Below are positions 1 to 64,000 of a stretch of DNA of 64,000 nucleotides, piece by piece; the first letter of the stretch is position 1, and every line of letters starts with the position of its first letter. The notes beneath the pieces are model-generated. The model was not told the origin of the DNA, ran no database searches, and saw nothing but the letters and a program-made list of their open reading frames with translations. The stretch spans positions 930,001-994,000 of the forward strand of contig NZ_OY986431.1 in assembly GCF_963920485.1 (NCBI RefSeq), in the 5' to 3' direction. The DNA comes from Cyanobium usitatum str. Tous. Its GTDB lineage: Bacteria; Cyanobacteriota; Cyanobacteriia; PCC-6307; Cyanobiaceae. The position numbers and the translations under genes are program-made.

Positions 1-198
1 CAGGGTGAGGGGGCGGTTTTCGTCCTGCTTGAGCGCCAGGTAGTGGATGTCCTGCCAATGCAGGATTCCCTCAAGCTCCCCCACACCCAGCACCTGGACC
101 GCCACCGGGGTTTTGTGGCGAATCAGATCCTGCAAATGCCGAATGCTGGGTTGCGAGGTATCGAGGGCGGTGGTCCGCTTCTCGAAAAAGCTCTGCAT
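1..198 (-). CDS. hfq: Hfq-like RNA chaperone (cyanobacterial type), 3' end outside window
   Basis: The minus-strand frame opens with ATG at 198 and is open to base 1, giving 66 residues (MQSFFEKRTT...DENRPLTL). The Sm1-like segment 'TPVAVQVLGVGELEGILHWQD' style pattern, with an aromatic-D motif after the turn, fits the short cyanobacterial Hfq of about 70 residues, so only a few C-terminal residues should be missing. Family knowledge: cyanobacterial Hfq is a hexameric Sm-fold protein with weak RNA binding that interacts with the type IV pilus motor in Synechocystis. It lies head to head with dapF with only about 30 bases between starts, an arrangement I recall from other picocyanobacteria. 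Identification is by pattern recognition only. Confidence 0.8.
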   Translation of the reverse strand, partial: MQSFFEKRTTALDTSQPSIRHLQDLIRHKTPVAVQVLGVGELEGILHWQDIHYLALKQDENRPLTL

Positions 199-230
199 AA
201 GATCTAGCTGTGGCTGCGCTCGCCCCCATC

Positions 231-1343
231 GTGCTCCAGTTCAGCAAATATCAAGGCCTGGGAAATGATTTCCTCATGCTTGATGGCAGGGGAGCCTCCA
301 GCACTGATGCCAGCTACGGCCTCACCTCGGAACGGATCCAGCGTCTGTGTGACCGCCGCTTCGGCGTTGGCGCTGACGGGGTGATCCTGGCCCTGCCGCC
401 CCGGCAGGGCGGTGAGTTGCGCATGCGGATCTTCAATGCCGATGGCACGGAGCCGGAGATGTGTGGCAATGGCATGCGCTGCCTGGCCCGCTTCCTGGCC
501 GATAGCGATGGCGATCTTCCCGGGCGGCAATGGCAGATCGAAACCTTGGCGGGCCGCATCGTTCCCGAGCTGCTTCAGGACGGCAGCATCCGAGTCGACA
601 TGGGAGCCCCCTTTCTCGACCCTGAATCCATTCCCACCACCTTGGCTTGTGGCGAAAACGGGCTGGCCCAGGGCAACTTGGAAGTGGCTGGCAGCTCGTT
701 TGCGGTCGGGGCGGCCGGCATGGGCAATCCCCACGTTGTGATCCCCGTTGACGACGTTGAGGCGGTGGATTTGGAGCGTTACGGCGCGGCATTCGAGGTT
801 CACCCCGCCTTCCCCGCCCGCACCAACGTTCATTTCGTCCAGGTAATCAGTCCCACTCACCTGGTGATGCGGGTGTGGGAGCGCGGTGCGGGTCCCACCT
901 TGGCCTGCGGCACCGGCGCTTGCGCCACCCTCGTTGTGGCCCATCTGTTGGGGCTGGCTGAGCGCTGCGCGCGCCTCGACCTCCCAGGTGGTCCCCTGGA
1001 AATTGATTGGGATCAAGCCAGTGGACATGTGTTTATGGCGGGCCCCGCTGTGGCTGTTTTTGACGGCGTCGTGACCCCCGAGCTCTGGGGTGATGAGCCC
1101 TTTGAACTCGAGGCCGCCGCTCCGGTGCAACAGCAACCAGATGCTTCGCCTGCAGTCGACTGCGCCAGCGTCTGCACCAATGGCTGCATCCGGCCTGAAG
1201 CCTGCCCTTCAGCGGAAGCCCGGGCCCGGGTTGATGCCCTGCTCAACGGCAGCTCCCTCGACGACCTGGTGGCCTTGGCCACCAATTCCCTTGAATCGCG
1301 GATTCGCTCCCGCTTTGACCGGGATGCTTCCCAGGGAAGTTAG
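231..1343 (+). CDS. dapF: Diaminopimelate epimerase with Cys-rich C-terminal extension
   Basis: DapF interconverts LL- and meso-diaminopimelate for lysine and peptidoglycan synthesis in the cytoplasm. From GTG 231 the protein is 370 residues; an in-frame GTG at 210 would add seven. I prefer 231 because family members begin right at the LQFSKYQGLGNDF motif. The two catalytic cysteines are in CGNGMRC (Cys78) and ACGTGACA (Cys226). The epimerase fold ends near residue 290, where homologues usually stop; about 75 more residues follow, with Cys311, Cys315, Cys319 and Cys325 (C-x3-C-x3-C-x5-C) and then a helical, charged tail. The stop at 1341-1343 is directly followed by the GTG of the next gene, so the two are probably co-transcribed. 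Confidence 0.95.
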   Translation: MLQFSKYQGLGNDFLMLDGRGASSTDASYGLTSERIQRLCDRRFGVGADGVILALPPRQGGELRMRIFNADGTEPEMCGNGMRCLARFLADSDGDLPGRQWQIETLAGRIVPELLQDGSIRVDMGAPFLDPESIPTTLACGENGLAQGNLEVAGSSFAVGAAGMGNPHVVIPVDDVEAVDLERYGAAFEVHPAFPARTNVHFVQVISPTHLVMRVWERGAGPTLACGTGACATLVVAHLLGLAERCARLDLPGGPLEIDWDQASGHVFMAGPAVAVFDGVVTPELWGDEPFELEAAAPVQQQPDASPAVDCASVCTNGCIRPEACPSAEARARVDALLNGSSLDDLVALATNSLESRIRSRFDRDASQGS

Positions 1344-2528
1344 GTGGGTCATTCGGGCAGTCGGGTGCCAGCACTGGCTAGCTACTTCGACACAAGCGCC
1401 ACCACTCCCACCGCTACTGAGGTGCTGGAGGCAATGGCCCTTGCCCAGGCCACGGCCTGGGCTAACCCCTCAAGCCTCCACGCCCCTGGCCTTGCAGCAG
1501 CAGAGCAGCTCGAACGCTCGCGCCTGAGCCTGGCCGAGGGGCTGGGCTGCGAGCTCGATGAACTGGTGGTGACCTCCGGTGGCACCGAGGCCATTCATCT
1601 GGCCCTGCTCGGTGCTGCTGCTGGCCTCACCCCCGGCCGGTTGGTGATATCGGCGGTCGAGCATCCCGCCACGCTGGCGGCAGCTGCCCAGCTGGAGCAG
1701 CGCGGTTGGAGCGTCCAAACCGTGCCGGTGGATAGGCAGGGATTACTTGATCTCGATGCCCTCGCTGGCTTGCTAGCGCCTCCAACCCGTTTGGTCTCGG
1801 TGATCTGGGGGCAAAACGAGGTTGGCAGCCTCCAGCCGATTGAGGCGATCGGGGCACTTTGCCGGCGGGCGGGGGTGCTGCTGCATGTTGATGCGGTGCA
1901 GGTTCTGGGCCACCTGCCGATCACTTTTCGCCAGCTGCCCATTGATTTGTTGAGTGGGGCGGCTCACAAGCTGCAGGGACCAAGGGGGGTTGGCTTGCTG
2001 CTGGTGCGGCGTGGTCTGGCCCTCCAGGCCCAGCTTGGTGGTGGCGGCCAAGAGGGCGGCAGGCGAGGCGGCACCGAACCAGTGGTGCTGTTGAGCGGCT
2101 TCGCCAAGGCCCTGGAGCTCAGCTGTGCCACCCCCTCGCTGGCACCCCTTCGCGACTCCCTGCTACGTCGGCTTTTGAGCCTTCCCGGGGTGCGGTTGAG
2201 CGGTCCGCCCCCGGGCGACTCCCGCCTGCCTCACCACCTCAGTCTGCTGGTGGCTAGTGAGACTGGCCTGCCGCTTTCCGGCCGCAACCTGGTTCGTGAG
2301 CTCTCCCGACAGGGCTTCGCCTTGAGCAGCGGTTCGGCCTGCAGCAGCTCTGGATCGGCTGCCAGCCCCGTGCTCCAGGCCCTGGGCTACAGCGAGGCCG
2401 ACGCCGCAAGTGGCCTGCGCATCAGCCTCGGGCCCTGGCACCGCGCCGCCGATCTCGACGCCCTGGTTCAAGCTCTGCAGATGGCGCTTGCGGCCTCGGT
2501 AGCGTCTGAGCACCCGTTGACGGCCTAA
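1344..2528 (+). CDS. Cysteine desulfurase, NifS/IscS class
   Basis: A PLP enzyme of 394 residues that removes sulfur from cysteine for Fe-S clusters and thiolation. The N-terminal YFDTSATTP motif, SGGTEA (79-82), the His107 that stacks on PLP (VEHPAT), the PLP lysine Lys209 in AAHKLQGPRG, and the active-site Cys333 in SSGSACSSSG are all present. The short loop before Cys333 and the serine-rich surroundings fit the group I (NifS/IscS) rather than the SufS group. The GTG start follows the dapF stop with no gap, and its own stop overlaps the next ATG by one base, so this looks like an operon. Which of the NifS paralogues it is cannot be decided from sequence alone. Confidence 0.92.
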   Translation: MGHSGSRVPALASYFDTSATTPTATEVLEAMALAQATAWANPSSLHAPGLAAAEQLERSRLSLAEGLGCELDELVVTSGGTEAIHLALLGAAAGLTPGRLVISAVEHPATLAAAAQLEQRGWSVQTVPVDRQGLLDLDALAGLLAPPTRLVSVIWGQNEVGSLQPIEAIGALCRRAGVLLHVDAVQVLGHLPITFRQLPIDLLSGAAHKLQGPRGVGLLLVRRGLALQAQLGGGGQEGGRRGGTEPVVLLSGFAKALELSCATPSLAPLRDSLLRRLLSLPGVRLSGPPPGDSRLPHHLSLLVASETGLPLSGRNLVRELSRQGFALSSGSACSSSGSAASPVLQALGYSEADAASGLRISLGPWHRAADLDALVQALQMALAASVASEHPLTA

Positions 2529-3220
2529 TGCTCCCCTCCGATCTGCGCAGCGCCGAAGCTGAAGCACTGGCGGCGATTCAGAGCGCCTTGGCCGCAGGCG
2601 CTAAGGGGCTGTGGAGTGTCGAGCTCCGTTTTGAGGGTCTGCGTCTACTCCCTTTGGCCCTGCGATTGCAGGCTGGGCTCAGTCCCGCCGCACCGAGCCT
2701 GAGGCTGCTTTGTGCCGATGCCGGCGCAACCGCCCTGGCCCAGCGCGATGCCCCTGATTTTGCAACCCGAATTGCCAGCCTGCGCGAGCAGATGCGCCTT
2801 CAGCAGGCTGATGGCGGCAGCGAGGGCGTGCTGCTGCTGGTGGCACCTTCCCCCGCCGACTACGAGGAGGTGGAACAGGTATGCGCCCTGCACCGCGGCG
2901 TTGTCTTGCTGTTAAACGGCAACCTCGAGGATGCGGCCATCGGCATCGGCAGCGTGGCTCGAGAGCGCCGCAAGGGTTTTCTGGCCGGCTGGCAGAGCGC
3001 CTATGCCCTGATTCCAACGGGCGATGGGGCCCTGCGTCGGGCCTGTCCCGGGATGTGGGAGCTGTATCGCTGTGATGCCGATGGCTATCGCTTTGTTTGC
3101 AATTTCGACCAGAAGCCAGATATGGAGCAACGGGCGTTAGCCATGGCGGGTGAGGCCGGCCTGGGGCTCGGCGCCAACCTCAAAGTGATGGACGCTTTCA
3201 TTGAAGGCTTGCGCAGCTAG
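2528..3220 (+). CDS. DUF1995 family protein
   Basis: A 230-residue soluble protein starting at an ATG that overlaps the desulfurase stop (TAATG). The N-terminal half contains repeated Ala/Leu helices and the segment LLLVAPSPADYEEVEQVC; the C-terminal part has the WELYRCDADGYRFVCNF-type strand pair. This pattern matches my memory of DUF1995, a family shared by cyanobacteria and plastids where it is sometimes fused to adenylate kinase. No catalytic residues are known for the family. Its position behind a cysteine desulfurase is suggestive only of co-expression. Confidence 0.75.
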   Translation: MLPSDLRSAEAEALAAIQSALAAGAKGLWSVELRFEGLRLLPLALRLQAGLSPAAPSLRLLCADAGATALAQRDAPDFATRIASLREQMRLQQADGGSEGVLLLVAPSPADYEEVEQVCALHRGVVLLLNGNLEDAAIGIGSVARERRKGFLAGWQSAYALIPTGDGALRRACPGMWELYRCDADGYRFVCNFDQKPDMEQRALAMAGEAGLGLGANLKVMDAFIEGLRS

Positions 3221-3293
3221 CTCCCAGCGGAACCCCTTGCACTGGATCTAAGCGGCCAGCCTCCGTACACTTCGCCAAACGCAAACCCTGCCG

Positions 3294-3833
3294 ATGGCTT
3301 CCGAGAGCGACCAGAGCCCTGTCGCAAAAGGACGCTCCTGGAGCTTGGTTGACATCGGTGCCGGAGTTGCGGTGCTGCTAGCTGCCGCAGGTGTGATCTG
3401 GAGCCCCAAGCTGAGCGGAGCGGTGGCTCAGGCCACCGGCGGCCTCACCCCAGTCACCGTGCTGGTGGATGTGCGTGGTGTGCCGGTGGCTGATCCCGGA
3501 GCCTTGATTCAGGCCGCCCAGCGGGAGGGCAAGGTTGCAATCGTGATCCGCAACCAGCCCCATGGCTCGGTGGCGCTCAAGCAGGTATTGCCCCTGCAGC
3601 GGCGCCTGGTGGCGGTCCAACCCAACGGATCGGTGGTGACGGCTGTGGACCCCAACCAGGCAATTCTGGGCAGCCTCGATGCTCGTTTTGTGCTCCAGGG
3701 TCAGGGCCGCAAGAGCGCTGGTGGTGTGGTTTTTGGCAACCAAACCCTCAAGATTGGTGCCCCAGTGGAAATTGAGGGGGAGCAGTTCCGGGTTGGCGGC
3801 ACGGTTAGTGGCCTCCAGGTTGGAGGTGGCTGA
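3294..3833 (+). CDS. DUF4330 family membrane-anchored protein
   Basis: A 179-residue protein with a short charged N-terminus, one membrane span at about residues 20-42 (VDIGAGVAVLLAAAGVIWSP), and a beta-rich domain after it. The spacing of VRGVPVADPGAL and GGVVFGNQTLKIGAPVEIEG matches what I recall of DUF4330, found widely in cyanobacteria and of unknown function. The single span suggests that the C-terminal domain sits on the periplasmic or lumenal side. It ends one base before the start of the PBP4 gene, which suggests a cell-envelope link. Confidence 0.75.
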   Translation: MASESDQSPVAKGRSWSLVDIGAGVAVLLAAAGVIWSPKLSGAVAQATGGLTPVTVLVDVRGVPVADPGALIQAAQREGKVAIVIRNQPHGSVALKQVLPLQRRLVAVQPNGSVVTAVDPNQAILGSLDARFVLQGQGRKSAGGVVFGNQTLKIGAPVEIEGEQFRVGGTVSGLQVGGG

Positions 3834-3834
3834 G

Positions 3835-5145
3835 ATGGCCCCCCTCAAAACCCCTGCTAAGCGTCAGCTTCTGCTGAGCCTTTCTGGTGTGCATGCCCTT
3901 GGGCTCGTTTTGGCGCTTTCGCCAGCCACTGCCTTGGCTCAGCAGGTGCCCCTGGCTCAGCAGGTGCCCCTAGCGACCCTTCCGCTCCTGCCCCCACCGG
4001 TCGGCCTGCCCCAGCTGCAGGCTCAGCTGAGCTGTCCGGCGCTGCAGCAGCGGCTGCTTGCCACCGTGGCTGGCCAGGCTTCTGTGTGGAGCATCACCAT
4101 TGCCGATGCCCAGGGTCGTCTGCTGGCCGACCTCAACGGCAACCGGCCCCGTATTCCCGCTTCCAACCAGAAGCTGGTGAGCACGGCCTACGCCCTGGAC
4201 AGATTGGGCCCTGATTACCGCCTCAATACCCAGCTCTGGCGGTTGGGGGATGGCAGCTTCCGCCTCACTGGCGAGGGTGACCCCGACCTGGCCCTGCCCC
4301 AGCTGCAGCGATTCGCCATGTTGGCGATGGGATCGGGTGGCAGCAGTGGTGAGACCCCCTCGCTGGTGCGGTTGCAGATCGCCGAGGAGCCACGCCAGGC
4401 CTGGTGGCCCCAAGGTTGGCACCCAGACGATCGCTACTACGCCTACGGCGCCCCGATCACCCGGCTAGCGGTCACCAGCAATGCCATAAACGATGCGGTG
4501 ATGAATCCGCCTTCACGACTGCAGACCCTGCTGCAGAAAACCATGGTTCAGCGTGGGGCCAAGGTGCAGGTGTCACTGGTGTCGTCCCGCGCTCCCCTGC
4601 CCGGTGATGCGGTGCTGCTGCATCAGGAGCCATCGGCTCCAATGCACAACCTGCTGAGCCTGGCCAATACCGAAAGCCACAATTTTACCGCCGAAGTACT
4701 GCTGCGACAGGGGGCTGGCACCTGGGATTTGGCTCGAGCCACCCAGCTACAGATGCTGTGGCTCACCGAACAGGGCCTGCCGATGCAGGGTATTCGCCTT
4801 GCCGATGGCAGCGGCCTCGACCGCGCCAACCGGCTCACCAGCCGCTTTTTGGTCGCGCTGCTGATGCGCATGGATCAGCACCCCTACGGCCGCGCCTATC
4901 TGGCGTCGATGGCGGTTGCGGGCCAGCGGGGCACCCTGCGCAACCTTTATGTGGGCACCCCCCTGCAGGGACAGTTCTATGGCAAAACAGGCACGATCAG
5001 CGGTGTGCGCTCCATCAGTGGCGTGCTGATGACGGGGGCCGGGCCCCGCTACGTAAGCGCCATCAGCAATGGCGCCAGCTCGCCTAACGACACTATTGGC
5101 AGGGTGCTGCGCCAAGCGCAAAACAGCCAGCTGTGCCCCCCCTAG
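3835..5145 (+). CDS. dacB: D-alanyl-D-alanine carboxypeptidase/endopeptidase, PBP4 (class C) type
   Basis: A 436-residue periplasmic peptidoglycan hydrolase of the S13 family. The frame is open from 3679, but the ATG at 3835, one base after the preceding stop, is followed directly by a signal peptide (basic MAPLKTPAKR, then a hydrophobic stretch and an Ala-Leu-Ala-type site). The three penicillin-binding motifs are visible: SNQK with Ser110/Lys113, SHN at 281-283, and KTG at 384-386. The spacer between signal peptide and SNQK is short and carries a tandemly repeated LAQQVP unit. The gene ends four bases into the convergent coiled-coil gene. Confidence 0.93.
   Translation: MAPLKTPAKRQLLLSLSGVHALGLVLALSPATALAQQVPLAQQVPLATLPLLPPPVGLPQLQAQLSCPALQQRLLATVAGQASVWSITIADAQGRLLADLNGNRPRIPASNQKLVSTAYALDRLGPDYRLNTQLWRLGDGSFRLTGEGDPDLALPQLQRFAMLAMGSGGSSGETPSLVRLQIAEEPRQAWWPQGWHPDDRYYAYGAPITRLAVTSNAINDAVMNPPSRLQTLLQKTMVQRGAKVQVSLVSSRAPLPGDAVLLHQEPSAPMHNLLSLANTESHNFTAEVLLRQGAGTWDLARATQLQMLWLTEQGLPMQGIRLADGSGLDRANRLTSRFLVALLMRMDQHPYGRAYLASMAVAGQRGTLRNLYVGTPLQGQFYGKTGTISGVRSISGVLMTGAGPRYVSAISNGASSPNDTIGRVLRQAQNSQLCPP
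3936..3971 (+). repeat. Two perfect 18-base tandem copies inside dacB
   Basis: The unit ggctcagcaggtgcccct occurs at 3936-3953 and again at 3954-3971. It duplicates six residues (roughly LAQQVP) just after the predicted signal-peptide cleavage site. The copies are identical, so the duplication is probably recent. Confidence 0.9.
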
Positions 5146-6014
5146 CCCGCTAGCTGCTTGAGAGTGTTGGCTACTCGGCGGCGGCGGCCCGTCGTTTCCG
5201 ACCCAGCTGGCGCGGTGGCTTCTGGCCCCTGCAGTCGCACCAGCTCGCTGCGGCCCCCCAGTACCACCTGGCTCATCTCCTTCAACCTGCCCTCGAGTTC
5301 GCCCAGCACCTGCTCGGCGTAGCGGTTGGCTCCCTCTTGAATGGTGGCCGACTCCTGGCGGCTGCGGCTCACCAGAGCGTCGCATTGCTGCTGGGTCTGC
5401 TGGCGGAACTGCAGGGCGTCGTTGTGCACCCGCTCGGCTTCTGCCTGGCTATCGCGCTGCACTCTCACTCCCTCCTGGCGGATTTGCTCAAGTTCGGCCA
5501 TCGCCTGTTGACGATTGCGATCGTGCTGCTCGAGCAGCTGGCGGTTGCGCTCGGCCGTTTCCTGTTCGAGCTGCTGGCGGCGGATTGCAAATTGCTGCTC
5601 CATCTGGGCCATGCGCGCCTGGTGCTCCTGTTCAGCCTGGGCAACCTGCTGGCGGGCTTGCAACATCAGCTGCTCGCATTGCTGGCGGGCCTGATCCCGC
5701 AGCTCCCCCACCTGCCGCTCCGCCTCCTGACGAATGGCAGCTGAGTTGATCAGCTGCTCCCGCTCCCTCTTGCCAGCAGCAATGATCTCGTCGGCCTGCT
5801 GGCGGGCCTGGCTAATGAATTCCTCACGCTGGCGGATGAGGCCTACGGCCTGCTGCAGCTGGGCCGGCAACGATTCCCGCAGGGCATCCATCACTTCAAT
5901 GGCGTCCTGCTCATTGACCAGCCTTCCGCCGCTGAACGGAATGCGGCTGCCCTCCAGCACGATCTCCTCCAGCTGATCGAGCTGATCCAGCACGGTGATG
6001 GTGGGCTCGGCCAT
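5142..6014 (-). CDS. DivIVA/Cdv3-like coiled-coil protein
   Basis: A 290-residue protein that is almost entirely coiled coil and very rich in Gln, Arg and Glu. The N-terminal 60 residues hold the pattern LEEIVLEGSRIPFSGG then LVNEQDAIEVMDALRESLP, which resembles the start of cyanobacterial Cdv3/DivIVA-like division proteins. The middle (about 75-190) is uninterrupted heptad-like sequence. Family knowledge: Cdv3 of Synechococcus elongatus is required for normal Z-ring function and division. Such proteins are often mislabelled as ATP synthase subunit B because of the coil. It is 8 bases downstream of coaD and probably transcribed with it. Confidence 0.7.
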   Translation of the reverse strand: MAEPTITVLDQLDQLEEIVLEGSRIPFSGGRLVNEQDAIEVMDALRESLPAQLQQAVGLIRQREEFISQARQQADEIIAAGKREREQLINSAAIRQEAERQVGELRDQARQQCEQLMLQARQQVAQAEQEHQARMAQMEQQFAIRRQQLEQETAERNRQLLEQHDRNRQQAMAELEQIRQEGVRVQRDSQAEAERVHNDALQFRQQTQQQCDALVSRSRQESATIQEGANRYAEQVLGELEGRLKEMSQVVLGGRSELVRLQGPEATAPAGSETTGRRRRVANTLKQLAG

Positions 6015-6022
6015 GAACAGCT

Positions 6023-6508
6023 CTAAACAGATGCCCGATTAAAAAGCCTGCACAGGTCTTCCGCCACTCCGGGGGGCACCATGTGACGCACATCGCCGCC
6101 AAAGCGAGCCACCTCCTTCACCACTGAACTGCTCAGAAAGCTGTGGTGCACAGCAGTAGCAAGAAAGAGGGTTTCCACCTGGGGGGCCAGGCTTTTGTTG
6201 GTGTGGGCGATCTGCAACTCGAATTCAAAGTCGCTCAGGGCCCGCAGGCCCCGCAGAATCACCTGGGCCTGGCAACGACCGGCGAAATCGACGGTGAGGC
6301 CATCGAAACTGCCCACTTCAACCCCCGGGAGATGGGCGGTGGCGGTGCCTATCTGCTCCAGGCGCTGCTCGAGGCTGAAGGCTGGCTGCTTGCTGGGGTT
6401 CTGCAGCACCGCCACCACCAGGCCGTCAAACAGGCGTGCTGCCCTCTCGATCAGGTCGAGGTGGCCCAGGGTGAGGGGATCGAAGCTGCCGGGGTAGAGG
6501 GCGCGCAT
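6023..6508 (-). CDS. coaD: Phosphopantetheine adenylyltransferase
   Basis: Fourth step of coenzyme A synthesis: ATP + 4'-phosphopantetheine to dephospho-CoA. The 161-residue length is standard. The N-terminal [16 protein letters not shown] carries the T-x-G-H nucleotidyltransferase motif at residues 13-16, and [14 protein letters not shown] provides the second (ISSS-like) motif near residue 120. The N-terminus is unambiguous because the first strand begins at residue 2. It diverges from the flavin reductase gene, 65 bases away if that gene starts at 6574. Confidence 0.96.
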
Positions 6509-6573
6509 CGGCCCAGCCTATGGGTGCCCCAGGCGTTTCTAGGGTGGGTGTAGTTCCCAGCGCCCTTGCCGCC

Positions 6574-7068
6574 ATGGCCCTTAACACTGCCCTCAACGCC
6601 GAAGCCAAGAAAACCCTGCTGCGCAAAATTCCCCATGGCGTGTTCATCTGCGGCGTAGCTGAGGGGGATGAGGTCAATGGCTTCACAGCCAGCTGGGTGA
6701 CCCAGGGCTCCTTTGAGCCGCCTTTGGTGGTGATGGCTGTACGGGCCGACAGCACCAGCAACGGCATCATTCAGCGCACTAAGAAATTTTCCCTGAACGT
6801 GCTTGCCGCTGACCAGAAGGATCTGGCCGCCGTTTTCTTCAAACCCCAAAAAGGCATGGGCGGTCGCTTCGATGCAGCCCCCTTCAGCCTCGGTGAGCTG
6901 GGCTTGCCGATTCTCGACAACGCCCTGGGTGCGGTGGAATGTGAGCTGGTGGGTCAGGTGGCCCATGGCGACCACACCGTGTTTGTGGGCGAGGTGAAGA
7001 CAGCCACCCTGCACCGCGATGGTGCTGCCCTCGAGCTCGGCAGCACCGGCTGGCAATACGGCGGTTGA
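6574..7068 (+). CDS. Flavin reductase-like (FMN-binding split barrel) protein
   Basis: From ATG 6574 the protein is 164 residues; an upstream in-frame start at 6520 would add 18 unconserved residues. It shows the family pattern [33 protein letters not shown] and KKFSLNVLA, typical of flavin reductase-domain proteins that bind FMN and reduce it or use it with NAD(P)H. The C-terminal third (HTVFVGEV) is the usual last strand of the barrel. The same domain forms the C-terminus of cyanobacterial flavodiiron proteins, but here it stands alone. Its stop overlaps the TTG start of uvrC by four bases. Confidence 0.85.
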
Positions 7069-9026
7069 ACCTACCCCTGCTGCAGCAACCCGAACGCCTC
7101 AAGGTCCGGCTTAAGGAGGTGCCCTCCGAGCCGGGCTGCTATCTGCTGCGCGATGCCAGCGATCGCATCCTCTACATCGGCAAGGCCAAGGTGCTGCGCA
7201 ATCGGGTGCGCAGTTATTTCCAAAGCGGCAGCGGCCATGGCCACAGCCCACGCATCTCCCTGATGGTGCGCCAGGTGTGTGAGATCGAATTCATCGTCAC
7301 CGACAGTGAAGCCGAGGCGCTGGCGCTCGAATCCAACCTGATCAAACAGAACCAGCCGCACTTCAATGTGCTGCTGAAAGACGACAAGAAATATCCCTAT
7401 CTATGCATCACCTGGAGTGAGGCCTACCCCCGCATCTTCATCACCCGGCGGCGGCGGTTTCGCTCACCCCTGGATCGCTTCTACGGGCCCTATGTGGATG
7501 TGGGCCTACTGCGCCGCACCCTCACCCTGGTGAAGCGGGTGTTCCCGCTGCGCCAGCGGCCCCAGCCGCTCTATAGGGAGCGCACCTGCCTCAACTACGA
7601 CATCGGCCGCTGCCCAGGGGTGTGCCAGGAAAAGATCAGCTCTGAGGCCTACCACCACACCCTGCGTCAGGTGGCGATGGTGTTTCAAGGGCGCAACGAG
7701 GAGCTGCTCGAGCTGCTGAATGAGCAGATGGGTAAGTACGCCGAGCGCCTCGACTTCGAGAGCGCTGCGCGGGTGCGCGACCAGCTGCAGGGCATCGACA
7801 CCCTCACCGCCGACCAGAAAATGAGCCTCGGCGACAGCTCGGTGAGCCGTGATGTGGTGGCATTAGCCGCCGATGAGCGGGTGGCGGCGGTGCAGCTTTT
7901 CCAGATGCGGGCCGGCAAGCTGGTGGGGCGGCTCGGCTTCACCGCTGATGCGGTCGGCGCCGATGGCCAGCCCCTGGAGCCCGGCCGCATCCTGCAGCGG
8001 GTGGTGGAGGAGCACTACAGCCAGGTGGAGCCGGTGGAGATTCCCCCCGAGCTGCTGCTGCAGCACGCCCTACCCCAGCAGCCCTTGATCGAGGAGTGGC
8101 TGGCGGAGCGCCGCGGCCGCAAGGTGAAACTTGCAGTGCCCCAGCGGCAGCAGAAAGCTGATCTGATCGAGCTGCTGGAGCGCAATGCCAGCTACGAGCT
8201 GCAGCGGGCCCAGCGCGGCGCCGAGCAGCAACTGCTGGCCACTGAAGACTTGGCCCAGCTGCTGGAGCTGCCAACCCCCCCACGCCGCGTCGAGGGCTAC
8301 GACATCAGCCACATCCAGGGCAGCGACGCTGTGGCCTCCCAGGTGGTGTTTATCGATGGGCTGCCGGCCAAGCAGCACTACCGCAAATACAAGATCCAAA
8401 GCAGCTCGATCCGCTCCGGCCACTCCGACGACTTCATGGCCATGGCCGAGATCATGCGCCGCCGCTTCCGCCGCTGGGCCCAGGCCAAGGCCGAGGGTGC
8501 CGACCTGGGTGAGCTGAGGCGGGCCGCTAGCACCACGCTCCACACCGGAGGCCTCAATGATTGGCCCGATGTGGTGATGATCGACGGCGGCAAGGGTCAG
8601 CTCTCGGCGGTGATGGAGGCCCTGCGGGAGCTGAATCTGCACGAAGAGCTGGTGGTGTGTTCCTTGGCCAAGCAGCGGGAGGAGGTGTTTATGCCAGGGG
8701 CCAAACAGCCCTTGGAGAGTGAGCCCGACCAGCTGGGTGTGCAGCTGCTGCGCCGCCTGCGCGATGAGGCCCACCGCTTCGCTGTGAGCTTCCATCGCCA
8801 GCAGCGGGGCGAGCGGATGAAGCGCTCGCGCCTCTCCGATATTCCTGGCCTGGGACCGAAAAGGGTCAAGGAGTTGTTGGCCCACTTCCGCTCGATTGAT
8901 GCCATTCAGTTGGCCAGTCCAGAGCAGATCGCCGCTGCCCCGGGAGTGGGGCCGGCCCTGGCCCGCCAGGTGTGGGATTACTTTCATCCCAGTGACGAGC
9001 CCGCCGGCGAGGAGTTGGCCAGTTGA
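7065..9026 (+). CDS. uvrC: Excinuclease ABC subunit C
   Basis: UvrC makes both incisions in bacterial nucleotide excision repair with UvrA and UvrB. The 653 residues hold a GIY-YIG nuclease at about 15-95 (PGCYLLRD, with GCY in place of GIY, and [18 protein letters not shown]), a UVR motif near 205-240, an RNase H-like UvrC domain ([16 protein letters not shown], then [14 protein letters not shown]), and two helix-hairpin-helix motifs at the end ([25 protein letters not shown]). The TTG start at 7065 overlaps the previous stop. The family N-terminus is satisfied from this codon. Confidence 0.96.
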
Positions 9027-9334
9027 GGCGTCTGGGTTCCCTGCTGCTACTGCCCTTGGCCCTGGGGCTGCTGCTGCTTTTTTCACCTGCCCTAACGCCG
9101 CCGGCCCTTGGCGCCCCCGGCATCTGCGTTGGGCCCGTCTGTGGTGATGAGATCCACCGCAGCGCTAAGCATCACTGGCAGCTGCGGCTGCGGGTAAACG
9201 ACCAGCAGGGTCAGCACGAGCGTCTGGTGGTGGATTGCCGCAATGGGGTGCTCAGCCCCCTGGCTGGTCCGGTGGAGCGGGGCTATGCCGCGGCCGTAGC
9301 CCGCCGTGCCTGCCGCCTGGCTGGGGAGGCCTGA
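9023..9334 (+). CDS. Small secreted protein, unknown function
   Basis: 103 residues from a TTG at 9023 that overlaps the uvrC stop by four bases. The first 30 residues form a signal peptide (MRRLGS then a Leu-rich core, cleavage likely after ALG-A). The mature part has [12 protein letters not shown] and two later cysteines (VDCRNG, RRACRL), so two disulfides are possible. I do not recognise a family. The overlap on both sides (uvrC, photolyase) argues that it is a real gene in a repair-gene operon, although its export makes a repair role unlikely. Confidence 0.7.
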
Positions 9335-9336
9335 GC

Positions 9337-10848
9337 GTGATTGGCGTCTGGGTGCTGGGCGACCAGCTGGACCCGCTCCAGGCAGCTTTGGCAGCCCACA
9401 CCCCCGCAACCGCCCGGGTGTTGCTCATTGAGAGCAGCTCGGTGCTGCAGCAACGCCGCTATCACCGGCAGAAGCTGGTGCTGGTTTGGAGTGCCATGCG
9501 CCACTTCGCGGCCGAGTTGCGCCAGCGGGGTTGGACGGTGGACCTGCTTGAGACCTCGACCTTTGCTGAGGCGCTAAAGGATTGGCTGGCTGAGCACGAG
9601 ATCAGCGAGCTGCACCTGATGGAGCCAGCCGAGCGCCCCTTTCGGGAAGCGATTGAACGGTTGCCCCTGCCTACGCCCCTCGTGTGGCACCTCTCCAATG
9701 CCTTTCTCTGGAGCCGGGATGATTTCGGCGCCTGGGCTGCTCCTTACAAGCAGCTGCGCATGGAATTGTTCTATCGGGAGGGCCGCAAACGTTTTGGCGT
9801 ACTGATGAGCGATGACGGCCAGCCGCTTGGTGGCCAGTGGAACTACGACCAGGAGAATCGCAAGGCACCGCCCAAGGGGCTGGTGGGGCCAGAGCCCTTG
9901 GTGTTTGAGCCAGATGCAATCACCCGGGCCGTGATTGCCAAGGTGGACCAGCTGGCCCAGGAGCTTGAGGTCGATGCTGACCCTGGCTTACCAGGGAGCA
10001 GTGCGCCGTTCGGCTGGGCAGTTAGCCGCAGCCAGGCTCTGGCGGTGCTGGAGCATTTCATCTATACGCGCCTCGATGGCTTCGGCCCGTTCCAGGACGC
10101 CATGGTCAGCGGCCAGCCCACCCTGTGGCACGCCCTGCTCTCCCCATATCTCAACATTGGCCTGTTGCATCCGCTTGAGGTGATCCGCAGGCTGGAGCAG
10201 GCAGGGCTGGAGCGGGGTACCCCCCTGGCCTGCCTGGAAGGGGTGATTCGCCAGATCCTGGGCTGGCGCGAATACACCCACGGCCTCTACTGGTGGTTTG
10301 GCGCCGACTATCCAGCCCGAAATCACTTCGGCGCTAATCGTCCCTTGCCCGCCTGGCTGGAGCAGCTGGGCGGCAGTGGCATGGCCTGCATGGACACGGT
10401 GCTGGCCGAGCTCGAGGTAAGCGGCTACGCCCACCACATCCAGCGCTTGATGGTGCTAGCCAACTACGGCTTGATCGCCGGCCTCGATCCCCAGGCCTTC
10501 ACCGCCTGGTTTCACCGCATGTTTATTGACGGCTACGACTGGGTGATGCAAACCAACGTGCTCGGCATGGGGATGTTTGCCGATGGCGGCATGCTGGCCA
10601 GCAAGCCTTACGCCGCCAGCGGCAATTACATCAATCGGATGAGCAGCTACTGCAAGGGCTGCAGCTACAACCCCAAGCAGCGCACTGGTCCGGATGCCTG
10701 CCCATTCAATGCCCTTTATTGGGATTTCCTGGCTCGGAACCAAGAGGGTCTGCGCCGCAATCACCGCATGGGGCTGGTGATGAAGCAGCTCGAGAAGATC
10801 TCCGCCGAGGAGCTGGCGGCGATCCGGGCCACCGCTGCAGCCCACTGA
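9337..10848 (+). CDS. Cryptochrome/photolyase-related protein with Fe-S cluster (FeS-BCP type)
   Basis: From GTG 9337, two bases after the previous stop, the protein is 503 residues. The N-terminus IGVWVLGDQLDP is the start of the antenna-binding Rossmann domain. The C-terminal FAD-binding half contains three cysteines in the pattern C-x2-C-x12-C (CKGCSYNPKQRTGPDAC) plus an upstream Cys in GMACMDTV, matching the [4Fe-4S] ligands of bacterial (6-4) photolyases such as Agrobacterium PhrB. Family knowledge: these enzymes bind FAD and a lumazine antenna. Whether this one repairs DNA or acts as a photoreceptor cannot be told from sequence. Adjacent uvrC favours repair. Confidence 0.9.
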   Translation: MIGVWVLGDQLDPLQAALAAHTPATARVLLIESSSVLQQRRYHRQKLVLVWSAMRHFAAELRQRGWTVDLLETSTFAEALKDWLAEHEISELHLMEPAERPFREAIERLPLPTPLVWHLSNAFLWSRDDFGAWAAPYKQLRMELFYREGRKRFGVLMSDDGQPLGGQWNYDQENRKAPPKGLVGPEPLVFEPDAITRAVIAKVDQLAQELEVDADPGLPGSSAPFGWAVSRSQALAVLEHFIYTRLDGFGPFQDAMVSGQPTLWHALLSPYLNIGLLHPLEVIRRLEQAGLERGTPLACLEGVIRQILGWREYTHGLYWWFGADYPARNHFGANRPLPAWLEQLGGSGMACMDTVLAELEVSGYAHHIQRLMVLANYGLIAGLDPQAFTAWFHRMFIDGYDWVMQTNVLGMGMFADGGMLASKPYAASGNYINRMSSYCKGCSYNPKQRTGPDACPFNALYWDFLARNQEGLRRNHRMGLVMKQLEKISAEELAAIRATAAAH

Positions 10849-10855
10849 CTGCTGC

Positions 10856-10890
10856 GGCCCACTGAGCACTGCGGGCCTAGCTTGTGGGCC
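10856..10890 (+). terminator. Inverted repeat after the photolyase gene, possible terminator
   Basis: GGCCCAC at 10856-10862 pairs perfectly with GTGGGCC at 10884-10890, leaving a 21-base loop that itself repeats gene-end sequence (cactgc, gggcc). There is no clear T-tract, so termination is uncertain. It fills most of the 60-base gap before hemJ. Confidence 0.35.
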
Positions 10891-10908
10891 CCTGCTTGAA
10901 CTACCGCC

Positions 10909-11499
10909 ATGCCCTTATTGACCCTGAGCTGGCCCGCCGAGGCCTACCTCTGGTTCAAGACTCTCCACATCGTGGGGGTGGTGGTGTGGTTTGCCGGGCT
11001 TTTCTATCTAGTGCGGCTGTTCATCTATCACCGCGAGGCTGAGGAGCTGGAGGAATCCCTGCGGCCGGCTTTCCAGGCCCAGTACGGCTTGATGGAACGC
11101 CGTCTGGCCAACATCATCACCACCCCCGGCATGGTGGTCGCAGTGGTGTGTGCGGCTGGCCTGCTGAGCGTGAATCCCGCCTGGCTGCAGCAGGGCTGGA
11201 TGCACGCCAAGCTGGCTTTCGTGGCGGCCCTGCTGGCCTATCACGCCTTTTGCTATCGGTTGATGGGTCAGCTCAACAGTGGAGACTGCAGCTGGAGCCC
11301 GAAGCAATTGCGGGCCTTAAACGAGCTGCCCACCCTGCTGCTGGTGATCGTCGTGATGCTGGTGGTGTTCAAAAACCAATTCCCCACCGGCGCTGCCACC
11401 TGGTTCGTGGTGGCCCTGGTGGTGTTCATGGCTGCTTCGATTCAGTTCTATGCCCGCTGGCGGCGGCTGCGGGCGGAGCGGTTGTCCCCGAGTGCCTGA
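10909..11499 (+). CDS. hemJ: Protoporphyrinogen IX oxidase HemJ
   Basis: HemJ oxidises protoporphyrinogen IX to protoporphyrin IX, the branch point to heme and chlorophyll, at the membrane. The 196 residues contain about five hydrophobic segments. The first (LHIVGVVVWFAGLFYLVRLFIYH) has the conserved His and the aromatic/Gly pattern of the family, and the later HAKLAFVAALLAYHAF carries the conserved His-Lys pair. Cyanobacteria normally use HemJ rather than HemG or HemY. The start ATG at 10909 places the first conserved segment at the usual distance. Its stop lies inside the next frame. Confidence 0.93.
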   Translation: MPLLTLSWPAEAYLWFKTLHIVGVVVWFAGLFYLVRLFIYHREAEELEESLRPAFQAQYGLMERRLANIITTPGMVVAVVCAAGLLSVNPAWLQQGWMHAKLAFVAALLAYHAFCYRLMGQLNSGDCSWSPKQLRALNELPTLLLVIVVMLVVFKNQFPTGAATWFVVALVVFMAASIQFYARWRRLRAERLSPSA

Positions 11500-12142
11500 T
11501 CACCCCTTGCGCCAGGTGCTCCGCCAGCTGACGCCGGCCTGCTGCCCTGGCCGGGTCAATTTCCATTGCCACACCATCTGCAGCGACGGCAGCCTGAGCC
11601 CCCTTGAGCTGGCCCAGCAGGCCCTAGACCTCGGTCTGGAGCACCTAGCGATCACCGATCACCACAGCCTGGCCGCCCACGGGCCTGCCATGGAGGTCTT
11701 TGAGGCGGCGGCTAGCGAGGGCCGTGCCGTGCCCAGCTTCTGGCGAGGGGTGGAAATCAGCTGCTTGCTCGAGGGTTGTTTGGTGCATGTGTTGGTTCTT
11801 GGTTTTGATGCCGATCACCCCAGCCTTGAGCCTTACCTGCAGGGCCGGGCCCTGGTGGGGCCAGCGCTCCACGCTGAGGCGGTGCTGGAAGCGGGGCGCC
11901 AAGCGGGGGGCCTGCTGCTGCTTGCCCATCCCGCCCGCTACCGCCTGCCCTTCCAGCGATTGATAGCTGCGGCTGATCGTCTTGGTTTTGATGGCGCCGA
12001 GGCCTGGTACGACTACCAGATGCAGCCGCGCTGGACACCAACGCCTCTGGTGTGCGATGCGATCGCCGCTGAGCTGCAGCAACGTGGCCTTTTGATGAGT
12101 TGCGGTACCGATACCCATGGACTAGCCCTTCTTGGCCGCTAG
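11492..12142 (+). CDS. PHP-domain metal-dependent phosphoesterase
   Basis: GTG at 11492 overlaps the hemJ stop by eight bases and gives 216 residues. Motifs of the PHP superfamily are in order: NFHCHTICSDGSLSP (H-x-H), LAITDHHSL (D-H-H), a glutamate in FWRGVEIS, AHPARYR, and a final CGTDTHG. These would bind two or three metals. Relatives include the 5'-3' exonuclease/AMP phosphatase YciV (RNase AM) and other phosphoesterases. At 216 residues it is shorter than YciV, so the substrate is left open. Confidence 0.85.
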   Translation: MPDHPLRQVLRQLTPACCPGRVNFHCHTICSDGSLSPLELAQQALDLGLEHLAITDHHSLAAHGPAMEVFEAAASEGRAVPSFWRGVEISCLLEGCLVHVLVLGFDADHPSLEPYLQGRALVGPALHAEAVLEAGRQAGGLLLLAHPARYRLPFQRLIAAADRLGFDGAEAWYDYQMQPRWTPTPLVCDAIAAELQQRGLLMSCGTDTHGLALLGR

Positions 12143-12171
12143 GGTTTCCTGACGCTTACCCCTGGCAGACG

Positions 12172-12744
12172 ATGGGTTTGTTTGATCGCCTGTTCGCCAC
12201 CCGCGACGGCAACGCCGCCGCCCCGAAGACCCCCCAGCCCAAAAAGGAGGTTGAGACCTTCTTCCTGGACGCCGATGCTTCCAGCAGCATGGGCAACGTT
12301 GATTTCATGCGGCGGTCTAACACCATTCGCCGCACCTTCCCGGGCACGGTTGATAGCCCGGGCAACAAGGAGATGGTGGCAGAGGTGGCTTCGATGGAGT
12401 CGCGGCTGGAGCGGGTCTCCGATGGCTTGGGTGGGCAGACCAACCAGGCTGAACCAGCCTTTGATCTCACCCGTGGTGTCCCAAAACCAGTCAAGAAGAC
12501 CTTCGCCCAAACTATGTCCCAGGCGGAGCTTGATCAGCGCATGAAAGGTTCTGCCATGGGGGTGAACGTGCCTGGTGGTACCGCAGCGATCAAGCAGGAG
12601 CAGGAGCAGGCGCAAGCTCAAGCTCAGGCCCAGGCCCAGGCAGCTGCAATGGCAAGGTCTCAGGCCCAGAGCAGCCAGCAGGCCAGCGGCAAGGCTGGCG
12701 ACATTGATCCCTTCAAGCGCATGAGCAGAGAATTGAAAGGTTGA
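12172..12744 (+). CDS. Conserved hypothetical protein with Gln-Ala repeat
   Basis: 190 residues from ATG 12172. The N-terminal half is ordered-looking (MGLFDRLFATRDG, FFLDADASSSMGNVDFMRRS, NTIRRTFPG), and the C-terminal half is low-complexity with a run of alternating Gln and Ala near residues 144-157, ending in DPFKRMSRELKG. I recognise the N-terminal motif set only as a protein shared among cyanobacteria and cannot name a function. It has no signal peptide or membrane span. It ends 19 bases from the convergent cobN stop. Confidence 0.75.
   Translation: MGLFDRLFATRDGNAAAPKTPQPKKEVETFFLDADASSSMGNVDFMRRSNTIRRTFPGTVDSPGNKEMVAEVASMESRLERVSDGLGGQTNQAEPAFDLTRGVPKPVKKTFAQTMSQAELDQRMKGSAMGVNVPGGTAAIKQEQEQAQAQAQAQAQAAAMARSQAQSSQQASGKAGDIDPFKRMSRELKG
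12601..12647 (+). repeat. Degenerate hexanucleotide repeat coding (Gln-Ala)n
   Basis: Imperfect copies of cargcy-type hexamers (caagct, caggcc) code for an alternating Gln-Ala run. The copies differ at third positions, so the array is old or selected at the protein level. Confidence 0.75.
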
Positions 12745-12763
12745 GCAAGCCGGCTTGGTTGCC

Positions 12764-15700
12764 TTAGCGCTGCTCAATCAGACTTTCGCTATCAAGAACC
12801 AGCTGGCGCAACTGCTCCAGCTGGTTTTTTTGTGCCCCTTCCCACAGACCCCTGTTGTGGGCTTCCAGGAGCCGTTCGGCCATGTCTCGCAGGGCCCAGG
12901 GATTGCTCTGCACCAGAAAATCACGCACTGTCTGATCCCCGAGCCACTGGTCGCAGATGGCGCCGTAGCCCCAGTCAGGCACTCGGCCGGTACTGGCGTC
13001 GTAGGCAAACAAATAATCGAGGCTGGCAGCCATTTCGAAGCCGCCCTTGTAGCCGTGACCTCTCATCGCTTCGATCCAGCGAGGGTTGAGCACGCGACTG
13101 CGCAGCACCTTGTCAAACTCCCGCTCCAGCCTGTGCAGCCTGGGCCGGGCAGCTCGGGAATGGTCGCCAAACCAAAGTGCTGGGCGCTGCCCTGAGACCC
13201 GCTCCACCGCTGCACTCAATCCCCCCTGAAACTGGTAGTAGTCGTCGGAGTCGAGCAGGTCGTGCTCCCGGTTGTCCTGGTTGTGCAACACCACCTGCAC
13301 CGCCTTGAGGCGTTGCTCCAGGCCGCTCCGGTCGGCCTGGGCTTCGATTCCAGCCTGCCCAGCAGCCCCGGCCTGGCTGTCGTAACGCCAGCTGCTCCAG
13401 TTCAAAAAAACCTCGCCCAGGTCTGCCCGCTCCTCCCAGTGGCCGCTGTCGATCAGGCCCTGCAGTCCTGCCCCGTAGGCCCCTGGCGCTGAGCCGTAGA
13501 CGCGGGCGCTGTGGCCTTCGCGGCGGTAGGCGGCGGCGAGGGGGTTGTCTGCCTCTGGTTCGGCTAGAGCGGCTACCAGTTCAGTGGCCCGGTTAACCCA
13601 CCCCACCAGCTGGGGGAAGGCGTCGCGGAACAGTCCTGAGATGCGCAGGGTGACGTCCACCCGCGGCCGGCCCAGCAGGCTGAGGGGAATCACCTCCAGA
13701 TCCACCATGCGGCGGGTGGGTCCGTCCCAAATCGGTCTCACGCCAAGTAGGGCCAGGGCCTGGGCGATGTCTTCGCCGCCATTGCGCATCGTTGCCGTGC
13801 CCCAAACCGATAGGGCCAAGTTGCCCAGGTGCTCCCCCTGCTCTTGAAGGTGCAGTTCCAGCAGCAACTCGGCGCTGCGGCGGCCCAGGTCCCAGGCCGC
13901 TTCTGTGGGTAGCCCGCGCAGGTCGACACTGTAAAAGTTGCGCCCCGTCGGCAGCAGGTCTGGCCGGCCGCGGGTGGGGGCGCCGGAGGGTCCTGCGGCA
14001 ATGCGCTCCCCCTCCAGGCCCCGCAGGAAGGCTTCCCGTTCGGCGCGGCCGCAGGCCACTAGGGGGGGCAGCAGGGCCTGGCGCAGGTGCTGCAGCGCCT
14101 GCTGCAGCCTGGGTCCAGCCAAGGGCGAAGCCTTGGCTTGGCTTTGTTGCAAACCGGCCAGCTCCTGCTCCACCAAGGTCAGTGCTTGCGCCTCCAACAG
14201 CGCAACCCCATCTCCCACCAGGCGCGGTAGCTCTCCGCCAAAGGCGGCCTGGAGCCGTTGCTGGTCTGGCTGGCCCAGGGGCGTGCTGTCTTCATCGCCC
14301 CAGGGGTCGAAGCTGAGCTGCAGGTCTTGCGCCAGGGCCTGGGTGAGGCCGGGTTGCGCTGCCAAGGGACAGCGGGCAAGGCAGAGCAGGAGCTCGGCCA
14401 GCCGATCGGGCTCCGGCAGGGTGCCGAAGGTGTGGAGCCCCAGGCGGATCTGGGCCTCCTTGAGCTCGCAAAGGTAGCCATCGGCCGCATCGAGCCGGCT
14501 ATCAAGCTCCGCGGCTCTACCGAGCGGCAGTTCCATGCTCTCGAGCTGCTCGGCCAGGGTCTGGCGCAGGGGGACTGCCCGTTCACTGCCGAGCTGACAG
14601 GCTTCCCAATACTCATCCAGCAGCACCTCAAGTCGCTGCAGTGCGCCATGCAGGCCTGCCCGTCCGAGGGGTGGCGTCAGGTGATCGAGGATCACCGCCT
14701 GGCTGCGGCGCTTGGCCTGGGAACCCTCGCCGGGATCGTTGACGATGAAGGGATAAAGGTGTGGCAGCGGCCCCAGGGCCCACTCCGGAAAACAGCTGGC
14801 GGACAGCCCCAACCCCTTGCCAGGCAGCCATTCCAGGTTGCCGTGCTTGCCCACATGCACCACCGCATGGGCGCCAAACTCCTGACGCAGCCAGAGGTAT
14901 TGGGCCAGGTAGGCGTGGGTGGGGGGTAGGTCGGGGCTGTGATAGCTGAGGGTCGGATCCCTGTCGTAGCCGCGGTCAGGCTGGATCAACACGCTCACGT
15001 GGCCGAGCTGCAGACCACGAATCGGGAAGCCGGCTGCAGCTCCGGCGGCGCTAACCAGAGCGACATCGAGTTCAGGCGGTCCCCACACCGCCTCTAGCCT
15101 TTGGCGGCCCTCGCTGGGGAGGCAGGCATACCAGTCCTGGTATGTGGCAAGGGGCAGCAGGGTCAGGGCGGGTCGGTGCTCGCTTTCCGGATCGTTGCTG
15201 CGTCCAGCCAGCAGCATCTGGATCAAGGCTTCGCCATCAACAGGCACTGGGCCCTGCAATTTGTAACCAGCCCCGGCAAGCCACTGCAACATCAAGGCCG
15301 TTGAAGCCGGCGTATCGAGTCCGACGCCATTGGCGAGGCGGCTGTTGCGGGTTGGGTAGTTGGCCAGCACAAGCGCAACGCGCCTTTCGGCAGCTGGGGT
15401 TTGGCGCAGGCGGATCCAGTTGGCACAGAGCTGGGCGATCCAGGCCAGCCGTTCCGGATCCGGTTGGTAGCGCTGCAGGGCCGAAGCAAGACGCTCGCTG
15501 GCGCCCACGGTCTCCTTAAAGGCGCCAATGCGAGTAGTGAGCCGCCCGTCCAACTCTGGCAAGGCCACCTGGAGGGTGAGGTCGGTTGGGCCCAAGCCGA
15601 TGCTGCTGGTCTGCCAGCGGCTGCGGGGCTGGCTACTGCAAAGCAGCTGCAGCACCGGCACACCTAGTTGCTCCCATAGCGGCGCCCCTAGGCCGGCCTC

Positions 15701-16492
15701 CTCAAACTGCACTGAGGCAAAGGAGGTGCTGCACAACACGGCCTGGACTGCTTCCCGCTGCAGCAGGTCGGCCACACCCCGCTGCACCGCCCCATCCCGT
15801 AGGCCGCTTACCCACAGCGCCCGCGGGCATAGTCCCGCCTGGCGCAGGGCCAGCAGGGTGGCATCCATCAGCGCCAGGTCACCGGCCTGTAGCAGGGCCC
15901 GATAGGCGATCACGCCTACGCGAGGGCCTTTCTCCTGCTGCCAATCATGGGCTAGTGGATCGGCGAGAGGCTCGGCTCGTGGCGGCGCTGGGGACCGACC
16001 TTCGAGCAGAGCCTGCAAAGCCCGTAGCAGTTGGCGCAAGTTGGCGGGTCCCCCCTCCCGCAGGCAGCGGGCCAGGCCGATTGCTAATTCAGGATCAACG
16101 GTGCCCAGCCCCGCCAGCACCTGCTCCTCATCGGCCGTGCCCGCCAGCACGAGCAGTTGGCGCCCTGGAGCTAAGCCTGCCCAGTTCTGGAGCTGCTCCA
16201 AGCCATAACTCCAGTGGCCCCTCCCCCCCAGTAACCGCACAACCACCAGCCGGGCGTGGCGCACCGTGAAATTGAGGTAGTGGTCGATCTGGGCCGGGTG
16301 GGCCAGGGCCGCCAGGTTTAGGCCGCGCAGCTCAGCTCTCAGCAGCTGGGGTTCCCGCTCAAGCAGCTGGTCCATGGCCAGTAGGTCGGTGTCAGCACTG
16401 CTGAGCAGCAGCACAGGCGCGGCAGGCTGCTCCACCAAGGCGCCGATATCGGCTGCTGCTCCTCCCCCAGGTATCGATGCCAAGCGATGCAT
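12764..16492 (-). CDS. cobN: Cobaltochelatase subunit CobN
   Basis: Large subunit of the ATP-dependent chelatase that inserts cobalt into hydrogenobyrinate a,c-diamide or a related corrin. From ATG 16492 it is 1242 residues, normal for CobN; the frame stays open to 16579 but that stretch is unconserved and overlaps ilvE. The core motif HVGKHGNLEWLPGKGLGLS with FPEWALGPLPHLYPFIVNDPGEGSQAKRR is typical of CobN/ChlH proteins. The overall layout and the GVRPIWDGPTRRMVDLEVIPL segment fit CobN rather than magnesium chelatase ChlH. No CobS/CobT is in the window; cyanobacteria may share ChlI/ChlD as partners. It diverges from ilvE-metH. Confidence 0.93.
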   Translation of the reverse strand: MHRLASIPGGGAAADIGALVEQPAAPVLLLSSADTDLLAMDQLLEREPQLLRAELRGLNLAALAHPAQIDHYLNFTVRHARLVVVRLLGGRGHWSYGLEQLQNWAGLAPGRQLLVLAGTADEEQVLAGLGTVDPELAIGLARCLREGGPANLRQLLRALQALLEGRSPAPPRAEPLADPLAHDWQQEKGPRVGVIAYRALLQAGDLALMDATLLALRQAGLCPRALWVSGLRDGAVQRGVADLLQREAVQAVLCSTSFASVQFEEAGLGAPLWEQLGVPVLQLLCSSQPRSRWQTSSIGLGPTDLTLQVALPELDGRLTTRIGAFKETVGASERLASALQRYQPDPERLAWIAQLCANWIRLRQTPAAERRVALVLANYPTRNSRLANGVGLDTPASTALMLQWLAGAGYKLQGPVPVDGEALIQMLLAGRSNDPESEHRPALTLLPLATYQDWYACLPSEGRQRLEAVWGPPELDVALVSAAGAAAGFPIRGLQLGHVSVLIQPDRGYDRDPTLSYHSPDLPPTHAYLAQYLWLRQEFGAHAVVHVGKHGNLEWLPGKGLGLSASCFPEWALGPLPHLYPFIVNDPGEGSQAKRRSQAVILDHLTPPLGRAGLHGALQRLEVLLDEYWEACQLGSERAVPLRQTLAEQLESMELPLGRAAELDSRLDAADGYLCELKEAQIRLGLHTFGTLPEPDRLAELLLCLARCPLAAQPGLTQALAQDLQLSFDPWGDEDSTPLGQPDQQRLQAAFGGELPRLVGDGVALLEAQALTLVEQELAGLQQSQAKASPLAGPRLQQALQHLRQALLPPLVACGRAEREAFLRGLEGERIAAGPSGAPTRGRPDLLPTGRNFYSVDLRGLPTEAAWDLGRRSAELLLELHLQEQGEHLGNLALSVWGTATMRNGGEDIAQALALLGVRPIWDGPTRRMVDLEVIPLSLLGRPRVDVTLRISGLFRDAFPQLVGWVNRATELVAALAEPEADNPLAAAYRREGHSARVYGSAPGAYGAGLQGLIDSGHWEERADLGEVFLNWSSWRYDSQAGAAGQAGIEAQADRSGLEQRLKAVQVVLHNQDNREHDLLDSDDYYQFQGGLSAAVERVSGQRPALWFGDHSRAARPRLHRLEREFDKVLRSRVLNPRWIEAMRGHGYKGGFEMAASLDYLFAYDASTGRVPDWGYGAICDQWLGDQTVRDFLVQSNPWALRDMAERLLEAHNRGLWEGAQKNQLEQLRQLVLDSESLIEQR

Positions 16493-16577
16493 CGCCCCAT
16501 CCTGCTTGCTGCGGTGAGAAGATCGGTTCATTCCGGCCCCAGGCCGCCGCGCCAGCACCGCCCGCTTCGCCCTCACC

Positions 16578-17495
16578 ATGCACCAGTTCCTGCCTTACGC
16601 CTGGTTCGGTGGCCGATGCGTGCCCTTTGCCGAAGCCACCCTGTCGGTGGCCACCCACGCCCTCCACTACGGCACTGCAGCCTTTGGCGGCATGCGGGCC
16701 CTGCCCAATCCCAGCGACCCGGCTGAGATCCTGCTTTTCCGCGCCGATCGCCACACCCGCCGCCTCAGCCAAAGTGCCCGGCTGCTGCTAACTGAGCTAC
16801 CCGAAGAAACCATCCACGAAGCGATCGTGACCTTCTTGCGGGCTAATAAACCAACCTGCCCAGTTTATTTGCGCCCGTTTGTGTACACCAGTGATCTGGG
16901 TATCGCGCCCCGGCTGCACAATATTGAGACCGATTTTCTCATCTACGGACTGGAGCTGGGCGACTACCTCTCTCCGGAGGGTGTGAGCTGCCGCATTTCC
17001 TCTTGGACCCGCCAAGAAGACCGCTCCTTGCCCCTGCGCGGCAAAATCAGTGGTGCTTACATCACCAGCTCCTTGGCTAAAACAGAAGCTGTAAAAAGCG
17101 GTTTTGATGAGGCCCTGCTGCTCAACAGTCGCGGCAAGGTAAGTGAAGCCAGCGGCATGAATCTTTTTATTGTTCGAGATGGTGTATTGATCACCCCTGG
17201 GGTTGATCAGGACATCCTTGAAGGCATCACCCGCGCCAGCGTGCTGGAACTGGCCCAGGCCATGGGCATTCCCACCCTGGAGCGTCCTGTCGATAAGAGC
17301 GAGCTGTTTGTAGCTGATGAAGTGTTCCTCAGCGGCACCGCCGCCAAGGTCACCCCGGTGCGCCGGGTGGAGACCACCGACATGCCTGGCCAGCGGCCGA
17401 TAATGAATGCGATTCGTGATCGCCTAACGGCAATCACAGAAGGCCGCGATTCCGCCTATGACCACTGGGTGACTCGGATTCGCGTAGACGGTTGA
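16578..17495 (+). CDS. ilvE: Branched-chain-amino-acid aminotransferase
   Basis: PLP class IV aminotransferase that makes valine, leucine and isoleucine from their keto acids. 305 residues from ATG 16578. It has the early YAWFGG / [15 protein letters not shown] pattern, the PLP lysine in the [13 protein letters not shown] region preceded by conserved arginines, [11 protein letters not shown], and the C-terminal [16 protein letters not shown] motif. The class IV relatives 4-amino-4-deoxychorismate lyase and D-amino acid transaminase are less likely given the length and HYGTAAFGG. Its stop overlaps the open metH frame; ilvD, from the same pathway, lies elsewhere in this window. Confidence 0.95.
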
Positions 17496-17500
17496 TCAAC

Positions 17501-20500
17501 ATGACTGCGGCAGTAGCACCCCAGCTGGTTAAGCGAATCGGCTTTCTTGAGCGCCTGCATGGGCTCGGGCGGCCGGTTCTGGTCTTTGACGGTGCCACAG
17601 GCACCTCGCTGCAGCAGATGGATCTGGGCCCCGATGATTTCGGCGGCGCCGCCCTTGAGGGCTGCAATGAAAATCTGGTTTTCACCCGCCCCGATGCGGT
17701 GCAGGCAGTGCATCGCCAGTTTTTGGAGGCGGGCTGCGATGTGATCGAAACCGACACCTTCGGGGCCACCTCGCTGGTGCTGGCTGAATACGACATCGCC
17801 GACCAGACCTTTGCCCTCAACAAGAGGGCAGCAGAGCTGGCCCGTGAAGTTGCCGCTGCCTACTCCACCCCAGACAAGCCGCGCTTCGTGGCTGGCTCCA
17901 TGGGGCCGACCACCAAGCTGCCGACCCTCGGCCACATCGATTTCGACACGATGAAGGCATCGTTTGCTGAGCAGGCCGAAGGGCTGCTGGCGGGAGATGT
18001 GGATCTATTTATCGTCGAGACCTGCCAGGACGTACTGCAGATCAAGGCGGCCCTGCAGGGCATTGAGGACGCCTTCGCCAAGACCGGTCAGCGGCGTCCG
18101 TTGATGGTGAGCGTGACGATGGAGACCACTGGCACAATGTTGGTCGGCTCCGATATAGCTGCTGTGGTGGCGATCCTGGAGCCATTCCCGATTGATGTGC
18201 TGGGGCTCAACTGCGCCACGGGACCGGAGCAGATGAAGGAGCACATCCGCTACCTGAGTGAGCACAGTCCGTTTGTGGTGAGCTGTATCCCCAACGCCGG
18301 CCTGCCAGAAAACATTGGCGGTGTAGCCCACTACCGCTTGACCCCGCTCGAAATGAAGATGCAGTTGCTGCACTTCGTTGAAGATCTAGGCGTGCAGGTT
18401 ATAGGTGGCTGCTGCGGCACCACCCCTGCCCACATCGCCGCATTGACCGAATTGGCAGCCGAGCTGCATCCAGCTGCTCGACCGGTGCGCACCCCCCAGA
18501 CCCAGCACGCCCGCCCCCTGCTGCAGGGTGAGCCTGCCGCGGCCTCGATCTACAGCACCACGCCCTACCACCAGGACAATTCCTTCCTGATCATTGGTGA
18601 ACGGCTTAACGCCAGCGGCAGCAAGAAAGTGCGCGAGCTGCTAGCTGAGGAGGATTGGGATGGCCTGGTGGGAGTGGCGCGGGGTCAGGTGAAGGAGAAC
18701 GCCCACGTGCTCGACGTCAACGTCGATTACGTCGGTCGCGATGGTGAACGGGACATGCATGAGCTGGTGAGCCGTCTTGTCACCAACGTCAACCTGCCGT
18801 TGATGCTTGACTCCACCGAGTGGCAGAAAATGGAGGCCGGGCTCAAGGTGTCCGGTGGTAAATGCATCCTCAATTCCACCAACTACGAAGATGGGGATGA
18901 GCGTTTCTTCAAGGTGCTGGAGCTGGCCAAGGCCTATGGCGCCGGGGTGGTCGTTGGCACCATCGATGAAGAGGGCATGGCACGCACAGCCGAGCGCAAG
19001 TTTGCTATTGCCCAGCGCGCCTACCGAGATGCGGTTGAGTTTGGCATTCCTGCTCACGAGATTTTCTACGACCCCCTAGCCCTACCGATATCCACGGGCA
19101 TTGAGGAAGATCGCCTCAATGGAGCAGCCACGATTGAGGCAATCCGCCGCATTCGCACGGACCTACCAGGGGTGCATGTGGTGCTGGGCGTCAGCAACGT
19201 CAGTTTCGGACTGTCGCCGGCTGCTCGGATTGTGCTCAATTCGGTGTTTCTGCACGACTGCTGCGAAGCCGGCATGGATGCGGCGATCATTAGCCCTGCC
19301 AAGATTCTGCCCCTAGCAAAGATCAGTCCAGAGCATCAGCAAGTGTGCCGCGATCTGATCTACGACCGGCGCCGCTTCGAGACCAATGAGCCGGGTGCTA
19401 TTTGCAGCTACGACCCGCTCACCGTGCTCACCACCTTGTTTGAAGGGGTGAGCGCCAAAGAAGCCAGGGCCTCAGGCCCCTCCCTGGCCGACCTGAAGGT
19501 GGAGGAGCGTCTCAAGCAGCACATCATTGATGGTGAGCGCATCGGGCTTGATGCCTCCCTAAACGAAGCGCTTGCCAATTACCCGCCCCTGCAGATCATT
19601 AATACCTTTTTGCTCGACGGCATGAAGGTGGTGGGCGAACTCTTCGGCTCCGGCCAGATGCAATTGCCCTTCGTACTACAGAGCGCCGAAACCATGAAGG
19701 CGGCGGTAGCCCATCTCGAGCCCTACATGGAAACGGCCGAGGGAGAAAGCTCGGCCAAGGGTAAATTCCTGATCGCCACTGTTAAAGGTGACGTGCATGA
19801 TATAGGTAAAAATCTTGTAGATATTATTCTCACTAATAACGGTTATGAGGTTGTCAATCTAGGCATCAAGCAGAGCTGCGAGGCCATTATCGATGCCCAG
19901 CAGAAGCATCAAGCAGACTGCATTGCCATGAGCGGTCTACTTGTGAAATCGACGGCCTTCATGAAAGACAATCTGGAAGCCTTTAATCAGGCTGGCATCG
20001 CCGTACCGGTAATACTTGGCGGAGCAGCACTTACGCCTAGGTTTGTAAATGGCGATTGTCGGGCCGCCTATCAAGGTCAAGTTATCTACGGCCGCGACGC
20101 ATTTGCCGACCTGCGTTTCATGGACGCCCTGATGGATGCAAAGGCCGCTGGCGATTGGGATGACCTGCAGGGTTTCCTTGGAACGATTCCGGAGGGGCTT
20201 GGCATCACCTCCCCTCAGTCCTCCGCAGAAGAGCCTGCCAAGGCTGATGCGGCGATTGAAGTAGCAGCTATTTCCACCCCAGAAGCCACTCCCAGCTCGG
20301 AACTAAATGATCAGAGCTCAAATGATCAGCGCTCTATGGCTGTGGCCGAGGAGAGCGCCCTTGAGCCACCTTTCTGGGGCAGCCAGGTTTTGACAGAGCA
20401 GGAGATCGACCTGCAGGAAGTATTCGCTTACCTAGATCGCAACGCCCTATTTGCGGGCCAGTGGCAGCTGCGTAAGACCCAGCAGCAGAGCCGCGAAGAC

Positions 20501-21178
20501 TACGAAGCCATGCTGGCCGAGAAGGCGGAGCCTGTTCTGCAGCACTGGATGGGTCGCTGTCTCGAGGAGGGCCTCCTGTCGCCGCGGGTGGCCTACGGCT
20601 ATTTCCCTTGCGGCCGTAGTGGCAACGCCGTGGTCTTGTTTGACCCCGCTAAGCGCCAGCAACAATTAGGACTCTTTGAACTGCCCCGCCAGCGCTCAGG
20701 CAACCGCTATTGCATCGCTGATTTTTACCGAGATCTCGCAATTGCAGCCGATGGCTCTTTGCTGCCAACCGATGTGTTGCCGATGCAGGCCGTAACTATG
20801 GGCGAAGGCGCCACCAGCTTTGCCCAGCAGCTTTTTAAAGCCGATCAATACACCGATTACCTCTATTTCCATGGACTTGGGGTCCAGATGGCTGAGGCTT
20901 TGGCCGAATGGGTGCATGCGCGCATCAGGCGTGAGCTTGGCTTTGCTGATCCGGCCGCGATGCCGCTGCGCGACGTGCTGGCCCAGCGCTATCGGGGTAG
21001 CCGCTACTCCTTTGGCTACCCCGCCTGCCCAAACGTGGCCGACTCCCGCCAGCAGCTCGCCTGGCTCGGTGCCGAGCGGATTGGTCTTTCGATGGATGAG
21101 AGCGACCAACTCGAACCAGAGCAGAGCACTACTGCCCTGGTGGCCCTCCATAGCCAAGCCCGTTACTTCTCAGCCTGA
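17501..21178 (+). CDS. metH: Cobalamin-dependent methionine synthase
   Basis: Transfers methyl from 5-methyl-THF to homocysteine through methylcobalamin. ATG 17501 gives 1225 residues; a TTG at 17492 is possible. Domain order: homocysteine-binding with zinc ligands Cys238, Cys304 and Cys305 (GGCCGTT); pterin-binding ([27 protein letters not shown]); cobalamin cap and B12-binding with D-x-H-x-x-G at 764-769, where His766 is the cobalt ligand; a Ser/Ala/Glu-rich linker of about 60 residues; and the reactivation domain with [13 protein letters not shown] and [12 protein letters not shown]. All modules are complete. It follows ilvE directly and its supply of B12 fits the cobN/cobU/cobW genes nearby. 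Confidence 0.97.
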
Positions 21179-21226
21179 GCAGGGGGCGGCGGCTTCTAGC
21201 CTGGTCAATCACCTTGCAAAACGGCT

Positions 21227-21499
21227 ATGGCCATTGCCGGTCCAGGCGGCGTTGATGCCGCAATCGCCTCGGGCATCGACCTTGATGGCACCCCAATCCC
21301 CGCCGAGATGATCGCTCTCTATACGGAGGTAATGGACCTTGAAAGCCAGCGGGCCCGCAGCGGCGTCAAAAAATCGATGCGCAATCGCATCGTCAAGACA
21401 GGCTCGAAGCATTTCGACCAAGCCAGCCTTGATGAGCGGCTTAAGGCCGCCGGTTGGGATGGTTTGAAAGCTAAGGAGATTGCTTTTTTCTACTCCTGA
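21227..21499 (+). CDS. Small conserved cyanobacterial protein, unknown function
   Basis: 90 residues from ATG 21227. The pattern GIDLDGTPIPAEMIALYTEVMDLE, RSGVKKSMRNRIVKTGSKH and a C-terminal KEIAFFYS resembles a small protein I recall from Prochlorococcus and Synechococcus genomes. It is soluble, basic in the middle, and has no cysteine. It follows metH by 48 bases and ends 3 bases before a convergent small gene. No function can be assigned. Confidence 0.8.
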   Translation: MAIAGPGGVDAAIASGIDLDGTPIPAEMIALYTEVMDLESQRARSGVKKSMRNRIVKTGSKHFDQASLDERLKAAGWDGLKAKEIAFFYS

Positions 21500-21502
21500 G
21501 GT

Positions 21503-21769
21503 CTAGCTGCACAGCTCTTCGAGGGCGTCGATCACCTCCTGCTGAAACTCCTCCAGGTTGGAGGAGTCGCTCAGGTCGATGCCTTCGCCGGCGGCGTTCT
21601 GGGTGAGTTCCTGGAAATGGAAAGCTCCTTCGCCGTGGGCGAGGAATTCCATGGCGGAGGGTTCACCGCTTTCTTTGTACGCGTCGCAGAGGGCCAGAAA
21701 GGCCGCGTCTTCGGAGAATTCCCAGCTCATGAAGGGGGCCGCGCTGAAAGACAAGGTGAACGCGCTCAT
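21503..21769 (-). CDS. Small acidic hypothetical protein
   Basis: 88 residues, strongly acidic (many Glu/Asp, one Lys), with hydrophobic positions spaced for helices (DAAFLALCDAYKESG, NLEEFQQEVIDALEELCS). The first two codons for Met-Ser are followed by FTLSFSAAPF. A downstream ATG in PFMSWEF would give a 75-residue protein. It is convergent with the preceding small gene. No family recognised; it could be a small regulatory or partner protein. Confidence 0.65.
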   Translation of the reverse strand: MSAFTLSFSAAPFMSWEFSEDAAFLALCDAYKESGEPSAMEFLAHGEGAFHFQELTQNAAGEGIDLSDSSNLEEFQQEVIDALEELCS

Positions 21770-21929
21770 CGACCTTTAACGCCTCCCCCCCGGAATCCGT
21801 CAACTACCCAGCCCAACATTGTGCGGGTGTGTTGCCTTTCGCATAGCTCTGAAGCCTGTGCTCAGACCAGTGCTGCAAGCTCCGAACTGCCTGGCCAGAC
21901 TGGAGCTATCCCAATTTTCCCCGGTTCCC

Positions 21930-22313
21930 ATGAGCGATTTCAGCCAGCCTGCCCCCGCTTCGCTAAATGTGCTGGGTGAACCCTTGGTGGTGTGCGGCTG
22001 CCAACCAATGACAGGTTGGTTCCGCGACGGTCATTGCCGCACCAATGCCTCCGACCTGGGACGTCACAGCGTCTGCTGCGTCGTTAGCGATGCCTTCTTG
22101 CGCTACAGCCAGGCCCAGGGAAACGACCTAAGTACCCCGGCGCCCGCCTACGGCTTCCCCGGTCTCAAGCCTGGAGACCATTGGTGTGTCTGCGCGCCGC
22201 GTTGGCTTGAGGCCTACGAGGACGGCATGGCACCACCGGTGTGCCTGGAGGCCACGGAGGACTCCGCTTTGGAGGTGATTTCCCTAGCAATCCTGCAAGC
22301 AAACGCTGCTTGA
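21930..22313 (+). CDS. DUF2237 family protein
   Basis: 127 residues from ATG 21930, although the frame is open from 21819. It shows NVLGEPLVVCGCQPMTGWFRDG, then HSVCCVVSDAFLRYSQAQGNDLSTP and GLKPGDHWCVCAPRW, the characteristic DUF2237 pattern with paired cysteines (CGC, CC, CVC). The cysteine spacing could hold a metal or Fe-S cofactor, but nothing is established for the family that I can cite. It ends 8 bases before the convergent SDR gene. Confidence 0.85.
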   Translation: MSDFSQPAPASLNVLGEPLVVCGCQPMTGWFRDGHCRTNASDLGRHSVCCVVSDAFLRYSQAQGNDLSTPAPAYGFPGLKPGDHWCVCAPRWLEAYEDGMAPPVCLEATEDSALEVISLAILQANAA

Positions 22314-22321
22314 TTTCAGAG

Positions 22322-23083
22322 CTACCAGGCGATTTGCTGGCCATCCCAGGCCCAGAACTGCCCAGTCTGTTGCGGCCCAAGCAGCGCCAATACGTTGAGC
22401 AGCTGTCGAGCAGCGCGCTCTGCGCTGAACAACCGATCTGGCGGCACACCGGCCTGGAAGGGAGCGGAGAGGCCCGTGGCCGTGGTTCCGGGGTGCAGCA
22501 GGCTCACACACCCCTTGGGCTTTCTGCGAGCCCATTCCAGGGCCAGGGTGCGCAGCATCTGATTTTGGGCAGCCTTTGCGGCCCGGTAGGCGTACCAGCC
22601 ACCGAGTTGGTTATCGCCAATGCTTCCCACCCGGGCCGAAAGGCTGGCGAAATGAAATGGGTCTGCGGGGCTGAGCAGGGATTCGATCGCCTGGGCCAGT
22701 AAAAGGGGCGCAAAGGCATTCACCGCAAAGCTGCGCTCTAGGGCCTGGCGATTCACCTGGCTGAGCCGCTTTTCCGGTTGAAGCAGGGGCCCATGCAGCA
22801 GGCCGGCCGTGTTGATCACCAGCCGCAGGGGGGGGCGATTCTCCAGGCTCGCTGCCAACGCCGAGAGGCTGGAGTCGTCGGTGAGATCCAGCGCTAAAAA
22901 CTCGACATCGCCCCATAGGGGATCCTTTGGCAAGCGCCAGTCCTGGCGTGAGGCTCCCACAAGCTGCAGCCCTGGGGCGATGCTGGCCAGCTCCTGGAGC
23001 AGGGCCTGGCCGATGCCGCCACACCCCACCACAAGGCCAGTGCCGTGCCAGTCCTGCCAGGGCGAAGCTGAGCTCATTGCCAC
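22322..23083 (-). CDS. Short-chain dehydrogenase/reductase
   Basis: 253 residues of the SDR superfamily. The cofactor loop reads GCGGIGQALLQEL, the inner N-x-x-G motif is NTAGLLHG, the catalytic serine lies in FASLSARVGSIGDN, and the Y-x-x-x-K motif is YRAAK after GGWYA. The C-terminal part keeps the LHPGTTATGL loop. This organisation resembles the CsgA/C-factor-like group of SDRs. The substrate is unknown. Met at 23077 is an alternative start. It diverges from gpsA with a gap of 26-77 bases, depending on the gpsA start. Confidence 0.9.
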   Translation of the reverse strand: MAMSSASPWQDWHGTGLVVGCGGIGQALLQELASIAPGLQLVGASRQDWRLPKDPLWGDVEFLALDLTDDSSLSALAASLENRPPLRLVINTAGLLHGPLLQPEKRLSQVNRQALERSFAVNAFAPLLLAQAIESLLSPADPFHFASLSARVGSIGDNQLGGWYAYRAAKAAQNQMLRTLALEWARRKPKGCVSLLHPGTTATGLSAPFQAGVPPDRLFSAERAARQLLNVLALLGPQQTGQFWAWDGQQIAW

Positions 23084-23160
23084 AAAATCCCAGAGCTGAA
23101 GCCGCAGCCATGGGCTTGTCTCATGATGGCAGTGCCTACCTGCCTGCTGCTTCGGAGTCG

Positions 23161-24084
23161 ATGGGCATTCGCATTGCCGTGTTGGGCCTGGGGGCTTGGG
23201 GGCAAACCCTGCTTGAGCGCTGGGGTCAGCAAGGTCACATCGTCACGGGTTGGTCCCGGCGATCTGGCACCAGTCCGGTGGACCTGCTGGCTAATCAGGA
23301 TCTGGTGGTTTCGGCGGTAGCCATGGCAGGGGTCCAGCCCCTGGCTGAGCAGCTGGCTCCCCATTGGCCCACCGGACTGCCCCTATTGAGTTGCAGCAAG
23401 GGGTTGGATCTCCAGCTGCTGGCAACTGCCACCCAGCTCTGGTCAAATCAGTTGGCGGAGGCCCCCTTGCTGGTGCTGAGTGGGCCGAATCTGGCAACCG
23501 AGGTGCGCCAAGGACTACCCGCGGCCAGCGTGATCGCAGCTGCGGATCAGGATCTAGCCCGTCGCTTTCAGCAACAGCTCAGCGACACCTCGCTGCGCCT
23601 CTACACAAACACCGATCCGATCGGCACCGAGGCTGCAGGGGCCCTCAAAAACGTGATGGCCGTGGCGGCAGGCATCTCCGATGGTCTGGCGCTAGGTGCA
23701 AACGCCAAGGCCTCCCTGCTCTGCCGGGGCTTAGCCGAGATTGGCGTGGTGTTGGAGGGTTTGGGCGGTGCCACCAGCACTCTCTACGGCCTGGCTGGCT
23801 TGGGTGATCTGTTGGCGACTGCTAACAGCAGCCTCAGCCGCAACTATCGCTGTGGCGTGCTTCTGGCCGAGGGCTGCAGCGAACAGCAGGCAAGCGAGCG
23901 CATCTCAGCAACCGTTGAGGGTCCTCGCACGGCCAGAGCGGCCCTGCAGCTTGCCAGCCGCAAAGGCTGGCATCTGCCGATCTGCGAGCAGGTTGTGCTG
24001 GTGCTCGAAGGCCACAGCACCCCTGCAGCCGCCGTCAAGGCTCTGATGGAGCGAGATCTGCGGCCCGAGTGGCAGCAATCATGA
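23161..24084 (+). CDS. gpsA: Glycerol-3-phosphate dehydrogenase [NAD(P)+]
   Basis: Makes sn-glycerol 3-phosphate for membrane lipids. From ATG 23161, with ggag four bases upstream, it is 307 residues and begins MGIRIAVLGLGAWGQTL, where the Rossmann strand is expected. An earlier in-frame ATG at 23110 would add 17 residues that do not look conserved. The catalytic lysine lies in AGALKNVMAVAAGISDGL, followed by GLAGLGDLLATANSSLSRNY and TVEGPRTARA. Its stop overlaps the ATG of the PhzF gene (ATGA). Confidence 0.94.
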   Translation: MGIRIAVLGLGAWGQTLLERWGQQGHIVTGWSRRSGTSPVDLLANQDLVVSAVAMAGVQPLAEQLAPHWPTGLPLLSCSKGLDLQLLATATQLWSNQLAEAPLLVLSGPNLATEVRQGLPAASVIAAADQDLARRFQQQLSDTSLRLYTNTDPIGTEAAGALKNVMAVAAGISDGLALGANAKASLLCRGLAEIGVVLEGLGGATSTLYGLAGLGDLLATANSSLSRNYRCGVLLAEGCSEQQASERISATVEGPRTARAALQLASRKGWHLPICEQVVLVLEGHSTPAAAVKALMERDLRPEWQQS

Positions 24085-25013
24085 GCTTGCCGGGCTCTGC
24101 CGTCGTGCCCCTTGTCGCCCGGCCAGCTGTGCTGGTTGAGGCCTTTGCTGATGAACCTTGTTGCGGCAACGGTGCGGCCGTGGTGCATCTAGACCAGCCC
24201 TTGGGCGATGTTTCCCTGCAGGCCATTGCCCGCAGTCTCAACCAGTCTGAGACGGCTTTCTTGCTGCAGCAGCAGGGCCGCTGGACCCTGCGCTGGTTCA
24301 CCCCCAGCTGCGAAGTCCCCCTCTGCGGCCATGCCACCCTTGCCGCCCTGCTGGCCTTGGGCCACTGGCAGCAGCTGGCGCCCGGCAGGGGATTGGAGCT
24401 GTTCACCCGCAGTGGCCTCCTGGCGGTAGCCCTTGATGCCAGCGGCAGCTCAGGGCAGCTGGTGCTGCCCAGCGCTGGTCTGCTGCCGGCCGAGCCAGCG
24501 CCAGCGCTGATCCGGTTGCTGCATAAACGCCTAGGAGCCTCACCCCTGGCCTACTGGAGCTCAGGCCTCGGTTATCGGGTGGCCTTGCTAACGCCAGAGG
24601 TCGCGCTGGCCCAGTTGCCTGGCCTGGCTGCGGAATTAGAGGGTCCTGATCGGGCCGGCTTGGTGTTGATGCAGGCCATCGATACCGGATCGATAAACGA
24701 CCGTCCCTGCGTGCTTGGACGGCCAGCCGACTACCAGCTGCGTTTCTTCGCTCCCGGCCTTGGCATTGATGAGGATCCGGTAACTGGATCTGCCCACGCG
24801 CTGGTTGCCCCTTTTTGGCTCGATCGCCTAGGCCGCAGCTCCGTGGTGGGTTGGCAGTGCTCGCCGCGGCCGGGGGGGATGGTGTGCGAAAGCTCTTCTT
24901 CGGGCATGATCCGACTTAGCGGTTCGGGTCATCTCCTTTGGAACGGCACATTGTGGGTGCAGGCAGATGGATCCGGAGCCGAGTCCTGGGCTTCCCTGGT
25001 CGCCTGCGCCTGA
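24081..25013 (+). CDS. PhzF-family isomerase-like protein
   Basis: 310 residues from ATG 24081, overlapping the gpsA stop. It has the family hallmarks: FADEPCCGNGAAVVHLD at the N-terminus, QSETAFLL with the conserved catalytic-region glutamate, RWFTPSCEVPLCGHATLA, and EDPVTGSAHALVAPFW in the second half. These form the two-fold diaminopimelate-epimerase-like barrel. Family knowledge: PhzF isomerises a dihydroanthranilate in phenazine synthesis, but most members are outside that pathway, and no other phenazine gene is here. The Cys pair (PCC) precedes GNG, unlike the single residue in many members. Confidence 0.9.
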   Translation: MSLPGSAVVPLVARPAVLVEAFADEPCCGNGAAVVHLDQPLGDVSLQAIARSLNQSETAFLLQQQGRWTLRWFTPSCEVPLCGHATLAALLALGHWQQLAPGRGLELFTRSGLLAVALDASGSSGQLVLPSAGLLPAEPAPALIRLLHKRLGASPLAYWSSGLGYRVALLTPEVALAQLPGLAAELEGPDRAGLVLMQAIDTGSINDRPCVLGRPADYQLRFFAPGLGIDEDPVTGSAHALVAPFWLDRLGRSSVVGWQCSPRPGGMVCESSSSGMIRLSGSGHLLWNGTLWVQADGSGAESWASLVACA

Positions 25014-25090
25014 ATCAGGGCCTACTTCAGACCAGAGAACTACTCCAAAAAAGAGATCTACGCCTCCATGGTCTCTTCAGCCACAGACTG

Positions 25091-26044
25091 ATGCTGGCTG
25101 GCCCCATGGCTGTTGTGGCCGTGGCGGTGGGATTTGCGGCCCAGGGCCTGGCTCCCCGACCCTATGGGGCCGCCCAGGGCGAGTTGCTGGATGCCCTTAT
25201 TGTTACGCCGCCCCCGGCGCAAGACACCACTAGCGCAGCTGAGCAATTGCGCCGTCTCGAGGCGCGCCGGGCCACACCTCAAGCAAATGCCCCTGCCAAT
25301 GCCAGCCTCGGCCTGGTTGAGCCCGATGCGGGTCCGGGAGTCGATCTAGAAATCCGCGTCGCCCTGCTCGGCGCCGGTTCCAAGCCCGATCTCTCCGCCA
25401 GCGGAGCCTGGCAGGTGGTCAGCCGAGATGGCCAGCTGCTCCAACAGGGCGGCGCTGGCAGTTCGGTGAACCTCAGTGAACTCTGGCTCCAGGGCCCAGA
25501 GGCCTGGCTACAGACCAGTGGGAGCTCCCTACTGGTTAACGGCCGCCCCTATGGAGGTCGCCTGCGTCTGATACCGGAGAGTGGCGCGCTCAGGGTGGTC
25601 AATCACGTTGGTCTCGAGACCTACATCGGTGCCGTGGTTGGAGCTGAGATGCCTAGCAGCTGGTCGCTAGAGGCTCTGCGGGCCCAGGCCGTAGCCGCCC
25701 GCTCCTATGCCCTCGCCCACATGGCTCGCCCAGCCAACCGTCACTGGCATCTTGGTGACACAACCCGCTGGCAGGCCTACAAGGGCCTCTCCAGCAGCAA
25801 CGAACGCACCCGCCAGGCTGCCGCTAGCACCGCCGGCATGATCCTCAGCTATCAGGGCGCCATCGTGGAAAGTCTTTATGCCGCAAACCGCCAGATATCC
25901 CTGGAAGCCCATGGCCATCTCGGCGCAAGCATGAGCCAGCACGGCGCCCAGGATCTGGCTAAGCAGGGCTATCGCTACAACCAGATTCTTGGTCACTACT
26001 ACCAGGGAGCATCCCTGGCCCGCCTCAAGGCTGGTGCGAGCTGA
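25091..26044 (+). CDS. SpoIID/LytB-domain exported protein
   Basis: 317 residues from ATG 25091; the frame is open from 24938, which would overlap the PhzF gene by 76 bases. The first 30 residues (MLAGPMAVVAVAVGFAA) form a signal or anchor. The SpoIID domain is marked by RVVNHVGLETYIGAVVGAEM, then WSLEALRAQAVAARSYAL, the most conserved motif of the family, and a final SMSQHGAQDLAKQGYRYNQILGHYY. SpoIID is a lytic transglycosylase acting on peptidoglycan; in cyanobacteria such proteins are probably amidase activators or wall enzymes. The stretch between these motifs is shorter than in SpoIID and lacks the usual double-Gly loop. Confidence 0.85.
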   Translation: MLAGPMAVVAVAVGFAAQGLAPRPYGAAQGELLDALIVTPPPAQDTTSAAEQLRRLEARRATPQANAPANASLGLVEPDAGPGVDLEIRVALLGAGSKPDLSASGAWQVVSRDGQLLQQGGAGSSVNLSELWLQGPEAWLQTSGSSLLVNGRPYGGRLRLIPESGALRVVNHVGLETYIGAVVGAEMPSSWSLEALRAQAVAARSYALAHMARPANRHWHLGDTTRWQAYKGLSSSNERTRQAAASTAGMILSYQGAIVESLYAANRQISLEAHGHLGASMSQHGAQDLAKQGYRYNQILGHYYQGASLARLKAGAS

Positions 26045-26873
26045 ACGCATCTGGCAGCTGGCGCTGCAGTTATCCAGCCAGGCGGAGGCCAGCGGCTCCC
26101 TGGTTCCGCTAGCTACCGAGGTCCTGGCCGCTCCGCAGCAGCAGCCATTTGTGTTGCGGCGTTTGCTGAGCACCACCCCCAAACACCTACGCCGGGGTGG
26201 CCCCAAGCCCAATCCCTTTTTGCCCTGGGAGCAAGCCCTGGAAGTGGAAAGGCTCAGCAGCGGCCATGTGGTGCTGCTCAACAAATATCCAGTGCAGGCG
26301 GGCCATCTGCTGCTGATCACGGACTCCTGGCAGCCGCAATCCGGCTGGCTTTCTGCGGATGACTGGCGCGGGGTCTCTTTCCTGGCCAGGGACACAGGTG
26401 GGCTGTGGTTCTTCAACAGTTGTGCCGCCTCCGGCGCCAGCCAGCCCCACCGGCATCTGCAGCTGCTGCCCCGCCGAGCTGGAGAAGCCAGCACGCCCCT
26501 GGCTGCGGCAATCCAAGCTCAGCTGGATAGGGACGAGCGGCCCTGGCCCTGGGCCTATCGGCTGAGTCGCCGCAAAGATGCCCTCGGGGGTAGGGATCTA
26601 GCTGCCCTGTACCTGGAGCATGCCGAGCAGCTGGGCTTGGGCCATCCGTGCCAGGACCCCCAGCCCAGGCATCCGTACAACCTGCTCTTCGACGACAACT
26701 GGCTGCTCACCGTGCGGCGCACCCAGGAACATTGCGCTGGCTTCAGCCTCAATGCCCTTGCCTTTGCTGGCTATTTACTGGCCACGGAAAGTTCCGATCT
26801 CGAGCTACTGGAGCGAGAGGGCCCTTGGGCCCTACTGCAGGCGGTTGCCGCTGCCCCCGACGTGAGCCTGTGA
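26034..26873 (+). CDS. ATP adenylyltransferase / Ap4A phosphorylase-like protein
   Basis: 279 residues from GTG 26034, which overlaps the SpoIID stop by 11 bases; a TTG at 25989 would extend it by 15. The sequence has KPNPFLPWEQ and LLNKYPVQAGHLLLIT, then NSCAASGASQPHRHLQLLP, the histidine motif of Ap4A phosphorylases of the HIT superfamily, and a C-terminal domain with HPYNLLFDDNWLLTVRR. These enzymes split diadenosine tetraphosphate to ADP and ATP with phosphate. The family is common in cyanobacteria. Confidence 0.9.
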   Translation: MRAERIWQLALQLSSQAEASGSLVPLATEVLAAPQQQPFVLRRLLSTTPKHLRRGGPKPNPFLPWEQALEVERLSSGHVVLLNKYPVQAGHLLLITDSWQPQSGWLSADDWRGVSFLARDTGGLWFFNSCAASGASQPHRHLQLLPRRAGEASTPLAAAIQAQLDRDERPWPWAYRLSRRKDALGGRDLAALYLEHAEQLGLGHPCQDPQPRHPYNLLFDDNWLLTVRRTQEHCAGFSLNALAFAGYLLATESSDLELLEREGPWALLQAVAAAPDVSL

Positions 26874-26899
26874 ACGACATTCAGTAATTTTTCGGTTGC

Positions 26900-26909
26900 G
26901 CCCTAGGGC
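26900..26909. promoter_or_regulatory. 10-base perfect palindrome upstream of the sigma factor gene
   Basis: GCCCTAGGGC lies 59 bases before the chosen sigma factor ATG, in a 95-base gap. It could be an operator or part of a terminator stem after the Ap4A phosphorylase gene. The evidence is the symmetry alone. Confidence 0.25.
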
Positions 26910-26968
26910 CTCGCCACGGCTGTTTGGAAAGGAAGGGAACGAACACCCTGCCAACCCAACTTCAGTCC

Positions 26969-27769
26969 ATGACCCAATCGATCAAAACCAAATCCCTCTG
27001 CCGCCGCGCCCTCCAACAACGCAACCAGCGGGTCAACCAGTACCGCGCTCTGGTGACCCCAATCGCTTTGCACTACTGCCGCCGCTGTCCCGAGCCCCTC
27101 GACGATCTGGTTCAGGTGGGACTGATGGGCCTGCTAAGAGCCGCCGAGCTCTATAAACCGCAAACAGCAACTCCTTTCGAGGCCTTTGCTAGACCCCACA
27201 TCCGTGGCGCCATCCTGCATTACCTGCGCGATTCGGCATCGGCCGTGCGGTTGCCTCGCCGGCAGATGGAGCTACACGACAAGCTGCGTCAATTGAAGGC
27301 CAGCTGGAGCAGTGACCACGGGCAGGAGCCCAGCTGCGATGATCTGCGCCTGGCTCTGCAGCTCAACCTCGACCAATGGCAAGAATTGCTGCGTGGTCAA
27401 GCTTTGGCCAGGCCTCTGGACCTGCAGACCGGCTACGAGGAAACCAGGCTGCAAGGTGATGAAGGAGTCAGGCTTTGGGAGTCTGAAATCACTGGCGCCG
27501 ATGACTGGGACCATCAAGGGGCTGAAGTGCGTCAGCAACTTGCTTGCCTTGAGCCCGGACTACGTCGCGTAATCCAGAAGGTCGTGCTCTCGGGCTGGAG
27601 CTACCGGCGCACGGCAGCCCTGCTGCAGGTGAGTCCGATGACGGTGCAGCGAAGACTTAAGCAGGGCCTGGCACAGCTGCGCTCCGCCCTCCTTAAAGCA
27701 GACGCGTTCCCAACTCTCAGCTGCCAGCCGAGGTCCCATCCCGCTCCATCTGTCGCTCCAGCGTGCTGA
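26969..27769 (+). CDS. Group 3 RNA polymerase sigma factor, SigF-like
   Basis: 266 residues from ATG 26969; a TTG at 26924 would add 15. Region 2 is clear: ALHYCRRCPEPLDDLVQVGLMGLLRAAELY, then FEAFARPHIRGAILHYLRDSASAVRLPRR. Region 3 follows (PSCDDLRLALQLNLDQWQELL), and region 4 has a helix-turn-helix (YRRTAALLQVSPMTVQRRLKQGL). The CPEP/DDLVQVG pattern and the RGAILHYLRD segment are typical of cyanobacterial SigF, known in Synechocystis for control of pili, motility and envelope genes. No anti-sigma factor is adjacent. The two genes downstream on the same strand are candidate targets, by position only. Confidence 0.88.
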   Translation: MTQSIKTKSLCRRALQQRNQRVNQYRALVTPIALHYCRRCPEPLDDLVQVGLMGLLRAAELYKPQTATPFEAFARPHIRGAILHYLRDSASAVRLPRRQMELHDKLRQLKASWSSDHGQEPSCDDLRLALQLNLDQWQELLRGQALARPLDLQTGYEETRLQGDEGVRLWESEITGADDWDHQGAEVRQQLACLEPGLRRVIQKVVLSGWSYRRTAALLQVSPMTVQRRLKQGLAQLRSALLKADAFPTLSCQPRSHPAPSVAPAC

Positions 27770-27911
27770 TCGAAGCATTCACAGCTGCCAGCTGGCGTTC
27801 CACCCCGTCCCGCCAGAATTGCAGCATGCGCAGCTTGCGCTCTTGATGACGCCTCCAGCTACTAGCGCCGCCGTCATCAACGCTGCCACAGCAGCCCAAG
27901 TGGGGAAGCAT
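27717..27911 (-). CDS. Possible small coiled-coil protein antisense to the sigma factor end
   Basis: A 64-residue minus-strand frame, of which the last 37 residues (from Met at 27827: MLQFWRDGVERQLAAVNASI, then STLERQMERD) look like a genuine amphipathic helix with regular Leu/Ile spacing. It overlaps the last 53 bases of the sigma factor gene and otherwise lies in the 216-base gap before the DUF3370 gene. The N-terminal part is Ser/Gly/Cys-rich and unconvincing, so the 36-residue version is the more likely product if any. I recall short Trp-Arg-Asp coil proteins in marine Synechococcus but cannot match this one. Confidence 0.4.
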   Translation of the reverse strand: MLPHLGCCGSVDDGGASSWRRHQERKLRMLQFWRDGVERQLAAVNASISTLERQMERDGTSAGS

Positions 27912-27985
27912 GAGAAAGTGGGAGAGGTCATTAAGGTTCTAGCGAGCCTGACGGGCTTGCCGAGTGTCGTGTTTCTCCTCCAGCG

Positions 27986-29740
27986 ATGGCCCTGAAACAC
28001 CCTTCGCTCAGTTCCATTCCAAGCCCCTGTACGAGCTCTCAATCTGGGTTTGCAACCGACTGCCGGTCCTACCCTTGTGCAGTCGGGGCCATTGCACTCA
28101 ATCCCAACACCCTGATTTCCAGATTTCCGTTGCGGCCGATCAAACTGCTGATAGCAACTGCCTTGGGTGTTCCCCTCGGTCTGTTGCAGACGCTGCCAGC
28201 GGCCGCTTACGTAGCCCTTATGGCGGGACAACAGGCCCGTCCCCTAAACGGCACCTTCAACAAGGTGCCGGTTCTGCATTCGAACCAGCCTGAGGAGGTG
28301 GAAGGCCCCGGAATCCTGATCAACACAGCACCTGGACACGCCTACGCCGAAGAGACTGGCCAACCATTGCGTAATGCCGAATTCACCTTCAACGGTGACT
28401 TTGGTGTGCACATGCACCACAAGTATTTCCCACCGAACCGCCGCCAGCTATCTCCCTCTGCCAGGCGTCCAGAAATCACCTTAGGGCTGATTCTGATCAA
28501 TCCCGGCCTGCGGGCAGTGCACATCCGCTTTGAAAACGGTGCAGTGCGGAACAGCTTTGAGGCGCCTTACCTTATCAATCACAAAATGGGAGTTAGACCT
28601 CTTGGTCCTCGCCCTTGGAATACCGGCCCTGGAGATGCAACCGCTGTGCAGGTGCTGCGTGGTCGCTTAGATCCAAAACTCAATCAGGAAATCACAATTC
28701 CTGCTCGCAGCAGGATTGTCCTATTTCAGACTCAGCTGCCTGCGCTTGGCATTGCCAATGCACTGCTTAAAGGCCGCAGTGACGGCCCTTTTCAGATGGC
28801 TGTTGTTGCTGCCAAGGACCCCAATAGTGACTGGGATTTAATCTCTGTTTTGGATCGGGGCCGGCTTGCTCCGGGCCGGGTCTATCTGAACCGTATTGCT
28901 GATATCAAAGGCCGGCGCATTTTTTCCCGCGTAGGGGGAGTTGCCATTGGAGATGCCTATCAGGCCAGCCTCAGCCACAACCTTGCCCAGCAAGGCCCAT
29001 TACACGTTCCGCTAACGAGCACTAATCGCCACAATTTTGGTACCCGCGAAGTGCAGGTAAACCCACTTGTCAGCCGCATGGTGGATTCATCCCTAGACAA
29101 TGTGGGCACCTACGGAGTTCGATTTGATGTTGATCTGAATCTCAAGGGGGCTGGCCCCTATGAGCTAGTTCTCAGTCATCCCACCGCCTCAGGAAGTGGT
29201 AAACCTTTCACTGCCTTCAGGGGGTCACTGCAGGTACGCACCGAGGAAGGGCTTCAAGAAATGCACGTTGGCATGCGCTCTGGCCAAAGCTTGCCCCTCA
29301 CTACCTTGAATCTTCAGGGAGGTGTATCCAACCCAGTTCGGATCAGCTTGGTATATCCAGCTGATGCCACCCCTGGGCACCTGCTCAGCATTGTGCCTGC
29401 CAGTCAGGTCGCCATGGTCAAAGAGCGAGAGCGCTTATTCGAGCTGGCTCGCAACACAGCCAGCCCCGCGGCGCTGACGCCCCCCCAGTCCCTGCCTGCG
29501 ATTCCGGATCAAGATGGTGAGGGTCAGGATAGATCAGTAGAGATGACCCCTTTGGTGCTGCAGCCCCGCTTCCCCAGCCTGCCCCCCCTTAGATCAAATC
29601 CACCGCCCCCACCGCCAGTCTCTCAGCCGCGTTATTCCCCCAGCCAGACTTCAACACCTGGGAACCAAACCTTGGTTGATCGCTACCAGCAGGCCCTAGA
29701 AGCGCAGCAGGAAATGATGCGCGGCCTTATGGGCCGTTAG
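27986..29740 (+). CDS. DUF3370 family exported protein
   Basis: 584 residues from ATG 27986. A late hydrophobic segment at about residues 52-74 (IKLLIATALGVPLGLLQTLPAAA) is the signal sequence, so the true start may be downstream of 27986. The mature part follows the DUF3370 plan: QQARPLNGTFNKVPVLHSNQPE, FGVHMHHKYFPPNRRQ, LGLILINPGLRAVHIRF, and late GTREVQVNPLVSRMVDS with YGVRFDVDLNLKGAGPYELVLSHP. The last 100 residues are Pro/Ser-rich and probably disordered. The family is cyanobacterial and uncharacterised. It lies 2 bases before the RHH-J gene and behind the sigma factor. Confidence 0.82.
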   Translation: MALKHPSLSSIPSPCTSSQSGFATDCRSYPCAVGAIALNPNTLISRFPLRPIKLLIATALGVPLGLLQTLPAAAYVALMAGQQARPLNGTFNKVPVLHSNQPEEVEGPGILINTAPGHAYAEETGQPLRNAEFTFNGDFGVHMHHKYFPPNRRQLSPSARRPEITLGLILINPGLRAVHIRFENGAVRNSFEAPYLINHKMGVRPLGPRPWNTGPGDATAVQVLRGRLDPKLNQEITIPARSRIVLFQTQLPALGIANALLKGRSDGPFQMAVVAAKDPNSDWDLISVLDRGRLAPGRVYLNRIADIKGRRIFSRVGGVAIGDAYQASLSHNLAQQGPLHVPLTSTNRHNFGTREVQVNPLVSRMVDSSLDNVGTYGVRFDVDLNLKGAGPYELVLSHPTASGSGKPFTAFRGSLQVRTEEGLQEMHVGMRSGQSLPLTTLNLQGGVSNPVRISLVYPADATPGHLLSIVPASQVAMVKERERLFELARNTASPAALTPPQSLPAIPDQDGEGQDRSVEMTPLVLQPRFPSLPPLRSNPPPPPPVSQPRYSPSQTSTPGNQTLVDRYQQALEAQQEMMRGLMGR

Positions 29741-29742
29741 GC

Positions 29743-30801
29743 ATGGCTAAGCCGGCGGACCCCAATCGTCGTCGCTTCAGTCTGGAGCTGCCTGTCGATT
29801 TGCTCGATAAAATTGATGCGCTGCGGGCGGAGTGGGGCATTCGCAGTCGTGGAGATATTTTGGAGCGTCTGCTACAAGAGATCTTCCCAAATAGTGAGGA
29901 AGCTGATACCTCTGTTCTTGCATACGGCAGCGATCATCAGCCTGATGAATTTCTGAGCGTACAAACCAGCCTGCAATCAACCTTCAACGAGCAGGGGGCG
30001 TTGGTGTTGATGACTCGGGGCTCCGGTGGAGACTTGTGCCTGGATCGCGAATCAGCGGATCCTGAATTTGCCTTCAACTTCGATGTTGATGCGTCGATGG
30101 CAGCGGAAGTGCGCCCTCGTCAGAGCGGCATTGACTTACCTGGCTTTGTGAGGCGCCAATCTGATCAGCTCAAGCGCAGTCTCCAGCCCCTACGCCAACC
30201 CATGGATGTGGCGCAGGAACCTCTGCCCCACATAGGCGGTGATGTTCTTGAACGCTCCCTGGCTAAAGCCCGCGACCACTGGCTTGAGCTCTATGGCAAG
30301 GTTGCTAATGAGGCGGTACTAGAAGCCGCAATGGTGTGGTTGGCCCAGGACATTTGGGCCCAGAGTGATCAGAGTGAGGGTCGCCCTTTTACTTGGTCGC
30401 TTGCTTGCGAGGTGGTGGCCAATACGGCTCCCAGCTGGGGCAGGGAACCCGCAACATTCGAAAGAGTCATGGTGATGGCAGGTTTGCTGGAGGATCCCTT
30501 CAGCACTTCAACCCTGGAACTTCGCTTGCCAACGCTGATCAGGCGCTTTGTACATCGTTTCCGCAAGCGACGTAAAGGCAGTTCGTTCCAGACTCTTGAA
30601 CACACCATGACTCTGCACGGAGCCTTAAAGCTGCTGCAATTGCCAACAGCGCCGGGGCAGCGTCTCACCCTGCGACAGATACGGGAGGCTTACCGCGAGT
30701 TGGCGATGAGCCATCACCCCGACTCCGGCGGCACGGAAGAAACCATGCGGCGCCTAAATGAGGCTTACCAGTTGCTGAAAGAGCTGTACCGCAACGAATA
30801 G
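29743..30801 (+). CDS. RHH-like N-terminus fused to a C-terminal J domain
   Basis: 352 residues. Residues 9-45 (RRRFSLELPVDLLDKIDALR, then AEWGIRSRGDILERLLQEIF) have the beta-strand plus two-helix pattern of ribbon-helix-helix DNA-binding proteins. A long middle of about 240 residues has no recognised motif but contains helical stretches (DHWLELYGKVANEAVLEAAM) and a basic patch (RRFVHRFRKRRKG). The C-terminus is a J domain: LTLRQIREAYRELAMSHHPD with HPD at 325-327, then EETMRRLNEAYQLLKELY. The J domain should stimulate a DnaK-type chaperone. The RHH call is from pattern only. It is 2 bases downstream of the DUF3370 gene. Confidence 0.82.
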   Translation: MAKPADPNRRRFSLELPVDLLDKIDALRAEWGIRSRGDILERLLQEIFPNSEEADTSVLAYGSDHQPDEFLSVQTSLQSTFNEQGALVLMTRGSGGDLCLDRESADPEFAFNFDVDASMAAEVRPRQSGIDLPGFVRRQSDQLKRSLQPLRQPMDVAQEPLPHIGGDVLERSLAKARDHWLELYGKVANEAVLEAAMVWLAQDIWAQSDQSEGRPFTWSLACEVVANTAPSWGREPATFERVMVMAGLLEDPFSTSTLELRLPTLIRRFVHRFRKRRKGSSFQTLEHTMTLHGALKLLQLPTAPGQRLTLRQIREAYRELAMSHHPDSGGTEETMRRLNEAYQLLKELYRNE

Positions 30802-31368
30802 CTTCGTATAACAATTCTTGATTGGGACTCGTATCGAGTCTTGGAATAATTCTTGGACGAGACTGATGGGCTGTTCTTTTGTTGGGGCCGACGTGTGCCT
30901 GCCTGCCCCCCTTGTTTGAGCAAGCCCCAACAGTTTGATTAGGCAAAGACGAGGCAGTGAGCGATTCATCTCGTCTCATCTGAGATTAAATATTGGTCTT
31001 GCTAAGAGCCTTATTCGAGATGTATGCGAATAATCGTTCTTGGCTCAATTGGTCTTGTCTTGCGCTAAGACTATTTAAGAGTCTTAGCTTAGAACCCTGA
31101 GACATTTTTAAGCAGGCGTCTTCCCTTGGCTGCTGATGCTTTGTTGGTTTGATTTCCAATTTTTCCGCGTTTCTGCCTGCATGCTCCTATCCGCTCCCCC
31201 TATGGGGCCTTTGTTGGTGTGGCAAGAAATTGGCCATATCAGCTTGTCCAGTCACCCGAAGTGAGCTTGTCCAGATGGCGCGGCTGTCTTCAAAGTCCCT
31301 GCGGTAACAGTGTTAGAAGACCTGCGTCACTGTTTCATACACAGGTACGCAATCTCTTTAGGCCCAGC
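30802..31368. other. Non-coding stretch dense in inverted repeats; candidate structured RNA(s)
   Basis: 567 bases with no convincing gene and lower GC than the flanks. Perfect inverted repeats occur in series: GACTCG-tat-CGAGTC at 30826-30840; TGTTGGGGC (30880-30888) with GCCCCAACA (30924-30932), enclosing CTTG/CAAG; TCTCA-tc-TGAGA at 30974-30985; GAGCC-TTATTCG (31006-31017) with CGAATAA (31027-31033) and GGCTC (31042-31046); GCTAAGACT (31064-31072) with AGTCTTAGC (31080-31088). The word TTGGTCTTG recurs near 30993 and 31049. None has a proper T-tract, so simple terminators do not explain them. An RNA gene is possible but I cannot match it to tmRNA, RNase P, SRP or 6S RNA. Confidence 0.4.
31241..31274. 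repeat. Direct repeat agcttgtccag, two copies 23 bases apart
   Basis: The 11-base word is at 31241-31251 and 31264-31274, upstream of the small open frame starting at 31369. Two helical turns of spacing would suit tandem binding of one regulator, but no regulator is known. Confidence 0.4.
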
Positions 31369-31512
31369 ATGAGCCTTGCTGAAGCTCAGGAGCTTGCTGG
31401 CTGGGAAGGGGCCGCGCGGCTGGTCGACGCGATGATCGGCAATCTCATAATGGACCTAGGAATAGACTCTTGCCGCGTCTTAGATGAGATTTTGCAGAAG
31501 GGTGCTGGGTAG
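31369..31512 (+). CDS. Possible 47-residue protein
   Basis: The frame is open from 31219, but only the part from ATG 31369 looks protein-like: MSLAEAQELAGWEGAARLVD, then AMIGNLIMDLGIDSCRVLDE, ending in ILQKGAG. It is helical, slightly acidic and without a signal peptide. The upstream part of the frame contains sequence that reads as non-coding. No strong ribosome-binding site is visible. It could be a small conserved protein or chance. Confidence 0.4.
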   Translation: MSLAEAQELAGWEGAARLVDAMIGNLIMDLGIDSCRVLDEILQKGAG

Positions 31513-31555
31513 GCTGCGATCACCCGCCGCCCGTAACCAAAACTTGAACAGCGCC

Positions 31556-31613
31556 CTGTCGCCCCATCTGTGTGCGACAGCGGTTGATTCTTTTGCGTCC
31601 AGACTGGGACGCA
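31556..31613 (+). terminator. Two hairpins after the small frame
   Basis: CTGTCGC (31556-31562) pairs with GCGACAG (31574-31580) and is followed by attctttt; TGCGTCC (31594-31600) pairs with GGACGCA (31607-31613). The first could terminate plus-strand transcription from the small frame. Neither has an ideal T-tract. Confidence 0.4.
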
Positions 31614-31629
31614 TTATTAATCCAATAAA

Positions 31630-31664
31630 AAGACCCAGAAGAGACAAATGCTCCTCTGGGTCTT
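31630..31664 (-). terminator. Strong intrinsic terminator of apcD
   Basis: aagacccagaagag at 31630-31643 pairs with ctcctctgggtctt at 31651-31664 with one mismatch and a 7-base loop. Read on the minus strand, the stem is followed directly by TTTTTATT. It lies 26 bases beyond the apcD stop. Confidence 0.85.
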
Positions 31665-31686
31665 GGTGCTGGTTGGAGGATCTGAA

Positions 31687-32181
31687 TCAGGTGCTGGTTT
31701 GCATGCCCTGGATCAGGAAGTCGAAGTAAGGGCCCGCAAGGGAAGCCTGGTCTGTGCTCAGCAGGGCTAGCGAGGCCTCCTTCATGGTGCGCATTGCGTC
31801 CACCATGCCTGGCATGGGTACGCCGAGGCTGTTGTACATCTCACGGGCACCGACCAGGCCAATCTGTTGAATCATCTCGGTGCTCCCGGCGAGAACGCCG
31901 TAGGTCACCAGGCGCAGATACCAGCTGTAGTCGCGCAGGCACTGGGCCCGCTGCTTCTGGCCGTAGGCATTGCCACCAGGGGCCACGTAGTCGGGGTTGC
32001 GCTGGAAGAGCTGCTTGGCCGACTCATCAACAATCTTTCTCTCGTTGTCGGTAAGAAGCCGCACAACCGCCAGCCTTTCGGCTCCCCGGCTGAGGTACTC
32101 CACCATGGAGCGCAACTCGCCGCCACTGGGATACCGCAGCTGATCATCAGCCTGAAGGATCAGATCCCGAACGACGCTCAT
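31687..32181 (-). CDS. apcD: Allophycocyanin alpha-B subunit
   Basis: ApcD is a terminal emitter of the phycobilisome core that passes energy mainly to photosystem I. From ATG 32181 it is 164 residues; ATG 32193 would add four. The phycobiliprotein globin pattern is intact: LQADDQLRYPSGGEL, the phycocyanobilin-binding Cys81 in GQKQRAQCLRDYSWYLR, APGGNAYG with Asn71, and REMYNSLGVPMPGMVDA. The MSVV...LQADD start and PVPGMV-like segment separate it from ApcA. It stands alone, away from the main apc operon, which is the usual arrangement for apcD, and has its own terminator. Confidence 0.93.
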   Translation of the reverse strand: MSVVRDLILQADDQLRYPSGGELRSMVEYLSRGAERLAVVRLLTDNERKIVDESAKQLFQRNPDYVAPGGNAYGQKQRAQCLRDYSWYLRLVTYGVLAGSTEMIQQIGLVGAREMYNSLGVPMPGMVDAMRTMKEASLALLSTDQASLAGPYFDFLIQGMQTST

Positions 32182-32334
32182 CGCAGCGACCACACGCGCC
32201 CATCACTGTATCGACTCCGCAGCAAGATCAACGTGCACCGCCGCAAGGTGTAACGCCCCTTTGCACGGCGTAGGGTGAAGGATTGGTAGGCGGGCGTGGG
32301 CACTAAAAGCTTTGGCAACGGCGCGGGTGGTGGC

Positions 32335-33747
32335 ATGAGCGGTGGCGCCGAGCTGTCCACCGGCATGACCGTGACGGTGGACATCACCGGCCTATCCCAT
32401 GACGGGCAGGGCGTGGCCCGTCTGGCAGATCGGGTCCTGTTTGTAGCTGGTGCCCTGCCTGGGGAGCAGGCGAAGGTACGCCTCACCCATAAGGCCCGTC
32501 GCCACTGGCTGGCTGAGCTGCAACAGGTGCTTGAGCCGGCACCGGAGCGGCGACGACCTCCTTGCATCCTTGCTGAGGATTGTGGTGGGTGCAGCTTGCA
32601 GCACCTCGATGACTCGGCGCAGCAGCACTGGAAGCACCAAAAAGTCGTTGATGCCCTGCGCCGTATTGCCCACCTTGATACGGATGTTGCGCCCTTAATG
32701 GCAGCACCAGAAGGGCTCGGCTATCGCAACAGGGCGATTATCCCGCTGGAGCGCTGCGAGGACGGGCGGTTACGGGCTGGCTTTTATCGCCCTGGCACCC
32801 ACAAGATTGTCAATATGAATCGCTGCCCGGTGCTTGATCCGCGCCTGGACGCCTTGATCGCACCGCTTAAATCTGATCTTGAGACCAGCGACTGGCCCGT
32901 TGATCGGGACTGCCGCGAGGGGGGCGGCCTGCGCCATCTGGCCCTGCGAATCGGCAGCTATACCGGCGAGTTGCTGATCACCCTGGTAAGCAGCACCCCA
33001 GACCTGGAGGGCATCGAGATCTTGGCTGCCCAATGGATGCACCGCTGGCCAGAACTTGTGGGGGTCTGCCTGAACCTGCAACCCCTAGCTACCAACACCC
33101 TGATGGGGCCCGAGACACGCGTGGTGGTCGGCCGTAGCTGGGTGCAGGAGCGTTTCTGTGACCTGGAGCTGCGCATTGCGGCAGACACTTTTTTCCAGGT
33201 CCATACCAGGCAGGCTGAACGAATTGTGCCCCTGGTTCTTGCTGCGCTGGCGGGCTCTGCGCCTGGCGTGATGGTTGATGCCTACTGCGGCATTGGCACC
33301 TACAGCTTGCCGGTGGCGGCGGCGGGCTGGCACGTTCACGGCATTGAACTAAGCCCCGAGGCCGTGCACCAGGCCAAGGCCAATGCCCGCGAAAACGGCC
33401 TAAGTGAATCAGCCACCTTTGAGACCGGAGTGGTGGCCGAGTGCCTGGCTGAGCACCTGGTTCATTGCGATGCGGTCTTTCTCGATCCCCCCCGCAAGGG
33501 ACTGGAGCCCGCCACCCTGCAGGCGATCATCGAACGCCCCCCCGCCCACCTCCTCTACCTCAGTTGCGACCCCGCCACCTTGGCCCGGGACCTGGCCCTG
33601 CTGGTTGGCGGCGGCAGTTATCGCTTGGAGAGCGTTCAGCCGATCGACTTTTTCCCCCAAACAAGCCACGTAGAGACATTGACCGTTATGAGCCGTATCG
33701 GAGCTGGCATCCCAACCCCGCAGCCCGAGGCAGCGGAGCCGGAGTAG
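32335..33747 (+). CDS. rlmD: 23S rRNA (uracil-C5)-methyltransferase, RlmD/RumA type
   Basis: Uses SAM to methylate a uridine of 23S rRNA (RumA family) or of tRNA (TrmA family). ATG 32335 gives 470 residues; a GTG at 32296 would extend it. The N-terminal TRAM domain (VTVDITGLSHDGQGVAR) is followed by a cysteine set in PPCILAEDCGGCSLQHL for a [4Fe-4S] cluster. The methyltransferase core has DAYCGIGTYSLPVA, IELSPEAVHQAKANA, FLDPPRKGL, and the catalytic cysteine in LSCDPATLARDL. The TRAM domain and cluster favour a RumA-like enzyme, but the exact target base is inferred. Confidence 0.9.
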   Translation: MSGGAELSTGMTVTVDITGLSHDGQGVARLADRVLFVAGALPGEQAKVRLTHKARRHWLAELQQVLEPAPERRRPPCILAEDCGGCSLQHLDDSAQQHWKHQKVVDALRRIAHLDTDVAPLMAAPEGLGYRNRAIIPLERCEDGRLRAGFYRPGTHKIVNMNRCPVLDPRLDALIAPLKSDLETSDWPVDRDCREGGGLRHLALRIGSYTGELLITLVSSTPDLEGIEILAAQWMHRWPELVGVCLNLQPLATNTLMGPETRVVVGRSWVQERFCDLELRIAADTFFQVHTRQAERIVPLVLAALAGSAPGVMVDAYCGIGTYSLPVAAAGWHVHGIELSPEAVHQAKANARENGLSESATFETGVVAECLAEHLVHCDAVFLDPPRKGLEPATLQAIIERPPAHLLYLSCDPATLARDLALLVGGGSYRLESVQPIDFFPQTSHVETLTVMSRIGAGIPTPQPEAAEPE

Positions 33748-33769
33748 GGGTGGACCTGCAGCCTGGATA

Positions 33770-36220
33770 TCAGCTGCGCAACAGGGCGCCCAGCTGCTTT
33801 TCCAGGGCTGTCCGGATCGAGGAGTGGGCTGCTTCCACCTCTTCATCGGTGAGGGTGCGGCTGGCATCGCGGTAGCGCAGCCGGAAGGCTTGACTGCACT
33901 GGCCTGCAGCAAGTTGTCCGCCTTCGTAGCGGTCTACCAATTCCGCGTGCTCCAGCAGCGGCTTGCCTGCCTTGCGAATCACCTGAAGCAGCTCAGCAGA
34001 ATTCGTGCTGGCTGGCACCACTACGGCCAGATCTCGCTCCGAAGCGGGAACGGTGGCATAGGGGGCAAAGGCTGGCTGCCAGCGGTTGCGGCGGGTGGCG
34101 GCGATGAGCAAGGCATCGAGTTCGAGCTCGAAGATGATGCTTGTTTGCGGCAGGTCGAGCTTTTCGGCCAGCTCCGGGTGCAGCTGGCCAAACCAGCCTT
34201 GGGGCCGACCCTCTATAAAAAGCTGGGCAGCTCGGCCCGGGTGCAGCAAAGGGTGCTGGCCAAGGGGGCGATCTTCGATTGGAATCGCCAGCGATACCAG
34301 GGCCTGCTGCAGCAGGCCGCGGGCCTGGTGATAGCTGGGGGGCTGGGGTTTGCCACTGCTGCTCCAGCGCTCACCTCGCCGTTCGCCACAGATAACCCCA
34401 GCCAGCAGCTGGCGATCAGACCTGGCGGCATCGCTGCTAAACACCTGGCCGATCTCAAAAGCCCAGAAACCTGGCTGCCCACTTTGCAAGTTGCGGCGTG
34501 CAGCGGCGAGCAACTCGCCATGCAGGTTGTCGCGCAGGTAGCCGTAATCAGCTAGCAGGGGATTAGCCAGGGGTATGCGCCCAGCTGCTGCCGGCACCAG
34601 GGAAAAGCTGCAGGCCTCTTGTAGCCCGGCAGCGCACAGTTGGCGGCGCAGGCGGCGCTCCACCTGCTGGGCTGGAGTTAGGCCCCCAGGCTCCAGTGGG
34701 TCGGGTAGGTGGCAGGCGAAGTGGTCGTAACCAACCAGACGGGCCACCTCCTCGATTAGGTCAACTTCCCGCTGCAGATCCATCAACCGCGAGGGGGGCA
34801 CGGTGACGCGCCAACCTTCGCCATCTAGCTCTTCTGTTAGTTGGCAACCAAGGGCGCTCAAGGTCTGGACGATCCTGTCGTCACTTAGGTCTGAATAGCC
34901 TTCGCCGTCTTGGACAGGTCCGAGCAAATTGTGCAGGGCGTCGCGCCTCAGTTGCAATGGTTCGATTGGCTGCTCGTCTCGTTGACGCAGCCAGCGGCCC
35001 GAAACCTTGGCAGCGCAATGTTGCTTAAGAAGGGCCACGGCCCGATCTGCTGCAGCGAGGGTGGCCTCCCTGGGCAACCCCTTCTCAAAACGGCTGCTTG
35101 CTTCAGTGCGTAAGCCAACGCTTCTGGCGGAGCGGCGCACCGCCTGGGGAGCAAATACAGCAGCCTCAAGCCAGATGGAAGTGGTGGCTTCATTAACGGC
35201 TTCATCCGCACCACCCATCACGCCAGCCAGGGCGATGGGGCGGTTGCTGTAAGTAACCACCAGGGCTTCGGGGCTGAGTTTGTGTTCCGTAGCGTCCAGG
35301 CTGGTGAATTCCTCACCAGCGAGGGCCTGGCGAAGCCCCAGGCTGGCCAGCTGGGGCTCGCTGTCGCCATTGATTACGGCTAGGCGCCTGCTGTCGAAGG
35401 CGTGCAGGGGTTGCCCCGTCTCCAGCATCACCAAGTTGGTGATGTCAACAATGTTGTTGATCGGGCGTATGCCGGCCTTCTGCAGGCGTTGTTGCAGCCA
35501 GAGGGGCGATGGGGCGACCTTCAGCCCGTCGAGGGCTGTGATGCTGAATAGCCCCCCAGCCTCAACTGCGGCCCGGTCGCTGGCGGATAGAGGCAGCGGC
35601 TGGCTTGGCGAGGCAATTTCAGGGGCCTTTATCTGGGTCTGGCCGCCTACCAAGGCCGCCACCTCCCTGGCGATGCCTTGCATGGAGAGGCCATCAGGTC
35701 GGTTGGCGGTGATCGCCAACTCCAAAACCTGGTCATCCAGCCCCAGGCTTGGTCCCACCGCTGCGCCCAGGGGGGGCACCTGCTCCAGCAGCTCATCAAG
35801 GATGGCGATTCCTTCCCCATCTGCCGCCTGGCCAAGCTCGGCAAGGGAGCAGATCATGCCGCTGCTGGCCACACCGCGCAGTTCGGCTGGCTTGATCGTC
35901 AGGTTGACCGCCGGCAGGGTGGCGCCCACCAGGGCAACGGGCACATGGATTCCAGCCCGTACATTCGCTGCCCCGCAGACGATCTGCAGGGTTTCGGCTG
36001 CGCCGATATCTACTAAACAGACGCTGAGCTTGTCTGCGTTGGGGTGGGCCTGGCGTTCACGCACGAAGCCCACCACTACGCCGCCGGCCTGGGCGGCCAG
36101 GTCTTCTATGGCGTCTACCTCAAAACCAGCCAAAGACAGACGCTCGGCTAGGGGCCCCGGAGTGAGGGCTTGTTCGGGGCCGGTCACCAGCTCCTGCAGC
36201 CATTGGAGCGAGACCCGCAT
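33770..36220 (-). CDS. pheT: Phenylalanyl-tRNA synthetase beta subunit
   Basis: 816 residues, the standard length. It begins with MRVSLQWLQELV, followed by the EMAP/tRNA-binding domain at about 40-150 (VRERQAHPNADKLSVCLVDIG, IVCGAANVRAGI). The B3/B4 editing domain follows with NRPDGLSMQGIAREVAAL, then B5 (RREVDLIEEVARLVGYD), and the ferredoxin-fold anticodon-binding domain at the end (RYDASRTLTDEEVEAAHSSI). The partner gene pheS is not in the window. It converges with rlmD. Confidence 0.97.
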   Translation of the reverse strand: MRVSLQWLQELVTGPEQALTPGPLAERLSLAGFEVDAIEDLAAQAGGVVVGFVRERQAHPNADKLSVCLVDIGAAETLQIVCGAANVRAGIHVPVALVGATLPAVNLTIKPAELRGVASSGMICSLAELGQAADGEGIAILDELLEQVPPLGAAVGPSLGLDDQVLELAITANRPDGLSMQGIAREVAALVGGQTQIKAPEIASPSQPLPLSASDRAAVEAGGLFSITALDGLKVAPSPLWLQQRLQKAGIRPINNIVDITNLVMLETGQPLHAFDSRRLAVINGDSEPQLASLGLRQALAGEEFTSLDATEHKLSPEALVVTYSNRPIALAGVMGGADEAVNEATTSIWLEAAVFAPQAVRRSARSVGLRTEASSRFEKGLPREATLAAADRAVALLKQHCAAKVSGRWLRQRDEQPIEPLQLRRDALHNLLGPVQDGEGYSDLSDDRIVQTLSALGCQLTEELDGEGWRVTVPPSRLMDLQREVDLIEEVARLVGYDHFACHLPDPLEPGGLTPAQQVERRLRRQLCAAGLQEACSFSLVPAAAGRIPLANPLLADYGYLRDNLHGELLAAARRNLQSGQPGFWAFEIGQVFSSDAARSDRQLLAGVICGERRGERWSSSGKPQPPSYHQARGLLQQALVSLAIPIEDRPLGQHPLLHPGRAAQLFIEGRPQGWFGQLHPELAEKLDLPQTSIIFELELDALLIAATRRNRWQPAFAPYATVPASERDLAVVVPASTNSAELLQVIRKAGKPLLEHAELVDRYEGGQLAAGQCSQAFRLRYRDASRTLTDEEVEAAHSSIRTALEKQLGALLRS

Positions 36221-36330
36221 AGCCCGTGGTGTGTTGATCGCCGATCTTAGGGATCAACCGGGGGTGGGACTACCGCCAGGTAAGGTGTCAACTTGTCCTT
36301 TCGCATCGCTCCAGCGGCGCAACGTCCTTC

Positions 36331-36525
36331 ATGGCTAAAAACAAGGGCGTCCGGATCGTGATCACTCTCGAGTGCACCGAATGCCGGTCCAACCCCGCAA
36401 AGCGTTCTCCAGGTGTGTCCCGGTACACCACTGAGAAGAACCGCCGTAACACCACCGAACGGCTCGAGCTGAAGAAGTTCTGTACCCACTGCAATTCCGC
36501 GACGGTTCACAAGGAAATCAAGTGA
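36331..36525 (+). CDS. rpmG: 50S ribosomal protein L33
   Basis: 64 residues, [18 protein letters not shown], with the zinc-binding cysteine pairs C-x2-C near 15-18 (ECTEC) and later [26 protein letters not shown] is typical of the bacterial protein. It diverges from pheT by 110 bases and precedes rpsR, the usual cyanobacterial order. Confidence 0.97.
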
Positions 36526-36530
36526 TTCAG

Positions 36531-36557
36531 GCTTGGGCCTCAGATTGGCGCCCAAGC
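36531..36557 (+). promoter_or_regulatory. Hairpin between rpmG and rpsR
   Basis: GCTTGGGC at 36531-36538 and GCCCAAGC at 36550-36557 form a perfect 8-bp stem with an 11-base loop, starting just after the rpmG stop. No T-run follows, so it may be a processing or attenuation element between two ribosomal protein genes rather than a terminator. Confidence 0.4.
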
Positions 36558-36637
36558 ATCAGTTTCAACTTGATTTGCCCCAGCCCCGTCAGGTACTGGT
36601 CAGATCCAGCTTCATTCACCACTCGCCTTCGTAATCC

Positions 36638-36859
36638 ATGTCCAGCTCTTTTTTCAAAAAGCGCCTTTCGCCAATCAAGCCTGGCGATCCGATCGACTAC
36701 AAGGATGTCGATCTGCTCAAGAAGTTCATAACTGAACGCGGCAAGATCCTGCCCCGCAGGCTCACTGGCCTGACAGCCAAGCAGCAGCGTGACCTGACTA
36801 ACGCTGTTAAGCGTGCCCGCATTGTGGCCTTGCTGCCTTTTGTGAATCCCGAAGGCTGA
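36638..36859 (+). CDS. rpsR: 30S ribosomal protein S18
   Basis: 73 residues: [20 protein letters not shown], then [20 protein letters not shown] and [29 protein letters not shown]. This is the canonical S18 core, which binds S6 on the platform of the small subunit. It follows rpmG by 112 bases and is followed closely by the RNB nuclease. Confidence 0.97.
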
Positions 36860-36902
36860 GGCCTCTCCCCTGGCTGCTGCAACCTTCCAAGTTGGCGATC
36901 TG

Positions 36903-38903
36903 GTGGGACTGGGCGATGAGCGCGGTCCCCAGCTTGCTGTTGTTTTGGCTGTGGCCTCAAACAAGGCCTCGTTAGCTATCGGTACCAGCGCTAGGCAGCA
37001 GATCCAGCCGCTGCGGCAACTTTTGCTGCTCAGCGCATTTTCCGGCGAGTGCGACCCACCCCAGCGCCTTAGCCAAGCTCCGTGGTCGATCAGCGACGAC
37101 GCCTTGCTGGCAGTGCTGCCTGCTCGAAGCGATTTCGCGGCAGCGTGGATCCTGATGCAGGCTGAAGCTCAGGGATTGCAGCTGAGCGACTGGGTTGATC
37201 TGGTCTCTTCGCGACGGGATGGCCTAGCAATTGCTGCCTGCTGGCGCTGGTGTCTCGGTCCCCAAACCCTGTTTCGTCTGCGTCAAGACCTCGTTGAGGC
37301 CAGGCCCCTGGCGGATCTGCGCCGGCTGCGGCGCGAACGCCGGCTGCGGGTGCTGCAGGAGCAAGCTGAAATGCGCTGGCAGCAGCAGCTGCGCGATCGT
37401 CAGCCGCTTGATCTGCAACTGCTCAGCGTTGAGCAGCGCCAGCAGCTTGAGCTATTGATTGATTGGGCTGGAGGTGAGTGCACAACTCCTCTACCCCTCC
37501 CCCTGCGCCAGGCTTTGCAGGCCGCCAAAGTGACGGCCGATACGGGTTCAATTCGCCACCTGCTGGTCGATCTGGGCCAGTGGCAAGCCCACAATTTGCC
37601 GTCCCTACGAGCCACGGTCTGGGAGCAAGGTTTTTCTGCTGATCTACTGGCTGATGCCGAACGTCTGCTAGCTAGCGCTGAGACTGAACAACCAGGCGAT
37701 GGCGAGCGTCTCGACCTCAGCGGTCAGCGCAGTGTCACCATTGATGACGCGGATACCTGCGACATAGACGACGGCTTGGCGTTGGAAACAACCCCCGCTG
37801 GCCAGGTGAAGATTTGGATCCACGTGGCGGATCCAGGTCGCTTGATTGCGCTGGATTCGCCCCTCGATTTAGAGGCACGTCGGCGGGGCAGCAGTCTTTA
37901 TCTGGCATCCGGAATTCTGCCGATGTTCCCCGAGGCGCTTGCCACCGGACCGATGAGCCTGCGGGCCGGCCATCGCAGTGCTGCTTGGAGCATCTGGGTT
38001 GAACTCGATGGCGATGGTGCTGTTGCGGCTTCTGGTTTGCAGCGCAGCTGGGTTAAGCCCACCTACCGGCTCAGCTATGGCGATGCCGACGACCTGATCG
38101 ATCTAGCCCCGCCTCAGGAGCGCGATCTTGCCGACCTGCACGGCCTGCTGCTGCGCCGCCGCCAGTGGCGTGTGCGCCAGGGTGCCCTGCTGCTGGATCA
38201 GCCGGAGGGTCGGATTCGCGCCCAGGGAGACGCTGCCCAGCTTGAGATCACCGAACCCAGCCCCGCCCGCTTGATGGTGGCCGAAGCGATGATTCTGGCG
38301 GGCGCGGTTGTAGCAGGCCTCGGCCAAGACCAAGCTCTTGCCCTGCCCTATCGCAGCCAACTGACCGCTACTTTGCCGTCGGAGGCCGAGCTGGCAGCCC
38401 TGCCGGCTGGCCCAGTACGCCATTGCGCCATTAAGCGCTGCCTAAGCCGCGGTCATACCGGCACGGAGCCCAGCCCCCATTTCAGCCTGGGCTTGCCGGC
38501 CTATGTCCAAGTCACCTCGCCGATTCGCCGCTACGCCGATCTAGTGGCACAAAGGCAATTGCTGGCACTTCAACAGGCTCGCCAGCCCATGGTTGCCGCC
38601 GATCTAGCCGCCCTGCTCTCCGACCTAGACGGTCCGCTCAGGCAGGGGATCCAGATCAGCCGTGAAGACCAGCGTCACTGGCAGCAGGTGTGGTTTGCGG
38701 CCCATGGGAGTCAGCATTGGCAGGCCTGTTTCCTGCGCTGGCTGCGGCCCCAGGACCGGCTCGGGCTGGTGCACGTTGATGCCCTGGCCATGGATCTGGC
38801 GGCCGAGTGTCCAGGCGGCTCGGCCCCAGGCGATCTGCTGCAACTGCGAGTTCAGGCCGTAGACCCCCTGCGCGACCAGCTGCGACTGCAGGCCACGGGC
38901 TAA
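36903..38903 (+). CDS. RNB-domain exoribonuclease (RNase II/R family)
   Basis: 666 residues from GTG 36903. The catalytic RNB domain carries LDLSGQRSVTIDDADTCDIDD-type aspartates (ITIDDADTCDIDDGLA), HVADPGRLI, and the late SRGHTGTEPSPHFSLGLPAYVQVTSPIRRYADL motif. It lacks a long cold-shock region at the N-terminus and has a modest S1 region at the end, which suits the cyanobacterial and plastid RNase II/RNR1-type enzymes. The start is doubtful: the frame stays open upstream to 36846, and the sequence AAATFQVGDLVGLGDERG, translated from CTG 36870, contains the conserved VGDLVG motif that GTG 36903 would cut. Confidence 0.92.
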   Translation: MGLGDERGPQLAVVLAVASNKASLAIGTSARQQIQPLRQLLLLSAFSGECDPPQRLSQAPWSISDDALLAVLPARSDFAAAWILMQAEAQGLQLSDWVDLVSSRRDGLAIAACWRWCLGPQTLFRLRQDLVEARPLADLRRLRRERRLRVLQEQAEMRWQQQLRDRQPLDLQLLSVEQRQQLELLIDWAGGECTTPLPLPLRQALQAAKVTADTGSIRHLLVDLGQWQAHNLPSLRATVWEQGFSADLLADAERLLASAETEQPGDGERLDLSGQRSVTIDDADTCDIDDGLALETTPAGQVKIWIHVADPGRLIALDSPLDLEARRRGSSLYLASGILPMFPEALATGPMSLRAGHRSAAWSIWVELDGDGAVAASGLQRSWVKPTYRLSYGDADDLIDLAPPQERDLADLHGLLLRRRQWRVRQGALLLDQPEGRIRAQGDAAQLEITEPSPARLMVAEAMILAGAVVAGLGQDQALALPYRSQLTATLPSEAELAALPAGPVRHCAIKRCLSRGHTGTEPSPHFSLGLPAYVQVTSPIRRYADLVAQRQLLALQQARQPMVAADLAALLSDLDGPLRQGIQISREDQRHWQQVWFAAHGSQHWQACFLRWLRPQDRLGLVHVDALAMDLAAECPGGSAPGDLLQLRVQAVDPLRDQLRLQATG

Positions 38904-40720
38904 TCCGCGGTCAGTCGCGAGGCCCGCAACCACGGCCCCCATGGATTGGCACAGCCAATCAATTTGGCCTGGGTCGGCTTATCAAGGTTCTGCAGCCAGC
39001 GGTTCAGGCCTGGCTCCAGGCTGATTAGGGGCCACTCCCTTTTGGCGTTATCACTACTGAGATCGGTTTCGCTCACAAAGGTGTAGCCGCCCTGGCCGTC
39101 CGGCAGCACCCTTCCTTCCCACAGAGACTCCCTGGGTTCGGGATGGCCCTGGCTCGGACTTAGGGGTCTTTGAAATGGGCGTCCAATTTGGCCATTGGCC
39201 TGGAGGAGTTCGGGATTGGCAAGCAGCTGCAGCTGGCGGGCTAACCAATCGCTGGCATGCCAGGGGGTGTCCCAGAGCGGTACTACTGCCGCTGGAGCAC
39301 GGTGATCGTGGAGCAGGCATTGCTGAACTGCCAGGGGGGTTAGCTCAGCTGGGGGGATGCCCCGCTGTACCGCCAGGGCCGCTGCCGCACCGGCCGCCTG
39401 GCCGATGTTCAGAATCAGGGGCTGCAAACGGGTGGCCCCATTGGCCATGTGGCTGCTGCTGAAGGCCTTGTCAGCTGCCAGCAGGTTGTCGATCTCAGCG
39501 CTCAGCAGGGCGCCATAGGGAATGCAGAAGGGAGTGCCGCTCCAGCGCCCGCCCCAGCGAATGCTTTTCGGTGCCAGTGGCCAGTCAGGCCCGGGGTAGT
39601 GGTGGTCGTTGGCGTAGTTGCCCACCGCTATCGACTCCAGTTCGCCGCAAGCATTGAGCGGTAGTGGCCCCTGGGATTCAGCGCTGCCTAGGGGGAGCAG
39701 GTGCTGTTCCAGCACCAGCGAGCGGCCCAGCAGCCTTCGCCCCTCCCGCCAGTAGGGCATGGCAGCCAGCCAGGGGGCAGGACTGCCGGCTTCAGCAGGA
39801 AAGGCATGGCCCAATTGAAGCCAGCCCCCACTTGCCTGCTCAAGGGCTCTTGCAAACTGCAGGCTGTAGGACTGCATCTCGGCAGCTAGCGCAGCTTGCT
39901 CCGCTGGATCAGCGCTGAAGGCGCGTTCCAGCCCCTGGTGCCAGTCATTGCCGTGCAGGGGCCAGTTGAGCATCACCAGGCCGCCCGGCAGGCGCCCGTA
40001 GTTGATCGTGCGCTCTAACCCGAAGGCCTCGCTGGCTCGTTCAAACGGCGCAGCTAAGGGCAGGGGGGCTGTAGCTGGCGGCAACACCTCGCTCTGGAGC
40101 TGGCCCATCACCACCCAGGTGGGCGATTGCACGGGTTGTTGCTTGAAAAAAGCTTCCGTTTGCAGCCGTTGCTGGCTGGGGGCACTGGGTTCGCCCCATA
40201 ACTCCTGGGCTTCCCAGCCGAGTCGAAATGGAGCCTCCGCTAGGGGCAGTAGGTCGCCGCGGTCGCTGCCATCGACCATAACTTTGCAGGCCAGCCATTG
40301 GCTTTCACCCCTGCGTTCCAGCTGTACCGCTGTGATTCGGGAGCCTTGGCGCTCTACCGCCAGCAGCTTGCATCCCGGCACCCATTTCAACTTGGGGAGT
40401 TCCTGCACCCAGCCCTGCAGGATCGCCTCGGCTGTAGCGGGCCGGTAACCAAAGCAACTCACCCAGTTTTGATCCAGTCCCTCGGGCTCGGCCTGCTCAA
40501 GGGCGCGCAGAAAGGCTCCCCAGAGACCGGTCTGCCAAGGGGTGAGCTCACTGCCATCGGGGCAACAAACGCCGGCGGCGCTCACCATGCCTCCAAGCCA
40601 GTTGCCAGGGGTGAGCAACAGGGTGCTGGCACCGCCGCGGGCCGCCTGGATTGCTGCGGCCACGCCGCCGGTGCCGCCCCCCCACACCAAGACATCCACT
40701 GCTTCTGAAGGCAGGGTCAT
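38900..40720 (-). CDS. FAD-dependent oxidoreductase
   Basis: 606 residues from ATG 40720; the frame is open to 40744. The N-terminal dinucleotide-binding motif is VDVLVWGGGTGGVAAAIQAA, followed by ASTLLLTPGNWLGGMVSAAGV. KVMVDGSDRGDLLPLAE is typical of the FAD_oxidored (Pfam PF12831) group often labelled xanthan lyase-like. The C-terminal part has a second conserved LNIGQAAGAAAALAV segment. No signal peptide is seen. The substrate is unknown. It shares four bases with the convergent RNB gene and diverges from metG with a 101-base gap. Confidence 0.88.
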   Translation of the reverse strand: MTLPSEAVDVLVWGGGTGGVAAAIQAARGGASTLLLTPGNWLGGMVSAAGVCCPDGSELTPWQTGLWGAFLRALEQAEPEGLDQNWVSCFGYRPATAEAILQGWVQELPKLKWVPGCKLLAVERQGSRITAVQLERRGESQWLACKVMVDGSDRGDLLPLAEAPFRLGWEAQELWGEPSAPSQQRLQTEAFFKQQPVQSPTWVVMGQLQSEVLPPATAPLPLAAPFERASEAFGLERTINYGRLPGGLVMLNWPLHGNDWHQGLERAFSADPAEQAALAAEMQSYSLQFARALEQASGGWLQLGHAFPAEAGSPAPWLAAMPYWREGRRLLGRSLVLEQHLLPLGSAESQGPLPLNACGELESIAVGNYANDHHYPGPDWPLAPKSIRWGGRWSGTPFCIPYGALLSAEIDNLLAADKAFSSSHMANGATRLQPLILNIGQAAGAAAALAVQRGIPPAELTPLAVQQCLLHDHRAPAAVVPLWDTPWHASDWLARQLQLLANPELLQANGQIGRPFQRPLSPSQGHPEPRESLWEGRVLPDGQGGYTFVSETDLSSDNAKREWPLISLEPGLNRWLQNLDKPTQAKLIGCANPWGPWLRASRLTAD

Positions 40721-40821
40721 GGCAGGCGGACACGGCTGACACAAGCCTCGCAGGGGATGATCTGAGCTGGCGTGCTCGTAGTCAGTCTTTCTGTCCGTCG
40801 CCGCTCCGTAGGATCAAAAGG

Positions 40822-42408
40822 ATGACTTACACGCTCACCACCCCCCTCTATTACGTCAACGACCGCGCCCATCTCGGCAGTGCTTACACAACGCTTGCCT
40901 GCGATGCGTTGGCACGCCACCAGCGGCTGAGGGGGGAGTCGGTGCTGTTCATCACCGGCTGCGATGAACACGGCCAGAAGATCCAGCGCACGGCCGAAGC
41001 GGCTGGACTCAGTCCGCAGGCCCATTGCGATCTAATCAGCGAGGGATATCGCGATCTTTGGAACCGCTGGCAAATCAGCAACGACCGCTTCATCCGCACC
41101 ACCGACCCCCGCCACCGCCAATTGGTGGCTCAATTTTTTGACCGCGTGCAGGCCAACGGCGACGTGGTGGAGGGGCGTCAGCAGGGCTGGTATTGCGTTG
41201 CTTGCGAGGAATTCAAAGACGACGCACCGGGCAGTGAGGATCCCGAATGCCCCATCCATCGCAAGCCCCTGGAGTGGCGCGATGAGGTCAATTTGTTTTT
41301 CCGCCTTTCCCGCTATCAGGCCCAGATCGAGGCCTTGATCCGTCAGCCGGGCTTCATTGCCCCCGCCAGCAGGCAGAAGGAGGTCGAAAACTTCGTGGCC
41401 CAGGGGCTGCGCGATTTTTCAATCTCCCGGATCGACCTGCCATGGGGCATTCCGGTGCCCGGCCATGAAGGCCATACCTTTTATGTGTGGTTTGACGCCC
41501 TGCTCGGCTATCTCACTGCCCTGCTCGACCCGGCGGAGCCAGTTGTGCTGGAGCAGGTGCTGGAGCGGGGCTGGCCGGCCCAGCTCCACGTGATTGGCAA
41601 GGACATCCTGCGCTTCCACGCGGTTTATTGGCCGGCGATGCTGCTGTCTGCGGGGTTGCCCCTGCCAGAGCGCGTATTTGGCCACGGCTTCTTGACCCGC
41701 GAAGGCCAGAAGATGGGCAAGTCCCTTGGCAATGTGCTCGATCCTGAGGTGCTACTGGAGCGCTGTGGCCGCGATGCGGTGCGCTGGTACTTGCTGCGCG
41801 ACATTCCCTTCGGCGAGGACGGTGATTTCCAGCAGCAGCGCTTCACGGATCTGGTCAACAACGACTTGGCAAATACGATCGGCAACCTGCTGAATCGCAC
41901 CTCGTCGATGGCACGGCGCTGGTTTGAAGATGCCGTGCCCCCGGCCGGAGCCGCCGCCCAAGCTGATCACCCCCTGGCCGTAGCTGCCCTCGCGGCCGGC
42001 GATAGCGTCAATACGGCCTTAACCGACCTGGACTTCCGTCGCGCCGCTGAAGCGGCCCTGCAGCTAGCAATCGCTGCAAACGGCTACCTCAACGACCAGG
42101 CCCCCTGGAAGCAAATGAAGCTCGAGGGTCAGGAGAGTTTGGTGGCAGCGGATCTTTATGCCGTGCTCGAGGCCACCCGCTGGGTCGCGGTGCTGCTGGC
42201 TCCGCTCCTGCCTGAGCTTTCTGATCGGATGCTGGTCCAGCTCGGTCAGGAACCATTTGTTAGCGGTCCGCTGGCTCCTGCCTGCGTCCCTAGCAGCCAA
42301 GTTTCTCCTTGGCTGCTAGCCCAGCAATGGGGTCAGCTAGAGCCCGGACTCGCCCTGATTGAGCCGCAGCCGGTGATGTTGCGACTTGAGCTCGACTCAC
42401 CTCTGTGA
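40822..42408 (+). CDS. metG: Methionyl-tRNA synthetase
   Basis: Class I synthetase of 528 residues from ATG 40822, with aaagg just upstream; the frame is open from 40651 but that part precedes the conserved MTYTLTTPLYYVN. The HIGH-type signature is AHLGSAY and the KMSKS-type signature is GQKMGKSLGN. The zinc-knuckle region is short (GWYCVACEEF, EDPECPIH), as in the type without a C-terminal dimerisation domain. The anticodon-binding helical domain ends the protein. Its stop overlaps the GTG of the next gene. Confidence 0.96.
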   Translation: MTYTLTTPLYYVNDRAHLGSAYTTLACDALARHQRLRGESVLFITGCDEHGQKIQRTAEAAGLSPQAHCDLISEGYRDLWNRWQISNDRFIRTTDPRHRQLVAQFFDRVQANGDVVEGRQQGWYCVACEEFKDDAPGSEDPECPIHRKPLEWRDEVNLFFRLSRYQAQIEALIRQPGFIAPASRQKEVENFVAQGLRDFSISRIDLPWGIPVPGHEGHTFYVWFDALLGYLTALLDPAEPVVLEQVLERGWPAQLHVIGKDILRFHAVYWPAMLLSAGLPLPERVFGHGFLTREGQKMGKSLGNVLDPEVLLERCGRDAVRWYLLRDIPFGEDGDFQQQRFTDLVNNDLANTIGNLLNRTSSMARRWFEDAVPPAGAAAQADHPLAVAALAAGDSVNTALTDLDFRRAAEAALQLAIAANGYLNDQAPWKQMKLEGQESLVAADLYAVLEATRWVAVLLAPLLPELSDRMLVQLGQEPFVSGPLAPACVPSSQVSPWLLAQQWGQLEPGLALIEPQPVMLRLELDSPL

Positions 42409-43580
42409 CCAAGACCGCCAGGCTGCAACGGTGCCCCCTGCTGGCCCTGAGCCTGGCTGCGGTGGCAAGCCTGCCCGTGCTGCTGGTTGGATGCCGCACC
42501 CAGGTGTCTAAGGAGGAGCCGGCCCAACCTTTTGTCTTCCGCTCCCTCAACCTGCGCCAGAAGGATTCCAGCGGAAGGCCCCTGTGGGAATTGACCAGCC
42601 CGGAGGTCCGCTACGACCTCGGTCGCCGTGTGGCCCAAGCCCGCGACCTGCGCGGCACCATCTATGCCAAGGGCCAACCCCTGTATCTAATAACGGCCAG
42701 CAGTGGCACGGTCATTAACGACGGCGAGCTGGTGCAGTTGGAGGGCCCGACCCGGCTGGAGCGACTTGGGCCCAAGCCCCTTGTTGTGACCTCTACTCGT
42801 GTGCGTTGGTATCCCAAGCAGGAGCGCATGGAATTGGACCGCAGTCCACGCGCCTCCCAGGGGGAGTTGCTTGTGTCCGCTCAGCGGGCCCGCTTCTGGA
42901 TCAAGCAGGACAAGTTGGAGTTGCGGGGTCTGCCCCTGTTGGAGCGTTCAGGGGCGGTCGGCTTGAAGCTGGCGCTGAGTTCTGCAGATTGGTTCCCAAC
43001 GACTGGCCAACTGATCGGTCGAGGGCCAGTTCGGGGCGAACGGCGTCTCGCAACTAGTGGAGTTCAAACACTTTCGGCGCCTTCCCTCAGCGGTAATTCC
43101 CTGCTTCAGCAGATCGACCTACAGGCGCCGGTGCAGGTGCTGGATCCTGGCCGCAAGGGCCGTCTTGATGCCAGCCATACCCGCCTCGACCTGGCTCGGG
43201 AGCGCATTAGCAGTCCCCATCCCTTCACCGCTGTGCTGGATCAGTCCCGGCTTAGCGGCACTGGCTTTGAAGCGATTGGCCCTAGTCACACCTTGGTGGT
43301 GCCCCTTAATTGCCGCCTAACCCAACCGACCGACTCCCTCGTCGCCAATCGCTGCAGCTGGAATTGGCAGACAAACCAGATTGAGGCCCTTGGTGCTGTC
43401 GAGCTGCGCCGCAAGGCTCTTGCCCAGGTCACCCGCTCTAAGCGTCTTCAGGGCGTGCTGACTAAGCAGGGGATGGCTGTATTCAGCAGTCCGGGGGCAC
43501 GGGTGGAAACTCGGGTGACTTTGCCTCCCCGGGCCCGATCAGGTCCTGATTCTCGCAAGCCGGCTCCATTCGCTCTTTAA
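42405..43580 (+). CDS. LptC-like lipoprotein (LPS export)
   Basis: 391 residues from GTG 42405, overlapping the metG stop. The N-terminus is a lipoprotein signal: MTKTARLQRC, a hydrophobic stretch, then the lipobox VLLVGC at about residue 30. The body contains the OstA/LptC-like beta pattern FRSLNLRQKDSSGRPLWELT, PEVRYDLGRRVAQARDLRG, and a second copy around NRCSWNWQTNQIEALGAVEL. At 391 residues it is about twice the length of E. coli LptC, as is usual in cyanobacteria. Family role: periplasmic bridge for LPS transport. Its last 98 bases overlap the convergent gene. Confidence 0.8.
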   Translation: MTKTARLQRCPLLALSLAAVASLPVLLVGCRTQVSKEEPAQPFVFRSLNLRQKDSSGRPLWELTSPEVRYDLGRRVAQARDLRGTIYAKGQPLYLITASSGTVINDGELVQLEGPTRLERLGPKPLVVTSTRVRWYPKQERMELDRSPRASQGELLVSAQRARFWIKQDKLELRGLPLLERSGAVGLKLALSSADWFPTTGQLIGRGPVRGERRLATSGVQTLSAPSLSGNSLLQQIDLQAPVQVLDPGRKGRLDASHTRLDLARERISSPHPFTAVLDQSRLSGTGFEAIGPSHTLVVPLNCRLTQPTDSLVANRCSWNWQTNQIEALGAVELRRKALAQVTRSKRLQGVLTKQGMAVFSSPGARVETRVTLPPRARSGPDSRKPAPFAL

Positions 43581-44181
43581 GGCGCTGGGACCAACCCTCG
43601 AGCCAGGTCAAATCGCTGCGGCTAAAGCAGCGCGGCGACCAGCCGGCAAGCACTACCAAGCCCCTTGAGTCAATCGGCTGAACCACTACGGCTGGCACCC
43701 CTGGCAGCAGGCTCTCAAATTCAGCACGGCCTGGATAGAGGTTCAGATCTACAAGGGAGATGGCGGCCCCTTTTTCTTGGGCTCGCTGGCAGATTGCTCC
43801 TGGTTCAAAGGGCACCTGCGCCAGCAGGCCGCGGCGCAGCAGACATTTGTTTTGCCACAGCACCACCACTGCTGCCGCTGGGGTGGCGGTGAGCAACATC
43901 TGGCTACCCCAGCCCAATTCTTCTGCCAACTCTTCAGGTAGCCCCTCTGCGAGCTCCACTCCCTGCACCCCTTCGAGGGCAACTCGGGCAGCCGCTTCGG
44001 GCAAGGCCCGGGTCCAGAGCACACCCACCAACATCAGAGCCACAGCCAGGAAGCTGGCCAATACGGCGGCTCGCTCGAGGGCGGGATCGATGCTGGCCGC
44101 GGTTGTTTGATTCATTACCACCAGGGCCAGGGAAGCCACCCCAGACAGAAAACAGACCCTTGCGGGTGTGAAGGGAGCCAT
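43483..44181 (-). CDS. Cofactor assembly of complex C subunit B (CCB2/CCB4-like)
   Basis: 232 residues from ATG 44181. Two hydrophobic segments lie near the N-terminus (VCFLSGVASLALVVMNQTT and ERAAVLASFLAVALMLVGVLWT), followed by a GAF-like domain (SQMLLTATPAAAVVVLWQNKCLLRRGLL and IDSRGLVVLAGWSPRCFSRSDLTWLEGW). This matches the CCB2/CCB4 family that attaches heme c(n) to cytochrome b6 in plastids and cyanobacteria. The Pro-rich last 30 residues are unconserved and lie antisense to the LptC-like gene. Confidence 0.8.
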   Translation of the reverse strand: MAPFTPARVCFLSGVASLALVVMNQTTAASIDPALERAAVLASFLAVALMLVGVLWTRALPEAAARVALEGVQGVELAEGLPEELAEELGWGSQMLLTATPAAAVVVLWQNKCLLRRGLLAQVPFEPGAICQRAQEKGAAISLVDLNLYPGRAEFESLLPGVPAVVVQPIDSRGLVVLAGWSPRCFSRSDLTWLEGWSQRLKERMEPACENQDLIGPGEAKSPEFPPVPPDC

Positions 44182-44249
44182 GGGGGTTAAGCAGGAGGCG
44201 ACAGCTGGGCCCGCAGGCGGCAAACTAGATCCATGTTGGGCCTGATCCG

Positions 44250-44945
44250 TTGCCCCCTTCCCTGCGTGTGACCAGTCGGTTTCCCTTATTGGGCGTTGCG
44301 GCTGCCCTGTTTATGGGCTTAGCAACCATTTGGATGCCTGCCCCGGCACAGGCAATTGCCGCCAGTGGTCTACCTGCCACCGCTCCCCAGGAACGCATTC
44401 TTGACACCGCAGATGTGCTGAGCCGAGCAGCCATCGGCGAGCTCAGCAAAACCCTCGAAAGTTTTTCAGCAGAGCGCGTGGATGCCCACTTGATCACCGT
44501 CAACCGCCTTGACTACGGGCTGAGCCTTTCCCAGCTCGGCAATTCAGTGTTGGAGCGGTGGTCAGAGGCTGGGGGCGAGCCCAACCAGGTGCTTTTTTTA
44601 ATTGACAGCCAGACGAACACTGCGGCAGTGGTGACCTCTCCCGGCCTGGTGACCCAGCTTGATGCCAGCCTGCTACGCAGCACGGCCAGAACCACCATGG
44701 CTCAGCCGATCCGCGATGGCGGTCGCTATCGCCAGGGCAGCCTCGATGCCATGACTCGCCTGCTCAGCGTGCTGCAGGGAGGAGAGGATCCTGGCGAACC
44801 AATCACCGCCGAGATTGTCAGCCAGCCTACGAACATCCCCACGAAGGAAGAAACGCAGTCAAGCAATGCTTTCACTTGGATTGTGGTGCTTCTAACGGTA
44901 GGCACGATTGTGCCCATGCTCACTTGGTGGGTCTTCTCGCGCTGA
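44250..44945 (+). CDS. TPM-domain protein (Psb32/TLP18.3-like)
   Basis: 231 residues from TTG 44250; GTG 44268 is an alternative start. An N-terminal signal (PLLGVAAALFMGLATIWMP, ending APAQA) precedes a TPM domain (ILDTADVLSRAAIGELSKTLESF, DAHLITVNRLDYGLSL, QVLFLIDSQTNTAAVVTSPGL). A C-terminal membrane span (AFTWIVVLLTVGTIVPMLTWWVF) anchors it. Related Psb32/TLP18.3 proteins aid photosystem II repair in the thylakoid lumen. It precedes pxcA by four bases and is probably co-transcribed. Confidence 0.85.
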   Translation: MPPSLRVTSRFPLLGVAAALFMGLATIWMPAPAQAIAASGLPATAPQERILDTADVLSRAAIGELSKTLESFSAERVDAHLITVNRLDYGLSLSQLGNSVLERWSEAGGEPNQVLFLIDSQTNTAAVVTSPGLVTQLDASLLRSTARTTMAQPIRDGGRYRQGSLDAMTRLLSVLQGGEDPGEPITAEIVSQPTNIPTKEETQSSNAFTWIVVLLTVGTIVPMLTWWVFSR

Positions 44946-44949
44946 TCCG

Positions 44950-46095
44950 ATGGCACTAACCAACTGGATGGGGGCATTTGGGCGCGCCCAGGCCCTGGAC
45001 CTCAGCAACGATCTTGAGCGTGGTTATGAATCCGCCCTGCTCATCCAGAGCATTGAGCTAGAGCACTACAACGACCGGCCCGTACGCCCGGAATTGGACC
45101 TGCGTATTCCCAGGTCGGCCCAGGCCCAATTACTGCGCCGCTTTCGAGCCGCGCTAGAAGTCTGCCGCCAGTCGGTACAAACCCTGCAGACCCACCGAGG
45201 CGAGCTGGCAGGCCAGGAAATTCGCCAGTTTCAGCTTATTGAGTCCGTGGTTGCCCGCTACGCGGCTAGCAGGGATCCTCTGCCTGCCATCAGTCGCTCC
45301 CCGGAGGTGCTGCCCCGCAGCCTGATCGGCGTGGTTGATCAGGTGCGCCGCCAGCTCGACCCCGAGGCGGAAGCGAATGTGGTGGCTGGCTTTCGCCGGC
45401 GCAGAGACTCCACCTTGGTGTCTTTGCGCATCCTGCTACTGCTGATTTTGGTGCCGGTGCTGGTGCAGCAGATCAGCCGCACCTACGTGGTGTCGCCCCT
45501 TGTTGATCGCTTTGCTCCAGACAACGCCTTTCTTACCTATCCCAAGCCAAAGCTTGAGGAGAAGGCCGTTGAGAAGCTGCGACTTTTCCAGGCGGAAATT
45601 GAATTTGATGCTCTCTTGAATGGCAATCCCCTGCCAAGCCGAGATCAGCTGCAGATGCAGCTGGCCAGCAAGGCTCAGTCGCTCAAGGATGAAGCTGATC
45701 TAGAAAGCACCCACGCTATTAAAAACGTGCTTGCCGATCTTGGTGGTCTGGTCGGTTTTGTGTGCGTTTGCTTGTTTGGTCGCCGTGATCTTCAGGTGCT
45801 GCGCGGTTTTCTAGATGAGCTGGTTTATGGACTGAGTGATAGCGCCAAGGCCTTCGGAATTATCTTATTTACTGATATTTTTGTTGGCTTTCACAGCCCG
45901 GAGGGCTGGACAGTGCTGCTGGATGGGGTGGCTCACCACCTCGGCCTGCCTGCCCAGGAGAATTTCATAATGTTATTTATCGCCACCTTCCCAGTGGTTT
46001 TGGCAACCGTTTTCAAGTATTGGATTTTCCGCTATCTCAACCGTGTTTCACCTTCTTCTGTGGCCACGCTCCACAACATGAATGGTGGTGGTTGA
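44950..46095 (+). CDS. pxcA: Proton extrusion protein PxcA (CemA family)
   Basis: 381 residues from ATG 44950. The N-terminal 150 residues are soluble and helical; membrane spans follow near 155-175 (SLRILLLLILVPVLVQQI), 260-275 (LADLGGLVGFVCVCLFG), 295-315 (KAFGIILFTDIFVGFHSPEGW), and 340-360 (FIMLFIATFPVVLATVFKYWIF). FHSPEGW and FKYWIFRYLNRVSPSSVATLHNMN are diagnostic of CemA/PxcA. Family role: light-induced Na+-dependent proton extrusion and control of CO2 uptake. Its stop lies within the cobU frame. Confidence 0.95.
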   Translation: MALTNWMGAFGRAQALDLSNDLERGYESALLIQSIELEHYNDRPVRPELDLRIPRSAQAQLLRRFRAALEVCRQSVQTLQTHRGELAGQEIRQFQLIESVVARYAASRDPLPAISRSPEVLPRSLIGVVDQVRRQLDPEAEANVVAGFRRRRDSTLVSLRILLLLILVPVLVQQISRTYVVSPLVDRFAPDNAFLTYPKPKLEEKAVEKLRLFQAEIEFDALLNGNPLPSRDQLQMQLASKAQSLKDEADLESTHAIKNVLADLGGLVGFVCVCLFGRRDLQVLRGFLDELVYGLSDSAKAFGIILFTDIFVGFHSPEGWTVLLDGVAHHLGLPAQENFIMLFIATFPVVLATVFKYWIFRYLNRVSPSSVATLHNMNGGG

Positions 46096-46645
46096 TTTTT
46101 CCCAGCCATGCACTCTCGTGCTTGGCCCAACTCGCAGTGGCAAGAGCCGCTGGGCCGAGCACCTCGCCCAGCAGTCAGGACTGCCGGTCACCTACCTGGC
46201 CACCGGACCTCGGCCAAGCGCTGACGATGCAGCCTGGTTGGCAAGGGTTGAGGCCCACGCAGCTAGACGCCCACCGAACTGGAGCGTCTTGGAAGTTGAC
46301 AGCGCCTTAGCCAGCTCCCTCGACGGTCTTCGCTCCCCTGGCTTTGCCCTGGTCGATTCCCTCGGCACCTGGGTCGCTGCTGGCCTCGAGCTCGATCCGT
46401 CTGCCTGGCAGCAACGCTGTACAGCCCTTGTACAAAGCTTGAGCACCTGCGAGGTGCCCGTGCTGCTCGTCAGTGAGCAAACCGGCTGGGGGGTAGTGCC
46501 TGCCACCGCGATTGGCGGTTTGTTTCGCGATCGGCTTGGCTCCTTGGAGCAGCAGCTTGCCCCCTTCTGCGCTGCTATCTGGCTTGTGGTTGCGGGCCGC
46601 GCGCTCAATCTGAGCAACCTGGGTTTTGCCGTACCTTCTGTTTGA
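46082..46645 (+). CDS. cobU: Adenosylcobinamide kinase/adenosylcobinamide-phosphate guanylyltransferase
   Basis: 187 residues from ATG 46082, overlapping pxcA by 14 bases. The P-loop reads GPTRSGKSRWAEHLA, and the segment DDAAWLARVEAHAARRPPNW corresponds to the region with the guanylylated histidine in CobU. The C-terminal part VVAGRALNLSN is typical (usually AGLPLxLK). CobU phosphorylates adenosylcobinamide and attaches GMP for nucleotide-loop assembly. It fits with cobN and cobW here, though they are not adjacent. Confidence 0.9.
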   Translation: MVVVDFSQPCTLVLGPTRSGKSRWAEHLAQQSGLPVTYLATGPRPSADDAAWLARVEAHAARRPPNWSVLEVDSALASSLDGLRSPGFALVDSLGTWVAAGLELDPSAWQQRCTALVQSLSTCEVPVLLVSEQTGWGVVPATAIGGLFRDRLGSLEQQLAPFCAAIWLVVAGRALNLSNLGFAVPSV

Positions 46646-46647
46646 TC

Positions 46648-47133
46648 GTGCCCCAGATCGTCTTATTTCAGCCCCAGATTCCACCCAACACAGGCAGCAT
46701 TGCCCGCACCTGCGCGGCCACCGGCACGCAGCTGCACCTGGTGGAGCCCCTGGGATTCCAAATCGATGATCGCCAGCTCAAGCGGGCTGGCCTCGACTAT
46801 TGGCCCCTGGTGTCCTTGCTGCGCCATACCGACTGGTCAGCGTTTGCTGATCACCGTGTCCGCTGCGGCGGTCGCCTGGTCGCCCTTAGTAGCCATGCAA
46901 GCCAGCTCTACACCAGTTGGCAATTTGAACCCGATGACTGGCTGCTGTTTGGCCGCGAAACCGACGGACTGCCAAAGGATGTGCTTGCTTCAGCCGATAT
47001 TGCGCTGACGATCCCAATGTCGGGTGCCCAGCGGCCCCAGCAGCCCGGAGTGCGTAGCCTCAACCTCTCCGTATCGGTTGGAGTGGTGTTGTTTGAGGCG
47101 CTGCGACAACAGAATTTGCTGACATCGGCTTGA
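46648..47133 (+). CDS. trmL: tRNA (cytidine/uridine-2'-O-)-methyltransferase TrmL
   Basis: SPOUT-fold methyltransferase that modifies the wobble base of tRNA-Leu. GTG 46648 gives 161 residues; a TTG at 46642 would add two and overlap the cobU stop. Motifs: PQIPPNTGSIARTCAATG, LVEPLGFQIDDRQLKRAGLDYW, the knot-region LFGRETDGLP, and IPMSGAQRPQQPGVRSLNLSVSVGVVLFE. All SPOUT signature positions are present. Confidence 0.95.
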   Translation: MPQIVLFQPQIPPNTGSIARTCAATGTQLHLVEPLGFQIDDRQLKRAGLDYWPLVSLLRHTDWSAFADHRVRCGGRLVALSSHASQLYTSWQFEPDDWLLFGRETDGLPKDVLASADIALTIPMSGAQRPQQPGVRSLNLSVSVGVVLFEALRQQNLLTSA

Positions 47134-47186
47134 TCCCCTGAGGTCACAGGGATCTGGGCAGCCAACAGCCCTTGTTGTCACAAGGG
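47132..47186 (+). terminator. Two hairpins between trmL and the M23 peptidase gene
   Basis: GATCCC (47132-47137) pairs with GGGATC (47149-47154), with an inner TGA/TCA, at the trmL stop. CCCTTGT (47169-47175) pairs with ACAAGGG (47180-47186) with a four-base loop. Neither is followed by a T-run. They may end the upstream transcript or lie in the leader of the peptidase gene. Confidence 0.4.
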
Positions 47187-47275
47187 ACACTTGTGGTGGG
47201 GAGTTCAGTCCGCTACTGTCTGGCCGGCTTAGGAATATCGGCTTTTCCACAGGTTTGTCCGACTGAAAGAACTGC

Positions 47276-48298
47276 ATGAAGCCTTTGCAAACAACTCTGC
47301 GATTCCTGATTCCTTGCGCCATTGCCCTGCCGGCAGTGGTTGCAGCTCTTGACCCCGCCGATATCGAGCAGGCTTCCGTTGATACCCTGATTGCCGCCCT
47401 ACCTGCCCCCAGCGTCGACAAAATTTGGGTCAAGGTGCGCCAGCCCATCAGTGTTGAAGAGTTATCCAGCAGCCTTAAGCTCGATGAAGAGCGCTTGGCC
47501 AAGCTCAACGACGTAAACGAAGACCACCATTTCCGTCAGGGTGACTGGCTTGTTGTTCCTAGCCAGCAATCCAGACAGATCAAGCAGCTGGCAGCGATCG
47601 ACACCAGCGAGCTACGCCGCACCCCTCCCCTCCATTCCCTGCCGCCTGTGGAGGAGCGCGCCATCGTCCGCTTTGGCGACACGGTCGTAAAGATTGCTCA
47701 GCGCTACGGATTAACCCTGCAAGAGCTGCTACGTCTTAATCCGGGTCTCGAAACAGCCCGGCTTGTGGTGGGCAGTCAGGTTCGGCTTGCTCAGGCCTCC
47801 TCGGGCAGCACCCGCATGGTGCTGGGGCTTAAGCCATCCACTAGCGGCGGTATCAGCTGGCCTGAACTGCCTGGTTTTGATGAGCTCAATAAGCCCTTTG
47901 ATGGCCCCAGCTCAGCCCAGGGCTGGATGTGGCCCACCAAGGGGGTTTTTACTTCCGGATATGGATGGCGTTGGGGTCGCATGCACAAGGGCATCGACGT
48001 GGCCAACAACGTGGGGACGCCGATCGTGGCGGCCAAGGCTGGTCGCGTGGTCTTCTCTGGCTGGCACGACGGTGGTTACGGCTATTTGGTGACCCTGGCC
48101 CATGCCGATGGCAGCCGGTCCCTATATGCCCACAACAGCCGTCTGATGGTCCGGGTAGGACAAGAAGTTGAACAGGGAGCTTTGATCTCCCATATGGGCA
48201 GTACGGGCCGTAGCACCGGCCCCCATCTCCACTTCGAAGTACATCCCCCAAGTTCCGGAGCTGCCAACCCCCTCCAGTTCCTGCCACCTAGGGCCTGA
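47276..48298 (+). CDS. LysM and M23 metallopeptidase (peptidoglycan endopeptidase)
   Basis: 340 residues from ATG 47276. A signal peptide (FLIPCAIALPAVVAAL) is followed by two LysM-like modules: one weak at about 50-105 (VKVRQPISVEELSSSLKL, NEDHHFRQGDWLVVP) and one clear at 130-172 (IVRFGDTVVKIAQRYGLT). The C-terminal M23 domain has SGYGWRWGRMHKGIDVA with the H-x3-D zinc motif and GPHLHFEV with the H-x-H motif. It is an exported endopeptidase, or an NlpD/EnvC-type amidase activator if inactive, but the zinc ligands are intact. tRNA-Met follows 14 bases after its stop. Confidence 0.92.
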   Translation: MKPLQTTLRFLIPCAIALPAVVAALDPADIEQASVDTLIAALPAPSVDKIWVKVRQPISVEELSSSLKLDEERLAKLNDVNEDHHFRQGDWLVVPSQQSRQIKQLAAIDTSELRRTPPLHSLPPVEERAIVRFGDTVVKIAQRYGLTLQELLRLNPGLETARLVVGSQVRLAQASSGSTRMVLGLKPSTSGGISWPELPGFDELNKPFDGPSSAQGWMWPTKGVFTSGYGWRWGRMHKGIDVANNVGTPIVAAKAGRVVFSGWHDGGYGYLVTLAHADGSRSLYAHNSRLMVRVGQEVEQGALISHMGSTGRSTGPHLHFEVHPPSSGAANPLQFLPPRA

Positions 48299-48312
48299 TA
48301 AACTCAACCAGC

Positions 48313-48386
48313 GGCTCGGTAGCTCAGCTGGTTAGAGCGTGGGATTCATAACCCCAAGGTCGGGAGTTCAAGTCTCCCCCGAGCCA
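48313..48386 (+). tRNA. tRNA-Met (CAT), probably the elongator
   Basis: 74 bases fold as a full cloverleaf: acceptor GGCTCGG/CCGAGCC, D arm GCTC...GAGC, anticodon loop TTCATAA with anticodon CAT, T arm GGGAG-TTCAAGT-CTCCC, and discriminator A. CCA is not encoded. The paired first base and absence of the initiator-type C1 mismatch argue for elongator Met; tRNA-Ile with a lysidine-modified CAT is less likely. The anticodon stem TGGGA/CCCCA has one A-C mismatch at its loop end. Confidence 0.95.
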
Positions 48387-48396
48387 TTTTTTGACG

Positions 48397-48419
48397 GGGC
48401 CTTGATTTGGCCCTTTTTT
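48397..48419 (+). terminator. Intrinsic terminator after tRNA-Met
   Basis: GGGCC (48397-48401), a 7-base loop, and GGCCC (48409-48413) are followed by six T. It ends 33 bases after the tRNA and would end transcription of the peptidase-tRNA unit. Confidence 0.85.
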
Positions 48420-48439
48420 ATTTTCTATCTGTCTCCTGA

Positions 48440-48811
48440 TTAGCGCAATTCGACTGTGTTGAGCCTTTCTCGGAATGAAGCCACATCGGCGTGATCTCTT
48501 GCAACGCTGCCCATCAGCTCAAGCGGATCTGGATCAAGCCTTAGTTGTTGAAAATCCGGCGAGGCAGAGGAGGCGCCAGCAGTTGAGCCAGTACCACCGC
48601 GTCGTCCACGGCCATATCCCTGGTACCGACCCTCAATTGCCCGAATCAAGGACTTGCTGCGGTTGACCTCGCCAATGCTCTGTCCTTCCTTGGGTCGTAC
48701 CAAGGGGTTGCCCTTCAGTTCAGAGCGCAGCTGGCTAAGCAGGCGGAAATGCCCTGTCGTGTTGTATTTGCGCAGCACACTCGGATCCCAGGCCATCCCC
48801 TTCACTCCCAT
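48440..48811 (-). CDS. Conserved cyanobacterial hypothetical protein
   Basis: 123 residues from ATG 48811; the frame is open to 48928 but conservation should start near MAWDPSVLRKYNTTGHFRLL, which is at or just after 48796. That segment with SQLRSELKGNPLVRPKEGQS is a motif I recall from many cyanobacterial genomes. The middle is Gly/Arg/Ser-rich and disordered, and the C-terminus (FRERLNTVELR) is helical. No signal peptide or catalytic motif is visible. It diverges from the peroxiredoxin gene. Confidence 0.75.
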   Translation of the reverse strand: MGVKGMAWDPSVLRKYNTTGHFRLLSQLRSELKGNPLVRPKEGQSIGEVNRSKSLIRAIEGRYQGYGRGRRGGTGSTAGASSASPDFQQLRLDPDPLELMGSVARDHADVASFRERLNTVELR

Positions 48812-48941
48812 AGACATCACTCGGCTCAGCCTATGGCCCCGACAGCCTGGACCATGTGATAAATTGTGAAGAGCAACTGGTAGTCGATCCGACTTTGGAC
48901 TGAAGTCCCCAGTGCGCCTAGTCCTCACTTACTTAACCAGC

Positions 48942-49532
48942 ATGTCCCGGCTAGTTGGCCTGCAGGCTCCAGATTTCACCGCCACCGCAGTGGTGGATCA
49001 GGAATTCAAGGAGATCAGCCTCTCCCAGTACCGCGGCAAGTACGTGGTGCTTTTCTTCTACCCCCTCGACTTCACCTTCGTCTGCCCAACGGAGATCATC
49101 GCCTTCTCCGAGCGCTACAACGACTTCTCCAGCCGCAACTGCGAAGTGCTGGGTGTTTCAGTTGATAGTCAGTTCAGCCACCTCGCCTGGGTTCAGACGG
49201 ATCGCAAAAACGGTGGTATTGGCGATATCGCTTATCCCCTCCTTGCTGACCTCAAGAAGGACATCGCCCGCTCCTATGAAGTCCTCGATGAGGAAGCAGG
49301 TGTGGCCCTGCGTGGTCTGTTCATCATTGATCCTGATGGCGTGATCATGCAAAGCACAATCAACAATCTGCCCGTGGGCCGCAGCGTGGACGAGACCTTG
49401 CGTCTGCTACAGGCTTTCCAGCACATCCGCAACAACCCAGACGAAGTCTGCCCAGCCAACTGGAACCCAGGCGATAAGACCATGAATCCCGACCCCGTTA
49501 AGAGCAAGGAGTTTTTCGCAGCCGTTAACTGA
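48942..49532 (+). CDS. 2-Cys peroxiredoxin
   Basis: 196 residues from ATG 48942. The peroxidatic cysteine is in [12 protein letters not shown] (about residue 52) and the resolving cysteine in DEVCPANW (about residue 173). GGIGDI and the C-terminal helix with a YF-like end (KEFFAAVN) correspond to the eukaryotic-type sensitive 2-Cys class, although the terminal YF motif is only partly kept. It detoxifies peroxides using thioredoxin or NTRC. An intrinsic terminator follows 44 bases on, so it is likely monocistronic. Confidence 0.95.
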
Positions 49533-49575
49533 TTGCTACTAGGGCCGGAATTGTTAGACCCTCAGGGATCAAAGC

Positions 49576-49599
49576 GGGGGCCGATGGCCCCCTTTTTTT
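49576..49599 (+). terminator. Intrinsic terminator after the peroxiredoxin gene
   Basis: GGGGGCC (49576-49582), loop gat, and GGCCCCC (49586-49592) are followed by seven T. This is the strongest terminator in the window. It also separates the convergent purQ. Confidence 0.92.
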
Positions 49600-49633
49600 G
49601 CGACCGTTTACTAATCGTCGAGTTCGCCCGGCT

Positions 49634-50287
49634 TCACTTGCGCAGGCTGGCAAGCAGCCTTAATCCATCCAGCCCACCTGTGAGCGGGTCGCAGGCCCGT
49701 TCCGGATGGGGCATCAGACCCAGCACATTGCCGCCTGGGTTGGTTAGGCCCGCCACATCACCAACCGAGCCGTTCGGATTGCTTGCGTAGCGCAACACCA
49801 CCTGACCATTTGCTTCGAGCTCAGCCAATTGGGCGCGCTCGCACTGGTATCGCCCCTCCCCATGGGCGATCGGCAGCACGATCGCTTCTGCCTCGCTGTA
49901 CTCCCTCAACCAGCGACAGTTGCCTGGATTAACGCTTAGCGGGGTTGGTTCACAGAGAAAGTGCAGCCGAGCATTGCGGGTGAGTGCTCCGGGCAATAGC
50001 CCCATCTCGGTGAGCACCTGAAAGCCATTGCAGATACCCAACACCGCACCGCCTGCTTCAGCAAAAACCCTTACCGACTCCAATACGGGCGCAAACCTGG
50101 CAATTGCACCGCAGCGCAAATAGTCGCCATAGCTGAAGCCGCCTGGGATTACCACCGCGTCTAGGCCGCTGAGATCGCGCTCCTCATGCCAAAGGAAGCG
50201 GCTCGGCAGACCGACGCAGCCCTCTAAGGCCCAGCGCACATCCCGGTCACAATTTGAGCCTGGAAACACCACGATGCCAATGGTCAT
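49634..50287 (-). CDS. purQ: Phosphoribosylformylglycinamidine synthase subunit PurQ
   Basis: Glutaminase subunit of FGAM synthase in purine synthesis. 217 residues: [31 protein letters not shown], the catalytic Cys86 in GICNGFQ, and the His/Glu pair of LMPHPERA. Its start overlaps the purS stop by four bases. The large subunit PurL is not in the window. Confidence 0.97.
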
Positions 50288-50556
50288 TGCTGCTGCTCCC
50301 CGGCCATTTCAAGCAGCTCTAGCTGCCAATTTTCGATCACAGGATTGGCAAACAAGCGATCACTGAGCAATTCCAGCTGGGCTTGGGCGGTGGTTTGGTC
50401 CGGTGCCTCCAGTTCCAGCTCTATTGCCTTGCCGATGCGCAGGCTGCGGACGCCTTCGACGCCGAGTCGGGCCGCTGCAGACCTGGTGGCCTCGCCAGCT
50501 GGATCAAGCACCGAGGGCCGAAGTGAAACCTGAACGCGAGCGCGGAAGAGTGGCAC
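50284..50556 (-). CDS. purS: Phosphoribosylformylglycinamidine synthase subunit PurS
   Basis: 90 residues, the small subunit that joins PurQ and PurL. The pattern [40 protein letters not shown] and [13 protein letters not shown]-like end ([14 protein letters not shown]) is typical. It overlaps purQ by four bases. Confidence 0.95.
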
Positions 50557-50650
50557 CAGAGGAGCGGGAGGTTTGTTAAATCTTGGCAGCCCGGTGGCCC
50601 GCTGCCGTCAGTTTTGGTCAGCTTGAAAGCAGCCCCCTGGCGTTTCGGCC

Positions 50651-51004
50651 GTGGTTTGGCGCTTCACCCCAGTTTCTATTGGCTTCTTGCCAGCCTGCAC
50701 GGCTCTGCTGGCAGGCTTGATAGCCCTTTGGGTGCCAGCTGCGCTGGCCCAGCAGCTGCAGTGCCGTCTGGCTGATGGCCCTTGGCAGCCCTGCACGATG
50801 CTCGTGGAAGCCCCGGCAGGAGAGCTGCCTATGCGGTGGACTATTGAGCTCGGCCAGCGCCGAATTGACTTCCGTCACGACGGCAGTGGCACGGTGCAGA
50901 TGCTTGATTCAGCAGGCTGGATTGCGGTTGAGACCAGCTGGATTGCTGGGCCTGCGCTCTGCTGGAACGGGATATGTACCCAAGGGGATATCCCCTTGGA
51001 TTGA
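50651..51004 (+). CDS. Small exported hypothetical protein
   Basis: 117 residues from GTG 50651. A signal peptide spans about residues 1-34 (hydrophobic FLPACTALLAGLIALWVPA, then ALAQQ). The mature 83 residues contain four cysteines (QCRLADGPWQPC, LCWNGIC), enough for two disulfides, and are beta-rich (IDFRHDGSGTVQMLD). I do not recognise the family beyond picocyanobacterial small secreted proteins. It ends four bases from the convergent cobW stop. Confidence 0.7.
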   Translation: MVWRFTPVSIGFLPACTALLAGLIALWVPAALAQQLQCRLADGPWQPCTMLVEAPAGELPMRWTIELGQRRIDFRHDGSGTVQMLDSAGWIAVETSWIAGPALCWNGICTQGDIPLD

Positions 51005-51008
51005 TCAG

Positions 51009-52091
51009 CTAGTTAGCAACCGCAAGCTCAGCGCTCAGGGCCTGGTTTAGGCAGGATTCGATCCCTGGTTGATCCAGTTGGAAGCCAAGTAACACCAGCT
51101 CCAGGCCCGGGGCCTGCTGGGCGGCCGAAGTCTGCCCAGCTCCTGGTTCAAACCAGCACTCCAGCCGCGGTCCAACAGCCTGGATCTGAAGCGGCCGGTT
51201 TTTACCTGAAAGCCAAAGACGCCCTTTGAGCCGGATCAGGGCGCTATCGCTCACCAGGTGCAGCAGTTGTTGCTCAAGGGCAACCCGGCAGAAATCGCCA
51301 TGCAGCTCGAGGGCAAGCGACTCAATGGCGACATGGCTGTGGTCGTGATGGTCATGCTCGTGATCGTCATGGTCGTGGCCTGGGATGGTCGGCTGCCGGC
51401 GCTCAAGGCCCAGCAGAAGCTCGGGGGAGACCACACCCCTGCCCATCGACAACAGCACAGCTCCTGGCTGCAGCTGGGGGGCAAGGCCCTTATGCACCAA
51501 ATCAATCTCGCTTGCAGATAGGCAATCGGCCCGACTGATCAAAACCAGATCGGCAGCCTCCAGCTGCTCGGCAAACAATTCATCGATAGCCGAAGCGTGA
51601 TCCAGGCTTGGATCAGCAAGCCGCTGGGCTTCGAGAGCGGCTGGATTTGCCACCACACTGCCTGCTGCAAGGGCTTGGCCATCAACAACTGCCACCACGC
51701 CGTTGAGGCGAATGCGGGTGCGGATTTGGGGCCAATTCAGGGCTGCAATCAGTGGTTCCGGTAGCGCCAGGCCACTGGTTTCCACCACGATCCCATCCAG
51801 GCTGTCTGCACGCTCAAGCAGCTTCTCCATAGTTGGCAAGAAGTCGTCTTGGACCGTGCAGCAGAGGCAGCCATTTGCCAGCTCCACCAGGCGGGTATCG
51901 AGCTCATCTTCAGGGCAGAAACCACAGCTGCGGAGCAGGTCCCCGTCGATACCAACCTCGCCGAATTCATTGACCAGAACAGCCAGACGTTGACCGCTGT
52001 TCAGCAGCAGATGGCGCAGCAAGGTTGTTTTGCCCGCACCGAGAAAACCTGTCACCACGGTGACAGGCAGCCTTCCAGTTTGTTTTGTCAT
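51009..52091 (-). CDS. cobW: CobW-family GTPase, His-rich
   Basis: G3E GTPase of 360 residues from ATG 52091. Motifs in order: GFLGAGKTTLLRHLL (P-loop), VNEFGEVGIDGDLL, NGCLCCTVQDDF with the C-x-C-C metal site, VVETSGLALPEPL, and the late guanine-specificity region with ISRADCL (SRAD in place of NKxD). A His/Asp-rich stretch (GHDHDDHEHDHHDHSH) at about 252-267 should bind metal. The C-terminal CobW_C domain is complete. One base separates it from hupE, and both lie downstream of a B12 riboswitch, so a role in cobalt delivery fits better than zinc. Confidence 0.92.
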   Translation of the reverse strand: MTKQTGRLPVTVVTGFLGAGKTTLLRHLLLNSGQRLAVLVNEFGEVGIDGDLLRSCGFCPEDELDTRLVELANGCLCCTVQDDFLPTMEKLLERADSLDGIVVETSGLALPEPLIAALNWPQIRTRIRLNGVVAVVDGQALAAGSVVANPAALEAQRLADPSLDHASAIDELFAEQLEAADLVLISRADCLSASEIDLVHKGLAPQLQPGAVLLSMGRGVVSPELLLGLERRQPTIPGHDHDDHEHDHHDHSHVAIESLALELHGDFCRVALEQQLLHLVSDSALIRLKGRLWLSGKNRPLQIQAVGPRLECWFEPGAGQTSAAQQAPGLELVLLGFQLDQPGIESCLNQALSAELAVAN

Positions 52092-52092
52092 C

Positions 52093-52722
52093 TCAGGCTG
52101 CCAAGCCGGCCAGGGCCCAGGTGCCGCCAAGGGCCATTAGGGCGAAACCAAGCCAGCGCAGCTGGGTTGAAGAAAGACGTGCCGCCAAGGGTCGCAGCGC
52201 AATTAGTGCCACCGCAAGCAGGGCTGCCTGGGAAAGGAATAAGCCCGTGCCGTAAGCCACTACGGGCATGGCGCTCCAGCCAAATACGGGGCCACTCAGT
52301 ACGTAGCCGTGTACTGCCATGGCGGGAAGCAGCAGCAGGGGCGGCAAGCGCCGCAGCAACACCAGTGCCTCAACAATGAGGGTGCAGGCCACCAAGGATT
52401 CAGAGCTTGGCATCCCCGGCCACAGCAGGCCAGCGCCACTGCCGAGTAAGCCAACAGCAAGTAGTCCGAGACTCCAACCAAGCCGCTGCTGCAACCCCAC
52501 CAGGGAAAGTGCCAGTAGGAAAAGCAGATGATCCGGTCCCAGCACTGGGTGAGCAAGACCACTCAGCAAGCCATTGAACATGCTGGGCTGCAGCTGGCTG
52601 ATATCGGCAAAATGATGGGCCTGGACTGGGTTGAGGACGCCAATAGCAATTGATGCCAGTCCGGCAAGCAACAACCAGCCCCCCAGGGCTTGGCCTTGGG
52701 GTGGTGTTTTGATCAAATTCAT
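52093..52722 (-). CDS. hupE: HupE/UreJ-family metal permease, probable cobalt transporter
   Basis: 209 residues from ATG 52722; the longer frame to 52923 runs through the riboswitch and is not coding. An N-terminal hydrophobic segment ending ...NPVQAHHFADIS gives a free N-terminal histidine pair, as known for HupE proteins. The transport motif GLAHPVLGPDHLLFLLALSLVG is intact, and six to seven membrane spans follow. Family members move nickel or cobalt; control by a cobalamin riboswitch and coupling to cobW point to cobalt. Confidence 0.92.
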   Translation of the reverse strand: MNLIKTPPQGQALGGWLLLAGLASIAIGVLNPVQAHHFADISQLQPSMFNGLLSGLAHPVLGPDHLLFLLALSLVGLQQRLGWSLGLLAVGLLGSGAGLLWPGMPSSESLVACTLIVEALVLLRRLPPLLLLPAMAVHGYVLSGPVFGWSAMPVVAYGTGLFLSQAALLAVALIALRPLAARLSSTQLRWLGFALMALGGTWALAGLAA

Positions 52723-52749
52723 GGGCCGGTCCGCGCCGTAGGAAGAACA

Positions 52750-52905
52750 AAACCGGCGGGCGTTCTGACTTGGCAGTGGATCGCAAGCAAGCCCCAAAGT
52801 TGGAGCAGATTCGCGGGCCAGAGCCTTCACAGCTGCGGGACAGTGCCGGATTTTCACCGACCTTTCCCCCTTACCTCCAGTGGCTGATCCCCACTGGAAC
52901 CGGAA
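52750..52905 (-). promoter_or_regulatory. Cobalamin riboswitch upstream of hupE-cobW
   Basis: On the minus strand the order of conserved elements is as expected: GGGAAAGGTCGGTGAAAATC (52848-52867), CGGCACTGTCCC, the B12 box GCAGCTGTGAAGG (52824-52836), a peripheral stem, and AGTCAGAACGCCCGCCGG (52753-52770). The hupE ATG is about 30 bases beyond the 3' end. High cobalamin should fold the aptamer and reduce hupE-cobW expression, by either termination or RBS masking. Boundaries are approximate. Confidence 0.93.
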
Positions 52906-52929
52906 ATTAGATGCTATCGGCACGTGGCC

Positions 52930-53454
52930 CTATCGGCACGCCAGGCTGTCTTTAGTGGCGACTCCGGTGCTCGGATTAACACCGGCAGCTCGTTTGCAGA
53001 GTGCTTTCTGCTCAGGCAGATCGAGCACTGCATCACTGAAATCAGCTCCCTCAATGGTTGCCCCTTTGAAGTGGCTCTGCATCAACATGGCGTTTCGCAG
53101 CACAGCACCACTGAGGTCAGTGTCCTCAAAGTGACTGGCGAAGGCCACTGCGTCCTCCAGGTTGGCGTCCTTGAGGTTGGCGCCCCGTAGGTCGCTGCTG
53201 TTGAAAACAGCTCCGCGCAAATCGGTTCCGCTCAGATCGAAGCCAGCCAGGGTTGCCTTCAAAAACTCCTGCTGTTGAAGGTTGCGGCCGTGCATGTCGG
53301 GTTGGAGGTCTTGTAGCGACCGCTGGCTGCGCAGCTCAGGGGCGGTGATCGCAGCGGCCGGTGAGACCCCCAGGCACCAGGTCAGCACCAGGGCCAGTGC
53401 CGCTAGCAGCCAGCCACCAGACCAATTCGCTCGGCTTTCAGATCTCGAGCTCAT
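52930..53454 (-). CDS. Pentapeptide-repeat exported protein
   Basis: 174 residues from ATG 53454; the frame is open to 53571. A signal peptide (WLLAALALVLTWCLGVSPAAA) is followed by about 15 pentapeptide units of the A(D/N)Lxx type (LSGTDLRGAVFNSSDLRGAN, LKDANLEDAVAFASHFEDTD and so on), predicting a right-handed quadrilateral helix. The end has two cysteines (ALCKRA, SLACR). It resembles lumenal pentapeptide proteins of thylakoids. The riboswitch begins about 25 bases after its stop. Confidence 0.87.
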   Translation of the reverse strand: MSSRSESRANWSGGWLLAALALVLTWCLGVSPAAAITAPELRSQRSLQDLQPDMHGRNLQQQEFLKATLAGFDLSGTDLRGAVFNSSDLRGANLKDANLEDAVAFASHFEDTDLSGAVLRNAMLMQSHFKGATIEGADFSDAVLDLPEQKALCKRAAGVNPSTGVATKDSLACR

Positions 53455-53484
53455 GGGCGCGCACTTACGGTGAATGATCAAGTT

Positions 53485-54150
53485 ATGGCAACCATGGTGA
53501 TGGCTTTGCGGGTGGTGGTTCCCCCCCACCCTCTGATTGGCCACTGGCTTGGCGTTCTGCGCGATCGACACACGCCTGGCTCGCTCTACGCCTCCGCCAC
53601 TGCTGAGCTAGGTCGCTGGCTCACCTATGAGGCTGTGCGCGATTGGCTGCCCCACAGGCGCATCCAGCTGGAATCACCTCTTGCTGCGGCGGAGGCAGAC
53701 GTGGTGGATCCGGCGGTCCCCCTGCTGGCCCTGCCCCTGCTAACAGCTGGGCTTGGCCTTTGGCAGGGCGGCCAAACGGTGCTTCCTTCTGCCCAGGTGC
53801 TGCACCTACAGGAAAGCCTGGGTGTGATATCTCCTCCAGTCGGGCCAATCCCACCCCGCTGCGGAGTTTTGCTGTTTTTAGCGGAACTCGGAGACGGTGA
53901 GTCCCTGCTCCAACTGCTCGATGACCTTTCAGCCCTAGGTGTGAGCGGTGATCGCTTGCGAGTGATTACCTCGCTGGCCTCTGGGCCAGGACTCAAGGCT
54001 GTCGGTGAGCGGCACGGCAACCTCACTATCTACGCCGCTGGCATCGATCCGGATTTGAACGAAGCCGGTGCGATCGTGCCTGGTATCGGCGATGTGAGGC
54101 AGAGGTTGTTCGGTGGCACGGTGCTGGATGAAATGCCCACCAATACCTAG
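53485..54150 (+). CDS. Uracil phosphoribosyltransferase homologue lacking the PRPP loop
   Basis: 221 residues from ATG 53485; ATG 53500 is an alternative. The N-terminal half is a clear UPRT match: LRVVVPPHPLIGHWLGVLRD, GRWLTYEAVRDWLP, PLLALPLLTAGLGLWQGG. At the place of the canonical PRPP-binding DPMLATGG(S/T), the sequence reads LLFLAELGDGESLLQLL, without the acidic-acidic/Gly-Gly loop. RLRVITSLASGPGLKAVGER and a PGIGDVRQRLFG end still follow the UPRT plan. The uracil-binding YAAGIDPDLNEAGAIVPG region is partly kept. Catalytic UPRT activity is therefore doubtful. Confidence 0.82.
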   Translation: MATMVMALRVVVPPHPLIGHWLGVLRDRHTPGSLYASATAELGRWLTYEAVRDWLPHRRIQLESPLAAAEADVVDPAVPLLALPLLTAGLGLWQGGQTVLPSAQVLHLQESLGVISPPVGPIPPRCGVLLFLAELGDGESLLQLLDDLSALGVSGDRLRVITSLASGPGLKAVGERHGNLTIYAAGIDPDLNEAGAIVPGIGDVRQRLFGGTVLDEMPTNT

Positions 54151-54175
54151 GCTCCCTACAGAAAGGTCTTGATTT

Positions 54176-54448
54176 ATGGGCAATCACAACGGCGGCACCC
54201 CAGCTAGTGGCAGTTCCAGCCTCAGTGTGTTGGCTGGTGCTGTTATTGGTGCTGCTGGCCTTGCCTGGTGGCTGCTCGCTGAGGCAGAGCGCCGACGGCA
54301 CCAAGGCCGGCCTGCCCGCACCGCTGGAATTGCAGCCTCGCCGGCGGTTGCCGCAACGGACCGGGACCTTCACGACCGGGTCCATGAGCTCAACCAGGCG
54401 ATCGACGACGTGCGCCGTCAACTGGAGAGCATGACCATCCAGGGTTAG
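54176..54448 (+). CDS. Small single-span membrane protein, unknown function
   Basis: 90 residues from ATG 54176. A Gly/Ser-rich start is followed by one membrane span at about 16-35 ([19 protein letters not shown]), an Arg-rich stretch (AERRRHQGR), and a C-terminal amphipathic helix ([20 protein letters not shown]) that may form a coiled coil. No family is recognised. It lies between the UPRT-like gene and ilvD on the same strand. Confidence 0.75.
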
Positions 54449-54503
54449 GGCTTCGGCGCCCATCAGCCCGGTGGGTAGGTTTCTTCAATCACAACCCATC
54501 ACC

Positions 54504-56174
54504 ATGCTCCGCTCCGCCGCGATCACGCAAGGCATTCAGCGCTCTCCCAACCGCGCCATGTTGCGGGCAGTTGGCTTTGGCGATGGCGATTTCAATAAGC
54601 CGATCATTGGCGTTGCCAATGGCTACAGCACAATTACACCTTGCAACCTGGGCTTAAACGAGCTGGCCCAGCGCGCCGAGACGGCCCTTCAAACAGCCGG
54701 CGCCATGCCCCAGATGTTTGGCACTATCACGGTGAGCGATGGCATATCAATGGGCACGGAGGGAATGAAGTATTCCCTGGTGAGCCGCGAGGTGATTGCC
54801 GATTCGATTGAAACTGCCTGCAATGCTCAAAGCATGGATGGCTTGCTGGCCATTGGCGGTTGTGACAAAAATATGCCTGGAGCCATGTTGGCCATGGCAC
54901 GCATGAATATTCCCTCCATTTTTGTTTATGGTGGCACGATTAAGCCTGGCAAACTTGGCGCCTGTGATCTCACAGTAGTAAGCGCTTTTGAGGCGGTTGG
55001 TCAATACAGCGGCGGTCGTATTGATGAGCAGGAACTCACTGCAATTGAAAAGAATGCTTGCCCTGGTGCCGGTAGTTGCGGCGGCATGTTCACCGCTAAC
55101 ACCATGAGTGCCGCCTTTGAGGTGATGGGCTTAAGCCTGCCCTACAGCTCCACCATGGCTGCTGAGGACCCTGAGAAAGCAGAGAGTGCTGCCCGCAGCG
55201 CAGAGGTTTTGGTTGATGCACTGAAGGCAAACATCTTGCCTAGTGACCTACTCACCCGAGAGGCTTTCGAAAATGCCATCAGCGTGATCATGGCGGTGGG
55301 TGGCTCTACCAATTCCGTGTTGCATCTACTGGCCGTAGCCCGCACCGCTGGAGTACCCCTAAGCATCGATGACTTTGAGACGATCCGCCAGCGGGTGCCG
55401 GTGATCTGCGATCTAAAACCAAGCGGTCGCTACGTGACCGTCGACCTTCATCAGGCTGGGGGCATTCCCCAGGTAATGAAGTTGCTGCTCGATGCGGACT
55501 TACTGCATGGCGACTGCCGCACCATCGAGGGAAAAACCCTGGCTGAATTGTTGGCGTCCGTTCCTTCTCAGCCACCCTCTGGACAGGATGTGATCCGTCC
55601 GCTTAGCAACCCCCTATATCCAAAAGGGCACCTGGCGATTCTCAAGGGCAACTTGGCTGAAGAGGGTGCGGTGGCCAAGATCAGTGGGGTTAAAAACCCC
55701 GTCATCACCGGCCCAGCAAGGGTTTTTGAAAGTGAGGAATCCTGCCTGGCCGCAATCCTTGATAAGCAGATCAACCCCGGTGATGTGGTGGTAGTGCGCA
55801 ATGAGGGGCCGGTTGGTGGCCCTGGCATGAGGGAGATGCTCAGTCCCACGGCGGCAATCGTGGGGCAGGGCATGCTCGATTCGGTGGCCCTGATCACCGA
55901 TGGCCGCTTTTCAGGAGGCTCCTTTGGTCTGGTGGTTGGTCACGTTGCACCAGAGGCTGCCGTTGGCGGCACCATCGGTCTGGTTGAGGAAGGGGACAGC
56001 ATCACGGTCGATGCCATCGAACTGCTGATTCAGCTCAATGTGCCAGATGCGGAAATCGCTCGGCGACGATCTGCCTGGGTCAAGCCTGAGCCCCGCTATC
56101 GCACCGGGGTACTTGGCAAATACGCCCGCCTGGTTGGCAGCAGCAGCCGGGGCGCGGTGACCGATGAGATCTGA
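54504..56174 (+). CDS. ilvD: Dihydroxy-acid dehydratase
   Basis: 556 residues from ATG 54504; a GTG at 54471 would add 11 unconserved residues, and family members begin [19 protein letters not shown]. The [2Fe-2S] ligands are in [24 protein letters not shown] and [16 protein letters not shown]. The C-terminal domain has [22 protein letters not shown]. It makes the branched-chain keto acids used by IlvE. The central part around the cluster motifs uses more A/T-ending codons than the ends of the gene. Confidence 0.97.
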
Positions 56175-56192
56175 TACCTGAGAAGCAAGACC

Positions 56193-56579
56193 TCAGTCCA
56201 GCGGAACTAAGAGGGCCCTGAGTCTTCGTGCCAATGCCTCCAGGGGGGCACCATCAACTGGTCGCTCGCAGCGGAGCCCTGACTCCGGCTCCATCCACAC
56301 CGGATGGCTTCCCTGCCAAAGCAGGGGGCGTTGAGGGTCGTGGCACCAGGCCAGGGTGAGGTTGAGGTCTTTCCCACTGCGATAGATCTCAATCTCGAGA
56401 TCGGCGTCGGGATAGCGCTCCCCATCGGCCTGTCTTACCTCCAGTCGCAAGTTGCAATCGTCGCAGCGCTGAGAGTCATCGAGGGGCAGCACGGCATGAC
56501 GCAATGGCTTACGGCAGAGATCGGCGGCGGCTGCCACGAGCTGTTGCAGGTTGCTATTAACTAGCTCAGGGGTAGCCAC
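56193..56579 (-). CDS. Conserved hypothetical protein
   Basis: 128 residues from GTG 56579, overlapping the CIA30 gene end by 14 bases; the frame is open to 56627. It contains RHAVLPLDDSQRCDDCNLRLEV, with C-x2-C, then YPDADLEIEIYRSGKDLNLTLAWCHDP and WQGSHPVWME. The pattern is one I associate with picocyanobacteria, but no function is known. It is soluble. Confidence 0.72.
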   Translation of the reverse strand: MATPELVNSNLQQLVAAAADLCRKPLRHAVLPLDDSQRCDDCNLRLEVRQADGERYPDADLEIEIYRSGKDLNLTLAWCHDPQRPLLWQGSHPVWMEPESGLRCERPVDGAPLEALARRLRALLVPLD

Positions 56580-57108
56580 GTACAGAGCGAAGTTGTAAGT
56601 GGATCGGACCGGCGCGGAAGCCAGCATTTAGGCCGCCATCATCGGCGAAGCGTGAATGTAAAAGCTGCAACCTAGTGATCCGACTTGGGTCAAATTTCAA
56701 GGGCAGCCCCACCGGTTTAGCGCGCACCGAGGCTCTTAGATCGGCGAAGGGAATCCTCACGAGGCTGGGCCCCTCAGGCTCGGTAGCGAATTCGATCACC
56801 CAGCGCAGGCCCCCCGGGATCAAGTTGGTGAGTCCGGCCAGACCGTCAGCGCAGGCAACCGCCAACTTGAAGCGTCTGCCAGCACCAAGCAGCTCAAGTT
56901 CGAGCCCCTCACAACTCGAAAGATCGAGAGGGGGAGAAAACAGAGGCGAGCGGCAACTGATGAAGCCGCCTCCTTCCTCAACGAGCGTGCCTTCAAACTC
57001 AAGCCCTGTTGAGGCGATCCGGCAGTTGCCCTGGCTGCGCCCACCCATCACGGTGTCGTTTAGGGCATGCCAGCCAATGAAGCCGTCGCCGCTGGCGATG
57101 GGAATCAC
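56566..57108 (-). CDS. CIA30-family protein
   Basis: 180 residues. The start MIPIASGDGFIGWHALNDTVMGGRS-like segment (WHALNDTVMGGRSQG) and FEGTLVEEGGGFISCRS are diagnostic of the CIA30 (complex I intermediate-associated protein 30) family, a galactose-binding-like fold. VRIPFADLRASVRAKPVG and FDPSRITRLQLLHSRFADDG follow. In cyanobacteria the role is not established; NDH-1 assembly is a possibility by analogy. Its start is four bases inside the pgl stop. Confidence 0.87.
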   Translation of the reverse strand: MIPIASGDGFIGWHALNDTVMGGRSQGNCRIASTGLEFEGTLVEEGGGFISCRSPLFSPPLDLSSCEGLELELLGAGRRFKLAVACADGLAGLTNLIPGGLRWVIEFATEPEGPSLVRIPFADLRASVRAKPVGLPLKFDPSRITRLQLLHSRFADDGGLNAGFRAGPIHLQLRSVRGYP

Positions 57109-57845
57109 TGGCCAACCCCAGCTGCTGCTGCTTGGTCAGCAAATATCAGCACCTCACTGGCAGGCTGAACAAGCTTGGCTGGGGTGCGCAGGGGCGATTC
57201 CTCGGGGTCGAGTAAGCGTTGCAGCGCCTGCACCTTGCCGGGGCCACTCACCAGGAAGACCACCCGTCGCGCCGATGAAAGGGTGGGGGCCGTAAGGCTG
57301 ACCCGGGGCAGACCCTTGCCCTCCCCCAGGGTTACGGAGCGGTCCCGCACCGCCGGTGCAGCGGTGCCGGGAAACAACGAGGCGGTGTGACCATCGTCGC
57401 CGAGGCCCAGCAGCACCACATCCAGCACCGGCGGGAAGTCGCCGCACAGCTGTTGCAGCAGCTCTGCGTAGGCTGCCGCTCCTTGTTCCGGGCTGGCCAG
57501 CTGGGTGGGAACCGCATGCAAGCAGGCCTTACTACCGGGGAGCTCCGCCATCAAGGTTTCCCTAAACATGCGCGCGTTACTGGAGGGGTCGTCGCTTGGC
57601 ACCCAGCGCTCATCGCCGAGCAGTACATCGACCCGATCCCAGGGCAGGTGTTGCTGACCAAGGAGTCGATAGGTCGCCTTAGGTGTCTCTCCGCCGGCCA
57701 GTGCTACCTGGGCGCGGTCGCGCTGGGCCAACACCTGACCAAGCTCTGAGGCCAGGGCTTGGGCCGTCTGACGGGCGAGCTCAGCTGCCGACTCAGCCAC
57801 CACCAGGCGGTAGCGAGTGGTGGAGCCTGGAGTGATTGGGGTCAT
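57105..57845 (-). CDS. pgl: 6-phosphogluconolactonase
   Basis: 246 residues from ATG 57845, four bases after the gnd stop; the frame is open to 57914. Motifs: VALAGGETPKATYRLL, VDVLLGDERWVPSDDPSSNARMFRETL, DVVLLGLGDDGHTASLFPGT, and RRVVFLVSGPGK. It is the second step of the oxidative pentose phosphate pathway and lies next to gnd, the third step. Confidence 0.96.
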   Translation of the reverse strand: MTPITPGSTTRYRLVVAESAAELARQTAQALASELGQVLAQRDRAQVALAGGETPKATYRLLGQQHLPWDRVDVLLGDERWVPSDDPSSNARMFRETLMAELPGSKACLHAVPTQLASPEQGAAAYAELLQQLCGDFPPVLDVVLLGLGDDGHTASLFPGTAAPAVRDRSVTLGEGKGLPRVSLTAPTLSSARRVVFLVSGPGKVQALQRLLDPEESPLRTPAKLVQPASEVLIFADQAAAAGVGQ

Positions 57846-57849
57846 TGGC

Positions 57850-59268
57850 TCAGTCCAGCCACTCGGTGTGGAAGTTGCCAGGCTTGTCGACCCGCTCATA
57901 GGTGTGGGAGCCAAAGCAGTCGCGCATGGCCTGCACCAGGTTTTGGGGTAGGCGGGCGCTGCGGTAGCTGTCGATGTAATCGAGGGTGCTGCTCAGGCAA
58001 GGCACGGGAATCCCCGCCAGGGCTGCGCCGGCAACCACCTGCCGTAGGCCCGGCAGACGCCTGTTGATCTGCTCGGCAAACCAGGGGTCGAGCATCAGGT
58101 TGGCCAGGCTGGGGTTGGTGCCATAGGCATCTTGGATTCGCTGTAGCAAGCGGGCCCGGATGATGCAGCCCCCTTTCCAGATCTGGCCGATGGCAGAAAA
58201 ATTGAGGTTGTAATCGTGCAGTTTTGAGGCTTCCTGCAGCAGGGCCATGCCCTGGCCGTAGCTGACGATGCAGGCGGCAATGCAGGCATCGCGCAGGGGA
58301 GCCATGTCATCTGCCGCAGTGCCCAAGTTGAAGCTGTGGGCGGCAGGCTCTGGCAGTAGGGCGCCCGCCTCAAGTCGCTCGGAGCGCAGCGAGCTCAGCA
58401 CCCGGGCATTGAGGGCGGCATAGATGGTCGGCACGGGTACACCCATCTCCAGGGCACTCACCACGGTCCAAAGACCAGTGCCCTTCTGACCAGCCGCATC
58501 CACGATCGCCTCCACCAGATCTGCACCGGTTTCGGGATCCTTGGTGCGCAGGCAGACCTCCGTGATTTCCACCAGGAATGAGGCCAACTCCTCGGTTTGA
58601 TTCCAGCTGGCTAGGACGTCGGCCATCTGGTCACCGTTCAGTCCACCAAGACGCTTCATCAGGTCGTAGGCCTCAGCCAGGATCTGTTCAATGCCGTATT
58701 CGATGCCGTTGTGCACCGTTTTGACGAAGTGGCCAGCGCCACCGGGTCCGATGTAGGTGACACAGGGACCATCGTCGACCTGGGCTGCCATCTTGCGCAC
58801 CAGCGGTTCGATGGCGTCGTAGGCCGCCTTGGTGCCACCGGGCATCATGCTGGGCCCTTCCAGGGCGCCTTTGGCGCCACCGGATACGCCCATGCCGATG
58901 TAGCCGAAGCTCTTGCTCTCCAGCTCGGCAACGCGCCGTTCCGTATCGGCGTAGAGAGAATTGCCGCCGTCAATCAGCAGGTCACCCTCCTCAAGGAAGG
59001 GGGAGATTGCCGCAATCGTGTCGTCAACGGGCTGGCCCGCCTTGACCATCATCAGGATGCGGCGTGGACGCTCCAAGGTCGCCACGAACTCCTCAAGGGT
59101 CCCGGCGCCAACGATGTCCTTGCCGGCGCCACGACCTGCCAGAAACTCATCGGTTTTGGCCTTGGTGCGATTGAACACAACGGAGGAGTAGCCGTTGCGC
59201 TCGGCATTGAGGACGAGGTTTTCCCCCATCACTCCCAAACCGATCAGGCCGAAATGCGCCTTGCCCAT
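57850..59268 (-). CDS. gnd: 6-phosphogluconate dehydrogenase, decarboxylating
   Basis: 472 residues: GLGVMGENLVLNAERNGY (NADP-binding), FIGMGVSGGAKGALEGPSMM-like segment (YIGMGVSGGAKGALEGPS, PGG), HNGIEYGIEQILAEAYDL, and GCIIRARLL. Produces ribulose 5-phosphate and NADPH; rpe at the window end uses the product. pgl follows directly on the same strand. Confidence 0.97.
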   Translation of the reverse strand: MGKAHFGLIGLGVMGENLVLNAERNGYSSVVFNRTKAKTDEFLAGRGAGKDIVGAGTLEEFVATLERPRRILMMVKAGQPVDDTIAAISPFLEEGDLLIDGGNSLYADTERRVAELESKSFGYIGMGVSGGAKGALEGPSMMPGGTKAAYDAIEPLVRKMAAQVDDGPCVTYIGPGGAGHFVKTVHNGIEYGIEQILAEAYDLMKRLGGLNGDQMADVLASWNQTEELASFLVEITEVCLRTKDPETGADLVEAIVDAAGQKGTGLWTVVSALEMGVPVPTIYAALNARVLSSLRSERLEAGALLPEPAAHSFNLGTAADDMAPLRDACIAACIVSYGQGMALLQEASKLHDYNLNFSAIGQIWKGGCIIRARLLQRIQDAYGTNPSLANLMLDPWFAEQINRRLPGLRQVVAGAALAGIPVPCLSSTLDYIDSYRSARLPQNLVQAMRDCFGSHTYERVDKPGNFHTEWLD

Positions 59269-59345
59269 GACTGAATTTGAAGCTTTTGGCGACAGTGTGG
59301 CGAAGCGTGCTGGTCAGCCCAGGCATCCGTCACAACTTGGTGGCA

Positions 59346-59383
59346 AAGGTGTCAGCAACTCCTAGTTTTTGGCCTGACACCTT
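59346..59383 (-). terminator. 10-bp perfect inverted repeat between glgC and gnd
   Basis: AAGGTGTCAG (59346-59355) and CTGACACCTT (59374-59383) are perfect complements with an 18-base loop. The element starts 15 bases after the glgC stop. On the minus strand only a few T follow, so termination could be partial. Confidence 0.5.
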
Positions 59384-59398
59384 GGCAGCTTCCCCTGC

Positions 59399-60694
59399 TC
59401 AGATCACCGTGCCATCAGCGATGGTGCCATTTTTGACAACCACCACGATGCCGTTGCGGATGTAGAAATTGAGCTCCGGCCGGTCAGCTTCCTCGACGTG
59501 ATCCTTGTTGACGATCGTGACGTTGTTTCCGATCCGCACGTTCTTGTCGAGGATGGCCCGTTTAACGGTGGTGCCCCTGCCTACACCCAGGGGGATGCCA
59601 CCACGCTCCCGCAGTACTAGGCGCTCCTCGGAAGACTCGAAGTAGTCGGCTCCCATCACCAGAGTGTCCTGGAGTACCACCTCGTCTTCAACGCGGGAGC
59701 GCACACCCAGTACGCAGTGGTGAATGCTGCAGGCCTTGAGCAAGGACCCCTCACCGATGATCGAAGCGGTTACCTGGGCGTCCTGCAATTTGCTGGGGGG
59801 CAGATAGCGGGGCCTGGTGTAAATGGGGAACTTCTCGTCGTAGAAGGAGAAGGCCGGGTTGGGTTGATCGGTAAGCGCCAGGTTGGCTTCATAGAAGGCG
59901 CCGATAGTACCAATGTCCTCCCAGTAGTCGTCAAAGAGGAAGCTTTGGAGCCGGTCTCCGCGGGCTAGGGAGGCGGGGATGATCTCCTTGCCAAAGTCTG
60001 TTGAGGAGGGGTTGCTGCTCAGCAGGTCAAAGAGGGTATCGCGGCTGAATACATAGATGCCCATCGAGGCGAGGTAGGGGCGCTTTGCTGCCTCCTCCGC
60101 TGATAGGCCAAGGGCCTGGGTGTCGACTCGCATCGTCTCCAGCTCCGCACCCTTGGGCTTCTCGCGAAACTCCTGGATGCGCCCATCAGCGCTCGTGCGC
60201 ATCAGGCCAAAGCCTTCTGCTTGAGCGGGGTCCACGGGCAAGGCACCCACGGTGAGCTGGGCGCCGGTGTCGATGTGGTGCTGAACAAAACGGCTGTAGT
60301 CCATCCGGTAGAGCTGGTCACCGGAAAGAATCAGGTAGTAGTCAACGTCCCATTCGTGGAAAAGCCACTGGTATTTCCGGACTGCATCTGCCGTGCCCTC
60401 AAACCAGCTTGGGCTTTCTGGGGTCTGCTGGGCTGCCAGTACCTCCACAAAGCCTTGGCCAAATCCAGCCGAAAGGTTGTAGCTCATCGTCAGGTGACGA
60501 TTCAGCGACGCACTATTGAACTGGGTAAGTACATATATTTTGTTAATTTCCGAATTAATGCAATTGCTGATTGGAATATCAATTAGCCGATATTTACCTG
60601 CCAGTGGCACTGCTGGCTTGGCCCGCATTTTTGTCAAAGGGTAAAGGCGGGTACCAGCACCACCTCCCAGAATTATCGCCAGTACACGCTTCAT
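59399..60694 (-). CDS. glgC: Glucose-1-phosphate adenylyltransferase
   Basis: 431 residues, the committed step of glycogen synthesis. [22 protein letters not shown] and [20 protein letters not shown] are the ADP-glucose pyrophosphorylase signature; [23 protein letters not shown] and the C-terminal left-handed helix ([21 protein letters not shown]) follow. The 3-phosphoglycerate activator lysines are expected near the C-terminus. The part coding residues 30-65 has unusually A/T-rich codons. Confidence 0.97.
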
Positions 60695-60808
60695 AAATCC
60701 TGCTACCAGCGGGTCTCGGGGCTGACCGTACTTGAGCGTCCTGCTATTGGGCGAGCCTTTTGATCCCCTGCGGCACGAACTGTTGCACTGCCCAAGGCTG
60801 GGGCTGGT

Positions 60809-62119
60809 TCAAGGCTCTGGCGGACGCTCCTGCAGCTCAAACAGATCCTCCAGGACTCTCATGGCGCTGTGTCGCTGCTGGCGCGGTTGGGGGGCCCGCA
60901 GGTTGGTAACAGGGGTGTGCAGGATCTTGTTGATGATGCCCTTGCTTAGGGCTTCAACGACCTTGCGCTCACGGGCTGAAAGGTCTGGACCCATGCGGCT
61001 TAAGGCCTTCTGGAGCTCCTGCTCCCGGATGTCTTCCAGCTGGCGCCTTAGCCGGTTTACAACCGGCACTGCTTCAAGCCCGTCCCACCATTCCAGGAAG
61101 GCACGAGACTCCTCCTGAAGCAGCCCTTCGGCCTCAGCCGCCATTTCGCGCCGAGCCTCCTGGTTGCGATTTACCACCTCCTGCAGATCATCAACGTCGT
61201 AGGACTGGACGCCGGGCAGGCCAGCCGTATCGGCCGAAATGTTGCGGGGCACGCCGATGTCTACCAGCATCAGGCTGGAGCGGCGATTCAGGCCGCCGAG
61301 GCGCTCCGCTGTGATGATCGGTGTGTCAGCGGCGGTGCTGGTGAATACCAGCGAGCAGGTGCTGAGGCAATGGTCCAGATCGTCCAGGGGACGGCACTGA
61401 ACGGGCAGGGCTGGGAAGTCGGCGGCCAGTAGTTCCGCCTTGCTAACTGTGCGGTTGAGCAGCACAAGCCCCTTACAGCCCTTGGCCTGAAGGTGCTGAA
61501 GAAGCAGACGGGCCATGCGCCCTGCTCCCACCACGGCCACCTGCTCCTGATCAAGGGTCACCAGCTCATCGAGCCCACGAGCTTGGCCCACCTTGAGTTG
61601 GGCCAGCTCTACGGCAGCTGAGCTAATCGAGACAGCGCCGGTACCGAGGTTCGTTTCTGTACGTACGCGCTTGCCGGTGCTAACCGCCTGGGTAAGCAGC
61701 CGATTGAGGATTGGCCCAACGGAGTGGTGCTCCTGGCCAAGCCTCACCATTTTTTTTACTTGAGAGAGGATTTGCCCCTCCCCAAGCACTAGGGAATCGA
61801 GGCCAGCTGAAACCCTCAGCAGGTGGCTGATCGCCTCCTCGTGGTGAAAGGTAAATAAATGAGGTGTGAGCTCCTCGACCGCCAAACCGGAGAGCTGGCT
61901 TAAGAAAGCTCCGACAGCGGAAATACCCTGCTCCGGATGGCGAAGCAGTGTATATATCTCCAGCCGATTGCAGGTGCTGAGGATGGATGCCTCCAGCACT
62001 TGGTCGTCGGCCCGCAGCTGCTGCAGCGAAGCCTCCATGGTTTGTTCCGGGATGCTGAGGCGCTCCCGGATCTCCACTGGAGCCGTGCGATGACTGAGGC
62101 CGACGACGGCAATGTGCAT
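60809..62119 (-). CDS. hemA: Glutamyl-tRNA reductase
   Basis: First enzyme of tetrapyrrole synthesis, using Glu-tRNA and NADPH. 436 residues with HIAVVGLSHRTAPVEIRE, the catalytic Cys50 in ILSTCNRLEIY, GLDSLVLGEGQILSQVK, and a Rossmann segment with VVGAGRMARLLLQHL. The C-terminal dimerisation helix is complete. It is 113 bases upstream of glgC on the same strand. Confidence 0.97.
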   Translation of the reverse strand: MHIAVVGLSHRTAPVEIRERLSIPEQTMEASLQQLRADDQVLEASILSTCNRLEIYTLLRHPEQGISAVGAFLSQLSGLAVEELTPHLFTFHHEEAISHLLRVSAGLDSLVLGEGQILSQVKKMVRLGQEHHSVGPILNRLLTQAVSTGKRVRTETNLGTGAVSISSAAVELAQLKVGQARGLDELVTLDQEQVAVVGAGRMARLLLQHLQAKGCKGLVLLNRTVSKAELLAADFPALPVQCRPLDDLDHCLSTCSLVFTSTAADTPIITAERLGGLNRRSSLMLVDIGVPRNISADTAGLPGVQSYDVDDLQEVVNRNQEARREMAAEAEGLLQEESRAFLEWWDGLEAVPVVNRLRRQLEDIREQELQKALSRMGPDLSARERKVVEALSKGIINKILHTPVTNLRAPQPRQQRHSAMRVLEDLFELQERPPEP

Positions 62120-62154
62120 GGAGGCTGGCTGGGGTGCTCGGACTACGGCGGGCG

Positions 62155-63159
62155 TCAGCTCAGCGCGATGCTCTGGGCTCCATCCTTCATGTGAATGGTA
62201 TTGGTAAAGCGAGCGGTGTTGTCCAGGTTGCTGATCACCAGGGAGCTGGTGCGGGTGCAGTCCTTCTCGAACTTGACGCCGTGGAACAGCAGGCCATCGG
62301 TGATGCCACTGCCAGCGAAGACCACGTTTTCACCGGAAGCAAGCTCCTCTGCTTCGTAGATCTTGTCGACGTCGGTGATCCCCATCTCGTTGAGACGGGC
62401 GATGTTGCCTTCCTTGGTGTAGTCGGCCCACTCAGAGGTCTGAGCCACGGCCGGGTCGTACACGAGCTGGCCCTGGAAGTGACCGCCAAGGGCGCGCATG
62501 GCTGCGGCGGAGATCACGCCTTCAGGGGCTGCGCCGATGCCCATCAGGCAATGGGTGCCAGTGCCTGCAAAACCGCAGGCGATGGCGGCCTGAACGTCGC
62601 CGTCCGAGATTGGTTGAATCCTGGCGCCAGTGGCCCGGATCTCGGCGATCAGGTCCTTGTGACGAGCGCGGTCCATCACGACGATGGTGAGTTCGCTGGC
62701 GGCAAGTCCAAGGCACTCGCTGAGGATTTTGATGTTCTCGGTGGCCGACTTACGGATGTCCACCTTGCCCTTGGCTGCCGGGGGCGCAGCCAGTTTCTTC
62801 ATGTAGAAGTCGGGAGCGTTGAAAAGTCCACCGCGATCAGAAGCGGCGAGCACCGCCATGGAGCCGCGCTGGCTGTTGGCGCAAAGGTTGGTGCCTTCGC
62901 AGGGATCAACGGCGAAATCGACGCCGGGGCCGGTGCCACTGCCTACTTCTTCACCGATGTAGAGCATGGGAGCTTCATCGCGCTCGCCCTCACCGATGAC
63001 GATGCGGCCCTGCATCTGGATGAGGCCCATGCGCGTGCGCATGGCCTCAACCGCTGCAGCATCAGCTTCATCTTTTTTGCCCAGGCCGGTCAGTTCGGCA
63101 GAGGCGATGGCAGCTTGCTCAACGACCTCGAGAATTTCCTGGATGAGGGTGCGATCCAC
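62155..63159 (-). CDS. glpX: Class II fructose-1,6-/sedoheptulose-1,7-bisphosphatase
   Basis: 334 residues, the dual-function Calvin-cycle phosphatase of cyanobacteria. It shows [68 protein letters not shown] and [20 protein letters not shown], all signature segments of the GlpX fold. A free-living class II enzyme at this length is typical. It diverges from rpe with a 202-base gap. Confidence 0.96.
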
Positions 63160-63327
63160 GGTGATCCGGCAGGGGAATGGGCTTCAGTAATGGAGTAGGC
63201 CGGGCGGGACACGGGGTCAGAATCCTGCTGCTGCCAAGCCTTTCGAAGATGAAGCGGCCGCAACTGTATCAGTGCCCGTGGCCATGGGAGCTAGGGGCCG
63301 CTCAAGGCTTGTCTGCAGACCACTTCC

Positions 63328-63333
63328 TACAAT
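63328..63333 (+). promoter_or_regulatory. Possible -10 element for rpe
   Basis: TACAAT lies 29 bases before the rpe ATG in the 202-base divergent gap with glpX. I see no good -35 at 16-18 bases upstream, so this is weak evidence. Apart from this, I see no other feature in the gap. Confidence 0.25.
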
Positions 63334-63361
63334 CCAAAGCCACCCGATCGGTTGATCCAGC

Positions 63362-64000
63362 ATGAGCGCCAAATCCCTGGTGATCTCCCCGTCAATTCTG
63401 TCAGCCGATTTCTCCCGTCTCGGCGACGACGTACGTGCTGTCGATCAAGCTGGTGCTGACTGGATCCACGTCGACGTGATGGATGGGCGGTTCGTGCCGA
63501 ACATCACCATTGGACCCTTAATCGTGCAGGCGTTGCGGCCCGTAACCAGCAAGACCCTCGACGTTCACCTAATGATTGTTGAACCCGAGCGATACGTAGC
63601 TGATTTTGCCCAAGCTGGCGCTGACATCATTTCTGTGCAGGTTGAGGCGTGCCCCCACCTGCATCGCAACCTTGCCCAGATCAAGGATCTTGGCAAGCTC
63701 GCTGGTGCCGTCCTCAATCCCAGCACCCCTCTAGACACGCTGGACTATTGCCTGGAGCTCTGCGATCTGGTGCTGATCATGAGTGTCAACCCGGGCTTCG
63801 GTGGCCAGAGCTTCATCGACAACCAGGTGCAAAAGATTCGCGACCTGCGCCGCATGTGCGATGAGCGAGGCCTGGATCCCTGGATTGAGGTGGATGGTGG
63901 CATCAAGGCTGAAAACGCCTGGAAGGTAATTGAAGCGGGTGCCAATGCCATCGTTAGTGGTTCTGGTGTGTTCAACCAGCCCGATTACGCCGCAGCAATC
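63362..64000 (+). CDS. rpe: Ribulose-phosphate 3-epimerase, 3' end outside window
   Basis: ATG 63362 opens a frame that is still open at base 64000 (213 residues so far). [53 protein letters not shown] and [13 protein letters not shown] are the metal-binding and phosphate-binding motifs of the TIM-barrel enzyme. It interconverts ribulose and xylulose 5-phosphate in the Calvin cycle and pentose phosphate pathway. About 20-40 C-terminal residues should be missing. Confidence 0.97.

Follow-up and report, generated by a model that had tools for sequence, protein, structure and literature searches.

The gene examined here lies in a 64,000-nucleotide stretch of the genome of Cyanobium usitatum str. 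Tous (the window, i.e., the whole stretch analyzed) and encodes a protein, RHH-J, that joins an N-terminal ribbon-helix-helix (RHH) domain to a C-terminal J domain. With its J domain bearing the HPD motif, helices I to III, and none of the additional domains of classes A and B, the protein fits the class C J proteins, and the reading that we rank first, tentatively and at somewhat less than an even chance, is that of a class C J-domain co-chaperone anchored to DNA. The fusion of an RHH to a J domain suggests that a chaperone may be brought to a particular chromosomal place. RHH-J is conserved in tiny freshwater and marine cyanobacteria and is apparently unstudied. The features of the gene and its surroundings are collected in Table 1.

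TABLE 1 Features of the RHH-J gene and its neighborhood (positions in the window)
Feature	Coordinates	Strand	Remarks
SigF-like sigma factor	26924-27769	+	Best NCBIfam model SigF PRK07408, 160.9 bits, below the cut-off of 261
Conserved small ORF P0002, 64 codons	27720-27911	-	Divergent from the DUF3370/RHH-J unit; found by tblastn in 77 of 80 loci
DUF3370 gene, immediately upstream	27986-29740	+	Ends in TAG, 2 nt from the RHH-J ATG
RHH-J gene	29743-30801	+	352 aa plus stop, ATG to TAG
Ribbon-helix-helix (CopG type), residues 9-48	29767-29886	+	Pfam RHH_1, predicted helices, conserved residues
Acidic variable linker, residues 49-127	29887-30123	+	Low pLDDT, high dN, charge
IDLPGF segment, then helix 134-147; residues 128-147	30124-30183	+	Invariant residues in 61 rows
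Compact five-helix middle domain, residues 166-276	30238-30570	+	AlphaFold2 model
J domain helices I-III, residues 291-351; HPD 325-327 (30715-30723)	30613-30795	+	Pfam, AlphaFold2, structural comparison
Terminator-like hairpin, 10-pair stem and T-rich tail	30822-30854	+	21 nt past the RHH-J stop; consensus match only

A sequence-only reading of this DNA had placed an RHH fold at residues 9 to 45 and a J domain with an intact HPD at residues 325 to 327 near positions 300 to 350. Both domains were borne out at the sequence level, since both Pfam models scored above their curated cut-offs: RHH_1 (PF01402) matched residues 11 to 46 (E = 1.3e-5, 25.4 bits versus 20.5), where the AlphaFold2 model also has two suitably placed helices, and DnaJ (PF00226) matched residues 309 to 346 (E = 2.1e-7, 31.4 bits versus 27.8), with the HPD at the place named. 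Neither a non-RHH prediction for the N terminus nor the loss of that region from close homologues, either of which would have spoken against the earlier reading, was observed. None of the NCBIfam models listed for RHH-J exceeded its cut-off, and no in-frame ATG, GTG, or TTG was found between the preceding stop codon and the ATG of the gene. The full-length AlphaFold2 model was computed on an alignment of 61 rows, the window plus 60 of 80 named loci (A2), and had a mean pLDDT of 71.9 and a pTM of 0.52. What had been described as a 240-residue unassigned middle indeed received no domain by homology, but it actually consists of a linker, the IDLPGF segment, and a helical domain.

A chance or misread fusion was ruled out. 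The whole architecture aligned in all 16 sequences of a second alignment (A1) and in the 61 rows of A2, the N-terminal region was present in every row of both, the dN of the RHH region was low, and full-length matches occurred in 35 of the 291 genomes sampled from the phylum (E about 1e-118 or better), all of them in the family of the window. The median dN over 15 pairs was 0.023 for the RHH region (residues 9 to 47), 0.262 for residues 48 to 127, 0.084 for residues 128 to 165, 0.030 for residues 166 to 284, and 0.015 for the J domain (residues 291 to 350), the lowest of the five regions; dN rather than dN/dS is given because several dS values were large or not computable. Since its median dN is low and near those of the middle and J domains, the RHH is a selected part of the protein.

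We then determined the distribution of the gene. None of the nonmatching phylum genomes listed, beside which 203 more stood outside the listing, belonged to the family of the window, and in the 33 other matching genomes of the phylum the match was confined to the J domain or the residues beside it (257 to 350 at the widest). In a sample of 40 relatives, a long match including the middle domain was found in 18 of the 25 family genomes, and none of the 15 genomes of other families had more than J-domain matches. Six of the other seven family genomes were 71 to 85% complete and one, G023, was 99% complete; among the six, G003 had the RHH end of the gene at a contig edge, and G009 had only an RHH-like frame of 60 codons. 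RHH-J was absent from G023; its 16-kb pheT neighborhood contained pheT and a phycobiliprotein-like gene and lacked both RumA and RHH-J. The gene is thus not indispensable to the family. Of 351 candidate stretches on named contigs, 328 encoded a relative by tblastn. The titles of the best 80 include Cyanobium, Synechococcus, Prochlorococcus, and Vulcanococcus, from which we read the family as Cyanobiaceae, the nearest named relatives being Synechococcus sp. CS-1330 (95%) and Cyanobium usitatum (92%). Two of the loci, L079 and L069, are titled Microcystis elabens and Aphanothece saxicola and show the picocyanobacterial gene order; their names may mislead. By the profile of its middle domain, RHH-J occurs once per genome, including streamlined genomes of 1.6 to 1.7 Mb. 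It probably has a function of steady use, because it is kept in a single copy in very small photosynthetic genomes.

Two other origins were considered and rejected. A phage or plasmid source found no backing, as the J region alone was matched in the phage records listed (20 of 23) and in all 7 plasmid records, none of the phage or plasmid records covered 80% of the query, and among viral contigs none was confirmed to encode a relative. A cyanobacterium-wide ancestor was likewise set aside, the best match outside the family (G264, residues 257 to 350) being to an otherwise unrelated protein. That protein (L146, positions 2566 to 3849, minus strand) is a frame of 428 codons that carries its own J domain at the C terminus and is unrelated in its N-terminal part.

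The RHH domain itself was examined by structure prediction, alignment, and profile comparison. Helices were predicted at residues 18 to 31 and 36 to 47 with a pLDDT of 80 to 85, while the strand expected at about residues 11 to 16 did not form at residues 9 to 16 of the single-chain model. This is what one expects of a lone RHH chain; the domain folds as a dimer. Pfam recognized RHH_1 in 37 of the 61 aligned members at E <= 0.1. Comparison of the N terminus with RHH structures, proposed in the sequence-only reading, gave weak matches: a profile of this region built from 39 of the A2 rows matched CopG (E = 0.047) and NikR (E = 0.058), neither significantly, and a leucine-rich repeat chain, a sum of weak repeats, stood above them. 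The profile of the whole protein weakly matched NikR over the RHH (E = 0.013), and no RHH chain appeared among the fold matches listed for the full model (the best 50 of 124 and, in the other list, the best 50 where 413 chains had Z >= 2). The case for an RHH fold, as predicted from sequence, is carried by Pfam.

In A2, G32 and G37 were kept in all rows, R34 and R36 each in 60 of 61, R11 in 54, and S or T at position 13 in 48. Residues R11, S/T13, R34, and R36 occupy what we take to be the positions at which RHH repressors touch bases and phosphates, and the conservation of these strand and helix-B residues speaks for DNA contact. Speaking against it are the weakly basic net charge of the region (median +1, range -2 to +4) and an acidic residue (E or D) at strand position 15 in 46 of 61 rows. 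The latter two features would be explained if the RHH did no more than dimerize or oligomerize a J protein dedicated to a single client, with no DNA bound, and many J proteins do act as dimers. We consider this unlikely, given that the four residues named above are conserved beyond what a dimer core alone would seem to require.

Two small proteins of the same genome resemble the RHH of the fusion. One (L150, positions 2047 to 2274, minus strand; 75 aa) aligned to it over 40 columns with an hhalign probability of 98.5% and 48% identity, and the other (L151, positions 1943 to 2308, minus strand) has nearly the same N-terminal RHH-like signature. Neither was among the eight places in the genome matched by PF01402, three of them above the cut-off, so the two point to a shared subfamily only and do not count as separate evidence for the fold. 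A stand-alone RHH-like protein of this kind, joined to a J protein, may have given rise to the fusion. Each of the two small genes adjoins one for a small secreted-looking protein.

The gene was described earlier as lying in a same-strand run with a SigF-like sigma factor and a DUF3370 gene, and both are indeed found upstream on the plus strand. Across 80 loci the usual order was SpoIID-like, ATP adenylyltransferase-like, SigF, the small ORF (minus strand), DUF3370, and RHH-J, followed by a phycobiliprotein-like gene (minus strand), a RumA-like gene, and PheT (minus strand); the names other than SigF and DUF3370 are our presumptive assignments, read from the translations. DUF3370 was found in 66 of the 80 loci and SigF in 71, with contig ends counted as misses. 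The functional tie to these neighbors that had been hinted at proved weak, and a unit with them was rejected: within the flanks fetched, which for L116 comprise just 1.4 kb upstream, neither gene was detected beside RHH-J in eight of the nine loci titled Prochlorococcus (L094, L100, L107, L108, L110, L112, L114, L116, and L117), L110 alone having SigF or DUF3370. RHH-J persists in these loci and therefore outlives both neighbors.

Within the window, DUF3370 and RHH-J are probably cotranscribed, as judged from their 2-nt spacing and the hairpin that follows RHH-J. The same spacing was present in L038 to L044; sites of the hairpin-type consensus numbered 10 in 3.6 kb versus a mean of 3.5 in shuffled sequence. 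In 34 of the 35 family genomes, all but G201, the divergent small ORF P0002 and RHH-J were at most 3 kb apart. P0002 had no Pfam match and appeared coiled-coil-like by eye. Its profile matched 47 of the 291 phylum genomes; 12 of these lay outside the family and lacked RHH-J. P0002 was therefore rejected as a dedicated partner of RHH-J; it is possibly an overlooked small cyanobacterial protein.

The short divergent region ahead of the DUF3370/RHH-J unit (positions 27912 to 27985) holds a 12-bp block, GTTCTAGCGAGC, at positions 27936 to 27947, which is likely a promoter element or an operator. Its first 10 bases, GTTCTAGCGA, occur once in the 2.66-Mb genome, compared with eight times for the reversed control. 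A 9-bp core, TTCTAGCGA, was found 24 to 26 bp upstream of the P0002 start in 35 of 80 loci (in L042 after correction of the match start), and no exact match to it was present in the other 45. The fixed spacing, together with its absence from these 45 loci, makes the core look like the promoter of P0002 itself; as an RHH operator the block is unproved, the fixed distance to P0002 making a promoter more likely.

These sites bear on another explanation, which we likewise hold to be improbable, that RHH-J is a chaperone-sensing transcription factor whose RHH represses its own promoter or a few others and whose J domain makes the protein itself a target of free DnaK. Repressors are common among RHH proteins, the gene unit lies behind a divergent region with a block whose first 10 bases are unique in the genome, and DnaK, as a co-repressor or as a releaser or refolder, would couple transcription to chaperone supply. 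The cyanobacterial TrcR is described as an autoregulated RHH repressor (in a portion of PMC10272220), and a precedent is offered by a title cited in PMC2687793, which names DnaK as a co-repressor of Streptomyces HspR. The position of the 9-bp core, fixed relative to P0002 and so likely part of its promoter, argues against such a sensor, as does the middle domain, which is about as conserved as the RHH and thus seemingly beyond what a mere sensor would need.

The part of the protein between its two terminal domains was resolved by prediction into segments of different character. The linker is disordered in the model, with a pLDDT below 50 over residues 56 to 128, and has a median net charge of -11. 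It contains one short conserved stretch, A86-L87-V88-L89, in which V88 was invariant and the others were kept at >= 90% in 61 rows. In the IDLPGF segment, I130, L132, P133, and F135 were invariant in the same rows and G134 was kept at >= 90%; the helix that follows (residues 134 to 147) was modeled with a pLDDT of about 55 only. The middle domain has helices at residues 166 to 184, 190 to 207, 218 to 226, 239 to 250, and 255 to 276, with block means of 90 to 96 from residue 161 to 270 of the full model, and residues 156 to 284 folded alone also gave five helices (pLDDT 88.6, pTM 0.83). Foldseek returned no match at E <= 0.001 for this domain against the PDB or the BFVD viral models, the best VIA-align score was a Z of only 4.1 (3hw2_A, 74 residues at 4.8 A), and its sequence profile yielded one meaningless PDB row (E = 0.63). 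The same profile matched 35 of the 291 phylum genomes, once each and all in the family of the window, so as far as sampled the domain appears to be confined to RHH-J. It is thus a small, confidently modeled helical domain with no relative detected in these searches, which is not proof of a new fold.

The J domain was modeled with helices at residues 291 to 297, 310 to 324, and 332 to 351 and without helix IV. All 61 aligned orthologues keep the HPD, and Pfam found DnaJ in each of them at E <= 0.1. The best structural match to the full model was Tim16, the partner of Tim14 (2guz_B; Z 9.7, 63 residues, 1.8 A), the J domain of DnaJ bound to DnaK (5nro_B) scored a Z of 6.8 (58 residues, 2.5 A), and the first 44 fold rows listed were nearly all J domains, many at Z 5 to 7. 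By sequence profile the best PDB chain was Tim14 (2guz_A; E = 2.9e-5), ahead of polyomavirus T antigens and Hsp40s. A DnaJ/CbpA-like general chaperone of class A or B was ruled out: the J domain is C-terminal, the rest of the protein is unmatched, with no Pfam match to the zinc-finger or C-terminal DnaJ domains of those classes, and the full-length DnaJ model TIGR02349 scored 24.2 bits versus a cut-off of 377.2.

Five basic residues through which DnaJ contacts DnaK, R22, K26, R27, K48, and K51, are named in a section of the review PMC8215388. In A2, aligned with E. coli DnaJ, R22, K26, and K48 correspond to R314, R or K318, and R336, each in 61 of 61 rows, while the equivalents of R27 (mostly E/D319) and K51 (N339) are not basic. 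With an HPD-bearing J domain and three of five basic contacts kept, recruitment of DnaK by RHH-J is likely. That the J domain should be a structural relic without DnaK function, the protein then being an RHH regulator whose C-terminal half is helical, is very improbable, for the two nonbasic positions and the absent helix IV are outweighed by the HPD in every row and the lowest median dN of the protein. The genome has two full-length and three partial HSP70 matches and seven J-domain places, RHH-J included; DnaK1 is reported, in a passage of PMC9239167, to be absent from marine picocyanobacteria. A further J protein of the lineage was seen at L030 (positions 973 to 1728, plus strand) and L029; its open frames, 252 and 266 codons long, have an N terminus that looks coiled-coil-like and end in a J domain.

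The DNA-anchored co-chaperone that we rank first would work as follows. The RHH domains would join two chains into a dimer whose paired strands and helix-B ends rest on a specific DNA site. From there, the acidic disordered linker would give the helical middle domain and the J domain at the C terminus room to extend. The J domain with its HPD would drive DnaK to hydrolyze ATP and clamp a client held near the site by the middle domain or the IDLPGF segment, and the outcome would be local remodeling of a nucleoprotein complex instead of general folding. The domains of RHH-J, its conservation and distribution, and the predicted J fold come directly from the analysis; dimerization, binding to a DNA site, DnaK stimulation, and a client are our inference. 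A bolder form of the co-chaperone reading, possible and held with considerable doubt, is that a core protein of the picocyanobacteria, Prochlorococcus included, tethers DnaK through its RHH to a chosen chromosomal site, with a hitherto undescribed helical domain presenting a nucleoprotein client. If true, these cells would have an inbuilt, DNA-addressed chaperone that serves replication, segregation, or transcription.

Among the titles, abstract openings, and passages covered in the open-licence literature, including that on RHH/CopG with DnaJ or Prochlorococcus, there was no description of an RHH-J fusion with this middle domain, although one may exist, and in the main text of a paper on clade signature proteins (PMC2823733) DnaJ, CopG, J domain, and heat shock are nowhere mentioned. 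The known systems nearest to RHH-J each share a part of it. Like it, CopG, NikR, TrcR, and FciC have an N-terminal RHH_1 with polar strand residues and a conserved start of helix B; unlike it, CopG and NikR carry, to our knowledge, no J domain. FciC, a small protein of marine Synechococcus, has 55 to 67 aa, compared with 352 in RHH-J (as given in part of PMC3877281). The class C J proteins DjlA, HscB, and Tim14/Pam18 have helices I to III with an HPD as RHH-J does, but RHH-J differs from them in its N-terminal RHH and in its helical domain, for which none of the searches brought up another protein. In Tim14 and DjlA the J domain is C-terminal, as it is here. We know of no client for many class C J proteins; for RHH-J the N-terminal domain suggests that the place of action may be DNA. 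J proteins that also bind DNA include E. coli CbpA and the SV40/polyoma T antigens, the J domains of the latter being the next best PDB matches to RHH-J after Tim14, and in these proteins the J domain is N-terminal and the DNA-binding parts are unrelated to RHH. Myxococcus CdbA is presumably an RHH protein. In the portions of PMC10313047 that concern it, this chromosome-organizing DNA-binding protein is genetically tied to the DnaK chaperones CsdK1 and CsdK2, which are encoded, unlike the two parts of RHH-J, by genes separate from that of CdbA, with no J domain on the RHH.
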